Below, in pieces: positions 1 to 64,000 of a stretch of DNA of 64,000 nucleotides. Below the pieces are notes generated by a model. The model did not search any database, was not told the origin of the DNA, and saw only the letters and a program-made list of their open reading frames with translations. The DNA comes from an uncultured Acidimicrobiaceae bacterium (GTDB lineage: Bacteria; Actinomycetota; Acidimicrobiia; Spongiisociales; UBA5794). The first letter of the stretch is position 1. Every line of letters starts with the position of its first letter. The DNA lies in assembly GCA_947259365.1 (NCBI GenBank), contig CAMYMC010000008.1, positions 124,001-188,000 on the forward strand, written 5' to 3'. The position numbers and the translations under genes were made by a program.

Positions 1-156
1 ATCGTCGACGGCGAGAACCCGGTCGACCCGGACCGTCCCGGATCGGTCCTCGGCGATCTCGAGGCGCTCCAGGGGGTGCGCCGTTTTCCCGTGCGGATCA
101 AGTGCGCCGACCTGCCCTGGACGACCCTCGAGGACGCACTCTCCCAGGTCGGCTGA
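1..156 (+). CDS. sufU: SufU-type Fe-S cluster assembly protein, C-terminal 51 residues (5' end off window)
   Basis: Reading frame 1 is open from the first base to a TGA at 154-156 and is too short for the ORF track. The peptide ends in a pattern typical of the SufU/IscU-like C-terminus: [20 protein letters not shown] followed by [10 protein letters not shown]. The Cys in RIKCA corresponds to the third metal ligand of SufU. SufU is the zinc-dependent sulfur-transfer partner of SufS in Gram-positive bacteria and Actinobacteria. The rest of the gene, and probably sufS, should lie upstream of the window. The other suf genes found here (sufC, sufD, sufB) are on the minus strand 11-20 kb away, so the suf locus is not contiguous. 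The family call is firm for a fragment; only the C-terminal third is visible. Confidence 0.85.
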
Positions 157-208
157 GGCCCCGGCGGGGGCGGACGGAGCCCCGACACACGGTGATACCG
201 TTGCGTTG

Positions 209-781
209 ATGACAGCGAACGCGCTCCTCGTCGTCGACGTCCAGAACGACTTCGCGGACCCGGAGGGCTCGCTGTACGTCCGCGACGGCGAGTCCGTCGT
301 CCCGTTCATCAACGAGCTGATCGACGCGGCGACGGCTGCGGGTGACTTCGTCGTGTACAGCCAGGACTGGCATCCGGAGTCGACACCGCATTTCGCCAAG
401 GACGGTGGGATCTGGCCGGTCCACTGCGTCGCCGGCACCTGGGGTGCGGAGCTCCATCCCGGCCTCGTCGTCTCCGGCCCCACGGTGAGAAAGGGCGAGG
501 GCGGCGAGGACGGCTACTCCGCGTTCACCGTCCGCGACCCGGAGACGGAGCGCGAGACCCCGACCGAGCTCACCGCCATGCTCCGCGAGCGCGACGTCGA
601 ACGGGTCCGGGTCGTGGGTCTGGCGACGGACTACTGCGTCGCAGCGACCGCCGTCGACGCCGCCGGCGCGGGGTTCACGACGACCGTGCTCGCCGACGGG
701 ATCCGCGGTGTCGACCTCCGCCCTGGGGATTCGGCCCGCGCCGTCGCCCGCATGATCGAGGCCGGCGCCACCGTGGAGTGA
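209..781 (+). CDS. pncA: nicotinamidase (isochorismatase-like hydrolase)
   Basis: This 190-residue protein hydrolyses nicotinamide to nicotinate in NAD salvage. It has the catalytic Asp in VVDVQNDF (about residue 10), the metal-site pattern SQDWHPESTPHF plus WPVHC, a Lys in the segment around VRKGEGGEDG, and the nucleophilic Cys in ATDYCVAATA. All match PncA rather than a generic isochorismatase. The ORF track starts at a TTG (206), but ATG 209 directly follows it and is preferred. No strong Shine-Dalgarno is visible. Nicotinate phosphoribosyltransferase, the next enzyme of the pathway, lies at 5345-6883 on the other strand, and a Sir2 deacylase that releases nicotinamide is at 10111-10863, which supports the assignment. 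Confidence 0.92.
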   Translation: MTANALLVVDVQNDFADPEGSLYVRDGESVVPFINELIDAATAAGDFVVYSQDWHPESTPHFAKDGGIWPVHCVAGTWGAELHPGLVVSGPTVRKGEGGEDGYSAFTVRDPETERETPTELTAMLRERDVERVRVVGLATDYCVAATAVDAAGAGFTTTVLADGIRGVDLRPGDSARAVARMIEAGATVE

Positions 782-790
782 TGCGGGACC

Positions 791-819
791 TTGACAGGCC
801 TCCGAATCACCAGCACACT
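791..819 (+). promoter_or_regulatory. predicted sigma-70 type promoter for the metH leader
   Basis: A perfect TTGACA (791-796) is followed after 17 bases by CACACT (814-819), which matches the -10 consensus at 3 of 6 positions. Transcription would start around 825-828, immediately before the riboswitch P1 stem at 831. The position relative to the riboswitch makes it credible; the -10 element is weak. Confidence 0.5.
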
Positions 820-830
820 TCCCGAGAACG

Positions 831-920
831 CGCTCATCTAGAGCGGCGGAGGGACAGGCCCTGCGAAGCCGCGGCAACCGGCGAGCGATCGTACCGGTGC
901 CAATGCCTGATCGATGAGTC
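831..920 (+). ncRNA. SAM-I (S-box) riboswitch aptamer upstream of metH
   Basis: The sequence carries the S-box core in order: AGAGCGGCGGAGGGACAGGC, then CCTGCGAAGCC, GCGGCAACC and GGTGCCAATGCC. The ends close a P1 helix, CTCATC (833-838) with GATGAG (913-918). S-box RNAs bind S-adenosylmethionine and switch off methionine genes; the gene 124 bases downstream is metH. The aptamer family is recognised from its conserved core. The mode of control is inferred. A hairpin follows at 925-943 (GCGACGG, loop TCCT, CCG, TCGC with one bulge), and CCTCCG at 933-938 is complementary to the metH Shine-Dalgarno CGGAGG at 1031-1036. No U-rich terminator is seen, so translational control is the better guess. 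Confidence 0.88.
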
Positions 921-1043
921 GCCTGCGACGGTCCTCCGTTCGCGGCGCTCGCAGAGCGCGTAGGGAACGACGAGAGGCCCGCAGGATGGACACGAGTTCA
1001 CCCGACATCGGCGTCGGCGGCTGTACCCGCCGGAGGCCCCCAG

Positions 1044-4528
<3,485 letters not shown>

Positions 4529-4529
<1 letters not shown>

Positions 4530-5338
4530 TGCTCATCGAGGGACCCCCCTGGAACGTCGTGGCCGAGGTGAACCCGCCGTCGCTTCCCGACATGAGCCAC
4601 CTGCTCCTCGACGGCGCATGGCGGAACGTCCTCATCACCGACAACGTGTTCGGCCGGATCCGGGTGTCGCCGTATGCGTTCGCGGCGAGGATCACCCACG
4701 ACGTGCCGTCGGTGCACCCGACCGTCGTCGTCTCCACCCGGGACCGGAACATCCTCGCCATCGAGTCCGAGGTGCGCGGCGCCCTCGGCAACGGCGTCGA
4801 CTCGTTCCTCGTCGTCGTCGGCGACACGATGCCCCAGGTCGAGCACATGGCGCACCACTACGAGATCGTCGAGCACCTCCGCGACCTCCAGGACCACATG
4901 CCGGCGTTCGAGGTCGGGATGCCGACGAGGTTCCGCAAATGGCAATACCGGCGCCGGATCGATTGCGGCGCCGAGTTCTTCGTCGCCGGCCCGGTACTCG
5001 ACCCCGCGACCGTCGCCGCCAACGTCGAGCGGCTCGCCCGTCAGGACGAAGACCCGCCGCTCTACGTGATGGTCATCCCCCCGTTCAGCCCCTCGTGGGT
5101 CTCGCAGATGGAACAGGTCGGGTCCGTCGCCGTCACCGATGCCCTCCGGTCGGCGCTCGACGAATGCCCCGAGGACGGGCGTCGCGAGTTCGGCTGGACC
5201 CAGGCCCTCACCGCCGCAGAGAAGGCGCGGGACGCCGGCTGCGCCGGGGTCATCCTCATGGGGCTGCAGTTCGGGACGATCGTCGACGAGGCGGCCATGG
5301 TGTGGCGCCGGGCGAGCCAGCCGGCGGCGGGGCGCTGA
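4529..5338 (+). CDS. methylenetetrahydrofolate reductase-like protein (short, divergent MetF family)
   Basis: This 269-residue protein starts at an ATG that shares one base with the metH stop. The track's longer ORF from 4106 runs through metH in another frame and is not the gene. The pattern follows the MTHFR TIM barrel: VVSTRDRNILAIESEV with FLVVVGDTMP recalls the family's CRDRN..L..ALRGD core, and CGAEFFVAGPVLDPATV recalls its AGADFFQTQPVFD strand. Homology is remote, and the usual N-terminal FEFFPPK motif is replaced by WNVVAEVNPPS, where the Glu may play the same role. Position right after metH under the same riboswitch fits a role in making or channelling methyl-THF. It could use a donor other than NADH; this is inference. 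Confidence 0.72.
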
Positions 5339-5344
5339 GCCGGC

Positions 5345-6883
5345 TCACCCCCCGGCGATGCCGGCCCTGAGATCGTCACGCACCCGGCGCACCTCCTCGG
5401 TGATCGACACGTGGTAGATGTGAGGACCGATGATGCGCCGCACCCCGGGGTCGAGACGGGTGAGATCTGCCACCCTCCGAGCCCGAATCAGGTCGAGCGA
5501 GACGGACGCCTCGGCGCGGCCCCCGCCTGCCCACACGACGTCGCGCAGCCGCTCCACCTCCGAGACCTCGCCCGGGGAGAGCGTGCGCGACAGACCGGCG
5601 CGATGCGGATGGTGGAGCCGGAGCTCGATTCCTTCGAGCTGCTCGCCCGCCATCGCCACGGCGTCCGCCGTCGCATTGCCCCTCGCGTCGTAGATGCGCC
5701 AGAGCTCCTTCGACCCCGGAATGGGCTGCTTGCCTGGCGTGTCGGACAGCTTCATCGTCGGGACCACCAGCCCGGCGTCGTCCTCGACGGCGACGAGCTT
5801 GTACACACCGTCGAGGGCGCCGCGGCCGTGGGAGGTGATGAGCCTCGTCCCGACGCCGTAGACGAGACGGGCGGCAAGCCGGCTCGCGTCGACGCCGTAG
5901 CGATCCGCCTCCTCCTCGATCTGGGAGAGGATCTGCCAGATATTGAGCTCGTCGAGGCTGTTGGAGAGGACGATCTGAGTGTCGGTGAACCCCGCAGCGT
6001 CGAGGCGGCGGGCGGCCTGGATGGCGAGGTAGGCGAGGTCGCCCGAGTCGAGGCGGATGCCCAGCGGCTCGTGGCCGGCGCGGGCGAGCTCCTCGAACAC
6101 CGTGATGGCGTTGGGGACGCCGCTCTCGAGGGTGTCGACCGTGTCGACCAGCAGCACGCACTCGTCGGGGTAGACGCGAGCGAAGGCTCGGAACGCCTCG
6201 AGCTCGGTGCCGCCGCGGGCGATGAACGCCTGGACCATCGAGTGGGCGTGGGTCCCCTTCGGGTCGACCCCGAGGACGTGGGAAATGCCGGTGTTCGAGG
6301 TGAAACGGGCTCCGCCGATGAGCGCGGCTCGCGCCCCGGCGTTCACCCCGGTTGCGGCCCCGCGCCGCATGCCGAACTCGAGGACGACGCTTCCGCGTGC
6401 CGCCTCGGCGACTCGGGATGCCTTCGTTGCGATCAGCGTCTGGTAGTTGAGGTGGTTGAGCAGCGACGTCTCGAGGATCTGGGTCATGGCGAGCGGGCCG
6501 GTGGCGGTGACCAGCGGCACGAGCGGGTGCACGACCCGCCCCTCGGCGACGCTGTGCAACTCGACGGCACCGAAATGCCCTTCGGCCTCGAGCCACTCGA
6601 GGAAGTCGGTTCGGAAGCGGGGCGCCCCACGCGAGGTCGTCTGCGACCGCAGCGCGGCCAGCTCGGCGCCACCGAACCGGGCCGTCTCCATCCAGCCGAG
6701 GAGCCACTCGAGACCGGCGTAGACGCAATAGCCGGCCTGGTGCCGCCCGTAGTCGGGGTAGCTGCGAAACGAGTAGTCGAAGTGGGCGCGTCGATCGTGG
6801 ATGCCCTCGGCGAAGTACAGCTGCGCCATGGCCAGCTGGTACTGGTCGGTGAAGAGGATGCCCTCGGCAAGGTCGGCGCGCAT
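5345..6883 (-). CDS. pncB: nicotinate phosphoribosyltransferase
   Basis: This 512-residue protein converts nicotinate, PRPP and ATP to nicotinate mononucleotide. It opens with LFTDQYQLAMAQLYF, the typical substrate-binding N-terminus, and has GTHAHSMVQAF with the His phosphorylated in the catalytic cycle, LLVDTVDTLESGVPNAI, and the PRPP-site region IRLDSGDLAYLA. Length is normal for the actinobacterial form. The gene converges with the MTHFR-like gene; the two stop codons face each other six bases apart inside a perfect 12-base palindrome TGAGCCGGCTCA (5336-5347). Together with nicotinamidase at 209-781 it completes salvage from nicotinamide to NaMN. Confidence 0.95.
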   Translation of the reverse strand: MRADLAEGILFTDQYQLAMAQLYFAEGIHDRRAHFDYSFRSYPDYGRHQAGYCVYAGLEWLLGWMETARFGGAELAALRSQTTSRGAPRFRTDFLEWLEAEGHFGAVELHSVAEGRVVHPLVPLVTATGPLAMTQILETSLLNHLNYQTLIATKASRVAEAARGSVVLEFGMRRGAATGVNAGARAALIGGARFTSNTGISHVLGVDPKGTHAHSMVQAFIARGGTELEAFRAFARVYPDECVLLVDTVDTLESGVPNAITVFEELARAGHEPLGIRLDSGDLAYLAIQAARRLDAAGFTDTQIVLSNSLDELNIWQILSQIEEEADRYGVDASRLAARLVYGVGTRLITSHGRGALDGVYKLVAVEDDAGLVVPTMKLSDTPGKQPIPGSKELWRIYDARGNATADAVAMAGEQLEGIELRLHHPHRAGLSRTLSPGEVSEVERLRDVVWAGGGRAEASVSLDLIRARRVADLTRLDPGVRRIIGPHIYHVSITEEVRRVRDDLRAGIAGG

Positions 6884-6930
6884 CGCTCGGAAGCCTAGGT
6901 GGCGCCGCGACCGCCTAGCATCACGGCGCT

Positions 6931-7392
6931 GTGGATCACGTCCTCGAGCCCCACCTCCGCGAGCTCATCACGAAGACCTTCGACGAGTGGATCCCGTTCA
7001 ATCGCATCCTCGGTCTCCACCTCACCGAGGTCTCCGCAGCTCGTGCCGTCGCGACGCTCGCGATGGAACCGGACCTCGTCGGCAACCCGGTCAAGGGAAT
7101 CCTCCACGGCGGGGTCATCTCGGCGACGCTCGACGCCGTGGGCGGGATCGCCGCTTTCGCCGCCGTCCTCGCCAAGGCCGACCTCGACGACGAGGGGCGA
7201 GTGAGCGCGCTGAACCGCCTCGGCACCATCGACATCCGCGTCGACTACCTCAGACCGGCCGGCGGACGGTCGTTCGTGGCGACGGCGTATCCGATGCGCG
7301 CCGGCAACACCGTCGCGGTGAGCCGGATGGAGCTCGCCGACGACGCCGGCGAGATCGTGGCCGTCGGCACCGGCACGTACATCGTCGGCTGA
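6931..7392 (+). CDS. hotdog-fold thioesterase (PaaI/YiiD-like)
   Basis: A 153-residue protein with the single hotdog domain. The helix motif VKGILHGGVISATLDAVGGI carries the HGG signature of the PaaI/thioesterase 4 superfamily, and the C-terminal strand IDIRVDYLRPAGGRSF is typical of the family. It probably hydrolyses an acyl-CoA; the substrate cannot be told. The start is GTG 6931. It stands alone between divergently oriented pncB and the convergent MFS gene, with 47 bases upstream for a promoter. Confidence 0.82.
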   Translation: MDHVLEPHLRELITKTFDEWIPFNRILGLHLTEVSAARAVATLAMEPDLVGNPVKGILHGGVISATLDAVGGIAAFAAVLAKADLDDEGRVSALNRLGTIDIRVDYLRPAGGRSFVATAYPMRAGNTVAVSRMELADDAGEIVAVGTGTYIVG

Positions 7393-7419
7393 GGCCACCG
7401 GACACGGACACGGTCCCTC

Positions 7420-8607
7420 TTACCGGGCGGCGGGCCGGGCTCCGCCGCCGTCGGCTGGGGCGACGTCGCGTACCCAGGCGAGGAGAGCGACCAGGGCGAG
7501 AACGTTGGCCCCGGCGGCGACGATGGTGTTCCCGGCGAGCCCGTACTCGGTGAAGAGCAACGGCCCCAGCGCTGCCCCCAGTGTCCGGCCGAGCGCCATG
7601 GCGACGATCATCCAGGCGAGGAACCTGGCCCTCGCCTGCGGCCGGACCTCGGAGGCCAGCGGGATCGACGACACGATCGCCAGCTCGAAGCCGAAGAACG
7701 CCACCATCATCGCGCCGATTCCGGGGACGAGGCGCGACTCGAAGACGGCCATGGCGGCGAAGCCGACGGCCGAGATGGCAACGCCGGCCGCTACCGCCGT
7801 CCTCTTCCCGATGCGGTCGGCGAAGCCGACCGTCGACCCCTCTCCCCCCAGCTCGGCGAGGGCCACGAGCGTGGCGAGCCCGCCGAGACCGAGCAGCGAG
7901 AGGCCGAACGCATCTTCCAGCCAGGCCCCCATGACCACGAACATCACCTCGGCGGCGCCGGAGAAGAGGGCGACGATCCCCAGGAATGCGACGGCGGCGC
8001 GGTCCCACCCCAGCGGTGCTCTCGATGGCCTGGCCGCGGCAGGGTCGGCGTCGAGGAGCACCGCGACGAGGGCGATCCCGACGCCTCCCAGCGCGGCGAG
8101 AGCCCAGAATGGGGCCTGCCACCCGGCGGAGTCGATGAGCCATCCCGCCACCGGTGCCCCGACGAGCAGCGATCCCGCCCACGTCAGCTCGAACATGCCC
8201 AGGTAGCGCGCTCTCGACCGATACGGGACCCGGTCGGCGATGTAGGCCTGAGCGGCGACATCGAAGAGGGGCTTGGCGATACCCATGAGCACGAAACCGG
8301 CGAAGGCGCCGACGTAGACGTTCGTCGCCGCCGTCACCGCGGCCCCGAGCGTGAACAGCGTGAGCCCGAGGGCGATCAGCCTGCGCCGCACCTCGCCCCG
8401 CCCGGCGGCGGCGACGAGCAGCGGGGTGCCGAGACCCGCCGCCCAGCGGGCGGAGACGAGCAGCCCCGCCTGTTCGAGGGACACGCCGAGCCCGCGCCCG
8501 ATCGCGGGCAGAAAGGGGTACACGAAACGCTGGGCGGTGTTGATGACGAGGCGAAGCCCGGCCAGGAAGCCCAGCGAGCCCCGGAACCGCCTCGTCCGGT
8601 AGGGCAC
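7420..8607 (-). CDS. major facilitator superfamily transporter
   Basis: A 395-residue integral membrane protein with about twelve hydrophobic segments. The loop between helices 2 and 3 carries a degenerate MFS motif region (AAAGRGEVRRRLIALG), and a second similar loop (GFADRIGKRTAVAAG) follows the central loop, as expected of the two MFS halves. The last 15 residues are a Gly/Ala-rich cytoplasmic tail. The start is GTG 8607. It lies 31 bases downstream of fumC on the same strand and may be co-transcribed. Drug or metabolite efflux is the usual role; nothing here fixes the substrate. Confidence 0.85.
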   Translation of the reverse strand: MPYRTRRFRGSLGFLAGLRLVINTAQRFVYPFLPAIGRGLGVSLEQAGLLVSARWAAGLGTPLLVAAAGRGEVRRRLIALGLTLFTLGAAVTAATNVYVGAFAGFVLMGIAKPLFDVAAQAYIADRVPYRSRARYLGMFELTWAGSLLVGAPVAGWLIDSAGWQAPFWALAALGGVGIALVAVLLDADPAAARPSRAPLGWDRAAVAFLGIVALFSGAAEVMFVVMGAWLEDAFGLSLLGLGGLATLVALAELGGEGSTVGFADRIGKRTAVAAGVAISAVGFAAMAVFESRLVPGIGAMMVAFFGFELAIVSSIPLASEVRPQARARFLAWMIVAMALGRTLGAALGPLLFTEYGLAGNTIVAAGANVLALVALLAWVRDVAPADGGGARPAAR

Positions 8608-8638
8608 CTCGCTGCCTAGCTCGTGGTCGCGAGGGCGC

Positions 8639-10027
8639 TCAATCGATGATGCCGCCCTCGGTCATCCGCTTGATGTCGAGAAGCTCATCGACCTGATCGG
8701 CGGTGAGCCAGCCCTTCTCGACGACGATGTCGCGGACGTTGCGACCGGTGGCGAACGCCTCCTTGGCGGCGATGGCGCCCTTGTCGTATCCGATGTGGGG
8801 GTTGAGCGCGGTGACGACGATGATGTTCCGCTCGGCGAGCTCGCGCGCCCTGTCGACGTCCGCCTCGATGCCATCGATGCACTTCTCCCTCAGCGCATCG
8901 GCGGCGCTGGCGAGGAGCCCGATCGACTGGAGCAGGTTGTGGGCGATGAGCGGCATCATCACGTTGAGCTCGAAGTTGCCGTTGGCCCCTCCCCACGTGA
9001 TCGCGACGTCGTTGCCGACGACCTGGGCGGCTACCTGCATCGCCATCTCGGGCATCACCGGATTCACCTTTCCCGGCATGATCGACGACCCGGGCTGTAA
9101 CGAGGGGAGGCGGATCTCGGCGATCCCGGTCCGGGGGCCTGAGGAAAGCCAGCGGAGGTCGTTGGCGATCTTGAAGAGAGAGGCGGCGATCGTCTTCAGC
9201 GCCCCCGAGGCGTTGACGGTCGCGTCTTTGGACGCCTGGGCCTCGAAGTGATCCTCGGCCTCCCGAAACGGGTACCCGGTGATCGCGGCCATGTCGGCGA
9301 TGACGGCGGCGGCGAACCCCTCGGGCGCGTTGAGGCCGGTACCGACGGCGGTCCCGCCGAGCGCGAGCTCCTCCAGCTCGGGGAGCACCTTGTCGAGCCG
9401 ATCGACCGCTTTGCGCATCTGCGTCGCATAGCCGTCGAACTCCTGGCCGAGGGTCACCGGAGTCGCATCCATGAGGTGGGTGCGCCCGGACTTGACGACG
9501 TCGGCGAACTCCCCGGCCTTGGCCGCGAGCGAGGCGGCGAGGCGCTCCAGCGCGGGGCGGAGGTCTTCGCGGATGGCGGCGACCGCGGCGATGTGGATGG
9601 CCGCCGGGATGACATCGTTCGAGGACTGGCCGAAGTTGACCTCGTCGTTGGGGTGGACGAGCTTCGAGCCGATGTCGCCGCCGAGCACCTCGCCGGCTCG
9701 GTTGGCGATCACCTCGTTGGCGTTCGTGTTCGTCGAGGTCCCCGACCCCGTCTGGAAGATGTCGAGGACGAAGTGGGCGTCGAGGCTGCCCTCGCGGACC
9801 TCGTCGGCGGCGCGAGCGATCGCCCCCGCCTTGGCGGCATCGACGTATCCGGCGGGCCCGGAGACGCGAGCGGCCGACCCCTTCAGCAGGCCCAGCGCCC
9901 AGATGAACCGGCGGCTGAACCCGATGCCGGAGATCGGGAAGTTCTCGACGGCGCGCTGGGTCGAAGCCCCGTAATAGGCATCGGAGGGGACCTTCACCTC
10001 ACCCATGGAATCGCGTTCGATGCGCAT
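8639..10027 (-). CDS. fumC: class II fumarate hydratase
   Basis: This 462-residue protein interconverts fumarate and malate in the TCA cycle. It starts [20 protein letters not shown] and has [17 protein letters not shown], the catalytic-loop signature [11 protein letters not shown], and [18 protein letters not shown]. Length is exactly that of FumC. The ORF track extends it to 10741, but that extension is the shadow of the Sir2 gene; the family N-terminus begins at ATG 10027. Being Fe-S independent, it is not a client of the suf genes upstream. It follows sir2 by 83 bases on the same strand. Confidence 0.96.
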
Positions 10028-10110
10028 GATGCTCCTGGTGTGACGATCTACCGCGGAGCCTAGTGAAGGGGCCCCGGCCGCCATCCGCCGCTCGCCGGGC
10101 GCACACCGCC

Positions 10111-10863
10111 TCAGGCGAGCGCGGCAGACACCGCTGGCGGGACGAGGGTGGTCACGTCGCCCTCGAGGCGGAGGAAGACCTCGGCGACATGGTCGTGATC
10201 CGTCGGCCCCCGGTTGACGACGACGTAGGGAACGCCGCGCTGCACAGCCGCCAGCGGGATCTCGGCAGCGGGGTGCACCGACAGCGTCGAGCCGAGCGCC
10301 AGCGCCATGTCGCAGGTCTCGGCTGCGGTGAAGGCCCGCACGAGGTCCGCACGCCGCAGGGACTGACCAAAGCTGATCGTCGCCGGCTTGAGGTGACCGC
10401 CGCATTCGCAGTCGGGAGCGACGCCGCTTGCCGCGAAGGCGGCGAAATGAGGCTCCGGGTCCGACCGCGTCCCGCAGGACTGGCACTCGATCTCGGTGTT
10501 CGTGCCGTGCACCTCGACGAGACGGGTGGTTCCCGCGGCGCGATGGAGACCGTCGACGTTCTGGGTCACGACGAGCTCGACCTTGCTGGCCTCCTCGAGC
10601 CGGACCAGGGCGCGATGCACCTCGTTGGGTGCTGCGGCGCCGAAGGCCTCGCGGTCTTCGAGCTTCTGTTGCCAGTACTCGGACCGCGCTCGCGGCGACG
10701 ACATGAAGTCCTGGTACATCACGGGGCGTCTCGTCTTCCACACCCCTTGCGGCCCCCGATAGTCGGGGATTCCGGACGATGTCGAGATGCCGGCGCCGGT
10801 GAACACGAGGATGCGGTCATGGGACCGGAGGAGATCGGCGAGCGACGAGACACCCGGGTCCAT
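10111..10863 (-). CDS. NAD-dependent protein deacylase, Sir2 family
   Basis: A 250-residue sirtuin. It has the NAD-binding [25 protein letters not shown], the catalytic His in [10 protein letters not shown], and four zinc Cys arranged as CQSC and, about 25 residues on, CEC. It removes acyl groups from lysines and releases nicotinamide. ATG 10863 overlaps the stop of the upstream membrane-protein gene as ATGA, which decides the start over the TTG at 10866 used by the track. Possible targets include acyl-CoA synthetases; an NDP-type acyl-CoA synthetase with an acetyltransferase domain is encoded at 46669-49404, but a link is only speculation. Confidence 0.93.
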
Positions 10864-11288
10864 CAACCGGAGACCTGGATGACGACGCCGACGACGCCGA
10901 CGAAGGTGAGGACGACCACGACCCGCCGGGCGACCAGCCAGCCCGCCGACGCACCGGCGAGGGTCACCGCGGTGCGTAGCGGCGTCTCGCCGTAGGCGAG
11001 GGCGCGCAGGGCGCGATCGCGATCGGTGCGTCCCGCCCGGACGCCCTCACCGGACTCGGACGAGCTGTCCGGGACGATGACCTCGGCCCGACGCTGCAGC
11101 GGCCGCGCCAGCGCGACGAGGGCGGCGATGACGGCTGCGCCTGCGAGGAGCAGCGCCAGGGCACTCGTGAGGAACAGCGCCGCCATCCCCAGGACCCACG
11201 CCGCCCACAACCTGCCGACCTCGGTGAGGTAGGTCCGTGCGTCCTGGGGGCCATCGAAGGTGAACTCGAGACCGTCGCCCATCGCCAT
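10863..11288 (-). CDS. hypothetical membrane protein
   Basis: A 141-residue protein with no family I recognise. It has two adjoining hydrophobic stretches at about 29-62 (AAWVLGMAALFLTSALALLL and the alanine-rich run after it), a charged middle with many Arg/Glu/Ser, and a C-terminal hydrophobic segment at about 110-138. The topology is probably two or three membrane passes with a cytoplasmic loop. It lies 32 bases after sufC and overlaps sir2 by four bases (ATGA), so it is part of the suf run. ATG 11288 is followed by a second ATG two codons on. Confidence 0.7.
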   Translation of the reverse strand: MAMGDGLEFTFDGPQDARTYLTEVGRLWAAWVLGMAALFLTSALALLLAGAAVIAALVALARPLQRRAEVIVPDSSSESGEGVRAGRTDRDRALRALAYGETPLRTAVTLAGASAGWLVARRVVVVLTFVGVVGVVIQVSG

Positions 11289-11320
11289 GAGGCCACCCTA
11301 CGCCACGCCGCCCCGGGCTC

Positions 11321-12097
11321 CTATGGCAGGTCGGCGTAGGGATCGGCGCCGTCGTCGTTCGGCCCGAGACCGAGCTCGGCCCGCAGCTCCTCATACCCCT
11401 TGGCCTCGAGCTCCTCCGCGACCTCGGGGCCGCCGGAGCGGACGATCCTCCCGTCGATCATCACGTGCACCCGGTCGGGCGCCATGTAGCGGAGGATCCG
11501 GCTGTAGTGGGTGATGATGAGAACCCCGAGCTCTTCGCTGCGCAGCGCCTCGACGAGCCCGGCGATCTCGCGCACGGCGTCGATGTCGAGCCCGGAGTCG
11601 ACTTCGTCGAGCACCGCCGCCTTCGGTCGGGCGACGGCGAGCTGGAACATCTCGGATCGCTTCTTCTCGCCGCCGGAGAGACCGCTGTTGATCGCCCGGT
11701 CACGGAACGGCGCCATCCCCAGCCTCGTCGCGGCACGCTCGACCCGGTCACCGAACTCGTGGGGGTCGCGACCGGCGGCCTCCCCCATCTCGGCGAGGAG
11801 CTCGTCGAGGGAGACCCCCGGGATCTCGACCGGGTATTGGAACGCCTCGAAGAGCCCGGCCCGGGCCCGCTCGTCCACGTCGAGCCCCATCACCTCGCGT
11901 CCGCCGACGGCGGCGGAGCCCTCGGCGGCGTACTCGTCCTTGCCCATGAGGACGTGACACAGGGTGGATTTCCCGCTCCCGTTGGGCCCCATGAGGGCAT
12001 GGATCTCGCCGAACGGGACCTCGAGGTCGACACCCTTGAGGATCTCCAGATCGCCGAGCTTGGCGCGTACCCCTTCGACCTTCAGCGCCGGCGTCAC
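11321..12097 (-). CDS. sufC: SufC, ABC-type ATPase of the SUF Fe-S assembly scaffold
   Basis: This 258-residue ATPase energises the SufBCD scaffold. It shows Walker A MGPNGSGKST, signature LSGGEKKRSEM and Walker B AVLDEVDSGLD, a sequence diagnostic for SufC (EVDSGLD rather than EATSALD). ITHYSRIL carries the H-loop. GTG 12097 overlaps the ferredoxin stop as GTGA, and GGAGGGGGAGG lies 5-8 bases upstream. The track's start at 12292 is an artefact in the ferredoxin gene. The C-terminus is a short acidic tail (DDGADPYADLP). Confidence 0.96.
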   Translation of the reverse strand: MTPALKVEGVRAKLGDLEILKGVDLEVPFGEIHALMGPNGSGKSTLCHVLMGKDEYAAEGSAAVGGREVMGLDVDERARAGLFEAFQYPVEIPGVSLDELLAEMGEAAGRDPHEFGDRVERAATRLGMAPFRDRAINSGLSGGEKKRSEMFQLAVARPKAAVLDEVDSGLDIDAVREIAGLVEALRSEELGVLIITHYSRILRYMAPDRVHVMIDGRIVRSGGPEVAEELEAKGYEELRAELGLGPNDDGADPYADLP

Positions 12098-12417
12098 GGT
12101 GCCTCCCCCTCCTCGATCGTGAGGAAGACGTCGCCGTCGGTGATGGAGACGCCGTAGACCGGAACCGGCTTGGTGGCGGGCAACGTGGACGGCGCGCCGG
12201 TACGGAGATCGAATGCCGACCCGTGGCGGGGGCACTCCACCTCGTCGTCGAAGACCTCGCCCTCGGCGAGCGAGGCCTCGGCATGGCTGCACTCGTCCCC
12301 GATGGCGTACACGTCCTCACCGAGGCGGAACAGCGCGACCCGGTGCCCGGCCACCGCGACACGCACACCCCGCTCGGCAGGGAGGTCGGCGAGGGCGGCG
12401 ACACGTATCCGGGTCAT
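12094..12417 (-). CDS. Rieske-type [2Fe-2S] ferredoxin of the SUF operon
   Basis: A 107-residue soluble Rieske protein with the cluster ligands C-x-H in DECSHAEASL and C-x2-H in VECPRHGSAF. Such ferredoxins sit between sufD and sufC in many Actinobacteria and are often named as the ferredoxin subunit of aromatic dioxygenases, although no oxygenase is present here. A likely role is electron supply or cluster transfer during Fe-S assembly (inference). GTG 12420 and ATG 12417 are both possible; GGGAGG lies about five bases before the ATG, which is preferred. The gene overlaps sufD at one end and sufC at the other. Confidence 0.9.
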   Translation of the reverse strand: MTRIRVAALADLPAERGVRVAVAGHRVALFRLGEDVYAIGDECSHAEASLAEGEVFDDEVECPRHGSAFDLRTGAPSTLPATKPVPVYGVSITDGDVFLTIEEGEAP

Positions 12418-13592
12418 CACACCCTCCCTGCCGCTTGCGCCCTGACGTACTTGTCGTTGATCCAGCCCCGGACGGGGACGGCCACCCCGCCGACGGGGAA
12501 CCTGGCGAGGACCTCCTCGAAGAAGCCGCGGACCTGGAGCCGGTCGGCCCGTGCGCCATCGAGGCCTCGGCTCATGAGGTAGTAGTGCTGCTCGGCGTCG
12601 AGAGGACCCACGGTCGAGCCGTGCCCGCAGCGCACATCGTTGGCGAGGATCTCCAGGTTCGGCACGGATTGGGCGGCGGCGCCCTCGGAGAGGATGAGGT
12701 TGCGGTTCGTCTGGAACGCGTCGGTGCGCTGCGCGCTCTCCTCGATCCGGATGAGCCCGGTGAACACCGACAGCGCCTCGTCCTCCACCGCCCCTTTGAG
12801 GAACATGTCGCTGTGGGTGTTGAGCCCGACGTGGTGCATGAAGTAGCGGTAGTCGAGGGTCTGGTCCTCCTCGCCGAAGTATGCGCCGAGGACCTCCGCG
12901 GAGCTTCCCCGTCCGAGGAGATCGACGGTGAGGTGGAGCCTGGAGAGCGACCCGCCCAGCCCCGCCTCGGCGATCCGGACCGCCGAATCGCGCCCGACGG
13001 CGACACGAGCCTGGGCGAGCGCGGTGGTCGCGTACCCCCAGTTCTGGACGACCGTCAGCGACAGGTTCGCATCTGCTCCGGAGACGACCTCGATATGAGG
13101 CACGACGAGGGCGCGCACGTCGCCCTGCGAGACGTACTCGACGACGACCGACGCCTCGGCGCCGTCCTCGACGTCGACGAGGAGGTGCGGGAAGCTGATA
13201 CCCCCGTCGGCGACGGCGGCGATGGTGACGTGGACGGGGGCGGGAACGGCGGCACCCCGGGGCACGGTGACGACCACGGCGTCCGATGCGAACGCATGGT
13301 GGGCCGCCGTGAAGATGTCGTGTTCGACGGGGATCGCCGATCCGTACACCGCCTCGACCCGCTCCGGAGCCTCGCCGACCGCCTCGAGGAGAGGTCGCAC
13401 CGCCACGTCGCCACCCTCGGCGGCAACGACGGCGCCGTCGGAGACCGTCGCCTTGCCCGACACCTCGGGTAGCGCCGCGGCGAGCCGGGACAGCTCCGGC
13501 GGCGGCGTTCCGTTGCGCTCGGGCAACGAGAAGTCGGCCAGGTCGAGGTCGAGCTCGACGTAGCGCCAGATCTCCTCCGCCTCTGACGGCAT
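12417..13592 (-). CDS. sufD: SufD, Fe-S cluster assembly scaffold subunit (N-terminus extends upstream, see next entry)
   Basis: The 391 residues from ATG 13592 hold the SufB/SufD beta-helix: MPSEAEEIWRYVELDLDL, the central SufD core, VRCGHGSTVGPLDAEQHYYL (the conserved CxHG segment) and YLMSRGLDGARAD near the C-terminus. SufD joins SufB and SufC in the scaffold. The ATG start is only a minimum. In frame upstream the codons read APAWLQERRRAAFDVFAGLP, which is the conserved N-terminal helix of SufD, so the real protein begins earlier, probably at CTG 13697 (426 residues). The gene is followed at once by the Rieske ferredoxin and sufC. Confidence 0.95.
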   Translation of the reverse strand: MPSEAEEIWRYVELDLDLADFSLPERNGTPPPELSRLAAALPEVSGKATVSDGAVVAAEGGDVAVRPLLEAVGEAPERVEAVYGSAIPVEHDIFTAAHHAFASDAVVVTVPRGAAVPAPVHVTIAAVADGGISFPHLLVDVEDGAEASVVVEYVSQGDVRALVVPHIEVVSGADANLSLTVVQNWGYATTALAQARVAVGRDSAVRIAEAGLGGSLSRLHLTVDLLGRGSSAEVLGAYFGEEDQTLDYRYFMHHVGLNTHSDMFLKGAVEDEALSVFTGLIRIEESAQRTDAFQTNRNLILSEGAAAQSVPNLEILANDVRCGHGSTVGPLDAEQHYYLMSRGLDGARADRLQVRGFFEEVLARFPVGGVAVPVRGWINDKYVRAQAAGRV

Positions 13593-13697
13593 CGGCAGGC
13601 CGGCAAAGACGTCGAATGCCGCTCTCCGGCGCTCCTGGAGCCAGGCGGGGGCACCGGCTGGGACGCGGTCGATCGTGGTGAGGTCGAGCGGTAGCAG
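13593..13697 (-). other. sufD: in-frame N-terminal extension of SufD with a probable CTG start
   Basis: No ATG, GTG or TTG occurs in the sufD frame between 13592 and the TGA at 13770-13772, yet this stretch encodes conserved SufD sequence (AWLQERRRAAFDVFAG). CTG at 13695-13697 is preceded by AGGAG seven bases upstream (CTGAGGAGCCCCGCC then CTG), a good ribosome-binding geometry, and gives a 426-residue protein. The TGA at 13770 is the stop of the upstream UDG gene, which is in the same frame. Alternatives are stop readthrough or a sequencing error that hides a normal start. Confidence 0.6.
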
Positions 13698-13769
13698 GGC
13701 GGGGCTCCTCAGAAGGTCGGCGGGAGGATACTCAGCAGCGGCGACGGCCCAAAGCCGGCCGCGGCCGGG

Positions 13770-14495
13770 TCACGGAACGAGGGCGGATGCGGACGTGAAC
13801 ACGGCGTCGAACATGTCCTCGGTGAGCCGCCCGGTGAACGTGTTCTGCTGGCTCGGGTGATAGGAGGCCACGACGGCCCGGCCGTCGGGCAGGTCCACGA
13901 CGAGCCCGTGGGCGAAGCGGGGCCGGGGGCGGGCCAGGGCGGTGCCGAATGCGGCGAGGCTGCTCCACAGCGCCGCATACCCGAAAGCTCCGAGGCATAC
14001 GAACACCCGGGCCCGCTCCAGCAGCGCCAGCTCCGCCCGGAACCACCCGGCGCATGCCTCACGCTCGCTTGCGCTCGGCTTGTTGGCCGGAGGCGCACAC
14101 TTGACCGGGGCCGTCACCCACACGTCGCGGAGCACGAGACCGTCGTCCCGCGCCGTCGACTCGGGCCGGCTGGCAAAGCCGGCTCGATGGAGGGCCCGGT
14201 AGAGCCAATCGCCGCTGCGGTCGCCGGTGAACATTCGCCCGGTGCGGTTCGCTCCATGCGCAGCGGGGGCGAGCCCGACGACGACGAGACGCGCCGACGG
14301 GTCGCCGAACCCGGGCACCGGACGTCCCCAGTAGGTCTCGTCGCGATACGCCGCTCGTTTCTCTGCCGCGACCCGCTCCCGCCACTCGACGAGCCGGGGA
14401 CACCGGCGGCACACGGTGACCGCCGAGGCGAGCTCGTCGAGGTCCCCGATGCCGGCCGCGTCCCCCGCGGGCGATGCATCTCCGGCGGCGGTCAT
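13770..14495 (-). CDS. type 5 uracil-DNA glycosylase (UdgB family, 4Fe-4S)
   Basis: A 241-residue DNA repair enzyme that removes uracil and other deaminated bases. Motif A is GLAPAAHGANRTGRMFTGD, where Ala takes the place of a catalytic acid as in family 5, and motif B is ASYHPSQQNTFTGRLT. Four Cys suited to a [4Fe-4S] cluster are present: CRRC near the start and C-P-P plus EACAGW in the middle. ATG 14495 overlaps the upstream stop as ATGA, which settles the start over the track's 14627. As an Fe-S protein encoded directly before sufD it is a plausible client. Its frame continues into sufD across one TGA. Confidence 0.93.
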   Translation of the reverse strand: MTAAGDASPAGDAAGIGDLDELASAVTVCRRCPRLVEWRERVAAEKRAAYRDETYWGRPVPGFGDPSARLVVVGLAPAAHGANRTGRMFTGDRSGDWLYRALHRAGFASRPESTARDDGLVLRDVWVTAPVKCAPPANKPSASEREACAGWFRAELALLERARVFVCLGAFGYAALWSSLAAFGTALARPRPRFAHGLVVDLPDGRAVVASYHPSQQNTFTGRLTEDMFDAVFTSASALVP

Positions 14496-16063
14496 TCGCC
14501 GCGCTCGAGCATCGAGGCGTCGAAACTCGTGTTCTCGCTCCACAGCATCCAGCCGAGGCCCCGGGCCTCGGCGACGTCCTGGACGGCGAGGATGTCGGTC
14601 GACTCGAGGAACGCCCGCTGCAGCCACGGGCGGATGATTCCGAACCCGTCGATCTGGGGCATCCCCGCGTCGAGGGCGAGCCCGACGATGGCCGGCGCCT
14701 CGTCGTTGGGGTCCTCGAAGCCCTGCCAGCCCGGGGGGTACGCATAGGAGTAGATCATCGGGCTGAGCACGTCGACCGAGGACGACAGGGGTCCGGGGAG
14801 CTGGCCGATGCCCTCATCGCTCCCCCGGCTCTGCAGCGTGATGGCGAAGATGTCGGCGGCGACGGCACACCCCATCGCGTTGAGCCTCGAATGGGCCTCG
14901 GCGAGGAACGCGGCGATCGTCTCGACGCGGATCTGCTGCGCCTCCTCCTCGTAGTACGTGTCGTAGACGAGGGCCGGCTCGTCGTACTGGACGGCGTTGA
15001 TCGGACCGTCGGAGGGAAACCGGACGTAGTCGAACTGGACCTCGTCGAAGCCGCGACGGCATGCCTCTTCGGCGAGGTCGAGGGGGTAGTCCCAGGCGTC
15101 CCTGTCGGTCGGGTCGAGCCATCCCCGGCCGCTGCTCGTCTCCCACACGCCCCCCGTGCTCCGGTTCTTCGCCGCGATCGCCGGCTTCGCCTTGGTCAGC
15201 CAGGGGTCCTGGAAGGTGACGATCCGGGTGATCTTGTAGAGGCCGAGCTCATCCATGTCCTCGATCACCGCATCGAGGTCGTAGAGCGCCTGGACGGCGC
15301 CGATCTCATGGGCGAGCTGCACCTCGGTGTCGTGGTAGACGTTGCCGCGCTCGTCCTTCGTGTCGATGACGAGGGCGTTGACCTCGGTCGTCGCGGCCAG
15401 ATCGAGCAGCTCTCGCCACGTGCCCGGATCGCCCGTCTTCGCCGCCTGCACCCGCAAGGCGCGTATCGTTCGCGGCTGCATCGACACCGAGAGCTCCGGG
15501 GTGACACCGTCCCATTCGACCGCGGCCGGTTCCCAGGCGGGGCGGGTAACGGTGATCTCGCCGGCGACGGCCCGAATGACGCGGAACCCGCCATCGGCGC
15601 CCGTGACCTGCTCGTGGTCGCCGAGACGTACCGTCGTCCCGGGAAGCGGCCGTGCGTCCGGGCCCACCACCCGCCCGGACAGCACCACCGGGGTGAGCCG
15701 CAGCTCGACTGGGGCCTGCTCCGGGAGCAGGTCGACGGTCGTCGACGCGTCGTGGAACCCGGGGGCGGATGCCGTGATCGCGATCGGTTCGTCGAGCCAC
15801 GTCAACGTCGCCATACCGCTCTCGTCGGCCTCCATGGGCTCTTCGCCGATGAACAGCATCGCCGCCAGCGGGGTGAGGTCGTCGCCGGCGAGCACCGAGA
15901 CCCGGAACACCGGCGGAGGCGGGTCCGGGGGGCGGAGGGATTCGCCCGAGCCGAGGACTGCGGTGCCCGAACATCCCCCGGCGGTGAGCGCGGCGAGCAC
16001 GCCGAGCCCCAGAGCCCAGCGCGGTGCACGTGTTGGAACTCGTGGATCGCTCGTGTTGCTCAC
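14492..16063 (-). CDS. lipoprotein with putative glycoside hydrolase (DUF4015) domain
   Basis: A 523-residue exported protein. GTG 16063 gives a short Arg-rich N-region, a hydrophobic core (ALGLGVLAALTAGG) and a lipobox-like AGGC, so it is probably a lipoprotein. Residues about 50-190 look like two small beta-sandwich carboxypeptidase-regulatory-like repeats (LSGRVVGPDARPLPGTTV). Residues about 205-510 form the DUF4015 TIM barrel, with VNALVIDTKDERGNVYHDT, FDEVQFDYVRFPSDG (acidic residues at strand ends) and VDVLSPMIYSYAYPPGW. The family is related to GH13-like hydrolases, but substrate is unknown. The track's start at 16177 would run through the divergent sigma promoter. It overlaps the UDG gene by four bases. 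Confidence 0.85.
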   Translation of the reverse strand: MSNTSDPRVPTRAPRWALGLGVLAALTAGGCSGTAVLGSGESLRPPDPPPPVFRVSVLAGDDLTPLAAMLFIGEEPMEADESGMATLTWLDEPIAITASAPGFHDASTTVDLLPEQAPVELRLTPVVLSGRVVGPDARPLPGTTVRLGDHEQVTGADGGFRVIRAVAGEITVTRPAWEPAAVEWDGVTPELSVSMQPRTIRALRVQAAKTGDPGTWRELLDLAATTEVNALVIDTKDERGNVYHDTEVQLAHEIGAVQALYDLDAVIEDMDELGLYKITRIVTFQDPWLTKAKPAIAAKNRSTGGVWETSSGRGWLDPTDRDAWDYPLDLAEEACRRGFDEVQFDYVRFPSDGPINAVQYDEPALVYDTYYEEEAQQIRVETIAAFLAEAHSRLNAMGCAVAADIFAITLQSRGSDEGIGQLPGPLSSSVDVLSPMIYSYAYPPGWQGFEDPNDEAPAIVGLALDAGMPQIDGFGIIRPWLQRAFLESTDILAVQDVAEARGLGWMLWSENTSFDASMLERGE

Positions 16064-16110
16064 GTTGGAGATGCGAACCTCGACTGGCCGCGACCGGGAG
16101 GCTAGCGCCG

Positions 16111-16139
16111 CTTTGCGGCGTACACCCCGGCGTGATAAT
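16111..16139 (+). promoter_or_regulatory. predicted promoter of the sigma-factor gene
   Basis: GATAAT (16134-16139) matches the -10 consensus at five of six positions. CTTTGC at 16111-16116 stands 17 bases upstream as a weak -35. Transcription would start near 16146, upstream of the TTG start at 16192. It lies in the 128-base divergent spacer shared with the lipoprotein gene. Confidence 0.45.
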
Positions 16140-16191
16140 TTCGGCGTGCTCTCCCTTCGCCGAGGGGGGTCTCGCAAGAGCAGGGGAGCCG

Positions 16192-17121
16192 TTGGTCACC
16201 GAGACCAGAGAACTTGCGACATCTGACGCTGTCGGCAGGTACCTCGAAGAGGTAGCAACTCACGAGCTGCTGACGGCTCAGGACGAGGTGCGCCTCGCCC
16301 GGATCATGGAGCAGGCGCGCCGTGCCCGGCACCGTCTCGAGAGCGAGCCAGCGCTGTCCGAGACCGACCGCGAAGAGCTCGAGGCCGTCGTCGACGCAGG
16401 CGACGACGCCAAGGCCGAGTTCATCCGCTCCAACCTCCGGCTCGTGATCTCACTCGCCAAGCGTTACACCGGCCGCGGGCTCGACCTGCTCGACCTCATC
16501 CAGGAGGGAAACCTCGGCCTCATCCGGGCCGTCGAGAAGTTCGACTGGCGCAAGGGGTTCAAGTTCTCGACGTATGCGACGTGGTGGATCCGCCAGGCCA
16601 TCACCCGGGGTCTCGGCAACCAGGGACGCACCATTCGCCTTCCCGTCCACATGGTGGATGTGGTGCGGACCGTTCGCGAGACGGAGCTCACCCTCGAGGA
16701 ACAGAACCAGCGGAAGCCAACCGTCGAAGAGATCTCGGCCCGCAGCGGGCTCGACCAGGAGAAGGTGACGATCGCCCTCGAAGCCCCGGGGGAGTGCGTC
16801 TCGCTCGACCGGAGAGTCGGTGACGAAGGAGACAGCGAGTTCGGAGACTTCGTCGAGGACGAGCGCGCGCTCGACCCGTTCGTGCACGCCGTCGAGGCGG
16901 TCCGCCATCGCGAGCTCCTCCGGGCGATGACGGTCCTCGACGACCGCGAGCGCAGCGTCCTCCTCCTCCGCTACGGGCTCGACCGGGGCAACGCCCGTAC
17001 GCTGTCCGAAGTCGGGGTGTTCCTCGGACTCACCAGGGAGCGGGTACGCCAGATCGAAGCGAGGGCGCTCGGCAAGCTGCGGCACCCGAGCTGCGACTAC
17101 GACCTCGAGAGCCTGCTGTAA
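16192..17121 (+). CDS. sigma-70 family RNA polymerase sigma factor (group 2-like, lacking region 1.1)
   Basis: A 309-residue sigma factor. Region 1.2 is DAVGRYLEEVATHELLTAQD. Region 2 holds LLDLIQEGNLGLIRAVEKFD and FSTYATWWIRQAITRGL, covering the -10 recognition helix. Region 3 runs from IRLPVHMVDVVR to about residue 205, and region 4 ends with TRERVRQIEARALGKLRHP, the -35 recognition helix-turn-helix. Regions 2.4 and 4.2 are close to principal sigma factors, but the acidic region 1.1 is missing, as in group 2 (SigB/HrdA-like). TTG 16192 with AGGGGAG just before it is preferred; the in-frame GTG at 16132 lies upstream of the predicted -10. Confidence 0.9.
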   Translation: MVTETRELATSDAVGRYLEEVATHELLTAQDEVRLARIMEQARRARHRLESEPALSETDREELEAVVDAGDDAKAEFIRSNLRLVISLAKRYTGRGLDLLDLIQEGNLGLIRAVEKFDWRKGFKFSTYATWWIRQAITRGLGNQGRTIRLPVHMVDVVRTVRETELTLEEQNQRKPTVEEISARSGLDQEKVTIALEAPGECVSLDRRVGDEGDSEFGDFVEDERALDPFVHAVEAVRHRELLRAMTVLDDRERSVLLLRYGLDRGNARTLSEVGVFLGLTRERVRQIEARALGKLRHPSCDYDLESLL

Positions 17122-17161
17122 CAAACCGTCGCGCTACGGTGCCCCTCCGTCCTACCCCGGC

Positions 17162-17443
17162 ATGATCGGCTTCCTCCTCACCCTTCTCGTCGCCGCGGTG
17201 CTCGGTTCGCTCGGCGCCGCGATCGCCGGGCGTCGCGGCCAGGGATGCCTCGTCAACATCCTCGTCGGCCTCATCGGTGCCCTCGTCGGCCGGTGGCTGT
17301 CGCGGGTCGCCGGGATCGACGACCCCGTGACGATCACGATCGGATCCACGACGTTCCCGCTGATGTGGACGATCGCCGGAGCGGCGCTCTTCGTCGCGGT
17401 GATCACCGCCGTGACCGGTGAGCGCAGGCTTCCCCGACGCTGA
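17162..17443 (+). CDS. GlsB/YeaQ/YmgE family membrane protein
   Basis: A 93-residue protein with three hydrophobic segments (about 2-22, 30-46 and 67-86) and the Gly-rich loop RRGQGCLVNILVGLIGALVG that marks the transglycosylase-associated/GlsB family. Members are small inner-membrane proteins linked to general stress responses; no catalytic role is known. It follows the sigma-factor gene by 40 bases, which may mean joint expression. Confidence 0.82.
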   Translation: MIGFLLTLLVAAVLGSLGAAIAGRRGQGCLVNILVGLIGALVGRWLSRVAGIDDPVTITIGSTTFPLMWTIAGAALFVAVITAVTGERRLPRR

Positions 17444-17505
17444 CCAGGCACCACAGTGCCCGCGGCTCCCTCCGACCTGCGGGATGATCGACCTAGATTG
17501 GCGGG

Positions 17506-18201
17506 GTGCAGAGGCGCACCGTCTTCGGCGTCGTCGTCGCGGCAGGCTCGGGAAGCCGGTTCGGTGGGGACACACCGAAGCCACTCCTCGACCTCGGCGG
17601 TCAGACCATCGTCGCCCGATCCGTGGCCGCCCTCTCCAGGAGCGGCGTCATCGACGCGATCACCGTGGTGACTCGCGATGACCTCGTGGCGGAGGTGGGG
17701 GAGGTCTTCGCCGGCGAACCCACGCCCGTCACGGTGGTCGGCGGCGGCGCCACCAGAGCCGCTTCGGTGCGAGCGGGCCTCGCCGCGCTCGACGGCGGCG
17801 ACGAGGACCTCGTCGTCGTCCACGACGGCGCCAGGCCGCTCGTCGAACCCCAACGGGTCGCTGCGCTGGTTGCGACGCTCGTCGGCGCCGATGCCGCGAC
17901 CCTGGTGGTGCCGGTAGCCGACACCGTTCTCGTCGTCGAAGACGGGACGGTCTCCAGCGTCCCCGACCGCAGCGTGCTGCACCGGGCCCAGACGCCTCAA
18001 GGATTCCGGCTCGGCCTGCTGAGGAAGGCGCACCGGGCCGCCGCCGCCGAACCGGCGTTCGTCGCCACCGACGACTGCGCGGTGGTCCGGCGCTACTCGC
18101 CTGCGACCGAGATCGCCGTGGTCGCCGGTTCCGATCGCAACATCAAGATCACGACCCCTGAAGACCTGCTGATCGCCCGACACCTCCTCGACGACGCGTG
18201 A
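17506..18201 (+). CDS. ispD: 2-C-methyl-D-erythritol 4-phosphate cytidylyltransferase
   Basis: A 231-residue enzyme of the non-mevalonate isoprenoid pathway, joining CTP to MEP. It has the nucleotide-binding VVAAGSGSRFGGDTPKPLLD, VHDGARPLVEPQRV, and RAQTPQGFRLGLL, all diagnostic of IspD. The start is GTG 17506. IspF, the usual neighbour or fusion partner, is absent here. Isoprenoids made by this pathway would feed the prenyl side chain used by MenA at 40706-41614. Confidence 0.95.
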   Translation: MQRRTVFGVVVAAGSGSRFGGDTPKPLLDLGGQTIVARSVAALSRSGVIDAITVVTRDDLVAEVGEVFAGEPTPVTVVGGGATRAASVRAGLAALDGGDEDLVVVHDGARPLVEPQRVAALVATLVGADAATLVVPVADTVLVVEDGTVSSVPDRSVLHRAQTPQGFRLGLLRKAHRAAAAEPAFVATDDCAVVRRYSPATEIAVVAGSDRNIKITTPEDLLIARHLLDDA

Positions 18202-18408
18202 CCCTGCCCGTCACGGGTCGACGAAGCGCACCAGCCCGGCACGTCGACCGCCTCGACGTCGCCGCAGTGTTCGACGTCGTGTCCGGCGAGACCGGCACCG
18301 GGACGGAGATCGTCGTCGACGGGATGAGGGCGTCGCGTTCGCCGGCACGGCGGGGGCCGGGTCCGTCGTCGTGGAAGCCGACGTGGCGCCACGGCGGTCC
18401 TCGACCCC
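18198..18408 (+). other. spacer after ispD with a possible decayed or short reading frame
   Basis: A GTG at 18198 overlaps the ispD stop as GTGA and opens a frame that looks protein-like for about 45 codons (VFDVVSGETGTGTEIVVDG) before turning Arg/Pro-rich and running into nucS on the opposite strand. A second frame at the end reads GVAFAGTAGAGSVVVEADVA. This could be a frameshifted remnant or chance high-GC coding. I do not recognise a family, and the ispF motifs are not there. Confidence 0.25.
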
Positions 18409-19068
18409 TCAGAAGAGCCGCAGCGTCGCCGATTCGAGGCCGCGCAGCACGTCGTAGTCGACCTCGACGCAGCCGATCGCGCGGTCGACCGCGAGCGTCC
18501 TCGCCTGCGGCTTGATCTCCTGGGCGACGAGGACGCCGCGCACCGGTGCCAGATGCTCGTCGCGGTTCAGAAACTCGAGATAGCGGGTCAACTGCTCGAC
18601 CCCGTCGATGTCGCCCCTCCGCTTCACCTCGACGGCCACCGTGTCCCCCTCCCCGTCGCGACACAACAGATCGACGGGGCCCACCGGGGTGGGGAACTCG
18701 CGCCGCACGAGCGAGAGGCCGGCCTCGATGACCTCCGGTGTCTCGGCGAGCAGCCTCTGCAGCTCGGACTCGACGCCGTCCTTCTGCAAGCCGGGGTCCT
18801 CACCCATGGACATCTCCGACTCGAAGTGGACGTGCGAGATCGAGATCGTGAGCCGCTCACCCCGAGGGTTCGTCACGACCCAGCGGCCGTCCTCCTCCTC
18901 GAGGTGATTCGGTGCGTTCATCCAGTTGAGCGGCTTGTACGCACCACCGTCGGCATGGACGGCGACACAGCCGTCCGCCTTCACCATGATGAGTCGCGTC
19001 GCCGGCGGGAGGTAGGCGCTGAGACGCCCTTCGTACTCGACGCTGCAGTCGGCGACCAGGATGCGCAT
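18409..19068 (-). CDS. nucS: mismatch-specific endonuclease NucS
   Basis: A 219-residue nuclease of the NucS/EndoMS family, which performs mismatch correction in most Actinobacteria that lack MutS/MutL. The N-terminal DNA-binding domain begins [20 protein letters not shown]. The C-terminal RecB-like nuclease has [18 protein letters not shown] and [20 protein letters not shown], giving the Asp, Glu and Lys of the catalytic core. ATG 19068 matches the family N-terminus; the track's 19122 start does not. The usual C-terminal beta-clamp-binding motif may correspond to the final LRLF. Confidence 0.95.
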
Positions 19069-19235
19069 GGGCCCGGAGGGTAGTTGCCGGCCGCAGGGCG
19101 GCGAGGGTCTCCCCCACGGCACGATCCGTCGAGGCGATCGACGCGATGAAGCCCGCGGAGGGCCCGCCTCACCGCATTGCCCTGACCACGCCTCGGGGAT
19201 GGAAGCGCTGGGCCATCCGTAGCCCGCGACGAGGA

Positions 19236-19264
19236 CTCTCGCGGCGCCAGGAAGTTCCCGAGAG
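19236..19264 (-). terminator. weak hairpin downstream of sufB
   Basis: Just past the sufB stop on the minus strand, CTCTCG and CGAGAG can pair (19236-19241 with 19259-19264), extended by neighbouring G/C pairs. There is no T-run, so this is a candidate only. The remaining 19069-19272 spacer shows nothing else I can name. Confidence 0.3.
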
Positions 19265-19272
19265 GCTCGCCG

Positions 19273-20676
19273 TCAGCCGACGGCGCCCTCCATCTGGAGC
19301 TCGATGAGCCGGTTCAGCTCGACGGCGTACTCCATCGGGAGCTCCTTGACGATCGGCTCGATGAACCCGGCGACGATCATCGCCGTCGCTTCCTCCTCGG
19401 TGAGCCCCCGGCTCATGAGATAGAAGAGCTGCTCCTCGCCGACCTTCGACACCGTCGCCTCGTGGCCGATGTCGATGTCGGACTCCTCGATCTCCATGTA
19501 GGGGTACGTGTCCGAGCGTGAGTCCTCGTCGAGGATCAGGGCATCACACCGAACGAACGAGCGGGCGCTCTCGGCCCCCTCCTCGACCCGGATGAGCCCG
19601 CGGTAGCCGGCGCGGCCGCCGTCCTTCGAGATCGACTTCGACGTGATGAGGGACGTGGTCTTTGGGGCGACGTGGACGATCTTGGCGCCGGCGTCCTGGT
19701 GCTGACCGATCCCGGCGAAGGCAATCGACAGCACCTCGCCGTGGGCGCCCTCCTCCATGAGCCACACCGCCGGGTACTTCATCGTCAGCTTCGAGCCGAG
19801 GTTCCCGTCGATCCATTCCATGGTGGCGTTCTTGTACGCCGCCGCTCGCTTGGTGACGAGGTTGTAGACGTTGTTCGACCAGTTCTGGATCGTCGTGTAC
19901 CGGCAGCGCCCGCCCTCCTTGACGACGATCTCGACGACGGCCGAGTGCAGCGAGTCGCTGCTGTAGACGGGGGCCGAGCAGCCTTCGACGTAGTGGCAGT
20001 ACGCCCCTTCGTCGATGATGATGAGCGTTCGCTCGAACTGGCCCATGTTCTCGGCGTTGATCCGGAAGTAGGCCTGGAGCGGCTGATCGACGTGAACACC
20101 GGGCGGCACGTAGATGAACGACCCGCCGGACCAGACCGCGGAGTTGAGCGCAGCGAACTTGTTGTCGTTCGGCGGGATGATCGTCCCGAAGTACTCCCTG
20201 ACGAGGTCCGGGTGCTCCCGGAGTGCGGTATCCATGTCCATGAAGAGGACGCCGAGCTTCTCGAGGTCCTCCCGGTTGCGGTGGTACACGACCTCCGACT
20301 CGTACTGCGCGGTCACGCCGGCGAGGTACTTGCGCTCCGCCTCGGGGATCCCCAGCTTCTCGTAGGTCTCCTTGATCGAGTCGGGGACCATGTCCCAGTC
20401 CTTGACCTGACCCTCGGTCGGCTTGATGTAGTAGTAGATGTCGTCGAAATCGATTTCCTCGAGCGCACCGCCGCCGCCCCAGGTGGGGATCGGTTTGCGG
20501 AGGAAGCGCCGGTACGCCTTGAGCCGGAACTCGAGCATCCACTCCGGTTCTTGCTTCATCGCGGACATCTCGCGAATGATGTCCTCGTTCAGCCCCTTCT
20601 TGGGCTTGAAGACGTAATCCTCTTCGTCGTGCCACCCAAGTTGGTACGCACCGAGATCGACGTCGACGGTCGCCAT
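19273..20676 (-). CDS. sufB: SufB, Fe-S cluster assembly scaffold subunit
   Basis: A 467-residue scaffold protein, normal length. It has [59 protein letters not shown], and [20 protein letters not shown], then [20 protein letters not shown] near the C-terminus, all typical of SufB. It assembles clusters with SufC and SufD. ATG 20676 is preceded by GAGGAG about ten bases upstream. Unlike the usual sufBDC order it stands alone here, about 6 kb upstream of sufD on the same strand, with its own upstream region and an operator-like palindrome at 20710-20729. Confidence 0.97.
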
Positions 20677-20709
20677 GCAGGCTCAGCTCCTCACGAACGG
20701 ATGGGGATT

Positions 20710-20729
20710 TGCACTATCGGGGTAGTGCA
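20710..20729. promoter_or_regulatory. palindromic operator candidate upstream of sufB
   Basis: TGCACTA, six bases (TCGGGG), TAGTGCA forms a perfect inverted repeat with 7-base arms, 34-53 bases upstream of the sufB ATG, where a repressor would cover the promoter. On the minus strand GATAGT within it could be the -10. Rrf2/SufR-type or other dimeric regulators bind sites of this size before suf genes; no regulator gene is visible in the window. Confidence 0.5.
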
Positions 20730-20731
20730 TT

Positions 20732-20795
20732 CTCCCACACGCCGATGGCGCCGCCAACGCGGCCTCGGACGACCGCGCCGGGACGGGTGTGGGAG
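20732..20795. repeat. 9-base inverted repeat upstream of sufB
   Basis: CTCCCACAC at 20732-20740 is the exact reverse complement of GTGTGGGAG at 20787-20795. The pair frames 46 bases of GC-rich spacer just upstream of the sufB palindrome. It may be a second regulatory site or the stem of a gltD transcript end. The rest of 20677-20908 has no gene. Confidence 0.4.
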
Positions 20796-20908
20796 TGGGG
20801 GGAAGACCGGGTCCGTCCCGGCGGGTCATCCTGGTACCGGGATCAACACACCGCGAACGGCCCGAGTTCGCCGAACGTCCAGGGACCGACACACGGGCGC
20901 GAGCGCCC

Positions 20909-22364
<1,456 letters not shown>

Positions 22365-22372
<8 letters not shown>

Positions 22373-25300
22373 GGGCCGCACCCATGATCGCCTCGAGGAC
22401 CGGCTCGCCCCTCTCGGTGGCCCTCGCCGCCGCCTCGAGCACCCGCTTGTAGTCCCGCGGCATGACCTTGACGAAGTGCCCCAGCTCGTCGTCCCACGAG
22501 GCGAGGATGCGCTCCGCCACCGTCGAAGCCGTCTCCCGGTGGTGGGTGGTGATGGTCTCTTCGAGGAACGCCACGTCCTCGGGCTCGAGCGAGTCGAGCG
22601 TGACCATCTCTCGGTTGACCCGGGTGCCGAAGAGCCCGCGAGCATCCCAGACATAGGCGATGCCACCCGACATGCCTGCGGCGAAGTTGCGCCCCGTCGG
22701 CCCGAGCACGACCGCTCTGCCTCCCGTCATGTACTCACAACCGTGGTCGCCGACGCCTTCGACGACGGCGACCGCACCGGAGTTGCGGACGCAGAACCGC
22801 TCGCCGACGACGCCTCGCAGGTACACCTCGCCGGCGGTGGCGCCGTAGAGGATGACGTTGCCGGCGATGATGTTCTCCTCGGGCGCGAAGGGAGCGTCGG
22901 GGTGGGGGCGCACGACGATCCTGCCCCCGGACAGCCCTTTGCCCACGTAGTCGTTGGCGTCTCCGGTCAGCCGCAGCGTGATGCCGCGGGGGAGGAAGGC
23001 TCCGAAGCTCATCCCGGCCGAGCCGGTGAAGTTCACGGTGATCGTGTCGTCGGGAAGCCCCTCAGCGCCGTGGCGTCTCGTGACGTGGTGGCCGAGCATC
23101 GTGCCGACCGTGAGGTTGACGTTGCGGATCGGCAGGTCGAGCGTGACGGGCCGCCGCTCGACGAGGGCCGCCTCGGCGAGTTGGACGAGCGTCTGGTCGA
23201 GGGCGGCGTCGAGCCCGTGGTCCTGGTTGCGACGCCACGCGCGGGGAGCGTCGTCGGGGACCTCGGGGACGTGGAGGAGCGGGGAGAGGTCGAGCCCGCT
23301 CGCCTTCCAGTGCTCGACCGCGGCGTCGGTGTCGATGAGCTCGGCGTGGCCGATCGCTTCGTCGAGGCTGCGCAAGCCGAGCGCCGCGAGGTACTCGCGC
23401 ACCTCCATCGCAACGAACTCCATGAAGTTGACGACGTGCTCCGGCTTGCCGGTGTACTTCTCCCGCAGCGCCGGGTTCTGCGTGGCGATCCCCACCGGGC
23501 ACGTGTCGAGGTGGCACACCCGCATCATGACGCAGCCGGTGGCGACGAGCGGGGCGGTGGCGAACCCGTACTCGTCCGCACCGAGGAGGGCGGCGATGAT
23601 GACGTCTCTGCCGGTCTTGAGCTGGCCATCGACCTGGACGACGATCCGGTCGCGCAGCTCGTTGAGCAGCAGCGTCTGCTGGGTCTCGGCCAGACCGATC
23701 TCCCACGGCGCACCGGCGTGCTTGATCGACGTCAGCGGCGAGGCGCCGGTGCCGCCGTCGTAGCCGGAGATGAGCACGACGTCCGACTTTGCCTTGGCGA
23801 CGCCGGCGGCCACCGTCCCGACCCCGACCTCGGCCACGAGCTTCACGTGCACCCTGGCGTGCGGATTCGCGTTCTTGAGGTCGTGGATGAGCTGCTTGAT
23901 GTCCTCGATCGAGTAGATGTCGTGATGGGGCGGCGGGGAGATGAGACCGACCCCCGGCGTCGAGAAGCGCGTCGTGGCGATCCAGGGATACACCTTGGGG
24001 CCGGGGAGCTGGCCCCCCTCCCCCGGTTTGGCGCCCTGGGCCATCTTGATCTGGAGGTCGTCGGCGTTCACGAGGTACTCGCTCGTCACCCCGAACCTGC
24101 CCGAGGCCACCTGCTTGATGGCGCTCCTGCGGAGGTCACCGTTGTCGTCGGCGGTGTACCGGTCCGGATCCTCGCCTCCCTCACCGGTGTTCGACTTGGC
24201 CCCGATCCGGTTCATGGCGATCGCAAGGGTCTCGTGGGCCTCTTGGGAGATCGACCCGTACGACATCGCCCCCGTCGAGAACCTCCGCACGATCGCGGAG
24301 ACGGGCTCGACCTCCTCGAGCGGCACCGGCGGCCGCCTCTCCGTGTCGAGGCGGAACATGCCGCGGAGGGTGGCGAGCCGCCCGGCCTGGTCGTCGACGA
24401 GACGGCTGTACTCCTTGAACGTCTCGTAACTGTCGGTGCGCACCGCCTGCTGGAGCTTGAACACCGTCTCCGGGTTGAACGAGTGGTACTCCCCCTCGCG
24501 CCGCCACTGGTAGTCGCCGCCGAAGTCGAGGCCGCGATGGGCCCGCTCCTCGGGCCGGTCGGCGAACGCGACCCGGTGGCGTCGCGCCACCTCCGCGGCG
24601 ACGATGTCGAGCCCGATGCCGTCGAGCCGGCTCACCGTGCCGGTGAAGTAGCGGTCGACGAGGTCGGCACCGAGCCCGATCGCTTCGAAGATCTGGGCGC
24701 CGATGTAGGAGGCGACCGTCGAGATCCCCATTTTCGACATGACCTTGAGGATGCCCTTGCCGGCCGCCTTGACGTAGTTGGCCCTCGCCACGGCCACATC
24801 GAGCTCGCCGAGCCCGTAGTCGTGGCCGGCGACGAGCTCGTCGACCGTCTCGAAGACGAGGTACGGGTTCACCGCTGCCGCCCCGTACCCCAGCAGGAGG
24901 CAGAGGTGATGGATCTCGCGCGCCTCGCCGGTCTCGACGATGAGACCCACCTTCGTCCGCTGCTTGGAGCGAATGAGGTGATGGTGCACGGCCGAGGTCG
25001 CCAGCAGCGCCGGGATCGGCGCCAGCTCCTCCGTCATCCCCCGGTCGGAGAGCACGATGGCCGATGCTCCGTCGTCGATGAGCTCGTCGACGGCGTCGAA
25101 GAGCTCATCGAGGGCCTTCCGCAGCCCGTCGCCGCCGTCCGCCGGCCGGTACAAACAGCTCGCCTCACCCGTGTAGCCGGCGACGCGAGGGTCGTCGTCG
25201 AGGTGGAGCAGCCGCGCCAGCTCGTCGTTGTCGAGGATGGGAGACGGCAACTCGAGCATCCGACACGACACGGCCGTCGGCTCCAGCAGGTTCCCCTCCG

Positions 25301-26945
25301 GCCCCAACACCGAGCGGAGGGAGGTGACGAGCTCTTCGCGGATGGCGTCGAGCGGCGGGTTGGTGACCTGGGCGAAGAGCTGTTTGAAGTAGTCGTAGAG
25401 CAGGCGGGGACGGTTGGACAGCACGGCGGGGGGCGTGTCGGCGCCCATCGACCCGAGGGCTTCTTTCCCCTCGCGGGCCATCGGCGCGACGAGGAGCTTG
25501 AGCTCCTCGTGGGTGTAACCGAACGCCATCTGGCGCTGGAGGAGGGGCAGCTTCTCGCTACGCGTGGACTCCTGAGGCGCCACGTCGTCGAGGTGCAGGA
25601 AGTTCTCCGCCACCCACTGCTGGTACGGCCGTGCCGTGGCCAGCTCCGCCTTGATCTCCTCGTCCCGCACGATGCGACCCTGCGTCGTGTCGATGAGGAA
25701 CATGCGGCCCGGCTGGAGACGACCCTTCTCGACGACGGTGGCAGGAGGAACATCGACGACGCCGACCTCTGACGCCATGACGACGAGACCGTCGTCGGTC
25801 ACCCAGTAGCGAGAGGGCCGCAGCCCGTTGCGATCGAGAACCGCGCCGATGAGCTTCCCGTCGGTGAATGCGATCGAGGCCGGCCCGTCCCAGGGCTCCA
25901 TGAGTGCCGAGTGGTACTGGTAGAAGGCCGAGACCTCGGGCCGGAGGTGCTGGTGGTTCTCCCATGGCTCGGGGATCATCATGAGCACCGCCTCGGGCAG
26001 CGGGTACCCGCCCATGTAGAGCAACTCGAGCGCCTCGTCGAACCCTGCGGTGTCGGAGGCACCCGGGGTGCATACCGGGAAGATCCGCTCGAGGTCGCCC
26101 TCGATGAGATCGGTGGCGAGGAGCGCCTCCCTGGCGCGCATGAAGTTGCGGTTCCCCTTGATCGTGTTGATCTCCCCGTTGTGGGCGATCATCCGGTACG
26201 GATGCGCCAGCGGCCACGACGGGAACGTGTTCGTCGAAAAGCGCGAGTGGACCAGCACGAGGGCGCTCTCGACCCGGTCGTCATGCAGCTCGGGGTAGAA
26301 CTCGGCCAGCTGGGGCGCCGTCAACATCCCCTTGTAGACGAAGGTCCGTGCCGACAGGCTGGGGAAATACACACCGTCGTGCATCTCGCTGGCGCCACCC
26401 ATCGCCTCGTTCACTTCGTCGGCGCCTGCGGTGAGATGTATCTCGTGTTCGATCCTCTTGCGGACGGCGTAGACGCGCCGGTCGAGATCGATCCCGCCGA
26501 GCCCGTCCCCTGCGATGAACAGCTGGTGGAAGCGGGGCATCGTCGCCGCCGCGGCCTTGCCCAGCATGGAGGGATCGATCCTGACGTCGCGCCACCCGAG
26601 GACGGCGAGCCTCTCGTCGGTGACGATGGCCTCGATCTCTTCCATCGCCCGCGCCGTCTGCGCGGCATCCTGGGGGAAGAAGCCGATCCCCGTCGCGTAG
26701 AAGCCCTCCCGGGGCAGCTCGAACGGGAGGACATCGCGGAAGAACCGATCGGGGACCTGCATGAGGATCCCGGCGCCGTCACCGGTGTTGACGTCGGCGC
26801 CCGCGGCTCCACGGTGCTCGAGGTTGCACAAGGCCCCGAGGCCGAGCTGGACGATCGAGTGGCTCGCGCGCCCCTCGAGGTCCGCGACGAAGCTGACGCC
26901 GCAGGCGTCGTGCTCGTACGTCGGCTCGTAGAGCCCGGGGGCCAC
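22365..26945 (-). CDS. gltB: glutamate synthase large subunit
   Basis: A 1526-residue enzyme making two glutamates from glutamine and 2-oxoglutarate. The N-terminal glutaminase nucleophile is the Cys in [11 protein letters not shown]; about 14 residues before it form the cleaved propeptide. The FMN/synthase domain contains [17 protein letters not shown] and the 3Fe-4S Cys in [16 protein letters not shown]. The C-terminal GXGXG beta-helix includes [14 protein letters not shown]. The start chosen is GTG 26945, with GGAAAGG eight bases upstream; the track's 27014 start adds a non-conserved tail. Transcription may begin far upstream (see 27084-27089). Confidence 0.96.
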
Positions 26946-27083
26946 AGCACCAGCCTTTCCGGAATCGCGCAACCCCGTGGGGCGGCGCATGCCACTCGCG
27001 CACCGTCTTCCCACGTGGGACGCTGCCTCGGATGGTCGCTCCCCATCAGCGGAACCGGCCAGCAGTGGTGCAGCGGAATGGCC

Positions 27084-27089
27084 ATCATA
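27084..27089 (-). promoter_or_regulatory. candidate -10 element for gltB with a long leader
   Basis: On the minus strand TATGAT lies about 140 bases before the gltB GTG, matching the -10 consensus at five of six positions. No good -35 is visible. If used, the leader would be about 130 bases, GC-rich and able to fold. The spacer 26946-27154 between gltB and the divergent gene has no other feature I can name. Confidence 0.35.
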
Positions 27090-27154
27090 CCCCGGGGCAC
27101 CTGACCCGGACCGGGCTGCGCCACCGCGGCAGCGACGGATCTACCCTCACCGCC

Positions 27155-27661
27155 ATGCCGGTGATCGTCGTCGGTGCCGACTCGGACCTCGGAGAGAGGA
27201 TCGTCGCCGCCCTCCTCCCCACCGCTGCAGAGGTCCGGGCCTTCGTGACCGATCCCGGTGCCGCTCCCGGACTGAAACAGCGTGGTGTGAAGGTGGCGAT
27301 CGGTGACGTGTCCGACGGATCTCACGTCGGCGGTGCTGCGATCAACACCTTCTGCGCGGTCATCATCGCCGCGGCTGCCGTCGACGACCGGGAGCGCTCG
27401 TTCGCGAGCACCCCGGCCGAGGTCGCGGCGGCGTGGGCGGAGGGCCTCGCCGAAGCGGGCACCACGAGGGTCATCTGGATCGGTGACGAGTCGGTCCGCG
27501 ACGTCGCTGCGCCGGTCGCCGCGTCCGTGACCGAGTTCGTTGCGGTCTCCTCCACGGCGTTCGGAGCCGACGAGATCGTCGCCGAGGTCGTCCGGCTCGA
27601 GGCGCTCGACCGCCTGGCTGAGCCGGTCGACACTCCGGCGGAGGACGCGCTGGACGCGTGA
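27155..27661 (+). CDS. Rossmann-fold NAD(P)-binding protein, short
   Basis: A 168-residue protein whose start MPVIVVGADSDLGERIVAAL is an NmrA/SDR-type nucleotide-binding fold (G-x-D-S-D-L-G). Strands at AEVRAFVTDPG and KVAIGDVSDGSHV match the second and third beta-alpha units, and TRVIWIGDES is a later strand. It is far shorter than catalytic SDRs and no Y-x3-K motif is present, so it may bind a nucleotide without catalysis or act as a redox sensor. ATG 27155 is chosen because the upstream part of the track ORF is not conserved-looking. It is divergent from gltB. Confidence 0.7.
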   Translation: MPVIVVGADSDLGERIVAALLPTAAEVRAFVTDPGAAPGLKQRGVKVAIGDVSDGSHVGGAAINTFCAVIIAAAAVDDRERSFASTPAEVAAAWAEGLAEAGTTRVIWIGDESVRDVAAPVAASVTEFVAVSSTAFGADEIVAEVVRLEALDRLAEPVDTPAEDALDA

Positions 27662-27677
27662 AGGCCTGCCTCCCCGC

Positions 27678-28901
27678 TCAGAAGACCTCGGGGCACCAGG
27701 GGGCGATGGGCCACGACACGATGCGGTCGAGCGTCGCGATCGCGGCGGCGTCTCCTCTGATCTCGCCGGCGCGGGCGAGCGGCAGGGTGTGCGCCGCCCC
27801 GATGTAGATCGCCCCCAACGCCCGAACATCCATCGCGACGTCGGGATCGGCGGTGGTCGGGACGCACTCGGCGCCATCCGCCGACGCCTCCAGCCGGTAC
27901 GTCGCCACCTCACCGTCGACGCCGCCGATTCCAAGCACGAGCGTGCCCGGCTCGCAATAGCGCCGTGCTTCGAGGGCCGCTCGCACGTCGAGGACCCGGA
28001 GGTAGAGGGCATCGAAGAGGCTGCGGGAGATGCGACGCCGATCGGATGCCTGCCACGCCAGCTCGAGATCCGTCGGCTCGTTCCAGTACGTGACGTGGGG
28101 AAACAGGTCGATTGAGGCGAGGAAGCGCCAGAGGTCGAGTCGCGCCGGCGCGTCGACGGAGATGAGCTCGGAGACGTCGACGGCACCCGCCGGCAGGTCC
28201 CCTTCCCACTTGTCCTTCTGCCGATACAGCGCGTAGCCGACCGCATCGCCGTCCCGGAACAGCACGGCGGCACGGCGTGCGCTCGCCCCGTCCCGCCACT
28301 CGGGCGGGTCGTGGAGCCGGTCGTGGACCCACCAGGGGCGAGACCTGGTGAGCATGCCGGGCCGTTGGCCGAGAGCACGCTCGTAGATGCCGGTGAGCAG
28401 CTCGACGTTCTCGTCGGCGTCGACGAGGGACACCTCCCCCACGCCGTCTCCCGGTGGGAATCCGACGAGGCGGGCGTCGAAGCTCACCCGCACCCGCTCG
28501 GTGGCGGCGCCGTAGCCGAACCTGCCGTAGATGGGCGACTCCGATGCCCACAGTCCCGAGACCGCCTCGCCGCATTCGCGGGCGTCGTCGACATGAGCGG
28601 AGATCATCGCCCGCATGACACCCCGCCTCGTATGCGTCGGCCGGACGGTGACCATGGTCAGCCCGCCCATCGGCACGGTGCCGCCGGGGATCGTCAGACC
28701 GAAGCCGACGGCGGCAGCGGTGCCGACCATCGTGGGACCGTCGAATGCCGCGTAGGTGCGGTCGAGCTCGACGAGGGCCCGGAATCGCGCCGCCGCCTCG
28801 TCGACGTCGTCGCTGCCGATGTCGCCGCCGAAGCCGCGCCGGAGGTTCGCACGGAACGCCGTCACCTCTCCGTCCGCGATCGGTCGGACCGTCAGATCCA
28901 T
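27678..28901 (-). CDS. Eis-family GNAT N-acetyltransferase
   Basis: A 407-residue protein with the Eis architecture: N-terminal GNAT domain (MVTVRPTHTRRGVMRAMISA is the CoA loop, about 85-105), a second GNAT-like domain, and a C-terminal SCP2-like domain ending in a free-carboxylate Phe (CPEVF). The Tyr in SPIYGRFGYG corresponds to the general acid of Eis. Members acetylate amines of aminoglycosides or lysines; the natural substrate here is unknown. ATG 28901 fits the family N-terminus (MDLTVRPIADGEV). It converges with the Rossmann gene and diverges from the F420-type gene. Confidence 0.9.
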   Translation of the reverse strand: MDLTVRPIADGEVTAFRANLRRGFGGDIGSDDVDEAAARFRALVELDRTYAAFDGPTMVGTAAAVGFGLTIPGGTVPMGGLTMVTVRPTHTRRGVMRAMISAHVDDARECGEAVSGLWASESPIYGRFGYGAATERVRVSFDARLVGFPPGDGVGEVSLVDADENVELLTGIYERALGQRPGMLTRSRPWWVHDRLHDPPEWRDGASARRAAVLFRDGDAVGYALYRQKDKWEGDLPAGAVDVSELISVDAPARLDLWRFLASIDLFPHVTYWNEPTDLELAWQASDRRRISRSLFDALYLRVLDVRAALEARRYCEPGTLVLGIGGVDGEVATYRLEASADGAECVPTTADPDVAMDVRALGAIYIGAAHTLPLARAGEIRGDAAAIATLDRIVSWPIAPWCPEVF

Positions 28902-28983
28902 GGCCGCCAAGCTATCAGAGCGGCCCGGTAGCGACCGACACCCCGGTAGGGTCGGCGGCTCCGTCACCACGCCGAGGAGCGCC

Positions 28984-29772
28984 GTGAGCAAGGTCCGCAT
29001 CGCCGTCCAGTTCCACCCCCAGCATGCCGACTACGACGGCATCCGCCGCGCCGTCGCCCGGGCGGAGGAGCTCGGAGTCGACATCGCCTACACCTGGGAC
29101 CACTTCTACCCCCTCTACGGCGAGCCCGACGGCGAGCACTTCGAGTGCTGGACGATGCTCGGAGCGTGGGCCGAGGCGACCGAGCGCATCGAGATCGGGC
29201 CGCTCGTGACGTGCAACTCGTATCGCAACCCGCAGCTCCTCGCCGACATGGCCCGCACCGTGGATCACATCTCCGGAGGACGCCTGATCTTCGGCATCGG
29301 CGCAGGCTGGTTCGAGCGGGACTACGACGAGTACGGCTACGAGTTCGGCACCGGCGGCGAACGTCTTCGCGCCCTCGCCCGCGATCTCCCCCTCATCAAG
29401 GCACGTTGGGCGAAGCTGAACCCGCCGCCCACTCGTCGGCTACCGCTCCTCATCGGCGGCGGGGGAGAGCGGGTGACGTTGCGAATCGTCGCCGAGCACG
29501 CCGACATCTGGCACGGGTTCGGGACACCGGACGAGCTCGCCCACAAGATCTCGGTCCTCGGGGACCACTGCGCCGCGGTCGGACGCGATCCGGGCGAGAT
29601 CGAGAAGTCGGTGGGAGTCAACAACAAGAGGGTGACCGACGTCGGCGCCCACGGTGATCTCCTCTACGACCTCGGGATCCGCCAGCTCACCTTCGGCTCC
29701 AACGGGCCGGCCTACGACGTCGGCTTCATCGGCGAATGGCTCGCGTGGAGGGATGCGAAGAACGCGTCGTGA
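28984..29772 (+). CDS. LLM-class F420-dependent oxidoreductase
   Basis: A 262-residue luciferase-like TIM barrel. Typical patterns are ARAEELGVDIAYTWDHFYPL near the start, LGAWAEATERIEIGPLVTCN, and MARTVDHISGGRLIFGIGAGW, which is the family signature. It probably uses coenzyme F420 or FMN; substrate unknown. GTG 28984 follows GAGGAGC by three bases. It is shorter than the paralogues at 55210 and 60627. Confidence 0.87.
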   Translation: MSKVRIAVQFHPQHADYDGIRRAVARAEELGVDIAYTWDHFYPLYGEPDGEHFECWTMLGAWAEATERIEIGPLVTCNSYRNPQLLADMARTVDHISGGRLIFGIGAGWFERDYDEYGYEFGTGGERLRALARDLPLIKARWAKLNPPPTRRLPLLIGGGGERVTLRIVAEHADIWHGFGTPDELAHKISVLGDHCAAVGRDPGEIEKSVGVNNKRVTDVGAHGDLLYDLGIRQLTFGSNGPAYDVGFIGEWLAWRDAKNAS

Positions 29773-29799
29773 GTCGGATGCGGGCCGTGGCGATCGGCG

Positions 29800-30480
29800 C
29801 TACCTCCGGCCGTAGCCGATGACGGAGGAGGGGAGCTCGGCACCGGCGACGAGGTCAGGTGCCGGGACTGGTGCCGCGGCGACAAGGGCGAGCGGCACGA
29901 CGCCGGCCCAGATCCCGAGCTCGCGATCCGCCTCGTCGTCTTCGGGGGGCCCGGTACGCACCTTCGCCGACGCCTCGTCGAGGGCAACGGCGACGACGAG
30001 CGTGGCCCTCGCCTCGGCGTCGGTCATCGGTCGGGACTCGTCCCACCGACCGGGGAGGACGTGGTCGGTGATCGCGGCCAGCGCCCGCTCCTTCTCCACC
30101 GGATCGTCTACGACCCGGGGCTCACCGAACACGACGACCGAGCGGTAGTTCATGGAGTTGTGGAACGCCGACTTGGCGACGACGAGGCCGTCGACGATGG
30201 TCATCGTGACGCAGACCTCCTCCCCCCGTTTCATCGCCCGCAACAGCCTGCTCGCCGGAGAACCGTGCAGATAGAGGGCGTCGCCCACCCGCCCGTGGTT
30301 CGTGGGGATCACGACCGGGTGGCCTTCGTGGACGATGCCGACGTGGCAGATGAGCGCCTCGTCGACGATGGCGGTGATCTCGTCGCGGTCGTAGACCCCG
30401 CGTTCGGGGAGCCTGCGCACCTCGGTCCGCTCGCTGGGAGCCGGCACCGTCTCGACCTCCGCGGCGTCGTGTCGGCTCAT
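29800..30480 (-). CDS. pyridoxamine 5'-phosphate oxidase-like FMN-binding protein
   Basis: A 226-residue split-barrel protein of the NimA-like PPOX group. RRLPERGVYDRDEITAIVDE leads into the barrel, VVIPTNHGRVGDALYLHGSP is the usual first hairpin, and SMNYRSVVVFGEPRVV the later strand with flavin contacts. It may reduce or sequester small compounds; it is not the vitamin B6 enzyme. It lies 24 bases from the aminotransferase gene on the same strand. Confidence 0.85.
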   Translation of the reverse strand: MSRHDAAEVETVPAPSERTEVRRLPERGVYDRDEITAIVDEALICHVGIVHEGHPVVIPTNHGRVGDALYLHGSPASRLLRAMKRGEEVCVTMTIVDGLVVAKSAFHNSMNYRSVVVFGEPRVVDDPVEKERALAAITDHVLPGRWDESRPMTDAEARATLVVAVALDEASAKVRTGPPEDDEADRELGIWAGVVPLALVAAAPVPAPDLVAGAELPSSVIGYGRR

Positions 30481-30504
30481 GCTACGGCCCTCGTCCCGGA
30501 GCGA

Positions 30505-31614
30505 TCACAACGCCTCGGCGAGGAGCTCGACGGAATCGGGGTCCGTGCTGGCGTGGGGTGCGAGGCGCACGTCGCGGCCGTAACACGTACTGGAGATCCC
30601 GACGTCGAGGAGCCGTCGATGCGTGTCGAGCGGATCGATGCCCGGCATTCGGAAACTCACGATGCCCGCTCGTTCCGCGGGCGTCCGCCACGGCGCGATG
30701 ACCTCTGCCCCGGCGCTGGCGAGCACGTCCTCGATCGATGCGACGAGGTCGAGGATCGTCGCCTCGATCGCCGTGATCCCGGCGAGCTCGATGACCTCGA
30801 CAGCGGTGGCAAACGCGAGCGCCCCGAACATGGCGGGGGCTCCGAGCTGGAAGCGCTCGGCATCCGCCCGCTCCTCGTGCGGCGGCGGGGTCCCGAAGTC
30901 GAACGCGTCCTCCACCGCCCACCAGCCGGCGAGGGCCGGCGAGATCCGATCGAGCGCCCGGCCCGAGACCGCCAGCACCCCGGACCCGAACCCGGCTCTC
31001 ATCCATTTGTGCCCCGCCGAGGCGAGGACGTCCGCAGGAGCCAGAGAGGCGGCCACAGCGCCCAGCCCTTGGATCGCGTCGACGACGAGGATCCCATCCG
31101 GTACCAGCTCCCGGATCGCAGGGACGTCGACGCGGAATCCGGTGCGGAAGTCGACGAGGCTGACCGTCACGACGCGGGTATCCGAGTCGACGGCGTCGCG
31201 CAACGCGTCCGCGGTCACCCTCCCGTCCGGCACCGGGACCCGGCGCACCGCAAGACCGCCGAGCGCCTCGGCACGCATCCACGGGTACTGGTTGGCGGGG
31301 AACTCGTGGGCGGCGAAGACGACGTTGCCGTCGACACCGATGAACCCGAACGCCGTGGCAAAGAGCGCCGCCGACGTCGAAGGCACCACCGTGACCTGCT
31401 CCGGGGACGCACCGACGAAACGAGCCATCGTGGCCAGCGACGCTTCGTACACCCCGGTGATGCTCGGCCCGATTGGAGCCGGCGGAGCGGACATCGCCGC
31501 CATCGTGTCGGCGAGGGCCACCCTCACCCGCTGGGGAAGCGGCGACACGGCGGCGTGGTCCATGAACCCGACCGGCTCGGAGAACTCGCGAAGGTAGGCG
31601 GCGGGCACCGTCAT
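30505..31614 (-). CDS. class V aminotransferase-fold PLP enzyme (cysteine desulfurase-like)
   Basis: A 369-residue fold-type I PLP enzyme. VPSTSAALFATAFGF binds phosphate, DAIQGLGAVAASLA holds the PLP-ring Asp and Gln, and the Schiff-base Lys is in ASAGHKWMRAGFG. The sequence resembles SufS/selenocysteine lyase and isopenicillin N epimerase-like proteins. Near the C-terminus ISSTCYGRDVRLAPH has a Cys about where SufS has its persulfide Cys, but the RTGHHC motif is missing, so a desulfurase role is doubtful. It is not next to the suf genes. Confidence 0.82.
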   Translation of the reverse strand: MTVPAAYLREFSEPVGFMDHAAVSPLPQRVRVALADTMAAMSAPPAPIGPSITGVYEASLATMARFVGASPEQVTVVPSTSAALFATAFGFIGVDGNVVFAAHEFPANQYPWMRAEALGGLAVRRVPVPDGRVTADALRDAVDSDTRVVTVSLVDFRTGFRVDVPAIRELVPDGILVVDAIQGLGAVAASLAPADVLASAGHKWMRAGFGSGVLAVSGRALDRISPALAGWWAVEDAFDFGTPPPHEERADAERFQLGAPAMFGALAFATAVEVIELAGITAIEATILDLVASIEDVLASAGAEVIAPWRTPAERAGIVSFRMPGIDPLDTHRRLLDVGISSTCYGRDVRLAPHASTDPDSVELLAEAL

Positions 31615-31686
31615 GGGTCGCCCGGCATCCCGTTCGAGCGAGTCTTCACCGCGCGGAGGCTACCGGGTCGACACCACCCGCCGCCG

Positions 31687-33462
31687 TCACGCGTTGCCTC
31701 GCTCCCAGACCTCGACGAGATCCCGGTAGGCGTCGCTCGACGCCACCAGGTCATTGTGGGTGCCGTCGGCGATGATCCGCCCGCCATCGATCATGACGAC
31801 CCGGTCGGCGCGCTCGGCGCTGCGGAGACGGTGGGCGATGACGACCGCCGTCCGCCCGGCGAGGAGGATGCGCAGCGCTCCTTCGACCTGGACCTCGGTC
31901 TCCGGGTCGAGGTTCGACGTGGCTTCGTCGAGGACGATGACCGCCGGGTTCACCAGGAACGCCCGACCGAGCGCGATGAGCTGACGCTCTCCCGCCGAAA
32001 AGCGACTTCCTCGCTCCCGGACCGGTGTGTCGAGACCGTCGGGCAGCGTCCGCAACCAGTCGCCGATACCCATGGCGCGGCACACGTCCCAGATGTCGCG
32101 ATCGGTCGCGTCGGGCTTTCCGTAGCGGAAGTTGTCCCGCAGAGACCCGTTGAAGAGGAAGTCGTCCTGGGGGATGAGCGTGGCCGTTGCCGCCCGTGAG
32201 CCGAACGTCAGGCCCTTCAAGTCGTGGCCGTCGATGGTCACCGCTCCCGCGGTGGGGTCGTAGAACCTCAACAGCAGCTTGGCGATCGTCGACTTCCCGG
32301 CGCCCGTCTCGCCGACGATGGCAAGCCGCTGGCCGGCGGGCACGTCGAGCGTCAGCCCCCCGAGCACGATCAGCTCCGGGTCGTACCCGAAGGTCACGTC
32401 CTCCAGCGCCAGCGAGCCCTCCGGCGGCGATGGCAGATCGTAGGCGCCCGGCAGCTCCTGGACCCGGGGACGGGTGTCGCGAAGCTCGAAGAGCTTGGCC
32501 AGCGCTGCCAGCGAGGCCTGGAGCAGGTTGTAGACGTTGGCGAGGTTGATGATCGGCTGGAAGAACCAGTCGAGGTAGAGAAGGAACGCCACGAGGGTGC
32601 CCACGGTGAGGCCGCCGTCGAGCACCCGCAGCCCACCGAAGGCGAGCACGAGGCCGATCGCGGCGGTTCGCAGGAACGCCACGGAAGGGAAGTACCAGCT
32701 GATGGCGCGAGCTGCGGCCATGTTCGCCTCGAAGTAGCGCTCGTTGATGCGGCCGAAGTTCGACGCCTGGGCCTGCTCCTGGGTGAACGCCTGGACGACG
32801 CGAACGCCGGTGATGCCCTCCTGAAGGCTCGCCAGCACCCGACCGATCCGCTCTCGCACCTTCTCGTAGGCGCTGCTCACCTGCTTCTGGAAGAGCACCG
32901 AGAGGAGCACGAGGACGATGATGACGGCGAACGACAACAAGGCGAGGCGCCAGTCGAGGATCAGCATCCCGACGGCGACGCCGACGGCAGTGAGGATGTT
33001 GGTCAGGGCGAGCACCGCGCCCTCGTTGACGAATTCCGTCATCGACTCGATGTCCGACGTCATCCGTGAGACGAGCACCCCGGTCTTGGCATTGTCGTAG
33101 AACGGGACGTCGAGCCGCATGAGATGGCCGAAGATCTCCGACCGCAGCCTGAGGAGAAAACGCTCCCCCACCCATGCCACCGCGTACTGGGCGATGCGCT
33201 GGGCGAAGTACTGGAAGAGGAGCAAGCCGATGAAGACGAGCGCGGCGCTCGTGATCCGGCCGGTGTCTCCGACCCGGATCCCGTCGTCGACTCCGCCGCG
33301 GACGACGAAGGGCCCGAGGAGCCGGGCGCTGGTGGCGAGGATCGCGGCGAGCAGGGCACCGGTGGCGGGCCACACGAGATGGCGCCCGAGACGGGCGGCG
33401 CGCAGCACGAGGCGGCCGGGGTGCTCGATCTCGTACTCGCCGCCGAATCGCGCATACCTCAT
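31687..33462 (-). CDS. ABC exporter half-transporter, subunit B (canonical Walker B, altered signature)
   Basis: A 591-residue TMD-NBD protein with six transmembrane helices in the first 320 residues. Walker A is VGETGAGKST, Walker B VIVLDEATSNLD with the catalytic Glu, and the H-loop is in VVIAHRLRSAE. The signature is FSAGERQ, a departure from LSGGQ. It overlaps the partner gene by four bases (ATGA at 33459-33462). The two make a heterodimer in which only one ATP site is fully active. The substrate may be a drug or lipid. Confidence 0.92.
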   Translation of the reverse strand: MRYARFGGEYEIEHPGRLVLRAARLGRHLVWPATGALLAAILATSARLLGPFVVRGGVDDGIRVGDTGRITSAALVFIGLLLFQYFAQRIAQYAVAWVGERFLLRLRSEIFGHLMRLDVPFYDNAKTGVLVSRMTSDIESMTEFVNEGAVLALTNILTAVGVAVGMLILDWRLALLSFAVIIVLVLLSVLFQKQVSSAYEKVRERIGRVLASLQEGITGVRVVQAFTQEQAQASNFGRINERYFEANMAAARAISWYFPSVAFLRTAAIGLVLAFGGLRVLDGGLTVGTLVAFLLYLDWFFQPIINLANVYNLLQASLAALAKLFELRDTRPRVQELPGAYDLPSPPEGSLALEDVTFGYDPELIVLGGLTLDVPAGQRLAIVGETGAGKSTIAKLLLRFYDPTAGAVTIDGHDLKGLTFGSRAATATLIPQDDFLFNGSLRDNFRYGKPDATDRDIWDVCRAMGIGDWLRTLPDGLDTPVRERGSRFSAGERQLIALGRAFLVNPAVIVLDEATSNLDPETEVQVEGALRILLAGRTAVVIAHRLRSAERADRVVMIDGGRIIADGTHNDLVASSDAYRDLVEVWERGNA

Positions 33463-35249
33463 GCGCTCACCCCCGGCTCCGCCGGCTCCCCGAGCTCATC
33501 GGCGCGGGCGAGGACCTCGGCGTACCGAGGTACGGTCGCCAGCAGTTCCTCGTGGGTGCCCGTGGCCACGACGCTGCCGTCCTCGAGGAACACCACCTCG
33601 TCGACGAGAGCCAGCGTCGACGTGCGGTGGGCGATGATGATCGTCGTTCGCCCGGCCATGACTCGCCGCAACGCCGCCTGGATGTCGGCTTCGACGATGG
33701 CGTCGACCGACGACGTCGCGTCATCGAGGATGAGCACCCGGGGGTCGCGCAGCACGGCCCTGGCGAGGGCCACCCGCTGCCGCTGGCCTCCGGAGAGGCT
33801 GTGGCCTCGTTCCCCGACGACGGTCCCGTAGTCGGAGGGAAGCTCGCAGATGAAATCGTGGGCCTGGGCGAGTCGGGCCGCCGCCCTCACTTCCTCGTCA
33901 CCGGCCTCGGGCGCCCCGAGCGCGATGTTGTCTCGCACCGAGGCGGAGAAGAGGAACGTCTCCTGGAACACGACGGCGACCTCGGAGCGGAGGTCGTCGA
34001 GGCGCAGGTTCCGCACGTCGATGCCGTCGAGCAGCACCCTCCCCGAGACGGGGTCGCGGAAACGCGGGATGAGGTGCGCCAGGGTGGTCTTGCCGGACCC
34101 CGTCGCCCCGACGAGGCCGACCGCGGTTCCTCCGCGGACCCGAACCGTGACGCCCTCGAGAACCTCGGGACCGTCGGGATACCCGAAGGCGACGTTCTCG
34201 AAGACGACCTCACCGCGCCCCGGGGGCAGCGTCCTCGCCGGTGCCGGGTCCGCCACCTCAGGTGCCGTTTCGAGCAGCTCGTCGACACGTGAGGCCGCCG
34301 CGGCAGCCCGGGGCAAGTTGGCGAAGAACCAACCCGTGATGCGGATGGGGAGGACGAGAACGGCGAGGTACTGGAGGAAGGCGACGAATTCGCCGAGCGA
34401 GAGCGCACCGTCGACAACCCGGAACCCACCGAGCCACAGCACGGCGACGGTGCCGGCGGAGGGAATGAGCTCGAACAGAGGCCCAAACGCGGCCGATTGC
34501 TTCGCCAGCGCGGTCGTCTTCTCGAAGATCCGGCTCGCCGCACGGTCGAGCCGGTCCCGCTCTTGGCGCTCCTGGCCGTAGGCCTTGACGACCTGGATCC
34601 CGGCAACCGCCTCCTCCACGACCTGGCTGAGGTCGGCGAGGCGCTCCTGGACACCGAACGACAGGTCGATGACACGGCGGGCATATCGGTTCGCCGAAAC
34701 GAGCAGCGTCGGCACCGTCAGCCCGGCGACGACGCCGAGGATCGGGTCGATGACGACGAGGACCGTCACGACGAGCAGGAACATCGCCAGGTTGGCCAGG
34801 GTGATGGGGAGCATGGCGAAGATGAGCCGCACCTGGGAGAGGTCCGAGGATGCCCGTGCCATGAGCTGGCCCGTCGACGTCTGGTCGTGGAACGAGAATG
34901 CGAGCCGCTGGATGTGGGCGAACATCCGGTTGCGGAGGTCGGCCTCGGCCCGGTAGGAGAGACGAAAGCCGAAGTACCGGCGCGCCCCGATGCCGACCGC
35001 CTGGAAGACGCCGGCGACCACGAGGAGCACAACGACGGGAACGAGGCCTTCGCGGTCGCCGCCCCGGATGTCGTCGATGACGCGGCCCACGAGGAGCGGG
35101 ATGACGACGACGAGCGCCATCCACACCAGCGCGCCCCCGATCGACCGCGCCGAATCCACCTTGTAGCGGCCCAGCGTGCGGAAGAGCAGCCGCAGTCCGC
35201 GACGCACCTCGGGGCTGCCCATGCCGGGCGGGCGGGGCGATTCGGTCAC
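33459..35249 (-). CDS. ABC exporter half-transporter, subunit A (Asp replaces the catalytic Glu)
   Basis: A 596-residue TMD-NBD protein. Walker A is VGATGSGKTT, the signature is canonical LSGGQRQRVAL, but Walker B ends VLILDDATSSVD, with Asp in place of Glu. This site pairs with the altered signature of the subunit B protein, so the two changes fall in the same composite ATP site, as known for heterodimeric exporters such as TM287/288. The start is GTG 35249; ATG 35222 is an alternative, and neither has a clear Shine-Dalgarno. Confidence 0.92.
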   Translation of the reverse strand: MTESPRPPGMGSPEVRRGLRLLFRTLGRYKVDSARSIGGALVWMALVVVIPLLVGRVIDDIRGGDREGLVPVVVLLVVAGVFQAVGIGARRYFGFRLSYRAEADLRNRMFAHIQRLAFSFHDQTSTGQLMARASSDLSQVRLIFAMLPITLANLAMFLLVVTVLVVIDPILGVVAGLTVPTLLVSANRYARRVIDLSFGVQERLADLSQVVEEAVAGIQVVKAYGQERQERDRLDRAASRIFEKTTALAKQSAAFGPLFELIPSAGTVAVLWLGGFRVVDGALSLGEFVAFLQYLAVLVLPIRITGWFFANLPRAAAAASRVDELLETAPEVADPAPARTLPPGRGEVVFENVAFGYPDGPEVLEGVTVRVRGGTAVGLVGATGSGKTTLAHLIPRFRDPVSGRVLLDGIDVRNLRLDDLRSEVAVVFQETFLFSASVRDNIALGAPEAGDEEVRAAARLAQAHDFICELPSDYGTVVGERGHSLSGGQRQRVALARAVLRDPRVLILDDATSSVDAIVEADIQAALRRVMAGRTTIIIAHRTSTLALVDEVVFLEDGSVVATGTHEELLATVPRYAEVLARADELGEPAEPGVSA

Positions 35250-35434
35250 CGGTTGAGGCTATCGCAGCCGGACGCCGTTCCCGGCGGTTCGGGGCGAAGC
35301 GGTCAAGGCCCCTCCGGCCGCGGTCGATGATCCAGGGTGATGGCCGCCGGGACGAGTCGCACCGAAGGCGCACCCCGCGACGCGACTGCGGGAGTAATGT
35401 CGCGGCCGCGTTCTACCGATCGAGTCGAGTCCTG

Positions 35435-36412
35435 ATGGTTCCCCGCAAACGTTCTGCCGTCCGTACCACCGCGCAAACGGTGGTCGGCCTCGGTCTGCTC
35501 ACCGTCGGCTTCTTCGCGACCCTGGCGACACTGCTCGGGTTCTTCGGATCGAGCTGGTGGGTGTTCGACGTCCTCGCCAACTTCAGGCTCCAGCTCGCCG
35601 TCGTCCTCCTCGTCGTCGGCTTGCTCTACGGATTGATCCTCGCCAGGGGAGCCGCATTCGTGTTCGTCGTGGTCGGCCTCGTCAACGTCGCACTCGTCGT
35701 GCCCCTCTACCTCGGCTCGCCGGCCGAGGCGCGTGGCTCCGACGATCTCGAGCTCGTGAGCTTCAACGTCCAGGCGTCGAACGCCTCTCGCGACCGTGTC
35801 ATGCGGTGGATCGAGGAGACCGAAGCCGATCTCGTCTTCCTCCTCGAGTCGAGCCAGGAATGGGAGGCGCTGCTCGCCGAGGGCCGGGTCCCCGGTTATT
35901 CGATCCAGAGCGAGCTACCCGCCGACCGGCGCTTCGGCATCACGGTGCTCGCGAAGACCGACGTCACGACGGAGCTGCTTCGCCTCGGCAGCGCCAACGA
36001 CCCCGTGATCAGGGTCGAGACGATGCTCGACGACAGGCCGATCGTCATCTACTCGGTGCATTCCCGCCCGGCGACGTCCGAAGCCGGCACCACGATGCGC
36101 AACTCGCTCCTCGCCCAGGTCGCGGAGCTCGTCGGCGACGAGGTGGACCCGGTCGTCGTCATCGGCGACCTCAACGCGACACCGTGGTCATCTGCGTTCC
36201 GGACCCTTCAAGGCGACGCCGACCTCGTCAACTCCCTCGACGGCTACGGGTTGCAACCGACGTGGCCGGGAGATCTGTGGTTCGGCCTCACCATCCCGAT
36301 CGACCACATGCTTCACACTCAGGAACTGACGACGACGGACCGTCGCATCGGGCCGTCCCTCGGCTCCGACCACCGTCCGCTCCAGGTCACCGTCGCCCGC
36401 GCCGTCGCCTGA
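35435..36412 (+). CDS. membrane-anchored endonuclease/exonuclease/phosphatase-fold protein
   Basis: A 325-residue protein with three N-terminal hydrophobic segments (about 14-36, 44-63 and 67-87) and an EEP domain from about 105: LELVSFNVQASNASRDR, IVIYSVHSRPA, VVIGDLNATPWSSAF and GSDHRPLQV, which supply the Asn, Asp/Asn and His of the metal-dependent active site. The domain should face outside the cell; related proteins act on nucleic acids, phospholipids or phosphoinositides. ATG 35435 is used; the earlier ORF start at 35327 adds low-complexity Arg-rich sequence. Confidence 0.85.
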   Translation: MVPRKRSAVRTTAQTVVGLGLLTVGFFATLATLLGFFGSSWWVFDVLANFRLQLAVVLLVVGLLYGLILARGAAFVFVVVGLVNVALVVPLYLGSPAEARGSDDLELVSFNVQASNASRDRVMRWIEETEADLVFLLESSQEWEALLAEGRVPGYSIQSELPADRRFGITVLAKTDVTTELLRLGSANDPVIRVETMLDDRPIVIYSVHSRPATSEAGTTMRNSLLAQVAELVGDEVDPVVVIGDLNATPWSSAFRTLQGDADLVNSLDGYGLQPTWPGDLWFGLTIPIDHMLHTQELTTTDRRIGPSLGSDHRPLQVTVARAVA

Positions 36413-36467
36413 GGGCACCCCGAACGGCAGGGGATCCCTCCCCGCCGGCCCTCACTAGCCTGCCCCG

Positions 36468-38438
36468 ATGCTCCCCGACTTCTCGAACGTGACGCCTGCG
36501 GCCGTCGCCGCCTCCACCCGGCGCGCGCTCGACACGGCGACCGCGCTCGTCGACGCGGCGGCCGCGGCCGGCCCCGACCCGGCGTACGCAACGACGCTCG
36601 GCCTCCTCGAGGAGGCCGAGGCCGTCGTCTCCGATGCGCACGGGGTGGGACCGTTCATGGCGCGGGTGCACCCCGACGTCGAGGTTCGCGCCACTGCGGT
36701 CGACTGGGAGGAGCGGGTGGCGAAGTGGAGAACGGATCTCTTGTTCCGCGACGAACTCGCCGCGACGGTTCGCGCTTTCGCCGCCACCGCCGAGGCGGAG
36801 CAGCTGCAAGGAACGAGGCGCCGCTATCTCGAGCACTGGATCCGCGACCTCAGGAGGGCGGGCCACGACCTCGACACGGTGACTCGGGGCACGCTTCGCG
36901 AAATGCACACCCGCCTCGTCGAGCTCGAAGTGAGGTTCTCGGCGAACCTCGACGAGCACGAGGACCACATCGAGGTCACCAGGGCAGAACTCGACGGGCT
37001 CGCCGAGGACTACGTCCGGCGCCTCTCCCCCGGCGACGAGGAGGGGACGTACCGAGTCACGATGGCGTATCCGGACTATCAGCCGTTCATGCGCCAGGCG
37101 ACCAGCCGCGACCTCAGACGGCTGCTCCAGCACAAGTTCTGGAATCGGGCCGCCGCGCTCAACCGGCCGCTCCTCGAAGAAGCGATCGCACTGCGCAGAC
37201 TCATCGCATCGACCCTGGGCTACCCGTCGTGGGCTGCCTACGCGATGGAGGTGAAGATGGCGGGCGACCCCGGGGTCGTTGCCGAGTTCTACTCCTCGAT
37301 CGTTCCGGGGCTCGAGGCGAAGGCGGCCGCCGAGCTGGAACCGCTCCTCGCCCTGGTCGCCGCCGACACCGAGGGAGACACGCTCCGGTCGTGGGACCTC
37401 TGGTACTACGACAACGAGCAGCGCCGGGCCGACTACGGCGTCGACCCCGACGAGGTCGCCCGGTACTTCCCCCTCGACCGCGTCGTCGCCGGCATGTTCG
37501 AGATCACCGGGGACGTGTTCGGGCTCGAGTTCCGGCACCTCGAGGACGCCGCGGCCTGGCATCCGGAGGTGACGCTCTACGAGATCATCGACCGTGGCAG
37601 CGGCGAGCCGATCGCCCACTTCTACGCCGACCTGTTCCCGAGAGAGGGCAAGTACGGCCACGCGGCGGCGTTCTCGGTGAGGTACGGGAGGCGGGAGACC
37701 GACGGCTACCGGACGCCGATCGCCGCCATGGTGGCGAACTTCACGAAGCCGACGGCCGCCGCCCCCTCCCTCCTCAAGCACGACGAAGCGCTGACCCTCT
37801 TCCACGAGTTCGGCCACATCCTCCATTTCTGCCTCACCACGGTCGACCACGTTCGGTTCTCCGGATACGACACCGAATGGGACTTCGTCGAGGCGCCCTC
37901 ACAGATCATGGAGCACTGGATGTGGCAGCCCGAGGTGCTTCGCCGCTTCGCCCGTCATCACGAGACCGGAGAGCCGATCCCGACCGACCTCGTCGATCGC
38001 CTCGTCGCGGCCAGGGATCACAACATCGGCCTCTTCACGCTCCGGCAGGTGTTCTTGGGCCGGCTCGACATCGCCATGCACACCGACTCGGCGGAGCGGA
38101 GCCTCGCTGACATCTACCGCGAGGCGTACCGGCTCACGCAGCTGCCCTTCCACGAGGGGACGTTCTTCCCGGCGACCTTCGGTCACCTCATGGGGGGCTA
38201 CGACGCCGGCTACTACGGGTACCTGTGGGCGAAGGTGTACGGCGATGACATGTTCTCGGTGTTCGAGGAGGAGGGGATCCTCGACGAGGGGGTCGGGCGC
38301 CGCTATCGCGACGAGATCCTCGCGACCGGCGGAGCGAGAGATGCCGCCGAACACCTCCATGCCTTCCTCGGGCGCGAGCCGTCCACGGATGCCTTCGCTC
38401 GCAACCTCGGGCTCGGCATTGATCAGGCAGGGGAATGA
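36468..38438 (+). CDS. M3 family zinc metallopeptidase (oligopeptidase)
   Basis: A 656-residue peptidase with the HExxH zinc site in TLFHEFGHILHF (about residue 446) and the third ligand Glu in DFVEAPSQIMEHWMW. The C-terminal GGYDAGYYGYLWAKVYGDDM and the long helical N-terminus are normal for the thimet oligopeptidase group. It cleaves short peptides in the cytoplasm; no signal peptide is present. Its end overlaps the convergent menE by 16 bases. Confidence 0.94.
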   Translation: MLPDFSNVTPAAVAASTRRALDTATALVDAAAAAGPDPAYATTLGLLEEAEAVVSDAHGVGPFMARVHPDVEVRATAVDWEERVAKWRTDLLFRDELAATVRAFAATAEAEQLQGTRRRYLEHWIRDLRRAGHDLDTVTRGTLREMHTRLVELEVRFSANLDEHEDHIEVTRAELDGLAEDYVRRLSPGDEEGTYRVTMAYPDYQPFMRQATSRDLRRLLQHKFWNRAAALNRPLLEEAIALRRLIASTLGYPSWAAYAMEVKMAGDPGVVAEFYSSIVPGLEAKAAAELEPLLALVAADTEGDTLRSWDLWYYDNEQRRADYGVDPDEVARYFPLDRVVAGMFEITGDVFGLEFRHLEDAAAWHPEVTLYEIIDRGSGEPIAHFYADLFPREGKYGHAAAFSVRYGRRETDGYRTPIAAMVANFTKPTAAAPSLLKHDEALTLFHEFGHILHFCLTTVDHVRFSGYDTEWDFVEAPSQIMEHWMWQPEVLRRFARHHETGEPIPTDLVDRLVAARDHNIGLFTLRQVFLGRLDIAMHTDSAERSLADIYREAYRLTQLPFHEGTFFPATFGHLMGGYDAGYYGYLWAKVYGDDMFSVFEEEGILDEGVGRRYRDEILATGGARDAAEHLHAFLGREPSTDAFARNLGLGIDQAGE

Positions 38439-39763
38439 CGGGCGGCGAGCGCCGCCACATCCACCTTGCCGCCGGGCAGCAACGGCAACTCGTCGAGCCA
38501 CAGCCAGCGCTTCGGGACCTCGAAGGGTCGCATGTGCTCCCGGGCGTGACCGGTAATGCGGGCCGGGTCGACCCCGGGAGCGACGACGGCGGCTGCCACC
38601 ACCTCGCCCCAGTCCTCGTCCGCCAGCGCGTACACGGCTGCAGCCCTGACGCCCGGACAGGAGAGCAGCGCCTCCTCGACGACGGCCGGCACGACGTTCT
38701 CGCCCCCAGTGATGATCACGTCATCGGCCCTGCCGACGACGATGAGCCTCCCCCGCGTGTCGAACCGGCCCAGATCGCCTGTGACGAATGCCCCGGACCG
38801 AGGCGATTCGTCCGCGTAACCGGGTGAAACGGCCGGACCCGAGACGACGATGCGGCCCACCTCCGGTGCCGAGGGCGCGCCCGGCGCGATCTCGACGGTC
38901 ATGCCCGGCAGCGGCAGGCCCGCCGTGCCGAGTGAGGCTCGTGCCTCCTCCGGCGCCACCGTCGCCACCTGCGAGCATGCCTCTGTCAACCCGTACGTGG
39001 CGAGGATCGGCAGACCGGCGTCGAGGCCCCGGGTGACGAGGTCCGCGCTGGCTGGCGCTCCGCCGACGAGGACGCCGCGGATCGACCTGGGATACGGGCC
39101 GGGGTCGGCGTCGAGCAGCCTGGCGAGCATCGTTGGGACGAGGCTCGCCCATTCGACGTCGCCCGAGCGCAGCGCCACCGCCGCTGCGGTGGGGTCGAAA
39201 CCGGGCTGCAGCAGCACCGAGCCCACGGCCTCGACCGCCCTCCACAGCACCGACAAACCGGCGACGTGGGTGAGCGGGAGGCACAGCAGCCAGGTGTCCC
39301 CGGGCTCGTTGCCGAGCCGCTGACGTGATGCCGCCACGGCGGCGGCGACATTGGCGTGGGTGAGCCTGACGAGTTTGGGCGGCCCCGTCGAGCCCGATGT
39401 CGGAACAAGGCACATGTCGTCTGCCGGCGACGCGTCTTCTGCGGGGGGCATCCCGTTCGACGGCGCTCTGGTCGACACCGCCGCCTGGGAGGCGTCGCCC
39501 CCGACGTCGTCGCCGCACACCACGACGAGCCCGTGCCACCACGCTGCCCACAGCCGCGCCACGGTGGCGGGCTCGCCGGGAACCGGCGCGATCCGCACGC
39601 GTGAGCCGGGGGCCGGACCTCCCTCCCGGGGGCCCGGTACGGCCGCAACCGCCGAGCCGAGCCGGTCGTAGCTCCACCGTTCGTCACCGCTGATGAGGGC
39701 CGTCGCGTCACCGTGGGCTTGGACGGCGTCGGCGAATGCGGCCACCGGAAGTCGATACGCCAT
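38423..39763 (-). CDS. menE: O-succinylbenzoate-CoA ligase-like acyl-AMP synthetase
   Basis: A 446-residue adenylate-forming enzyme. PTSGSTGPPKLVRLTH is the P-loop, ATYGLTEACSQVAT the adenine site, GDLGRFDTRGRLIVVGRADD the hinge region, and LPGGKVDVAAL holds the catalytic Lys. It is short for an acyl-CoA ligase, as MenE is. The substrate assignment rests on the neighbours: menB starts 50 bases away in the opposite direction, and menA, menD and menF follow. The reaction would activate o-succinylbenzoate with CoA, giving the substrate of MenB. Confidence 0.85.
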   Translation of the reverse strand: MAYRLPVAAFADAVQAHGDATALISGDERWSYDRLGSAVAAVPGPREGGPAPGSRVRIAPVPGEPATVARLWAAWWHGLVVVCGDDVGGDASQAAVSTRAPSNGMPPAEDASPADDMCLVPTSGSTGPPKLVRLTHANVAAAVAASRQRLGNEPGDTWLLCLPLTHVAGLSVLWRAVEAVGSVLLQPGFDPTAAAVALRSGDVEWASLVPTMLARLLDADPGPYPRSIRGVLVGGAPASADLVTRGLDAGLPILATYGLTEACSQVATVAPEEARASLGTAGLPLPGMTVEIAPGAPSAPEVGRIVVSGPAVSPGYADESPRSGAFVTGDLGRFDTRGRLIVVGRADDVIITGGENVVPAVVEEALLSCPGVRAAAVYALADEDWGEVVAAAVVAPGVDPARITGHAREHMRPFEVPKRWLWLDELPLLPGGKVDVAALAARHSPA

Positions 39764-39813
39764 CGTCGCTCACTACAGTATCGGCGCCCGCACCGCCACG
39801 ATCCGGAGGCGCC

Positions 39814-40704
39814 ATGGTCTCGGAGATCTTCGACTCTGCCGCATGGGATCCGGTCGCGGGTTTCGCCTTCACCGACATCACCTACCACCGCGCCCGCGGG
39901 ATCAACGCCGTTCGGGTCGCGTTCGACCGGCCCGAGGTCCGCAATGCGTTCCGCCCTCACACGGTCGACGAGCTCTACACGGCACTGGATCACGCCAGGA
40001 CGACACCGGACGTCGGGTGCGTACTGCTCACCGGCAACGGACCGTCTCCGAAGGACGGTGTGTGGGCCTTCTGCTCGGGAGGCGACCAGCGCATCCGGGG
40101 AGCGGACGGCTACAAGTACACAGACGGCGACGAGGTCGACCCGGCCCGCCTCGGCCGGCTGCACATCCTCGAGGTGCAACGGCTCATCCGCTTCATGCCG
40201 AAGGTCGTCGTCGCCGTTGTCCCCGGCTGGGCGGTCGGCGGCGGTCACAGCCTCCACGTCGTATGCGACCTCACGATCGCGTCGGAGGAGCACGCGATGT
40301 TCAAGCAGACCGATGCCGATGTCGCCAGTTTCGACGGGGGCTACGGCTCGGCGCTGCTCGCCCGCCAGGTCGGTCAGAAGTTCGCCCGTGAGATCTTCTT
40401 CCTCGGACGGGACCACACTGCCCAGGAAGCGCACGAGATGGGGATGGTCAACGCGGTCGTCCCTCACCACGAACTCGAGGCGGTGGCGCTGGAGTGGGCA
40501 CGGGAGATCGTCGCCAAGTCGCCGACAGCCCAGCGAATGCTGAAGTTCGCCTTCAACCTCGTCGACGACGGGCTCGTCGGCCAGCAGATCTTCGCCGGTG
40601 AGGCCACCCGGCTCGCTTACGGGACCGACGAGGCCCGGGAAGGAAGGGACGCGTTCCTGGAGAAGCGGGACCAGGACTACTCGGCGTTCCCCTGGCACTT
40701 CTGA
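39814..40704 (+). CDS. menB: 1,4-dihydroxy-2-naphthoyl-CoA synthase
   Basis: A 296-residue crotonase-fold enzyme that closes the naphthoate ring. VRVAFDRPEVRNAFRPHTVDE, FCSGGDQRIRG, VVPGWAVGGGHSLHVVCDLT and TDADVASFDGGYGS are the MenB motifs, and the C-terminus YSAFPWHF is typical of MenB. ATG 39814 follows GGAGG by four bases. The track's 39736 start is not needed. menA begins one base after the stop. Confidence 0.96.
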   Translation: MVSEIFDSAAWDPVAGFAFTDITYHRARGINAVRVAFDRPEVRNAFRPHTVDELYTALDHARTTPDVGCVLLTGNGPSPKDGVWAFCSGGDQRIRGADGYKYTDGDEVDPARLGRLHILEVQRLIRFMPKVVVAVVPGWAVGGGHSLHVVCDLTIASEEHAMFKQTDADVASFDGGYGSALLARQVGQKFAREIFFLGRDHTAQEAHEMGMVNAVVPHHELEAVALEWAREIVAKSPTAQRMLKFAFNLVDDGLVGQQIFAGEATRLAYGTDEAREGRDAFLEKRDQDYSAFPWHF

Positions 40705-40705
40705 C

Positions 40706-41614
40706 GTGAACGCCGCCAGAGCCGCGACGGGCTCGCTGCGCGCCTGGATCATCGCCGCCCGACCGCCGACGCTGTGGGCGGCCGTTGCTCCCGTCGTCGT
40801 CGGCGGAGCCATCGCCATCGACGATGGAGTCTGGCGCTGCGACGTGTTCGTCGTCGTCCTCGTTGCCGCCGTTGCGATCCAGATCGGGGTGAACTTCGCC
40901 AACGATGTCGCGGATGCCGCCACCGGCGCGGACGGGGCCGGGCGCATCGGGCCGGTGCGGGCGGTCGCCTCCGGGCTCATCCCCCCGCTACGGATGTGGC
41001 GGGGAGTGGCGGCGGCCTTCGCAGTGGCGACGCTCGGCGGGGTCTATCTGATCTGGCAGGCGGGCCCGATCGTGCTCGTGATCGGGGTGGCCTCGATCAT
41101 CGCCGCGCTCGGCTACACGGCCGGACCGTTCCCCTACGGCTACCGCGGCTACGGCGAGGTCTTCGTGTTCGTCTTCTTCGGCCTCGTTGCGACCGTCGGC
41201 ACTCGGTTCGTCTTCGACCGGACCGCCCCGCCCTCGGCCTGGTTCGCGGGGATCGCGATGGGGCTTCTCGCGTCGGCGATCCTCGTTGCGAACAACTACC
41301 GCGACATCGACTCCGACGCCGCCGTCGGCAAGCGAACGCTGGCGGTGCGTACCGGCAGACGCGCCACGAGGGCCCTCTATGCGGCAACGATCGTCGGCGG
41401 TGTCGTCGTCTGCCCGGTTGCTGCCCTCGCCGGTTCCATGCCGGGGGGCGCCGCAATCGCCGGTCTCGCTTTGCCGCTCACCGGCCCCCTCATCCGCACC
41501 ATCACGCGAACAACGGCGGGGCCGCCCCTCATCGGTCTCCTCAAGGCGACGGCGAGACTGCAGATCCTCGTCGCCGCTCTCCTCGCCGTCGGCATCGTCG
41601 CGTTGCCGGGGTGA
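40706..41614 (+). CDS. menA: 1,4-dihydroxy-2-naphthoate polyprenyltransferase
   Basis: A 302-residue UbiA-superfamily membrane protein of about eight or nine helices. The first Asp-rich motif region is NFANDVADAATGADG and the second is NNYRDIDSDAAVGKRTLAVR. It joins a polyprenyl diphosphate to dihydroxynaphthoate in the membrane, giving demethylmenaquinone. GTG 40706 lies one base after the menB TGA, so the pair is co-transcribed. The track start at 40598 is inside menB. Confidence 0.95.
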   Translation: MNAARAATGSLRAWIIAARPPTLWAAVAPVVVGGAIAIDDGVWRCDVFVVVLVAAVAIQIGVNFANDVADAATGADGAGRIGPVRAVASGLIPPLRMWRGVAAAFAVATLGGVYLIWQAGPIVLVIGVASIIAALGYTAGPFPYGYRGYGEVFVFVFFGLVATVGTRFVFDRTAPPSAWFAGIAMGLLASAILVANNYRDIDSDAAVGKRTLAVRTGRRATRALYAATIVGGVVVCPVAALAGSMPGGAAIAGLALPLTGPLIRTITRTTAGPPLIGLLKATARLQILVAALLAVGIVALPG

Positions 41615-41654
41615 CCCGGTCTCGCGCGACGGCGTAAAGCTCACCGCCGGCCGG

Positions 41655-41722
41655 GCCGATACATGAGACGCAGCCGGTTGCGAGCGGAGTTTCATCATCG
41701 CCGCGACGGCCGCCGATACATG
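41655..41722 (+). repeat. 11-base direct repeat in a structured spacer
   Basis: GCCGATACATG occurs at 41655-41665 and again at 41712-41722. A hairpin CCCGGC/GCCGGG flanked by GATA and TATC follows the second copy (about 41717-41745). The spacer 41615-41852 has no coding frame I trust. The purpose of the repeats is unknown; they could be protein binding sites or an RNA fold. Confidence 0.4.
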
Positions 41723-41778
41723 CCCGGCACGTTCGCCGGGTATCGATGCACACGACACGGAATCCGTTTCCCGAGATG

Positions 41779-41800
41779 CCGCCGGCCTCAAGGCCGGCGG
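41779..41800. terminator. strong hairpin between menA and a convergent small gene
   Basis: CCGCCGGCC, loop TCAA, GGCCGGCGG is a perfect 9-base stem; CGAGA and TCTCG just outside (41772-41776, 41803-41807) can extend it. It lies between the convergent menA and the 74-residue membrane protein gene, where a bidirectional terminator is expected. There is no T-run, so it is not a classical intrinsic terminator. Confidence 0.5.
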
Positions 41801-41852
41801 AGTCTCGTTGCGGGGCCGGTCGCGTCGGATCACCGCTGCCCGGTCTCTCGGC

Positions 41853-42077
41853 TCACTCCCCGCCCGACGGGGAGCCCCCCGCCCTCCATCCGATGAGCGC
41901 ACCGCCGACGGAGCCGGCCGCGGCGCCTGCCAGCGAGATGGCGATCCCCGGCCCGAGATCCGCCGAGCCTGCGGCGCGCCCGAGCACCCACGACGCGACG
42001 AGGGCTCCGACGACGAGACCGAACGAGGCCCCGACGACGAGACCGAGCAAGAGACGGCGAAATCGCGGCATGTCCAT
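41853..42077 (-). CDS. small hypothetical membrane protein
   Basis: A 74-residue protein with a short basic start (MDMPRFRR) and two Gly/Ala-rich hydrophobic segments (about 9-31 and 43-64) that could form a helical hairpin of the glycine-zipper kind. I do not recognise a family. It is divergent from menD, 89 bases away, and is followed by the hairpin at 41779-41800. No clear Shine-Dalgarno is seen. Codon use and the hydrophobic pattern favour a real gene. Confidence 0.55.
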   Translation of the reverse strand: MDMPRFRRLLLGLVVGASFGLVVGALVASWVLGRAAGSADLGPGIAISLAGAAAGSVGGALIGWRAGGSPSGGE

Positions 42078-42166
42078 GGTCGGCGCAGCTGTGGCGTGCC
42101 GGTGAAGCTACCAGCGCCCCGCCCGCCCGGATCCGGGCCGGCACGCCCTCACGGTATCCTGCGCCC

Positions 42167-43864
42167 GTGACCGGGCCCGCCTCTGCGAGAGCATTCACTT
42201 CAGCGTTCGTCGGCGCCCTCGAGCAGCTCGGAGTGCGCCACGTCTGCATCTCTCCGGGGGCGCGGAACAGCGCGCTTTCGCTCGCCTTCGGCGCCTCGGG
42301 CGTCCGGAGATGGATCCACCACGACGAGCGCTCCGCCGGCTTCTTCGCCCTAGGTCTCGCCAGGGTCACCGGCTCGGCCGCCGCCGTCGTCACCACCTCC
42401 GGCACCGCGGCCGCCGAGCTCCTGCCGGCGATCGTCGAGGCCCGAGCCGGGCGCGTCCCGCTCCTCGCACTGACAGCCGACCGGCCCCCCGAGCTGAGGT
42501 CGGTCGGCGCGCCGCAGGCCATCGACCAGATGAAGATGTACGGGGACGCCGTCAAGTGGTTCCACGACGCCGGCGTGCCGGGAGGCAACGACCCCGAGCG
42601 GATCGCGACCCACCTCGCCGCCCACGCCCTGTCGCTGACCGCCGATCCCCCCGCGGGCCCGGTCCACGTCAACGTCCCGTTCCGGGAGCCGCTCGTCGCC
42701 GGCTCCGGCCCGCCCCCGGCTCCGGTCTCGCCACCGGGGGCGCTGCGCGGCCCGATGCTGCCCGGTGATGGTGAGCTCGAGGCGGCGGCCGAGGTGTTGT
42801 CCGGGCGCAGGATCCTCGTCGTCGCCGGTGCCGTCGACGATCCGTCGTTCCCCGCCGCCACCGCAGACCTCGCCACCAGAGCCGGGGCGCCGGTGCACGC
42901 CGATCCCCTCTCCGGGCTCCGCCACGGAGGCCACGACCGTTCGTCGGTCATCACCGGCTTCGACGTGCTCGCGGCGGCGGGCATGCTCTCCGCCCTGAGG
43001 CCGGAAGCCGTCCTCCGCTTCGGCGGCGTTCCGACCTCGAAGGCGGTGTGGTCCTGGCTCGCCGCCAACGACGACGTCCCTCAGGTCCTCGTCGAGCCCG
43101 CCGGGTGGCGAGACCCGACGTACAGTGCCCGCCTCGTCGTGCGCGGAGACCCTGCGGGCACCGCCACCGGCCTGGCGAAGTTGCTGGCACCGGCCCCCGC
43201 CGGCTGGCTCGAGGCATGGCGGGAGGCAGCATCTGCGGCCGAGTACGCCGTCGAGACGACCTTGACCGGGACCGAGTCGTTGACCGAGCCCGAGGTGGCT
43301 CGGGTGGTGAGCCGCCTCGGCCGCGGCGTCGTCGGCGTTGCGTCTTCGATGCCGGTTCGCGATCTCGACGCGTTCGGGCTCACCAGCGCCGCCCCGGTTC
43401 GCTATGTCGCCAATCGCGGAGCGAACGGGATCGACGGGACGATCTCGATGACGCTGGGGGCCGTCGCCGCCAGCGGCGGGCACGGGCTGGCGCTCGTCGG
43501 CGACGTCGCCGCACTCCACGACCTCACCGCGCTGCGCACCGCGGCCCGGCTGGAGCTCCCGCTCACGACGATCGTCGTCCACAACGACGGTGGAGGCATC
43601 TTCCACTTCCTCCCCCATGCCGAGCCAACCTCCCCCACCGTGTTCGAGGAGCTCTTCGGGACCCCGCACGGAACCGACTTCGTCGCGGTCTCACATGCCC
43701 TCGGAGTGCCCGCAGCCCGGATCGGGGACACGGCGCAGCTCGAGGCCGCACTCGAGCCCCGCGACGGGCCGTTCCTCGTCGAGGTACGCACCGACCGCGC
43801 CGCAAACGTCGAGCTACACCGAGCCATCATCGAGGAGGTCCGGCGGCGAGTCAGCGCCGTCTGA
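42167..43864 (+). CDS. menD: 2-succinyl-5-enolpyruvyl-6-hydroxy-3-cyclohexene-1-carboxylate synthase
   Basis: A 565-residue thiamine-diphosphate enzyme that adds the succinyl unit from 2-oxoglutarate to isochorismate. CISPGARNSALSLAF, HHDERSAGFFALGLA (with the catalytic Glu), and the C-terminal VVHNDGGGIFHFLP, part of the ThDP/Mg site, are MenD hallmarks. GTG 42167 is the start. Its substrate isochorismate is made by the product of the convergent neighbour menF. Confidence 0.95.
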   Translation: MTGPASARAFTSAFVGALEQLGVRHVCISPGARNSALSLAFGASGVRRWIHHDERSAGFFALGLARVTGSAAAVVTTSGTAAAELLPAIVEARAGRVPLLALTADRPPELRSVGAPQAIDQMKMYGDAVKWFHDAGVPGGNDPERIATHLAAHALSLTADPPAGPVHVNVPFREPLVAGSGPPPAPVSPPGALRGPMLPGDGELEAAAEVLSGRRILVVAGAVDDPSFPAATADLATRAGAPVHADPLSGLRHGGHDRSSVITGFDVLAAAGMLSALRPEAVLRFGGVPTSKAVWSWLAANDDVPQVLVEPAGWRDPTYSARLVVRGDPAGTATGLAKLLAPAPAGWLEAWREAASAAEYAVETTLTGTESLTEPEVARVVSRLGRGVVGVASSMPVRDLDAFGLTSAAPVRYVANRGANGIDGTISMTLGAVAASGGHGLALVGDVAALHDLTALRTAARLELPLTTIVVHNDGGGIFHFLPHAEPTSPTVFEELFGTPHGTDFVAVSHALGVPAARIGDTAQLEAALEPRDGPFLVEVRTDRAANVELHRAIIEEVRRRVSAV

Positions 43865-43880
43865 TGCAGGGACCGCCGCC

Positions 43881-45203
43881 TCAGGTCGCCGACAGCAGCT
43901 CGAGGAGGGGCCGCAACTTCAGCCTCGTCTCCACGAGTTCGGTCTCCGGATGGGAGTCCGCCACGATGCCGGCGCCGGCGTAGAGCCGGGCGGAGACGCC
44001 CCGGATCAGCGCGCAGCGCAGGCTCAGCGCCAGGCTGCAGTCTCCCGACGGCGTCGCCCAGCCGATCCCGCCCGTGTACCACCCGCGGTCGAGGTTCTCG
44101 ACCTTGTCGATGAAAGCGACGGCGGCAGGCCGGGGCGTGCCCCCGACGGCCGGAGTCGGGTGCAGCGCGTCGAGGATCCGGAACGGACTCGCATCGCTGC
44201 CGAGGCTGCCGACGATCTCGGTCGACAGGTGCTGGACGGTCGCCATTCGCCGCAACGACGGCTGATCGGGCACCGACAGGTCCCGGGTGAACGGGGCGAG
44301 GCGCTCCCTGATGTCGTCGACGACGATGGCATGCTCGCGACGATCCTTGGCGCTGGTCATGAGTGCCTCGCCCAGCCACCGGTCGTCGTCCTCCCCCTCA
44401 CCTCGAGCGGCCGATCCGGCGAGCGGATTGAGTCTCACCGTGGTGCCCGCCTTGTCGAGCAGCAGCTCCGGGCTGGCACCGATGAACGCTGCGTCGCCGG
44501 CCTGCCAGCCGAAGGCGTAGCACTGCGGGTATGCCGCAGCGAGGTGCGCGGCGAGGTCGAACGGTGCCGACGGCGTCTCGGCAGTCACCACCACGGAACG
44601 GCCGAGGACGACCTTGTCGAGAGAGCCGGCACGAATGGAGGCGACGGCTTCCGCCACGGTCTCTCGCCACTCGGCCGGGCTCGGATGGCTCGCGATCGAA
44701 TGCGGGCCGGGGTCCGGTGGCTCCGGGCTTCCCGGCGCATCCAGGCTCCCGAGGAGCCCAGCGACGCTTGCGGCGTCGGCCGATGGGGGCAACGCCGCCA
44801 TCAGCCATGCGTCCCCGCCGGTGCGGCCCACGGCGAGACGGGGCAGCACCGCGTCGGCGCCACCATATCCCCGCCAGTCGTCCGTTCTCGGCCCGTCCGG
44901 GGAGAACGCAAAGCCGATGAAGAGGCGAAACGGCTCCGGCAGATCGCCGAGGACGGCAACGGCGCGTCCAAGCTGGAGAAAGCGCGACGGCCCCGCCCGC
45001 GAAGCCTCCCAGGCCACGCCCAGGCCGGCCCATGATTCACCTGCCGGCGTCGAGAAGTACTGCGCCGACCCGAAGAGAGGCGCACCGGCGCGGGCAAAAT
45101 CGAGCGGGGCCGTCGCGGTCGGGATCGCGACAAGTCGAAGCGGCCCCGACGCCGCATCGAGGCGGCGCGTCAGCTCCGCGATCTCGGACTTCGGAATCAA
45201 CAC
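43881..45203 (-). CDS. menF: isochorismate synthase
   Basis: A 440-residue chorismate-binding enzyme. The C-terminal chorismate domain has LNPLAGSAARGEGEDDD, ALHPTPAVGGTPR, GGIGWATPSGDCSLALSLRC and YAGAGIVADSHPETELVET, all with active-site residues of the MenF/EntC family. It makes isochorismate for MenD. The start is GTG 45203. It is the last gene of a minus-strand run (GNAT-acyl-CoA synthetase, CBS-BON, hydrolase, menF). It and menD converge with 16 bases between them. Confidence 0.93.
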   Translation of the reverse strand: MLIPKSEIAELTRRLDAASGPLRLVAIPTATAPLDFARAGAPLFGSAQYFSTPAGESWAGLGVAWEASRAGPSRFLQLGRAVAVLGDLPEPFRLFIGFAFSPDGPRTDDWRGYGGADAVLPRLAVGRTGGDAWLMAALPPSADAASVAGLLGSLDAPGSPEPPDPGPHSIASHPSPAEWRETVAEAVASIRAGSLDKVVLGRSVVVTAETPSAPFDLAAHLAAAYPQCYAFGWQAGDAAFIGASPELLLDKAGTTVRLNPLAGSAARGEGEDDDRWLGEALMTSAKDRREHAIVVDDIRERLAPFTRDLSVPDQPSLRRMATVQHLSTEIVGSLGSDASPFRILDALHPTPAVGGTPRPAAVAFIDKVENLDRGWYTGGIGWATPSGDCSLALSLRCALIRGVSARLYAGAGIVADSHPETELVETRLKLRPLLELLSAT

Positions 45204-46009
45204 CGCCGGGATGTTACCGAGGGCCTGATCCCAACCCCGCCCCGGCGGCGCCGGCCACCAGCATCGCGGTTGCGGCCGGGTCCTCCATTGGGAGGAAGTG
45301 GGTCGTGGCCGGCACCACCCTCACCGGCGACGAGGAGGACGGGTACCGCCAGCTCACCGAGCCGGTCGTACGCGCCGTGGTCCAGACCGGCTGCGAAGAA
45401 CTCCGCTTCGTGCTCGGGAGCGCACTTCAGCTCTACGCCCCCGTCGGCCTCGCCGAGCCCGTGGGTGACGTATGCGGCGAGCACCCTCTCGTCCCAGCCG
45501 GAAAACGCGGGCTTGGCCCGCCAGCTCTCCTCGGCTTCCTGGCGTGAGGAGAACCGACGTCGGCGTCTTCGCGCTGCCACAGCGACCGCGACCTCCGGGC
45601 GTCGCCGGCGCGGGCCGGGGAAGACGATCGGCTCGACGAGCACGAGCGATGCGAACGTCCCGGGAGCGGTGAGCTCGGCGAGGACGAGGGCGGCCGCTCC
45701 GCCGGAATGGCCGACGCCGGTGATCCCGATGGCACCGTCGGCGACGGCGAGCACGTCGTGCCCGAGGTCCCACCAGTCGTAGGGAGGAACGACGGCATCA
45801 CTGTCGCCGTGAGATCGCTGGTCGAACGCGGTCGCCTCGAAGCCGGGGAGGAGCGCCCCCAGCTCGACGAATACGGGACCCCAGACCTCCTTGCAGAACC
45901 CCGTCGCGTGAGCAGCGATGATCTGTGGCCCGCCCGAGCCGTGCCGCCATCGCCGGGTCGCCAACCCGATGTTCCCCGCGCGCACGAACGCCGGGTGGTC
46001 GACGCGCAT
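45197..46009 (-). CDS. alpha/beta hydrolase, C-terminus disrupted by a frame change
   Basis: ATG 46009 overlaps the CBS-BON stop (ATGA). The N-terminal part is a normal alpha/beta hydrolase: IIAAHATGF is the oxyanion loop, ATAFDQRSHGDSD follows, and the nucleophile elbow is VGHSGGAAA. After VPVLLVAGEG the frame becomes Arg/Gly-rich, whereas the next frame from about 45318 reads VVPATTHFLPMEDPAATAML, the conserved segment with the catalytic His, ending at TAA 45214-45216. About 20 residues usually found between these parts are also missing. It may be a pseudogene, a small deletion, or an assembly error. An intact relative would be an esterase or hydrolase; MenH is not supported. Confidence 0.75.
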   Translation of the reverse strand: MRVDHPAFVRAGNIGLATRRWRHGSGGPQIIAAHATGFCKEVWGPVFVELGALLPGFEATAFDQRSHGDSDAVVPPYDWWDLGHDVLAVADGAIGITGVGHSGGAAALVLAELTAPGTFASLVLVEPIVFPGPRRRRPEVAVAVAARRRRRRFSSRQEAEESWRAKPAFSGWDERVLAAYVTHGLGEADGGVELKCAPEHEAEFFAAGLDHGAYDRLGELAVPVLLVAGEGGAGHDPLPPNGGPGRNRDAGGRRRRGGVGIRPSVTSRRC

Positions 46010-46596
46010 CAGCCGTCGTCGAGCCGCCACGTGAGCGTGTTCTCGACACGGACGACGCCGTCGAGGCGGCGTGCCAGCTCCTCGAGCAGTCGGGATTCGT
46101 TGCGCGTCCCGATCTCACCGGAGAAATGGACGATCCCGTCCGCCACCCGGACGTCGATGTCGTCGGGATCGACGAACAGGACCCGCCGCAACAGGTCTTC
46201 ACGGATCTCGTCTTCGATGACCTCGTCGGGCCTGGTGAAGGCAGCGACGACGTCGAGGCGAGAGATGATCCCGAGGATGCGGTCCTCGGCGTCGACGACC
46301 GGAAGCCGCTTGACATCCTGGACGACCATGACCTTCGCCGCGTCGGTGATGGGTTGGTCGGGAGCGATGGTCACGACGCCCCGGTTCATCACCTCGCCCA
46401 CGGTCTCGACCGGACGTGGGTCCTCCGCCGCGCCCCTCGCCACCTCGAGCCGGAGGAAGTCGGCTTCGGTGATGATGCCGACGAGGCACGAGGCCTCGTC
46501 GCACACCGGCAAGCCGCTCACCCGGTGCCGGAACATCAGGCGGGCAGCGTCGTTGATCGGGGTGTCGGGTGACACCACGATCACATCCGTGGTCAT
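46009..46596 (-). CDS. CBS-pair and BON domain protein (probably starts at ATT 46614)
   Basis: From ATG 46596 the 195 residues contain two CBS motifs, first DVIVVSPDTPINDAARLMFR to about 60, second GVVTIAPDQPITDAAKVM to about 125, then a BON domain at 135-190 (RRVLFVDPDDIDVRVADGIV). Such proteins sense adenine nucleotides or act at membranes. In-frame codons upstream read RVVDLM, which completes the usual CBS start M-R-V-x-D-L-M. That needs ATT 46612-46614 as start; GGAGG lies nine bases before it, and no Shine-Dalgarno precedes the ATG. It overlaps the hydrolase gene by ATGA. Confidence 0.87.
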   Translation of the reverse strand: MTTDVIVVSPDTPINDAARLMFRHRVSGLPVCDEASCLVGIITEADFLRLEVARGAAEDPRPVETVGEVMNRGVVTIAPDQPITDAAKVMVVQDVKRLPVVDAEDRILGIISRLDVVAAFTRPDEVIEDEIREDLLRRVLFVDPDDIDVRVADGIVHFSGEIGTRNESRLLEELARRLDGVVRVENTLTWRLDDG

Positions 46597-46611
46597 GAGA
46601 TCGACAACGCG

Positions 46612-46626
46612 AATCTGCTCGGCCCT
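46612..46626 (-). promoter_or_regulatory. ribosome-binding site and ATT start candidate for the CBS-BON gene
   Basis: On the minus strand CGGAGGGCCGAGCAG is followed by ATT, then codons for RVVDLM and the annotated ATG. Spacing from GGAGG to ATT is nine bases; to the ATG it would be 27. ATT starts are rare but known (for example infC). Confidence 0.5.
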
Positions 46627-46668
46627 CCGTGTGCAGCGCTCATTCTGACACGCCCCGGGGCGCCCCGG

Positions 46669-49404
46669 TCACACCGAGGCGCGAACGTCGCGCCGCGACG
46701 GCACGAAGGGCCCGGCGGCGTGACGGACGCGGATCCTGGCGTCGACGACCGTGACCCCCGAGCCGGGCTCCGCGACCTTCACCGGGTTGAGATCCATCTC
46801 CGCGATCTCGGGCACGTCGTCGATGAGGGCCGAGACCCGGAGCAGCGCTTCCTCGAGGGCGGCGACATCGCCCCGAGCGCCACCCCGGTACCCCTCGAGG
46901 AGCCGAGCGGACTTCACCTCGCGGATCATCTCGGCGGCATCGAGATCGGAAAGGGGGTGGATCCGAAACGCAACGTCTTCGATGAGTTCGACGAACACGC
47001 CCCCGAGTCCGAACACGACGAGCGGACCGAAACTGGGATCCTCCGCCATGCCGATGAGCACCTCGTGGCCTCCGGCGACGTACTGCTGAACGAGGGCGCC
47101 GGATGCATCCCCCACCGCACCGGTGACGGCCCGGTACGCCTCGCGGATCGCTGTCGCTCCCTCGACGTCGAGCACGACGCCGCCGACATCGGACTTGTGC
47201 AGCGCGCTCGCCGAAACGACCTTCAGCACGACGGGGCCACCGAGACGTTCGGCGATCTCGACGGCCTCGTCCTCGGAGCCGGCGACCCCCGACCCCGGGA
47301 GGCGGAGGTGATAGCCGCCAAGCACCGCGGCGACCTCATGCAGCTCGAGCCAGCCGCCGTCGGCCCCCAACCGCTCCAGGGCAGTTGCGACGACGTCCCG
47401 CACGGCCTCCGTCGCGACGTCCGCGAACACCGCCGCCTCGCCCTCGGGCCGGGCACGCCACTCCGCGTACTCGACGGCCCTGACGAGCGCCCGTGCTGCC
47501 TGCTCGGGGAACGGGTACGACGGCACCCGCCGGTCGCCGGAGGCGAGCTCCTCGGGGGCGCCACGTGAGCTCATGTAGACGCTGAGGAACGTCCTGTGGC
47601 CGTGGTGGGCGGCCCCGGCCCCCCGGATCGCCTCAGCGACGGCCTCGGCGCCTTCCACCGTCGGCGGCACGAAGATGGCGATGACGGCGTCGACCTCGTC
47701 GGACCCGAGCATGAGATCGAGACATGCCGCGTATTCGGCGGGCCCGGCCGCGGCGATCATGTCGACCGGGTTGGCGACGGCCGCCGCCGGCGCGAGGTGT
47801 GACCGAAGCGCCGCCTGGAGTCCCGGCGAGAGCTCGACGACGTCGAGGCCGCGCGACTCGAGGGCATCGACGGCGAGGATCGCGGGGCCGCCCGCGTTCG
47901 TGACGATGCCGACGCGGCGACCTCCGGGCAGGGGCTGGTTGGCGAGGAGAGCCGTCACGTCGAAGAGCTGACCGAGCGTCTCGGTCCGGATGACGCCGGC
48001 CTGACGGAAGAGCGCATCGACGGCGACGTCGAGGGAGGCCAGAGAGCCGGTGTGGCTGCTCGCGGCCCTGGCCCCGGCCGAGGTGCGGCCTGACTTCACC
48101 GCGACGATGGGTTTGGTGCGCCCGATACGGCGGGCGACGCGCGAGAACCTCCTCGGGTTCCCGAACGACTCGAGGTAGAGGAGGATCACGTCGGTGGACG
48201 GATCGTCCTCCCAGTAGAGAAGGAGGTCGTTGCCGGAGACATCCGCTTTGTTCCCGACCGAGACGAAGCTCGAGATGCCGATGTTGAGCTGTGCGGCATA
48301 ATCCAGGATCGCAATGCCGAGCGCACCCGACTGGCTCGACATGGCGACGTTTCCTCGCGGCGGCGACAGCGGCCCGAACTGGCCGTCCACGCTCACCACA
48401 GGGTCGGTGTTGAGCACCCCCATGCAGTTCGGCCCCACCATGCGCAGACCACCGGAACGGACCACCTCGAGCAGCTCCAGCTCCCTGGCTCGCCCCTCAG
48501 GGCCGGTCTCGCCGAAGCCGGCCGAGATGACGACGATGCCGCGCACGCCTTTGGCGACGCACTCGCGGGCCACGTCGATGACGTGGGATGCCGGCACGAC
48601 GATGAACGCGAGGTCCACCGGATCGGGGATGTCGGTGATCGACGGGTAGGCGCGTACCGAGCGGACGACGTTCGTTCCCGGGTTCACCGGGAACACAGGG
48701 CCGGTGAAGTCGCCGGTGAGGAGGTTGGCGAAGAGCCTCCCGCCGATCGACGTCGGGTCTCTGCTGGCTCCGATGACGGCGATCGAGTGCGGATAGAAGA
48801 TCGGGAGCAGCGACGCCGCGACCGCCCGCTTCTCGTGCTCGTCGCCGGCGGCCAGCGTCTCCGGCGACTCCTCGGTCGGGAAATCGACGACGTAGACGCC
48901 TTCTTCGATGGTCCGGGTGAGCTGGTACCCCGCGTTGCGGAAGACCCGGAGCATCGCGTGGTTGTCGGCCAGCACGTACGCCCGGAACGCGCCGATCCCC
49001 CGGGTCCTGGCGTACGCCGTCAGCTGTTGTAGGAGCGCGGTGCCGATGCCGCGGCCCTGGGCGTCGTCGACGACCGCGAACGCGACCTCGGCGGCGACCT
49101 CGTCCCCGTCCGAGCGCTCGTAGCGGCCGACCCCGACGACCACGCCGTCGTCGAGCACGACGAACGCCATCCGGTCGTCGTAGTCGAGCTCCGTGAAGTA
49201 ACGGAGCTCGTCGGGATCGAGCCGCCGTTTCACCCTGAAGAAGCGCTGATAGACGCTCTGGCGGGACATCCGGCCGAGCATGCTCTGGAGGGCGTCCCCG
49301 TCCGCGGGGAGAATCGGCCGCATCCGCGCGACCCCGCCGTCCTTGAGCACGAGATCGAAGATCCAGGACTCCGGATACCCGGCGGGGAGGACGTCGCCGC
49401 TCAT
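46669..49404 (-). CDS. GNAT acetyltransferase fused to NDP-forming acyl-CoA synthetase
   Basis: A 911-residue protein. A GNAT domain (about 25-165; VVDDAQGRGIGTALLQQLTA is the CoA loop) precedes a CoA-binding domain (FYPHSIAVIGASRDPTSIGG, about 205), two succinyl-CoA-ligase-like domains and an ATP-grasp domain (VVLKVVSASALHKSDVGGV, about 715). The order is GNAT first, opposite to enterobacterial Pat. The His in ASSHTGSLA matches the phosphorylated His of active ADP-forming synthetases, which is lost in Pat enzymes, so both acyl-CoA synthesis and protein acetylation are possible. It is first in the run that ends with menF. Confidence 0.92.
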   Translation of the reverse strand: MSGDVLPAGYPESWIFDLVLKDGGVARMRPILPADGDALQSMLGRMSRQSVYQRFFRVKRRLDPDELRYFTELDYDDRMAFVVLDDGVVVGVGRYERSDGDEVAAEVAFAVVDDAQGRGIGTALLQQLTAYARTRGIGAFRAYVLADNHAMLRVFRNAGYQLTRTIEEGVYVVDFPTEESPETLAAGDEHEKRAVAASLLPIFYPHSIAVIGASRDPTSIGGRLFANLLTGDFTGPVFPVNPGTNVVRSVRAYPSITDIPDPVDLAFIVVPASHVIDVARECVAKGVRGIVVISAGFGETGPEGRARELELLEVVRSGGLRMVGPNCMGVLNTDPVVSVDGQFGPLSPPRGNVAMSSQSGALGIAILDYAAQLNIGISSFVSVGNKADVSGNDLLLYWEDDPSTDVILLYLESFGNPRRFSRVARRIGRTKPIVAVKSGRTSAGARAASSHTGSLASLDVAVDALFRQAGVIRTETLGQLFDVTALLANQPLPGGRRVGIVTNAGGPAILAVDALESRGLDVVELSPGLQAALRSHLAPAAAVANPVDMIAAAGPAEYAACLDLMLGSDEVDAVIAIFVPPTVEGAEAVAEAIRGAGAAHHGHRTFLSVYMSSRGAPEELASGDRRVPSYPFPEQAARALVRAVEYAEWRARPEGEAAVFADVATEAVRDVVATALERLGADGGWLELHEVAAVLGGYHLRLPGSGVAGSEDEAVEIAERLGGPVVLKVVSASALHKSDVGGVVLDVEGATAIREAYRAVTGAVGDASGALVQQYVAGGHEVLIGMAEDPSFGPLVVFGLGGVFVELIEDVAFRIHPLSDLDAAEMIREVKSARLLEGYRGGARGDVAALEEALLRVSALIDDVPEIAEMDLNPVKVAEPGSGVTVVDARIRVRHAAGPFVPSRRDVRASV

Positions 49405-49509
49405 CGCCGGATTGTCTCATCGCGCCCGGGGGGCTCCCAATCGACGGCCCGGCCCGCCCCGGCGCCGGTCGCCGGAGCGACGGAGCCGGGCCGGTAGGCT
49501 GGCGCCCCC

Positions 49510-50232
49510 ATGAGACGGCTCGGTGTGCCGGCGAACCTCCTCCTTCTCCTTCTCCCCGTGATGGCGGCGTGTGGCGACGATGCCGCCGCTCCGCATCCGA
49601 CTGCCGCGGCGACGTCGGCTGCGGCGGAGGAGGCCACAACGACGGCGGCGCCCCCCACCACGCCGCCGGTGACGGCCACTGCCGAGTCGACGGCGACCCC
49701 GAATTCGACGACGACGATCGAGCCGGACACCGTCACCCCGGAATCGGGCGAACCGGCCTTCGCCATCGCTCAGCTCGTCTTCGGCGAGGCCCCGTATGCC
49801 GCCATCCGCAACGTGGGCACCGGGGCCGGGAGCACCGCCGGCCTGTGGCTGTGCCAGTTCCCCGGCTACTGGGCGCTCCCCGACGCCACGCTCGAGCCGG
49901 GCGAGATCCTCGCCGTCGCCCTCGGCGACATCGCGGTGCCGGACCTCATCGGCGTCGCCGCATCCGCCGATGCGAGGGGCGCGCTCGGCGTCGTAGCCCC
50001 GGCCGGCGGCGAGCTCGGCCTCTACACCAATGCCGAATTCTCCGATCCGGATGCCATGATCGACTACGTGGAGTGGGGCACTCCGGGTCATGAGAGAAGC
50101 GACGTTGCCGTCGCCGCCGGCATCTGGGTCGAGGGAGGTTTCGTCGAGGTGCCCGCGGAGACGCTCGGGCTCATCGCCGGCGGGTTCCCGACGACGAACC
50201 CCGACGGCTGGGCCGCGGAAGTGGGAGGCTGA
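49510..50232 (+). CDS. secreted lipoprotein with lamin-tail-like domain
   Basis: A 240-residue protein. MRRLGVPANLLLLLLPVMAACG is a lipoprotein signal with lipobox MAAC. A long Ala/Thr/Pro linker (about 25-80) tethers a globular domain from about 85: FAIAQLVFGEAPYAAIRNVG, LWLCQFPGYWALPD, LEPGEILAVALGD and FSDPDAMIDYVEWGTPG, a pattern like the extracellular lamin-tail fold. Function unknown. It heads a plus-strand group with PPOX, TerC and an AAA+ gene. Confidence 0.8.
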   Translation: MRRLGVPANLLLLLLPVMAACGDDAAAPHPTAAATSAAAEEATTTAAPPTTPPVTATAESTATPNSTTTIEPDTVTPESGEPAFAIAQLVFGEAPYAAIRNVGTGAGSTAGLWLCQFPGYWALPDATLEPGEILAVALGDIAVPDLIGVAASADARGALGVVAPAGGELGLYTNAEFSDPDAMIDYVEWGTPGHERSDVAVAAGIWVEGGFVEVPAETLGLIAGGFPTTNPDGWAAEVGG

Positions 50233-50233
50233 G

Positions 50234-50644
50234 GTGGACGAGGACCGCAATCGGAGGCTCTTCTCGATGCTGCACCGCGGCGTGCTCGTCACCCGGAGAC
50301 GCAACGGCGCGCTGCAAACGTCGCCGGTCGTCGGCGCCGCCGACGACGAGGGCCGGTTTCTCATCTCGAGCCGGGAAACGGCGTTCAAGGTGCGCAACCT
50401 ACGCCGCGACCCGGCAGCGACGCTGTGTGTGTTCGCCGACGGCTTCTTCGGGGAATGGATCCAGATCGACGGCTCCGCGGAGATCGTCGCCCTACCGGAG
50501 GCGATGGACGCCCTCGTCGCCACGTACCGGCGCATCGCAGGCGAGCACCCTGATTGGCCCGAGTTCCGGGAGGCGATGCAACGGGAGCGTCGCGTCGTGA
50601 TCGCGGTGACGCCGGAGTCCATCGGCCCGCGGGCCGCCGGCTGA
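50234..50644 (+). CDS. PPOX-class F420-dependent oxidoreductase
   Basis: A 136-residue split-barrel protein: LVTRRRNGALQTSPVVGAAD, LISSRETAFKVRNLRRDP and ATLCVFADGFFGEWIQIDGS are the strands typical of the F420-binding PPOX group. It starts at GTG 50234, two bases after the lipoprotein stop; the track start at 50090 lies in that gene. It may reduce small molecules with F420. Confidence 0.85.
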   Translation: MDEDRNRRLFSMLHRGVLVTRRRNGALQTSPVVGAADDEGRFLISSRETAFKVRNLRRDPAATLCVFADGFFGEWIQIDGSAEIVALPEAMDALVATYRRIAGEHPDWPEFREAMQRERRVVIAVTPESIGPRAAG

Positions 50645-50656
50645 GGGGAGCGGGCA

Positions 50657-51643
50657 GTGGAGTGGTACATCTGGGCCGGGTTCGTCGCATTCATCGTCGT
50701 CGTCCTCGTCGTCGACCTCCTCGTCTTCCAGCGCGAGGCGCATGCCGTCTCGACACGCGAGGCGGCGATCTGGAGCGCGATCTGGATCGGACTCGGGATC
50801 GCGTTCGCAGGCGTCATCTGGGTGTGGCTGGGTGGCTCGGCGGCCGGCGAGTACCTCGCCGGGTACCTCATCGAGAAGAGCCTCTCGGTGGACAACATCT
50901 TCGTCTTCGCCCTCATCTTCGAGTACTTCGCCGTGCCGCCGGAGTACCGCCACCGGGTCCTGTTCTGGGGCATCTTCGGCGCCCTCGTGCTCCGCTTTGC
51001 GTTCATCCTCGCCGGGGTGCGGCTCCTCGAGGCGTTCGAGCCGATGATCTTCGTCTTCGGCGCCTTCCTCCTCTACACGGCGTGGAAGATGCTCACCCAT
51101 CACGGCGTGGAGATCGACCCAGCGGAGAACCCCGTCATCCGCCTGCTGCGGCGGTTCGTGCCGATCACGTCGGACTACCGCGGGGCGCACCTCATCGTGC
51201 GGGAGGCGGGCAGACGGGTGGCGACGCCGCTCCTGGCGGTGTTGGTCATGGTGGAGACGTCCGATGTGATCTTCGCCGTCGACTCCATCCCGGCCGTCTT
51301 CGGTGTGACCCGCGACCCATTCCTCGTCTTCACGTCCAACGCGTTCGCCATCCTCGGCTTGCGGGCCCTCTACTTCCTGCTCTCCGACTCCATCCAGCGG
51401 TTCCGCTACCTCAGCACCGGGCTCGCCGCCGTGCTGGGAGTGGTAGGGATCAAGATGCTCCTGTCCGAGGTCGTCCACGTCCCCGTGTGGATCTCGCTCG
51501 GCATCGTCGCCGCCATCCTCGCCGTGGCCATCATCGCTTCGCTGCGGGCGGCGCCGGAGCCGGTCGAGGAGGAGGTCTCCCACCTCCCCATCGCCGGGGC
51601 GCTCGCCGGGATCCGGTCGCGCGACGGGACCGAGGAGAGCTAA
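50657..51643 (+). CDS. TerC-family integral membrane protein
   Basis: A 328-residue protein with about nine membrane helices. The signature motifs are GYLIEKSLSVDNIFVFALIF near residue 75 and MVETSDVIFAVDSIPAVFGV near residue 200, whose Asp/Glu residues line the presumed metal path. TerC/Alx proteins export or metallate with manganese, or take part in tellurite-associated stress responses. GTG 50657 lies 12 bases after the PPOX stop. No yybP-ykoY riboswitch could fit in that gap. Confidence 0.92.
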   Translation: MEWYIWAGFVAFIVVVLVVDLLVFQREAHAVSTREAAIWSAIWIGLGIAFAGVIWVWLGGSAAGEYLAGYLIEKSLSVDNIFVFALIFEYFAVPPEYRHRVLFWGIFGALVLRFAFILAGVRLLEAFEPMIFVFGAFLLYTAWKMLTHHGVEIDPAENPVIRLLRRFVPITSDYRGAHLIVREAGRRVATPLLAVLVMVETSDVIFAVDSIPAVFGVTRDPFLVFTSNAFAILGLRALYFLLSDSIQRFRYLSTGLAAVLGVVGIKMLLSEVVHVPVWISLGIVAAILAVAIIASLRAAPEPVEEEVSHLPIAGALAGIRSRDGTEES

Positions 51644-51676
51644 GCCGCCGCCTCGCGGTGGTCGATAGAGATCGGG

Positions 51677-53140
51677 ATGGACAACACCGCGGACTTGCGC
51701 GCTCTGCTCGCATCGCGCCACCCGCTGCTCTTCGTTCCGACCGACGACGAGCAGAGGGTCCTCGCCGTCGTGAGCGGCGTCGCCGCGACCATGTCGCTGC
51801 CGGTCTGGCTCTGGTCGGCGACGATCGGCCTCGCCCGACGGGGTCGGGAGGCGCAGTATGCGACGCGACGTCCGGAGCAGGCCCTTCAGTTCCTCAACGA
51901 GCTGCACGCCCCGGGCGTGTTCGTCTTCGCCGATCTCCATCCGTTCCTCGGAGACCCGCTCGTCGTTCGGACCCTCAAGGAGGCGGCGCAGCATGCGGCC
52001 GCCGGACAGACGATCGTCGTGACCGGTCCCGACGTCGTTGCGCCCCCCGAGCTCGCCGGCGTGTCGCGGCTGTGGCGGCTGCGCCCTCCGGGTGACGCCG
52101 AGCTCGTCGATCTCGTCGACCGAACCCTGCGCGACCTCGCGTCGCTGGGAGTCGTCATCGAGGTCGACACCGAGACGCGGGCGGCGATGGTCGCCGCGCT
52201 GCGCGGCCTCAGCATCCCGGAGGCCGCTCGTCTCATCCAGCACACGGCGCCCGTCGACGGCATGGTGGGACGCGACGACGTGGGCCGGCTCCTCCGCGCC
52301 AAGGCCGAGCTTCTCGCCGCCGACGGGATCCTCGAGCTCGTCGAGGGCGACCACGGCACGCTCGACGCCGTCGGCGGGTTCGAGCGTCTCAAGGACTGGC
52401 TCGCGCTCCGGTCCCCGGGCAACCGGACCGCCGCCGAGGAGCTCGGTGTCCCCTCACCGCGCGGGGTGCTCCTCACCGGCGTCCCGGGTTGCGGCAAGTC
52501 GCTCGTGGCCAAGACCCTGGCGCGAACGTGGGAGCTGCCCCTGGTCCTGCTCGACCCGGCGCGCTTGTTCACCAAGTGGGTCGGGGAGAGCGAGGCGAGG
52601 CTGGCGCGAGCGCTCGAGACCGTCGACGCCATGAGCCCCGTCGTGTTGTGGATCGACGAGATCGAGAAGGGCTTCGCCACCGGGACCGGTGACGGCGGTG
52701 TCGCAACGAGGATGTTGGGCAGTTTCCTGCGCTGGATGCAGGACCGCACCAGCGACGTGTTCATCGTCGCCACCGCCAACGACGTGCGGGCGCTTCCTCC
52801 CGAGTTCCTCCGCAAAGGGCGCTTCGACGAGATCTTCTTCGTCGACCTCCCCGACGAGAAGGCCCGCAACGCCATCATCGCCATGCACCTCGAGCGCCGC
52901 GGCCACGACCCGGACGAGCTGGACGCCCGGGCGCTGGCTGCAGTGACCGCAGGGTTCTCCGGCGCCGAGCTCGAAGCCGTCGTCGTCGGGGCCCTGTACC
53001 GGGCACTCGACACCGGCGGCGTCCCAGACGCATCGCTGCTCGTGGCCGAGGCCGGGGCCACGGTGCCGCTGTCGGTGAGCCGGAGCGAGGACGTCGCCGC
53101 GCTGCGGGCCTGGGCACGCGAGCGCGCCGTTCCCGCCTGA
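51677..53140 (+). CDS. AAA+ ATPase, Ycf46-like
   Basis: A 487-residue protein. The first 230 residues are the Ycf46 N-domain (LRALLASRHPLLFVPTDDEQ, LNELHAPGVFVFADLHPFLG), a degenerate AAA module. The second half is a canonical AAA domain with Walker A TGVPGCGKSLVAKTLA (about 268), Walker B VVLWIDEIEKGF, sensor VATANDVRALP and arginine fingers in FLRKGRFDEIFF. In cyanobacteria Ycf46 is linked to CO2 use; its role in Actinobacteria is unknown. It follows terC by 33 bases. Confidence 0.88.
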   Translation: MDNTADLRALLASRHPLLFVPTDDEQRVLAVVSGVAATMSLPVWLWSATIGLARRGREAQYATRRPEQALQFLNELHAPGVFVFADLHPFLGDPLVVRTLKEAAQHAAAGQTIVVTGPDVVAPPELAGVSRLWRLRPPGDAELVDLVDRTLRDLASLGVVIEVDTETRAAMVAALRGLSIPEAARLIQHTAPVDGMVGRDDVGRLLRAKAELLAADGILELVEGDHGTLDAVGGFERLKDWLALRSPGNRTAAEELGVPSPRGVLLTGVPGCGKSLVAKTLARTWELPLVLLDPARLFTKWVGESEARLARALETVDAMSPVVLWIDEIEKGFATGTGDGGVATRMLGSFLRWMQDRTSDVFIVATANDVRALPPEFLRKGRFDEIFFVDLPDEKARNAIIAMHLERRGHDPDELDARALAAVTAGFSGAELEAVVVGALYRALDTGGVPDASLLVAEAGATVPLSVSRSEDVAALRAWARERAVPA

Positions 53141-53181
53141 GCCGACAGGCGACTGGGTCGCGGCCGCCTTCCTTGCCGGAC

Positions 53182-53201
53182 ATATCGACATATGTCAATA
53201 T
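53182..53201. promoter_or_regulatory. ArsR/SmtB-type operator overlapping the arsR start
   Basis: ATATCGACATATGTCAATAT is an inverted repeat with one mismatch, built on the perfect GACATATGTC, and closely resembles the known SmtB/ArsR 12-2-12 operator. It ends at the base before the arsR ATG (53202), so it overlaps the promoter. The AT-rich site stands out sharply from the surrounding GC-rich DNA. Confidence 0.75.
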
Positions 53202-53552
53202 ATGGACGTGATCGCGGCCCGGGAGACGTCGTGCTGTCCACCCCTCCACGAGGGATCGCTCGACCGCGGCCAGGCCGCAGAGCTCGCGTCGTCGCTCAAG
53301 GCGCTGAGCGATCCGGCGCGGCTCCAGCTCCTCAGCCTCATCGCCGCCGGCGGCGAGATGTGCGCATGCGACCTCACCGAGCCGCTCGGGTTGTCACAGC
53401 CCACCGTCTCCCACCACCTCAAGGTGCTCGTCGAGGCGGGCTTCCTCCGGCGGGATCAGCGAGGCAAGTGGGCCTACTTCGCCGTGCTCGACGACCGCCT
53501 CGTCGACCTCGCCCGCGCCATCCACCCCGACCCGGCAGCGGCCCGGCACTGA
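53202..53552 (+). CDS. ArsR-family metalloregulator
   Basis: A 116-residue winged-helix repressor. The metal site EMCACDL in helix alpha-3 equals the ELCVCDL motif of arsenite-sensing ArsR, and a CCPP pair near the N-terminus could add a third thiol. The recognition helix is LSQPTVSHHLKVL. It should repress itself through the operator at 53182-53201, which abuts the ATG; no Shine-Dalgarno is present, so the mRNA is probably leaderless. No arsenic resistance gene is adjacent. Confidence 0.9.
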   Translation: MDVIAARETSCCPPLHEGSLDRGQAAELASSLKALSDPARLQLLSLIAAGGEMCACDLTEPLGLSQPTVSHHLKVLVEAGFLRRDQRGKWAYFAVLDDRLVDLARAIHPDPAAARH

Positions 53553-53556
53553 TCGC

Positions 53557-55155
53557 TCAGGCCAGCGCCACGAGCTCGAGCATCGACTCCTCGAAGAACA
53601 CAGCCTCCCCCTCCGGCATGATGATCGCCCGGTCCGGCACGAGCTGCTCGACGAAGGCCGAGTCGTGGCTCACGATGACGAGCGTGCCTTCGTACTGGAC
53701 GAGCGCGTCGAGCAGCGCGGATTTCGCCTGCGGGTCGAGGTTGTTCGTCGGCTCGTCGAGGAGGAGCACGTTGTGCCTGCCGACGACGAGCTGGGCCAGC
53801 GCCAGCTTCGTCTTCTCCCCACCGGAGAGCGTGCCGGCATCCTGATCGACCTTGTCGGCGAGGAGGAAATGCCCGAGCACGGCCCGCAGCTCCCGGTCGG
53901 GCTCCGTCGACGCCTCCCGCATGAGCTCGAGCACGGTGGTCCCCGCCCTGATCTTCTCGTGCTCCTGGGCGTAGTACCCGATCGAGACCCGGAGACCGTG
54001 ATCGACCTCGCCGAGGTCCGGCCTCTCGACACCGGCGAGGATCCGCAGCAGCGTGGTCTTGCCGGCGCCGTTGAGGCCCATGATGATCATCCGCTCCCCT
54101 CGGTCGAGGTCGACGTCGACGTCGACGAAGACGACGTTGTGGTCGAACGCCTTGGCGAGTCCGGTCGCCTCGAGCGGGGTTCGCCCCGACGGCGGCGGCT
54201 GGGGGAACCGCACCGCGACGTTGCGCCGCGCCCGGGCGATCTCGACGCGCTGCGCCTTGAGCCGCGTCACCCTCGTCTCCCAGGACCGGGCGCGCTTGGC
54301 CATCTTCTCCGTGGAGCCCTTGAAGCGCCGGATCCCGGCCTCGAGCCTGGCGATCTTCTCGTCCTGGTGCTTCCGCTCGCGGAGGCGCTGCTCCCGGCGG
54401 CGGCTGCGCTCGGCGAGGTAGTGGGAGTAGTTGCCCTTGTAGGCCTCCATCTCCCCTTCGCCGAGGGCGAGCACCGACGTGATCGACGTGTCGAGCAGGG
54501 GGAGGTCGTGGCTGACGACGAGCAGTCCGCCTTTGTAGTCCCCGAGGAACTGCATGAGCCACGCCTTTGCGTCGAGGTCGAGGTGGTTCGTCGGTTCGTC
54601 GAGTAACAGCACATCGGTCTCGGCGAAGAGGATCCGCGCCAGCTCCACGCGGCGCCGTTGGCCCCCGGACATCGTGACGACGGCCTGGTCGAGCTCGGCG
54701 GCAGTGATCCCGAGGGCATCGGCGAAGCGCTTCGCCTCGGCGATGGCCACATAGCCACCGCGTGCGGTGAACTCGTCCTCGAGCCTCGAGAAGCGGCGGA
54801 TGAGGCGGTTGCGGGCCTCACCGGCCGCCTCCTCCATCTCGAAGCGGGTGTCCTCCATCCGGCGTTCGAGATCGCCGATGTCGCGCGCCGTCAGGATCCG
54901 CTCCAGCGCGGTGATCCGGCTGTCGTCGAGACGGGCGAGGTCGGCTTCCTGGGACAGGTACCCGATCGTGCCGGATCTCGCGATCGTGCCCGCAGCCGGC
55001 GCGCTCTCCCCGGCGAGGGCGCGTAACAGCGACGTCTTGCCGGCCCCGTTGGGGCCGACGAGACCGATTCTGTCACCGGGATGGATCGAGAACGAGGCGG
55101 GCGCGAGCAGCGTCCGGATCCCGGCTTCGATGGAGACGTCGCGAGCAATGAGCAT
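53557..55155 (-). CDS. ABC-F family ATPase (translation factor type)
   Basis: A 532-residue protein with two ATPase domains and no membrane part. Walker A GPNGAGKTSL and GLNGAGKTTL, signatures MSGGQRRRVEL and LSGGEKTKLAL, and Walker B LLLDEPTNHLD and LLLDEPTNNLD are intact. The charged linker (about 235-310, LAERSRRREQRLRERKH) should reach the ribosomal P-site. ABC-F proteins modulate translation or protect ribosomes from antibiotics. It converges with arsR four bases away and lies 54 bases after the luciferase-like gene on the same strand. Confidence 0.93.
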   Translation of the reverse strand: MLIARDVSIEAGIRTLLAPASFSIHPGDRIGLVGPNGAGKTSLLRALAGESAPAAGTIARSGTIGYLSQEADLARLDDSRITALERILTARDIGDLERRMEDTRFEMEEAAGEARNRLIRRFSRLEDEFTARGGYVAIAEAKRFADALGITAAELDQAVVTMSGGQRRRVELARILFAETDVLLLDEPTNHLDLDAKAWLMQFLGDYKGGLLVVSHDLPLLDTSITSVLALGEGEMEAYKGNYSHYLAERSRRREQRLRERKHQDEKIARLEAGIRRFKGSTEKMAKRARSWETRVTRLKAQRVEIARARRNVAVRFPQPPPSGRTPLEATGLAKAFDHNVVFVDVDVDLDRGERMIIMGLNGAGKTTLLRILAGVERPDLGEVDHGLRVSIGYYAQEHEKIRAGTTVLELMREASTEPDRELRAVLGHFLLADKVDQDAGTLSGGEKTKLALAQLVVGRHNVLLLDEPTNNLDPQAKSALLDALVQYEGTLVIVSHDSAFVEQLVPDRAIIMPEGEAVFFEESMLELVALA

Positions 55156-55209
55156 GGTGTTCGGCGGAGAGCCGCAGAGGGCGGGCGGGTGCGGACCGCA
55201 GGCTACCCG

Positions 55210-56361
55210 TCACCCGGACGAGGCGAAACGCTTCCTCAGGCGGCGCTGGATGGACACCGCCGCCTGCAGCGAGAACACGGCGTCCCGGCGCGAGGTGAGC
55301 GCCGAGATCGGCTGGAGGACGAGGTGGCGCAGACCGGCGTCGTAGTACGCCGCGACCTGGTCCTCTACCTGGCGGGGCGTTCCCACGAACGCCTCACGGG
55401 CGAGGACGTCGACCGGCACCGCCCGCAGCGCCTCCTCGAGCTCGTCCCTGCTGTAGCGCTGCGGGATGAAGTCGATCATCCCGCGGTGGGTCGAACCGAG
55501 CGGGTGGGTGAGACCGTGGCGCGCCCACGTCGTGGCCGGGGTCAGCAGGCTCATGAATCTCACGCCCCTCGTCTCCAGATGGGCGTGGGCGGCCCGCTCG
55601 GTGCGCCCGACCACCATGTAGGTCTGCCAGCCCGGCGTGATCGCCGCCGGGTCGCGTCCGGCGGCGCTCGCCGCCGTCTGGATGACGCCGAGCGACGCGG
55701 CGTACTCATCGGGCGTCATCGTGAGCGTCGGGTACCAGCCATCACCGTGCTCGCCGGTGAGGCGCAGCATCCGGGGAAGGTGCGACGCGACCCAGATCTC
55801 GGGGCTCCGCCCCGGCGGGGGACGGAGGTCCATGAGGGCACCGTCGAGGCTGAAGTGCCGCCCGCGATAGTCGAATGGCCCGTCTGCGGAGAAGCAGCGG
55901 CGAACGACCTCGAGGGCCTCCTCGAGCCGGGACACCGGTGTCGCGAAATCGAGCCCGTAGGGAACGGTGTTCTCCGCTTCTCCGGCGCCGATGCCGAGGA
56001 TGGGCGCTCGCTTCGTGAGGTGAGAGAGCGTGAGAAACGCCTGGGCGATGAGGACCGGATGTCGCCGGATTGGCTCGGTGACACCGACGGCGAGGCGGAG
56101 CCGCCCGGCCCGGCGGGCCAAGTACCCGAGGAGCGTCTGGTAGTCGAAGAACTGGTGGGGAGACGACGCCGGGTCGGCGATCCAAGAGAACTCCTTGTCC
56201 CAAATCGCCCTGGGGAAGAACCCGAGGAAGTGGTCGACGACCCATGCAGTGTCGAAGCCGGTCGCCCGCGCCGCTCGGACCAGGAGGTTGACCCGGTGCA
56301 ACGGGGGTTGGGTGCCCACGGTCATGCCGGACGTGAACGGTGCGGTCGGGGTGTCGATCAC
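55210..56361 (-). CDS. LLM-class F420-dependent oxidoreductase
   Basis: A 383-residue luciferase-like enzyme of the methylene-H4MPT-reductase type. RAARATGFDTAWVVDHFLGF, LRLAVGVTEPIRRHPVLIAQ and PILGIGAGEAENTVPYGLDF mark the F420-binding barrel, and SPEIWVASHLPRMLRLTGEH precedes the C-terminal helices. Length is typical of this subgroup. The substrate is unknown. Confidence 0.88.
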   Translation of the reverse strand: MIDTPTAPFTSGMTVGTQPPLHRVNLLVRAARATGFDTAWVVDHFLGFFPRAIWDKEFSWIADPASSPHQFFDYQTLLGYLARRAGRLRLAVGVTEPIRRHPVLIAQAFLTLSHLTKRAPILGIGAGEAENTVPYGLDFATPVSRLEEALEVVRRCFSADGPFDYRGRHFSLDGALMDLRPPPGRSPEIWVASHLPRMLRLTGEHGDGWYPTLTMTPDEYAASLGVIQTAASAAGRDPAAITPGWQTYMVVGRTERAAHAHLETRGVRFMSLLTPATTWARHGLTHPLGSTHRGMIDFIPQRYSRDELEEALRAVPVDVLAREAFVGTPRQVEDQVAAYYDAGLRHLVLQPISALTSRRDAVFSLQAAVSIQRRLRKRFASSG

Positions 56362-56479
56362 CCGGCGAGGCTACCTGCGGGCGGTCGCGGCGGTGCGGGT
56401 TAGGGGCGACGACACCGCTACCGTGTCCCGCATCGGGGAGCCGGCACGGCTTCGCCGACCCGACGCGGCGAGGGACCTC

Positions 56480-57541
56480 GTGGGCAGCATCATCATCGGC
56501 TCCGGCATGGACGTGCCCGACACGATCGTCACCAACGACAACCTCGCCCGGGTCATGGATACGACCGACGAGTGGATCCGCCGCCGCACCGGTGTCGTGG
56601 AGCGCCGGTTCGCCGCCGCCGGTGAGGGCGCATCCGATCTCGGCGCCCGTGCCGGGCTGGCGGCCATCGCCGACGCCGCCATCCACCCCGAGGAAGTCGA
56701 CGTCGTCATCACCGCCACGATGACGCCCGACTTCCTCGCCCCCGGGATCGCGTCCCTCGTCCAGCACAAGCTGGGGCTCTCGACGGTCGCCGCCTACGAC
56801 ATCCGCCAGCAGTGCAGCGGGTTTCTCTACGGACTCGAGATGGCGGATGCGCTGCTCGCCGCGGGTAAGGCGGAGACCGCCCTCGTCATCGGCACGGAGG
56901 TCCACGGGGGCTTCCTCCCGTTCGGGGAGACGTGGGCGAACCTCTTCGACGAGTCGCCGCACCCGCCGACCGAGGCCGAGTACGAGCGCAACACCCGGTT
57001 CCGGAGCTGGTCGGTCCTCTTCGGCGACGGCGCCGGCGCCGTGGTCGTTCGCCGCGGCACCGACGAGGACACCGGCATCCTCGGCGTCCGTCTCCGCTCC
57101 GACGGGGCGCTCTTCGACCTGATCCACGTGCCCGGCGTCGGCTTCTCCCGGCGCCCGTACGTCGACGCCTCCCAGCTCGACGCCGAGCTGCACCTTCCCT
57201 CGATGCGGGGCCGTGAGCTGTTCCGCAATGCCGTCGAGCTCATGCCGGATGCCATCCGCGGCGTCGCCGAGGACACGAAGGTCGAGCTCGAGGACATCGA
57301 TGTCGTCGTTGCCCACCAGGCCAACGCCCGCATCGTCGAAGGGGTGCGTCGGGCGCTTGGCATGGACGAGGACACCGTCCCGATCAACATCGACCGCTAC
57401 GGGAACACGACGGCGGCGACGGTGCCGATCCTGTTCCACGAGCTACGCATGGACGGCCGCATCCCGTCCGGCGCGCTCGTGTGCTTTGCCGCCTTCGGGG
57501 CCGGCGCCCACTGGGGCGCCGCCCTCTATCGGGAGCCCTGA
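56480..57541 (+). CDS. beta-ketoacyl-ACP synthase III family enzyme
   Basis: A 353-residue KAS III-type thiolase-fold protein with the full triad: Cys in DIRQQCSGFLYGL, His in VVVAHQANARI, Asn in RYGNTTAATVP. GTG 56480 gives MGSIIIGSGMDVPDTIVTN, the standard family start, with AGGGA five bases upstream; the track start at 56195 runs through the neighbour's promoter. About 15 extra residues (EAEYERNTRFRSW) sit after the active-site region. Without other fatty acid genes nearby, it may act in secondary metabolism or start fatty acid synthesis. Confidence 0.88.
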   Translation: MGSIIIGSGMDVPDTIVTNDNLARVMDTTDEWIRRRTGVVERRFAAAGEGASDLGARAGLAAIADAAIHPEEVDVVITATMTPDFLAPGIASLVQHKLGLSTVAAYDIRQQCSGFLYGLEMADALLAAGKAETALVIGTEVHGGFLPFGETWANLFDESPHPPTEAEYERNTRFRSWSVLFGDGAGAVVVRRGTDEDTGILGVRLRSDGALFDLIHVPGVGFSRRPYVDASQLDAELHLPSMRGRELFRNAVELMPDAIRGVAEDTKVELEDIDVVVAHQANARIVEGVRRALGMDEDTVPINIDRYGNTTAATVPILFHELRMDGRIPSGALVCFAAFGAGAHWGAALYREP

Positions 57542-58326
57542 GCCTCGAGCATCGCCCGCTCCCACGCGGTGCGCATGGTGTCCGCCGGGTACGGTCCGCC
57601 CTCGGCGTCGAACGCCCCCGCCGCCATCCCCTCCTCACACCGCCGGGCGACCTCCGCCAGCTCTTGACGCTGGGTGGAGACGTCCGCGGGCGTCATGACG
57701 TCACCGTGTCCGGGAACGACGACCGTGCCCGGAGGAGGTTCGAGCCGCGCCAGGGTCTGAGGCCAGGCGAGCGGATACCCATCGCCGAAGTACGGCGCGG
57801 CGCCCTCCTCCACGAGGTCCCCGGCGAAGACGACCCCGGCGCCCTCGACGGTGACGAGGATGTCGTTGTCGGTGTGCCCGAGCCCGGGGTGCTCCATCGC
57901 GACGAGCCTGCCGCCGACGTCGATGGCCGCGGCGTCTGTGAACACCCGGGTCGGCGGTGTGATCTCGACCTCGTCGATCTGGCCCCGCTCGTCGTCGTCG
58001 AGCCACGACGAGGCCTCCGCCTTCGCTTCGGCCCCGAGGGCGAGGAGCCGGTCGCGGCACCGGACGTGGCCGTGGATCTCCGCGGCGGCGAGAACTCCGT
58101 TGCCGAAGGTGTGGTCCCAGTGCCAATGGGTGTTGACGACCCAGCGCACGGGAAGGCTCGTGACGGCTTGGAGGTGATCCAGCATCTCCCTCGCCTGGAC
58201 ATGGGACGCCCGGGTGTCGACGACGAGAACTCCGTCGCCACCGATGACGACCCCGATGTTGAGGTCGAGCGATCGGTAGCGGCGGCGGAAGACCCCCTCT
58301 CCGAGCTCGTCCCAGGCGCCGTCCAT
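57526..58326 (-). CDS. metallo-beta-lactamase-fold hydrolase
   Basis: A 266-residue protein with the zinc motif NTHWHWDHTFGNG, a further His in HPGLGHTDNDILV and the Asp ligand in VFAGDLVEEGAA, then VVPGHGDVM. It is closest to the broad glyoxalase II-like/quinoprotein-relay group; substrate unknown. ATG 58326 is chosen, since upstream sequence in the frame shadows the GGDEF-EAL gene. It overlaps the end of the KAS III gene by 16 bases. Confidence 0.87.
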   Translation of the reverse strand: MDGAWDELGEGVFRRRYRSLDLNIGVVIGGDGVLVVDTRASHVQAREMLDHLQAVTSLPVRWVVNTHWHWDHTFGNGVLAAAEIHGHVRCRDRLLALGAEAKAEASSWLDDDERGQIDEVEITPPTRVFTDAAAIDVGGRLVAMEHPGLGHTDNDILVTVEGAGVVFAGDLVEEGAAPYFGDGYPLAWPQTLARLEPPPGTVVVPGHGDVMTPADVSTQRQELAEVARRCEEGMAAGAFDAEGGPYPADTMRTAWERAMLEAQGSR

Positions 58327-58382
58327 GGACCGGGAGGGTACGGTGCCGCCGCCAGGGCCGCCACCGGCCGCAAAGCGCCCGA

Positions 58383-60488
58383 TCAGACCGCGGGTCGGGC
58401 CTGGCTCCCGGAGAGGCCGTCGAGCAGCCCGTCGAGCCCGGCCGCGTGGAACTCCACGAAGGCGCCGGGGGCGAGCGGTCGCGAGACGAGGAAGCCCTGC
58501 ATCTTCGAGCAACCCAGATCCATGAGGAGCTGTAGCTGGTCCGTCGTCTCGACACCCTCGGCGATGACATCGAGACGGAGGCTCTTCGCCAACCCGATGA
58601 TGGCCGCAGAGAGTGCGGCGGCGTCGTCGTTGCCGATGATGTCGCGCACGAAGGCGCGATCGATCTTGAGGGCGTCGATCGAGAACCGCTGTAGGTACGA
58701 CAGCGACGAATAGCCGGTCCCGAAGTCGTCGATGGCGATCCGAACCCCCATCGACCGAAGCCGCTCCAGCGTCCTGCGGGCGAGCTCGGTGTCGTCGACG
58801 AGGGTGCCCTCGGTGAGCTCGATCTCGAGCAGCCCCGGATCGAGCCCACTCTGGTCGAGCGCTGCAGCCACCGTCTCGACGAGGCTGCCCCTGCGGAGCT
58901 GTCGCGACGACACGTTGACGGACACGGTCACGTCGACGAGCCCCGCGTCCTCCCAGGCCTTCATCTGCCGGCATGCCTCGAAGAGCACCCACTCCCCCAG
59001 CGGGATGATGAGATCGGTCTCCTCGGCGAGCGGTACGAACCGGGCCGGCTGCACCTTGCCCAGCTTGGGGTGGTTCCAGCGCACCAGCGCCTCGACGCCG
59101 ATGATTCGCGGCTCGAGGGCATCGATCTTGGGCTGGTACATGAGCTCGAGCTGGTCGCCCGCCTCGAGCGCGTGGCGCAGCTCGTCGATGACCCGGAGCC
59201 GCTCCGAGGTCTGCTCCCGAAGCTCCGGGGTGAAGTACTGGTACGTGTTCCGTCCCGCCGCCTTGGCGCTGTACATCGCGATGTCGGCGTCGCGCAGGAG
59301 CGCCTCGGCGTCGTCACCGTCGATCGGGTAGAGCGCGATCCCGATGCTCGCCGTGACGTGGAGCTCGCGGTGGCCGACCGTGTACGGGACCTCGAGCGCC
59401 TTGAGGATCTTCGTGGCAACGTGCCCGGCGTCCTCCACGCGATGGTTGCCTTCGAGGATCACGGTGAACTCGTCGCCGCCGAGACGGGCGACGCTGTCGC
59501 TCTCCCGCACCGAGGCTTCGAGGCGCTTCGCGACCTGTTTGAGGAGGGCGTCGCCGGTGGCGTGACCGAACCTGTCGTTGACCGCCTTGAACTCGTCGAG
59601 GTCGAGGAACATGAGCGCGACGAGCCCACCATCGCGCCTCGCCCTGGCGATTGCTCCCTGGAGGCGGTCTCCGAAGAGGAACCGGTTGATGAGCCCGGTG
59701 AGCGGATCGAACCTGGCGAGATACGACAGCTTCTTCTGGTCGTCGAGGCGCGCGGAGCGGTGTCGCTCCTCCTGCTGCTCCCACTCTTGCTGCACCTGCT
59801 GGACGGCCGGCCGGAAGAGAAAGAGTCCCTCGAAGACGAGCACGAGGAGGGTGACGCTGAGCAGGCCGAACTGGGTCGTCTTCAGCGCCGCTACGCGCGA
59901 CTCCGCCGCACCCTGGAGGGAGAACACGATCGAGCTCATCCCCGTCTCGTACAGGTCTGCCTCGGCGATGAGGAGCGCGACGAGCTCGTCGGGCAGCTCG
60001 GCGTCGCTCGCGCCGATGTCGCGTACTTCACTGGCCGTCTCGGTCATCGCTTCGAAGTGCGGCTGGACGACGCCGAAGAGCTCCTCGATTTCGGAGGAGT
60101 TGTCACCTGGAAGCTCGAGCTCGTGGTCGCCGAGACGGAGGCCGTCGTGGATCCTCGTCAGCTCCTCGAGCTCGCGGCCGATCCTGGCCACCGACGCCTC
60201 CCGGAAGACCGACGTCGGGGCGATGGCGAGGCCGGTGGCGACGTCGACGATGTCCCGGCTTCGCTGGATCTGGGATGCGGCCGCCGTCACGACTCCGGCG
60301 TCCTTCTCCTGGCGGGTGAGGGCGTTGGAGGTGAGCATCGTCGATCCGATGGCGATGACGGCGATGAGAGCGAGGCCCGTCACGTAGCGACCGATCGGTC
60401 TGCGGGGTACCTCGGTCGCTTCGTCGACGGGCAACTCGAACGCGGCAAGATGCTGCCGAGCCCGCCTCGCGGCGCGTTCGAGGGCCAT
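58383..60488 (-). CDS. membrane GGDEF-EAL protein (c-di-GMP turnover)
   Basis: A 701-residue protein with two transmembrane helices (about 33-53 and 208-230) around an extracytoplasmic helical sensor. The GGDEF domain (about 262-425) has an intact RLGGDEFTVIL. The EAL domain (about 440-690) has GVEALVRW, EIELTEG, IDDFGTGYSSL, ALKIDRAFV and AEGVE, so all metal ligands and the catalytic Lys/Glu are present. Both synthesis and breakdown of cyclic di-GMP are possible; which dominates cannot be read from sequence. Confidence 0.95.
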   Translation of the reverse strand: MALERAARRARQHLAAFELPVDEATEVPRRPIGRYVTGLALIAVIAIGSTMLTSNALTRQEKDAGVVTAAASQIQRSRDIVDVATGLAIAPTSVFREASVARIGRELEELTRIHDGLRLGDHELELPGDNSSEIEELFGVVQPHFEAMTETASEVRDIGASDAELPDELVALLIAEADLYETGMSSIVFSLQGAAESRVAALKTTQFGLLSVTLLVLVFEGLFLFRPAVQQVQQEWEQQEERHRSARLDDQKKLSYLARFDPLTGLINRFLFGDRLQGAIARARRDGGLVALMFLDLDEFKAVNDRFGHATGDALLKQVAKRLEASVRESDSVARLGGDEFTVILEGNHRVEDAGHVATKILKALEVPYTVGHRELHVTASIGIALYPIDGDDAEALLRDADIAMYSAKAAGRNTYQYFTPELREQTSERLRVIDELRHALEAGDQLELMYQPKIDALEPRIIGVEALVRWNHPKLGKVQPARFVPLAEETDLIIPLGEWVLFEACRQMKAWEDAGLVDVTVSVNVSSRQLRRGSLVETVAAALDQSGLDPGLLEIELTEGTLVDDTELARRTLERLRSMGVRIAIDDFGTGYSSLSYLQRFSIDALKIDRAFVRDIIGNDDAAALSAAIIGLAKSLRLDVIAEGVETTDQLQLLMDLGCSKMQGFLVSRPLAPGAFVEFHAAGLDGLLDGLSGSQARPAV

Positions 60489-60626
60489 GGATCACCTCTG
60501 TCTTCGTCGTCGCAGTCTGCGGGACCATCCCACTCTGACTACTCAACGTGGTGATCGGCACTGCATTCGGTGACCTTGAATCGACGAGCCGCCTCCCGAC
60601 CGACATGCGGGCGGTGTCGGCGTGCG

Positions 60627-61547
60627 TCAGAGCCAGTCGAGGACCGCGGAGAACCGCTCGATGTGCTCCATCCGCTCCGGATACCGCGGGGCGACGAACT
60701 GGAGAGCGACGTGGGAAACCCCGGCGTCGGCGAACACCCGGAGCGCCTCGGCGACCTGTTCCGGCGTCCCCCGCAACCGGTCCGGCTCCTGAGGGACCTC
60801 AGCGTCGGTGATCTCGACGCCGCGGCACGCGGCGAGGGCCACCCCTGCCGGGTCGCGCCCGATGGCGACGGCGTCGGCGGTCACCTCGCGATGATGCGCC
60901 GCCAGCTCCTCGGCCGTGATGCGGACGAAGTACGGGAACCAGACGTCGCCGAACCGTGCGGCGCGACGCCGCGCCCTCCGCCCCTCGCCCCCGACCCAGA
61001 TGGGAAGCTTCTCCCCATGGGCTTTCGGGTAGAACGCGACGTCGGCGAATCGATAGAACTCGCCGTCGTACGAGCAACGGTCCTCCTCGAAGAGGATGCG
61101 AGCGATCTCGAGCTGCTCGTCGCCGACCCGCCCCCGCGCCGCGAACGGAGCCCCGACGGCGGCGAACTCCTCCTCCATCCACCCGATGCCGACCCCGAGG
61201 AGAAGCCTCCCATCGCTCAGGCGGTCGATCGACGCAGCCTGGCGAAGCCAGTGCAGGGGGTGGCGAAAGTTCATGACCACGACGCTGGCCCCGAGCCGGA
61301 TCGTGTCGGTGGCCGCGGCGAGGAACGACAGGACGGTGAGACACTCGAGGAACGGACGGTCCGGCGGCACGATGAACTCCGGCGTCTCGGCATAGGGGTA
61401 CTCGGTGCCGATGGACCACGGCATGACGACGCGGTCTGCCGCCCACACCGACGCGAACCCCCAGGCCTCGGCCTTGCGGGCCGCGTCGATGAGGGTGCCG
61501 CGCGAGGCCGATCGCCCGGACACCGGAAGGAACACGCCAACGTCCAT
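60627..61547 (-). CDS. LLM-class F420-dependent oxidoreductase
   Basis: A 306-residue luciferase-like protein of the TIGR03619-type group: MDVGVFLPVSGRSASRG, ARKAEAWGFASVWAADRVVM, LGASVVVMNFRHPLHWLRQA and IDRLSDGRLLLGVGIGWMEE. Start at ATG 61547; an in-frame GTG four codons earlier is possible. It diverges from the SDR gene. Spacer 60489-60626 holds nothing I can name. Confidence 0.88.
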   Translation of the reverse strand: MDVGVFLPVSGRSASRGTLIDAARKAEAWGFASVWAADRVVMPWSIGTEYPYAETPEFIVPPDRPFLECLTVLSFLAAATDTIRLGASVVVMNFRHPLHWLRQAASIDRLSDGRLLLGVGIGWMEEEFAAVGAPFAARGRVGDEQLEIARILFEEDRCSYDGEFYRFADVAFYPKAHGEKLPIWVGGEGRRARRRAARFGDVWFPYFVRITAEELAAHHREVTADAVAIGRDPAGVALAACRGVEITDAEVPQEPDRLRGTPEQVAEALRVFADAGVSHVALQFVAPRYPERMEHIERFSAVLDWL

Positions 61548-61640
61548 CGCCGCCTCCACGTGTACGTCTCGGATGCCGCCCCCGACAGTAGATAGGATCG
61601 CTCCGATGCGGCGAGGTGATCCGGAGCGGGAGACGGAGCT

Positions 61641-62390
61641 GTGCTGAGCGGCAAGACGGCGGTCGTCACCGGCGCCAGCAGGGGGATCGGGCGCGCGGTC
61701 GCGCAACGCCTCGCCGGGGCGGGCGCCGAGGTCGTCGGGCTCGGACGCGACCCCGAGGCGCTCGCAGAGACGGCAGGCTCGTCGCCGTCGATCGCGACGA
61801 TGAGCTGCGACGTGACCTCGGAACCCGGCGTCGAGGCGGTGTTCGCCGAGATCGGCCGCGTCGACGTCCTCGTCAACAACGCCGGGATCGCAACCTCGAA
61901 TCCGCTGCACCGCACCACCCTCGAGGAGTGGGAGCGGACTCACGCGGTGAACGCCACCGGTGCGTTCTTGTGCACGAAGGCGGTGCTCCCCGGCATGCTG
62001 GAGCGCCGCTGGGGGCGCATCGTGACGGTTGCATCGACGGCAAGCCACGCCGGGGCCCGGTACATCGCCGCCTACGCGGCGTCGAAGCACGCCGTGCTCG
62101 GGCTGATGAGGTCGGTCGCCGCCGAAGTCGCCGGCAGCGGCGTCACCGCCAACGCGGTGTGCCCGACGTACGTGCGCACCTCGATGACGGAGCGGACGAT
62201 CGCGACGATCGCCGCCAAGACGGGGACGGCACCCGCGGATGCCGAGGAGACGCTCGTCGGCTCCTCGCCGCTGGGACGGCTCGTCGAACCCGATGAGGTC
62301 GCCGACGTCGTGGTCTTCCTCGCCGCCGAGGCCGCCGGCGCGATCAACGGACAGTCGATCATCCTCGACGGAGGAGGCATCCAACAATGA
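61641..62390 (+). CDS. short-chain dehydrogenase/reductase (FabG-like)
   Basis: A 249-residue classical SDR. NAD(P) binding is VVTGASRGIGRAVAQ, NNAG lies in VLVNNAGIATSN, Ser in VASTASHAG, and the Tyr-x3-Lys in AAYAASKHAV. It likely oxidises or reduces a 3-hydroxyacyl-CoA, given that its stop overlaps the enoyl-CoA hydratase start (ATGA). The start is GTG 61641 after GGAG. Confidence 0.92.
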   Translation: MLSGKTAVVTGASRGIGRAVAQRLAGAGAEVVGLGRDPEALAETAGSSPSIATMSCDVTSEPGVEAVFAEIGRVDVLVNNAGIATSNPLHRTTLEEWERTHAVNATGAFLCTKAVLPGMLERRWGRIVTVASTASHAGARYIAAYAASKHAVLGLMRSVAAEVAGSGVTANAVCPTYVRTSMTERTIATIAAKTGTAPADAEETLVGSSPLGRLVEPDEVADVVVFLAAEAAGAINGQSIILDGGGIQQ

Positions 62391-63214
62391 CCGGTTTCAG
62401 AGCGTCGCCAGGCTTCACTTCGAGCTGGGATCACTTCGAGTTCAGTATCGAGGACCGGGTCGGGACGATCAGCTTCGCCAGGCCCGACAAGCTCAACGCC
62501 CTCACCTTCGACGTCTACGCCGACCTCCGCGACCTGCTGCGGGAGGTGCCCCACCGCGACGATGTCGACGTCCTCGTCATCACCGGCACGGGCCGCGGCT
62601 TCTGCTCCGGGGGTGATGTCGAGGAGATCATCGGCGAGCTCGTCACGTTCGACCCGAGACGGTTGCTGGAGTTCACGAGAATGACAGGTGCGGTCATCCA
62701 GGCGATGCGCGAGTGCCCGCTGCCGATCGTCGCCTCGGTCAACGGCACCGCTGCAGGGGCCGGAGCGGTCATCGCGCTCGCCGCCGACTTCAGGATCATC
62801 GCCGAACACGTCCGGTTCCATTTCCTCTTCACCAAGGTCGGGCTCTCCGGAGGCGACATGGGTTCGGCCTACCTCCTCCCCCGCATCGTCGGCCTGGGTA
62901 GGGCGACGGAGATCCTCATGTTCGGTGACCCCGTCGATGCGCCGACGGCTCTGGGCATCGGGCTCGCCCACGAGGTCGTCGCTGCCGACGACCTCGTCGA
63001 GGCCACCCGGACACTCGCCAGACGGCTCGCCGACGGGCCCACGTTCGCCTACTCGGCGACCAAGCTGCTGCTGAGCCGCGAGCAGGACATGGACCTCGCC
63101 GGCGCCATCGAGTTGGAGGCGATGACCCAGGCGCTGCTCATGAAGACAGAAGACCACGCCGAGTTCCACGCCGCCTTCAGCGAGGGACGCGAGCCACGCT
63201 GGAAGGGGAGATGA
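62387..63214 (+). CDS. enoyl-CoA hydratase/isomerase family protein
   Basis: A 275-residue crotonase. The oxyanion-hole segments are GRGFCSGGDVEEI and VNGTAAGAGAVIALAADFR; FTKVGLSGGDMGSAYLLPR takes the place of the usual Glu-containing loop, where Asp/Gly replaces one catalytic Glu, so isomerase, hydrolase or lyase chemistry is possible. Coupled to the SDR. It converges with the acyl-CoA dehydrogenase gene. Confidence 0.9.
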   Translation: MTGFRASPGFTSSWDHFEFSIEDRVGTISFARPDKLNALTFDVYADLRDLLREVPHRDDVDVLVITGTGRGFCSGGDVEEIIGELVTFDPRRLLEFTRMTGAVIQAMRECPLPIVASVNGTAAGAGAVIALAADFRIIAEHVRFHFLFTKVGLSGGDMGSAYLLPRIVGLGRATEILMFGDPVDAPTALGIGLAHEVVAADDLVEATRTLARRLADGPTFAYSATKLLLSREQDMDLAGAIELEAMTQALLMKTEDHAEFHAAFSEGREPRWKGR

Positions 63215-63230
63215 CCGAGTGGAGATGACA

Positions 63231-63250
63231 CCGCCCGCTACCCCGGGCGG
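63231..63250. terminator. hairpin between convergent genes
   Basis: CCGCCCG, loop CTACCC, CGGGCGG is a perfect 7-base stem that straddles the acyl-CoA dehydrogenase stop and lies 17 bases past the hydratase stop. It could end transcription from both sides; no T-run is present. Confidence 0.45.
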
Positions 63251-64000
63251 GCCTCCTTCGCCAGCTCCCTCGCGATGACCTCGAGCTGCACGTCGCTCGC
63301 CCCTTCGTAGATGCGAGGCGCCCTCACCTCCCTGTAGAGGTGCTCGAGGGGGTGACCGCGCTCGAGGGCCACGGCGCCGTGGAGCTGGACGGCATCATCG
63401 ACGATGCCCTGGGCCGTCTCGGTCGCGTGCTGTTTCGCCGCCGATGAGCGAAAGGCGAGCCGATCCTCGCCCCGGTCGAAAGCGACGGCGGCGTCGTACA
63501 CGGTGAGACGGGCGGAGTGGAGCCTCACCGCCATCGAAGCCAGCTTGTGGGCGACGACCTGGAGGTCGCGGAGGGCACCGCCGAAGGCGTGCCGCTCGTC
63601 GACGTAGGCCTGGGTCGCCTCGAACGCCGCCTGCGCCATCCCCACCGCGAACGCCCCCACGCTGGGACGGAACCTGGCGAGCGTCTCCATCGCGACCCGG
63701 AAGCCCCGGTCCACCTCCCCCAGGAGCGCGTCCTCGCCGACGAAGACGCCGTCGAAGCGAACGGTGCCGACGGGGTGCGGAGCGAGCAGGTGGAGCGGCT
63801 CGCCTGTCACGCCCTGGGCATCTCCGGGCACCGCGAAGGCGGACACGCCTTGCGGGCCCGTGTCGCCCGACGTCCTGGCGAACACGGAGTACACGTCCGC
63901 ATCGGGCGCGTTCGAGATCCACGTCTTCGTGCCCGTGATCCGCCAGCCGTCGCCGTCGCGAACGGCCGCGGTCGACAGGGCACCGGCATCCGAGCCGGAT
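63238..64000 (-). CDS. acyl-CoA dehydrogenase, N-terminus beyond window
   Basis: The frame is open from the window edge to TAG at 63238 (about 254 residues). Sequence upstream of the track's first Met belongs to it: GDGWRITGTKTWISNAPDAD is the conserved flavin-contact strand. GMAQAAFEATQAYVDER and QLHGAVALERGHPLEHLYRE follow, and the catalytic Glu is in RIYEGASDVQ. Together with the SDR and hydratase it suggests a beta-oxidation-like set; substrate unknown. Confidence 0.93.
   Translation of the reverse strand, partial: SGSDAGALSTAAVRDGDGWRITGTKTWISNAPDADVYSVFARTSGDTGPQGVSAFAVPGDAQGVTGEPLHLLAPHPVGTVRFDGVFVGEDALLGEVDRGFRVAMETLARFRPSVGAFAVGMAQAAFEATQAYVDERHAFGGALRDLQVVAHKLASMAVRLHSARLTVYDAAVAFDRGEDRLAFRSSAAKQHATETAQGIVDDAVQLHGAVALERGHPLEHLYREVRAPRIYEGASDVQLEVIARELAKEARPG

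Follow-up and report, generated by a model that had tools for sequence, protein, structure and literature searches.

The question raised by this locus is where translation begins in a CBS-BON gene whose reading frame offers no ATG, GTG or TTG at the place where its relatives start. We present here an analysis of a 64,000-nucleotide stretch (the window, which lies in G000:C8) from the genome of an uncultured Acidimicrobiaceae bacterium, assembled as 3.34 Mb in 50 contigs. The gene product carries a CBS pair (PF00571, two stretches) and, C-terminal to it, one BON domain (PF04972), and its nearest relative shares 80% identity across 201 amino acids. The adjoining gene upstream, which combines a GNAT domain with acyl-CoA synthetase-like domains, also adjoins the CBS-BON gene in relatives. 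Feature coordinates are collected in Table 1. Elsewhere in the window, a SAM riboswitch (RF00162, 73.1 bits) lies at 831-920 on the plus strand, immediately 5′ of a long open reading frame at 1044-4529.

Table 1. Positions in the window of the features discussed
Feature	Position	Strand	Remarks
CBS-CBS-BON gene	46009..46614	minus	201 aa from ATT; Pfam CBS 1.1e-31 (2 stretches), BON 1.2e-12
ATT, putative start codon	46612..46614	minus	Opposite ATG/GTG/TTG in 80/80 homologues; ATT only in this genome
ATG, internal Met7	46594..46596	minus	Standard ORF listing starts here (195 aa); Met7 in 80/80 homologues; without Shine-Dalgarno
GGAGG Shine-Dalgarno	46624..46628	minus	9 nt before ATT; anti-Shine-Dalgarno duplex -10.0 kcal/mol
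TGTCAGAAT, probable extended -10 element	46642..46650	minus	Counterpart in 20/22 relatives; putative promoter role
Upstream gene	46669..49404	minus	GNAT domain with acyl-CoA synthetase (NDP-forming)-like domains (Pfam)
sufD	12417-13769	minus	SUFBD_core
CTG, putative sufD start (second case)	13695..13697	minus	SUFBD_core; GAGGAG 7 nt upstream; GTG/TTG in 17/20 orthologs

On the minus strand the start region reads CACGGAGGGCCGAGCAG ATT CGC GTT GTC GAT CTC ATG ACC, and the longer leader that runs up to the same ATT is GGAGGGCCGAGCAG. The frame is open throughout from the upstream TGA (46671-46669) to ATG 46596 and contains no ATG, GTG or TTG between the two. Read from ATT, the N-terminus is (M)RVVDLMTTDVIVV. 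The initial annotation had proposed that this ATT opens the RVVDLM beginning of the CBS domain, and the comparison with homologues bears it out. The codon aligned with ATT in 80 distinct homologues, which span 39-80% identity, is ATG in 52, GTG in 26, TTG in 2 and nothing else; the 29 closest family members have one of these three codons without exception. Relatives identified by name belong mostly to Acidimicrobiia, and nearly all are metagenome-assembled. The inherited start position thus holds a non-NTG codon in this genome against NTG in every homologue, and on these alignments ATT is a derived state. The five RVVDL codons between ATT and ATG encode the same residues as in relatives G002 and G018 and differ from those of G002 at third positions alone. 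With its residues conserved and third positions variable, this stretch has the appearance of coding sequence.

The same alignment weighs on translation from ATG 46596, which would yield a protein without the first six residues. This ATG is the first in-frame ATG, GTG or TTG and hence the standard choice of an open reading frame listing, and at only six codons downstream of ATT it might yield some product. All 80 homologues, however, have ATG at codon 7 and their own start six codons upstream, so ATG 46596 appears to be an ordinary conserved methionine. Counting from ATT, the Pfam CBS match (profile positions 2-54) opens at residue 4, ahead of this ATG, and is followed by BON; a start at ATG 46596 would truncate the CBS domain. 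No Shine-Dalgarno sequence precedes it, and no TAnnnT box, a sign of a leaderless start, was seen by eye just 5′ of it. We consider a start at this ATG very unlikely.

The local signals point to ATT. Pairing with the anti-Shine-Dalgarno reaches -10.0 kcal/mol 5′ of ATT against -0.2 kcal/mol 5′ of ATG 46596, in agreement with the earlier observation of GGAGG nine bases before the one codon and nothing before the other. Random positions pair as well as the ATT site or better in 2.9% of cases, and GGAGG at a spacing of 5-10 nt occurs at 1.5% of positions. Further upstream, TGTCAGAAT ends 27 nt 5′ of ATT and is read here as a probable extended -10 box; 20 of 22 relatives have a matching element 23-36 nt 5′ of their start. 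Both the Shine-Dalgarno sequence and the -10-like element of ATT occupy the same places as in relatives. TAGnnT-like boxes were also seen shortly 5′ of several other starts in the window (49498 on the plus strand, 36459 on the plus strand, 55210-56370 on the minus strand, and others), a pattern expected of leaderless transcripts.

Two further readings of the leader were weighed. A 16-codon leader open reading frame (ATG 46644, MSAAHGGPSRFALSIS, then a stop) could couple translation to ATG 46596 through a TGA/ATG overlap, and the overlap, CTCATGACC, is present in the sequence. The ATG of this frame, however, sits on the conserved -10-like element and should fall outside the transcript of that promoter; with its transcription unlikely, the coupling reading was rejected and is barely conceivable. 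Readthrough of the in-frame TGA of the upstream gene into the CBS frame was also rejected, as relative L006 has an extra in-frame stop before its start.

Taken on the alignments and the local signals, the CBS-BON gene is very probably translated from ATT 46614-46612, a codon that in this lineage would have taken over from an ancestral ATG (or GTG). The initial annotation had gone further and, with a CTG start in sufD as a second case, had asked whether start selection is relaxed in this organism, a question to be followed up by a scan for starts other than ATG, GTG or TTG and by a check of infC and initiation factor 3 (IF3). The survey sample comprised 388 kb of this genome (C8:1-208000 and C17:1-180000), compared with stretches of nine relatives. 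Among 121 testable genes, the CBS-BON gene alone has a non-NTG codon where every ortholog has a start (8 of 8 genomes). Divergent N-termini (as in sufD) and spurious upstream NTG codons (as in infC) are blind spots of such a survey, and both of these genes were checked by hand. Within the sample, ATT is an isolated event, and relaxed start selection is not supported.

Other flags in the sample were set aside. Two were each raised by two or three genomes. The first, at C17 13535-13972 on the plus strand, falls between ribD and ribAB on the strand opposite the riboflavin genes; the second, at C17 39035-39499 on the plus strand, where GTC is matched by two genomes only, was taken for an overlapping frame. 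Flags from single genomes, where inspected by eye, were traced to antisense frames or to prfB and its site of +1 frameshifting. L230, a gene outside the window (G000:C8:57480-58589, minus strand) that we take to be prfB-like from its sequence, carries an AGG-TTC-CTT-TGA-C site typical of programmed +1 frameshifting, which is also found in G005. The comparison set consisted of six contigs from G005, G007, G008 and G002 with 290 testable genes. Four contigs gave no flag, and two contigs of G007 gave three flagged open reading frames, none a clear non-NTG start: a conserved leader before ribD, a frame on the strand opposite the remainder of a gene region, and a CTG (GTG or ATG in others), eight codons downstream of which all have a conserved GTG.

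These counts also bear on the reading of ATT as a consensus or assembly error for a true ATG. A single G-to-T change turns ATG into ATT, the codon rests on one assembled consensus from a genome in 50 contigs, and the named relatives are themselves almost all metagenome-assembled. Against an error, the CBS-BON gene is intact and well conserved, and the same ortholog test gave no other clear case in the 121 testable genes here or the 290 elsewhere, so start-codon errors are not common. We regard an error at this codon as very unlikely.

The machinery gives no sign of relaxation either: infC, IF3 and the initiator tRNA of this genome look normal. The infC gene (G000:C17) starts with ATC behind AGGAGG, matching the ATC reported for Streptomyces infC (PMC5472188). 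In 23 relatives the infC start at the same place is ATC in 19 and ATT in 4; in three of these, the start is also preceded by an ATG or GTG at a distance of one or two codons. IF3 can be aligned with solved IF3 structures along almost its entire length, and the anticodon stem of the initiator tRNA is the normal GGG/CCC. For infC of this genome (C17:8000-15000), an annotator would probably choose an in-frame GTG situated some 21 codons further upstream. A suspected frameshift beside infC proved to be a normal rib operon, with the order ribD, ribAB, ribH, then infC. A conserved noncoding leader before the RibD gene (G000:C17, 13890-15077, minus strand) is a candidate FMN riboswitch by resemblance, and a similar leader is found in G007:C1 near 100322.

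For sufD, the position of the proposed CTG start holds. Among 20 readable orthologs, 17 have GTG or TTG at that column, two have their start one codon off, and one has ATG three codons further on. The case is weaker than that of the CBS-BON ATT because the sufD N-terminus is poorly conserved.

How ATT might serve can be framed by known systems. In the proposed mechanism, the strong GGAGG at 9 nt would recruit the ribosome, and the initiator tRNA would initiate at AUU, presumably with methionine in vivo, at lowered efficiency; its pairing with AUU is imperfect, which the strong Shine-Dalgarno sequence would partly make up. In Listeria monocytogenes, rsbW mutants with ATG changed to ATT or ATA showed translation in the order ATG > ATA > ATT, and the ATT mutant initiated weakly in a reporter with protein still visible by Western blot; fewer than 0.3% of Listeria core genes have rare or flexible starts (PMC13068326). 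By analogy, output of the CBS-BON gene from ATT is probably below that from ATG, and the gene would be weakly translated. As in those mutants, an ATG appears to have been replaced by ATT in one lineage, but the rsbW mutants were selected in the laboratory and their translation was measured, whereas the CBS-BON start is natural and known from sequence.

Regulation by IF3 offers a second comparison. The infC gene has an AUU or AUC start in E. coli and Streptomyces and is autoregulated by IF3, and in Streptomyces the GTC start of sigR is repressed by IF3, as tested by codon replacement and IF3 mutants (PMC5472188). The CBS-BON gene resembles infC in its ATN start codon and strong Shine-Dalgarno sequence. 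With sigR it shares that, outside infC, an actinobacterial gene has a non-NTG start that start predictors misannotate. By analogy with infC (AUU/AUC) and sigR (GUC), IF3 may discriminate against the CBS-BON ATT and repress it. Unlike sigR, whose start was examined experimentally, the CBS-BON start is read from genomes, and unlike infC, whose non-NTG start is conserved across the sampled order, it is confined to one genome. A selected IF3 switch would be expected to keep a non-NTG codon across related genomes; as relatives lack one, the CBS-BON ATT is not filed as such a switch, and its lack of conservation favours drift or a recently reduced strength over a long-standing regulatory switch. That ATT is an adaptive attenuator, through which the CBS-BON gene, and possibly also sufD with its CTG, came to belong with infC to a small group of genes whose translation follows free IF3, is unlikely. 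The likeliest reading is that ATT is a weak start peculiar to this lineage, with reduced translation as its effect.

Weak starts of this kind are rare but already known, and the CBS-BON gene would be a clean natural replacement of NTG by ATT outside infC, noticed only because its homologues define where the start lies. Gene callers limited to ATG, GTG and TTG would cut six residues off the CBS-BON protein, and would also misplace the infC and sufD starts of this genome. The gene lends itself to testing to what extent a strong Shine-Dalgarno sequence may rescue an ATT start.
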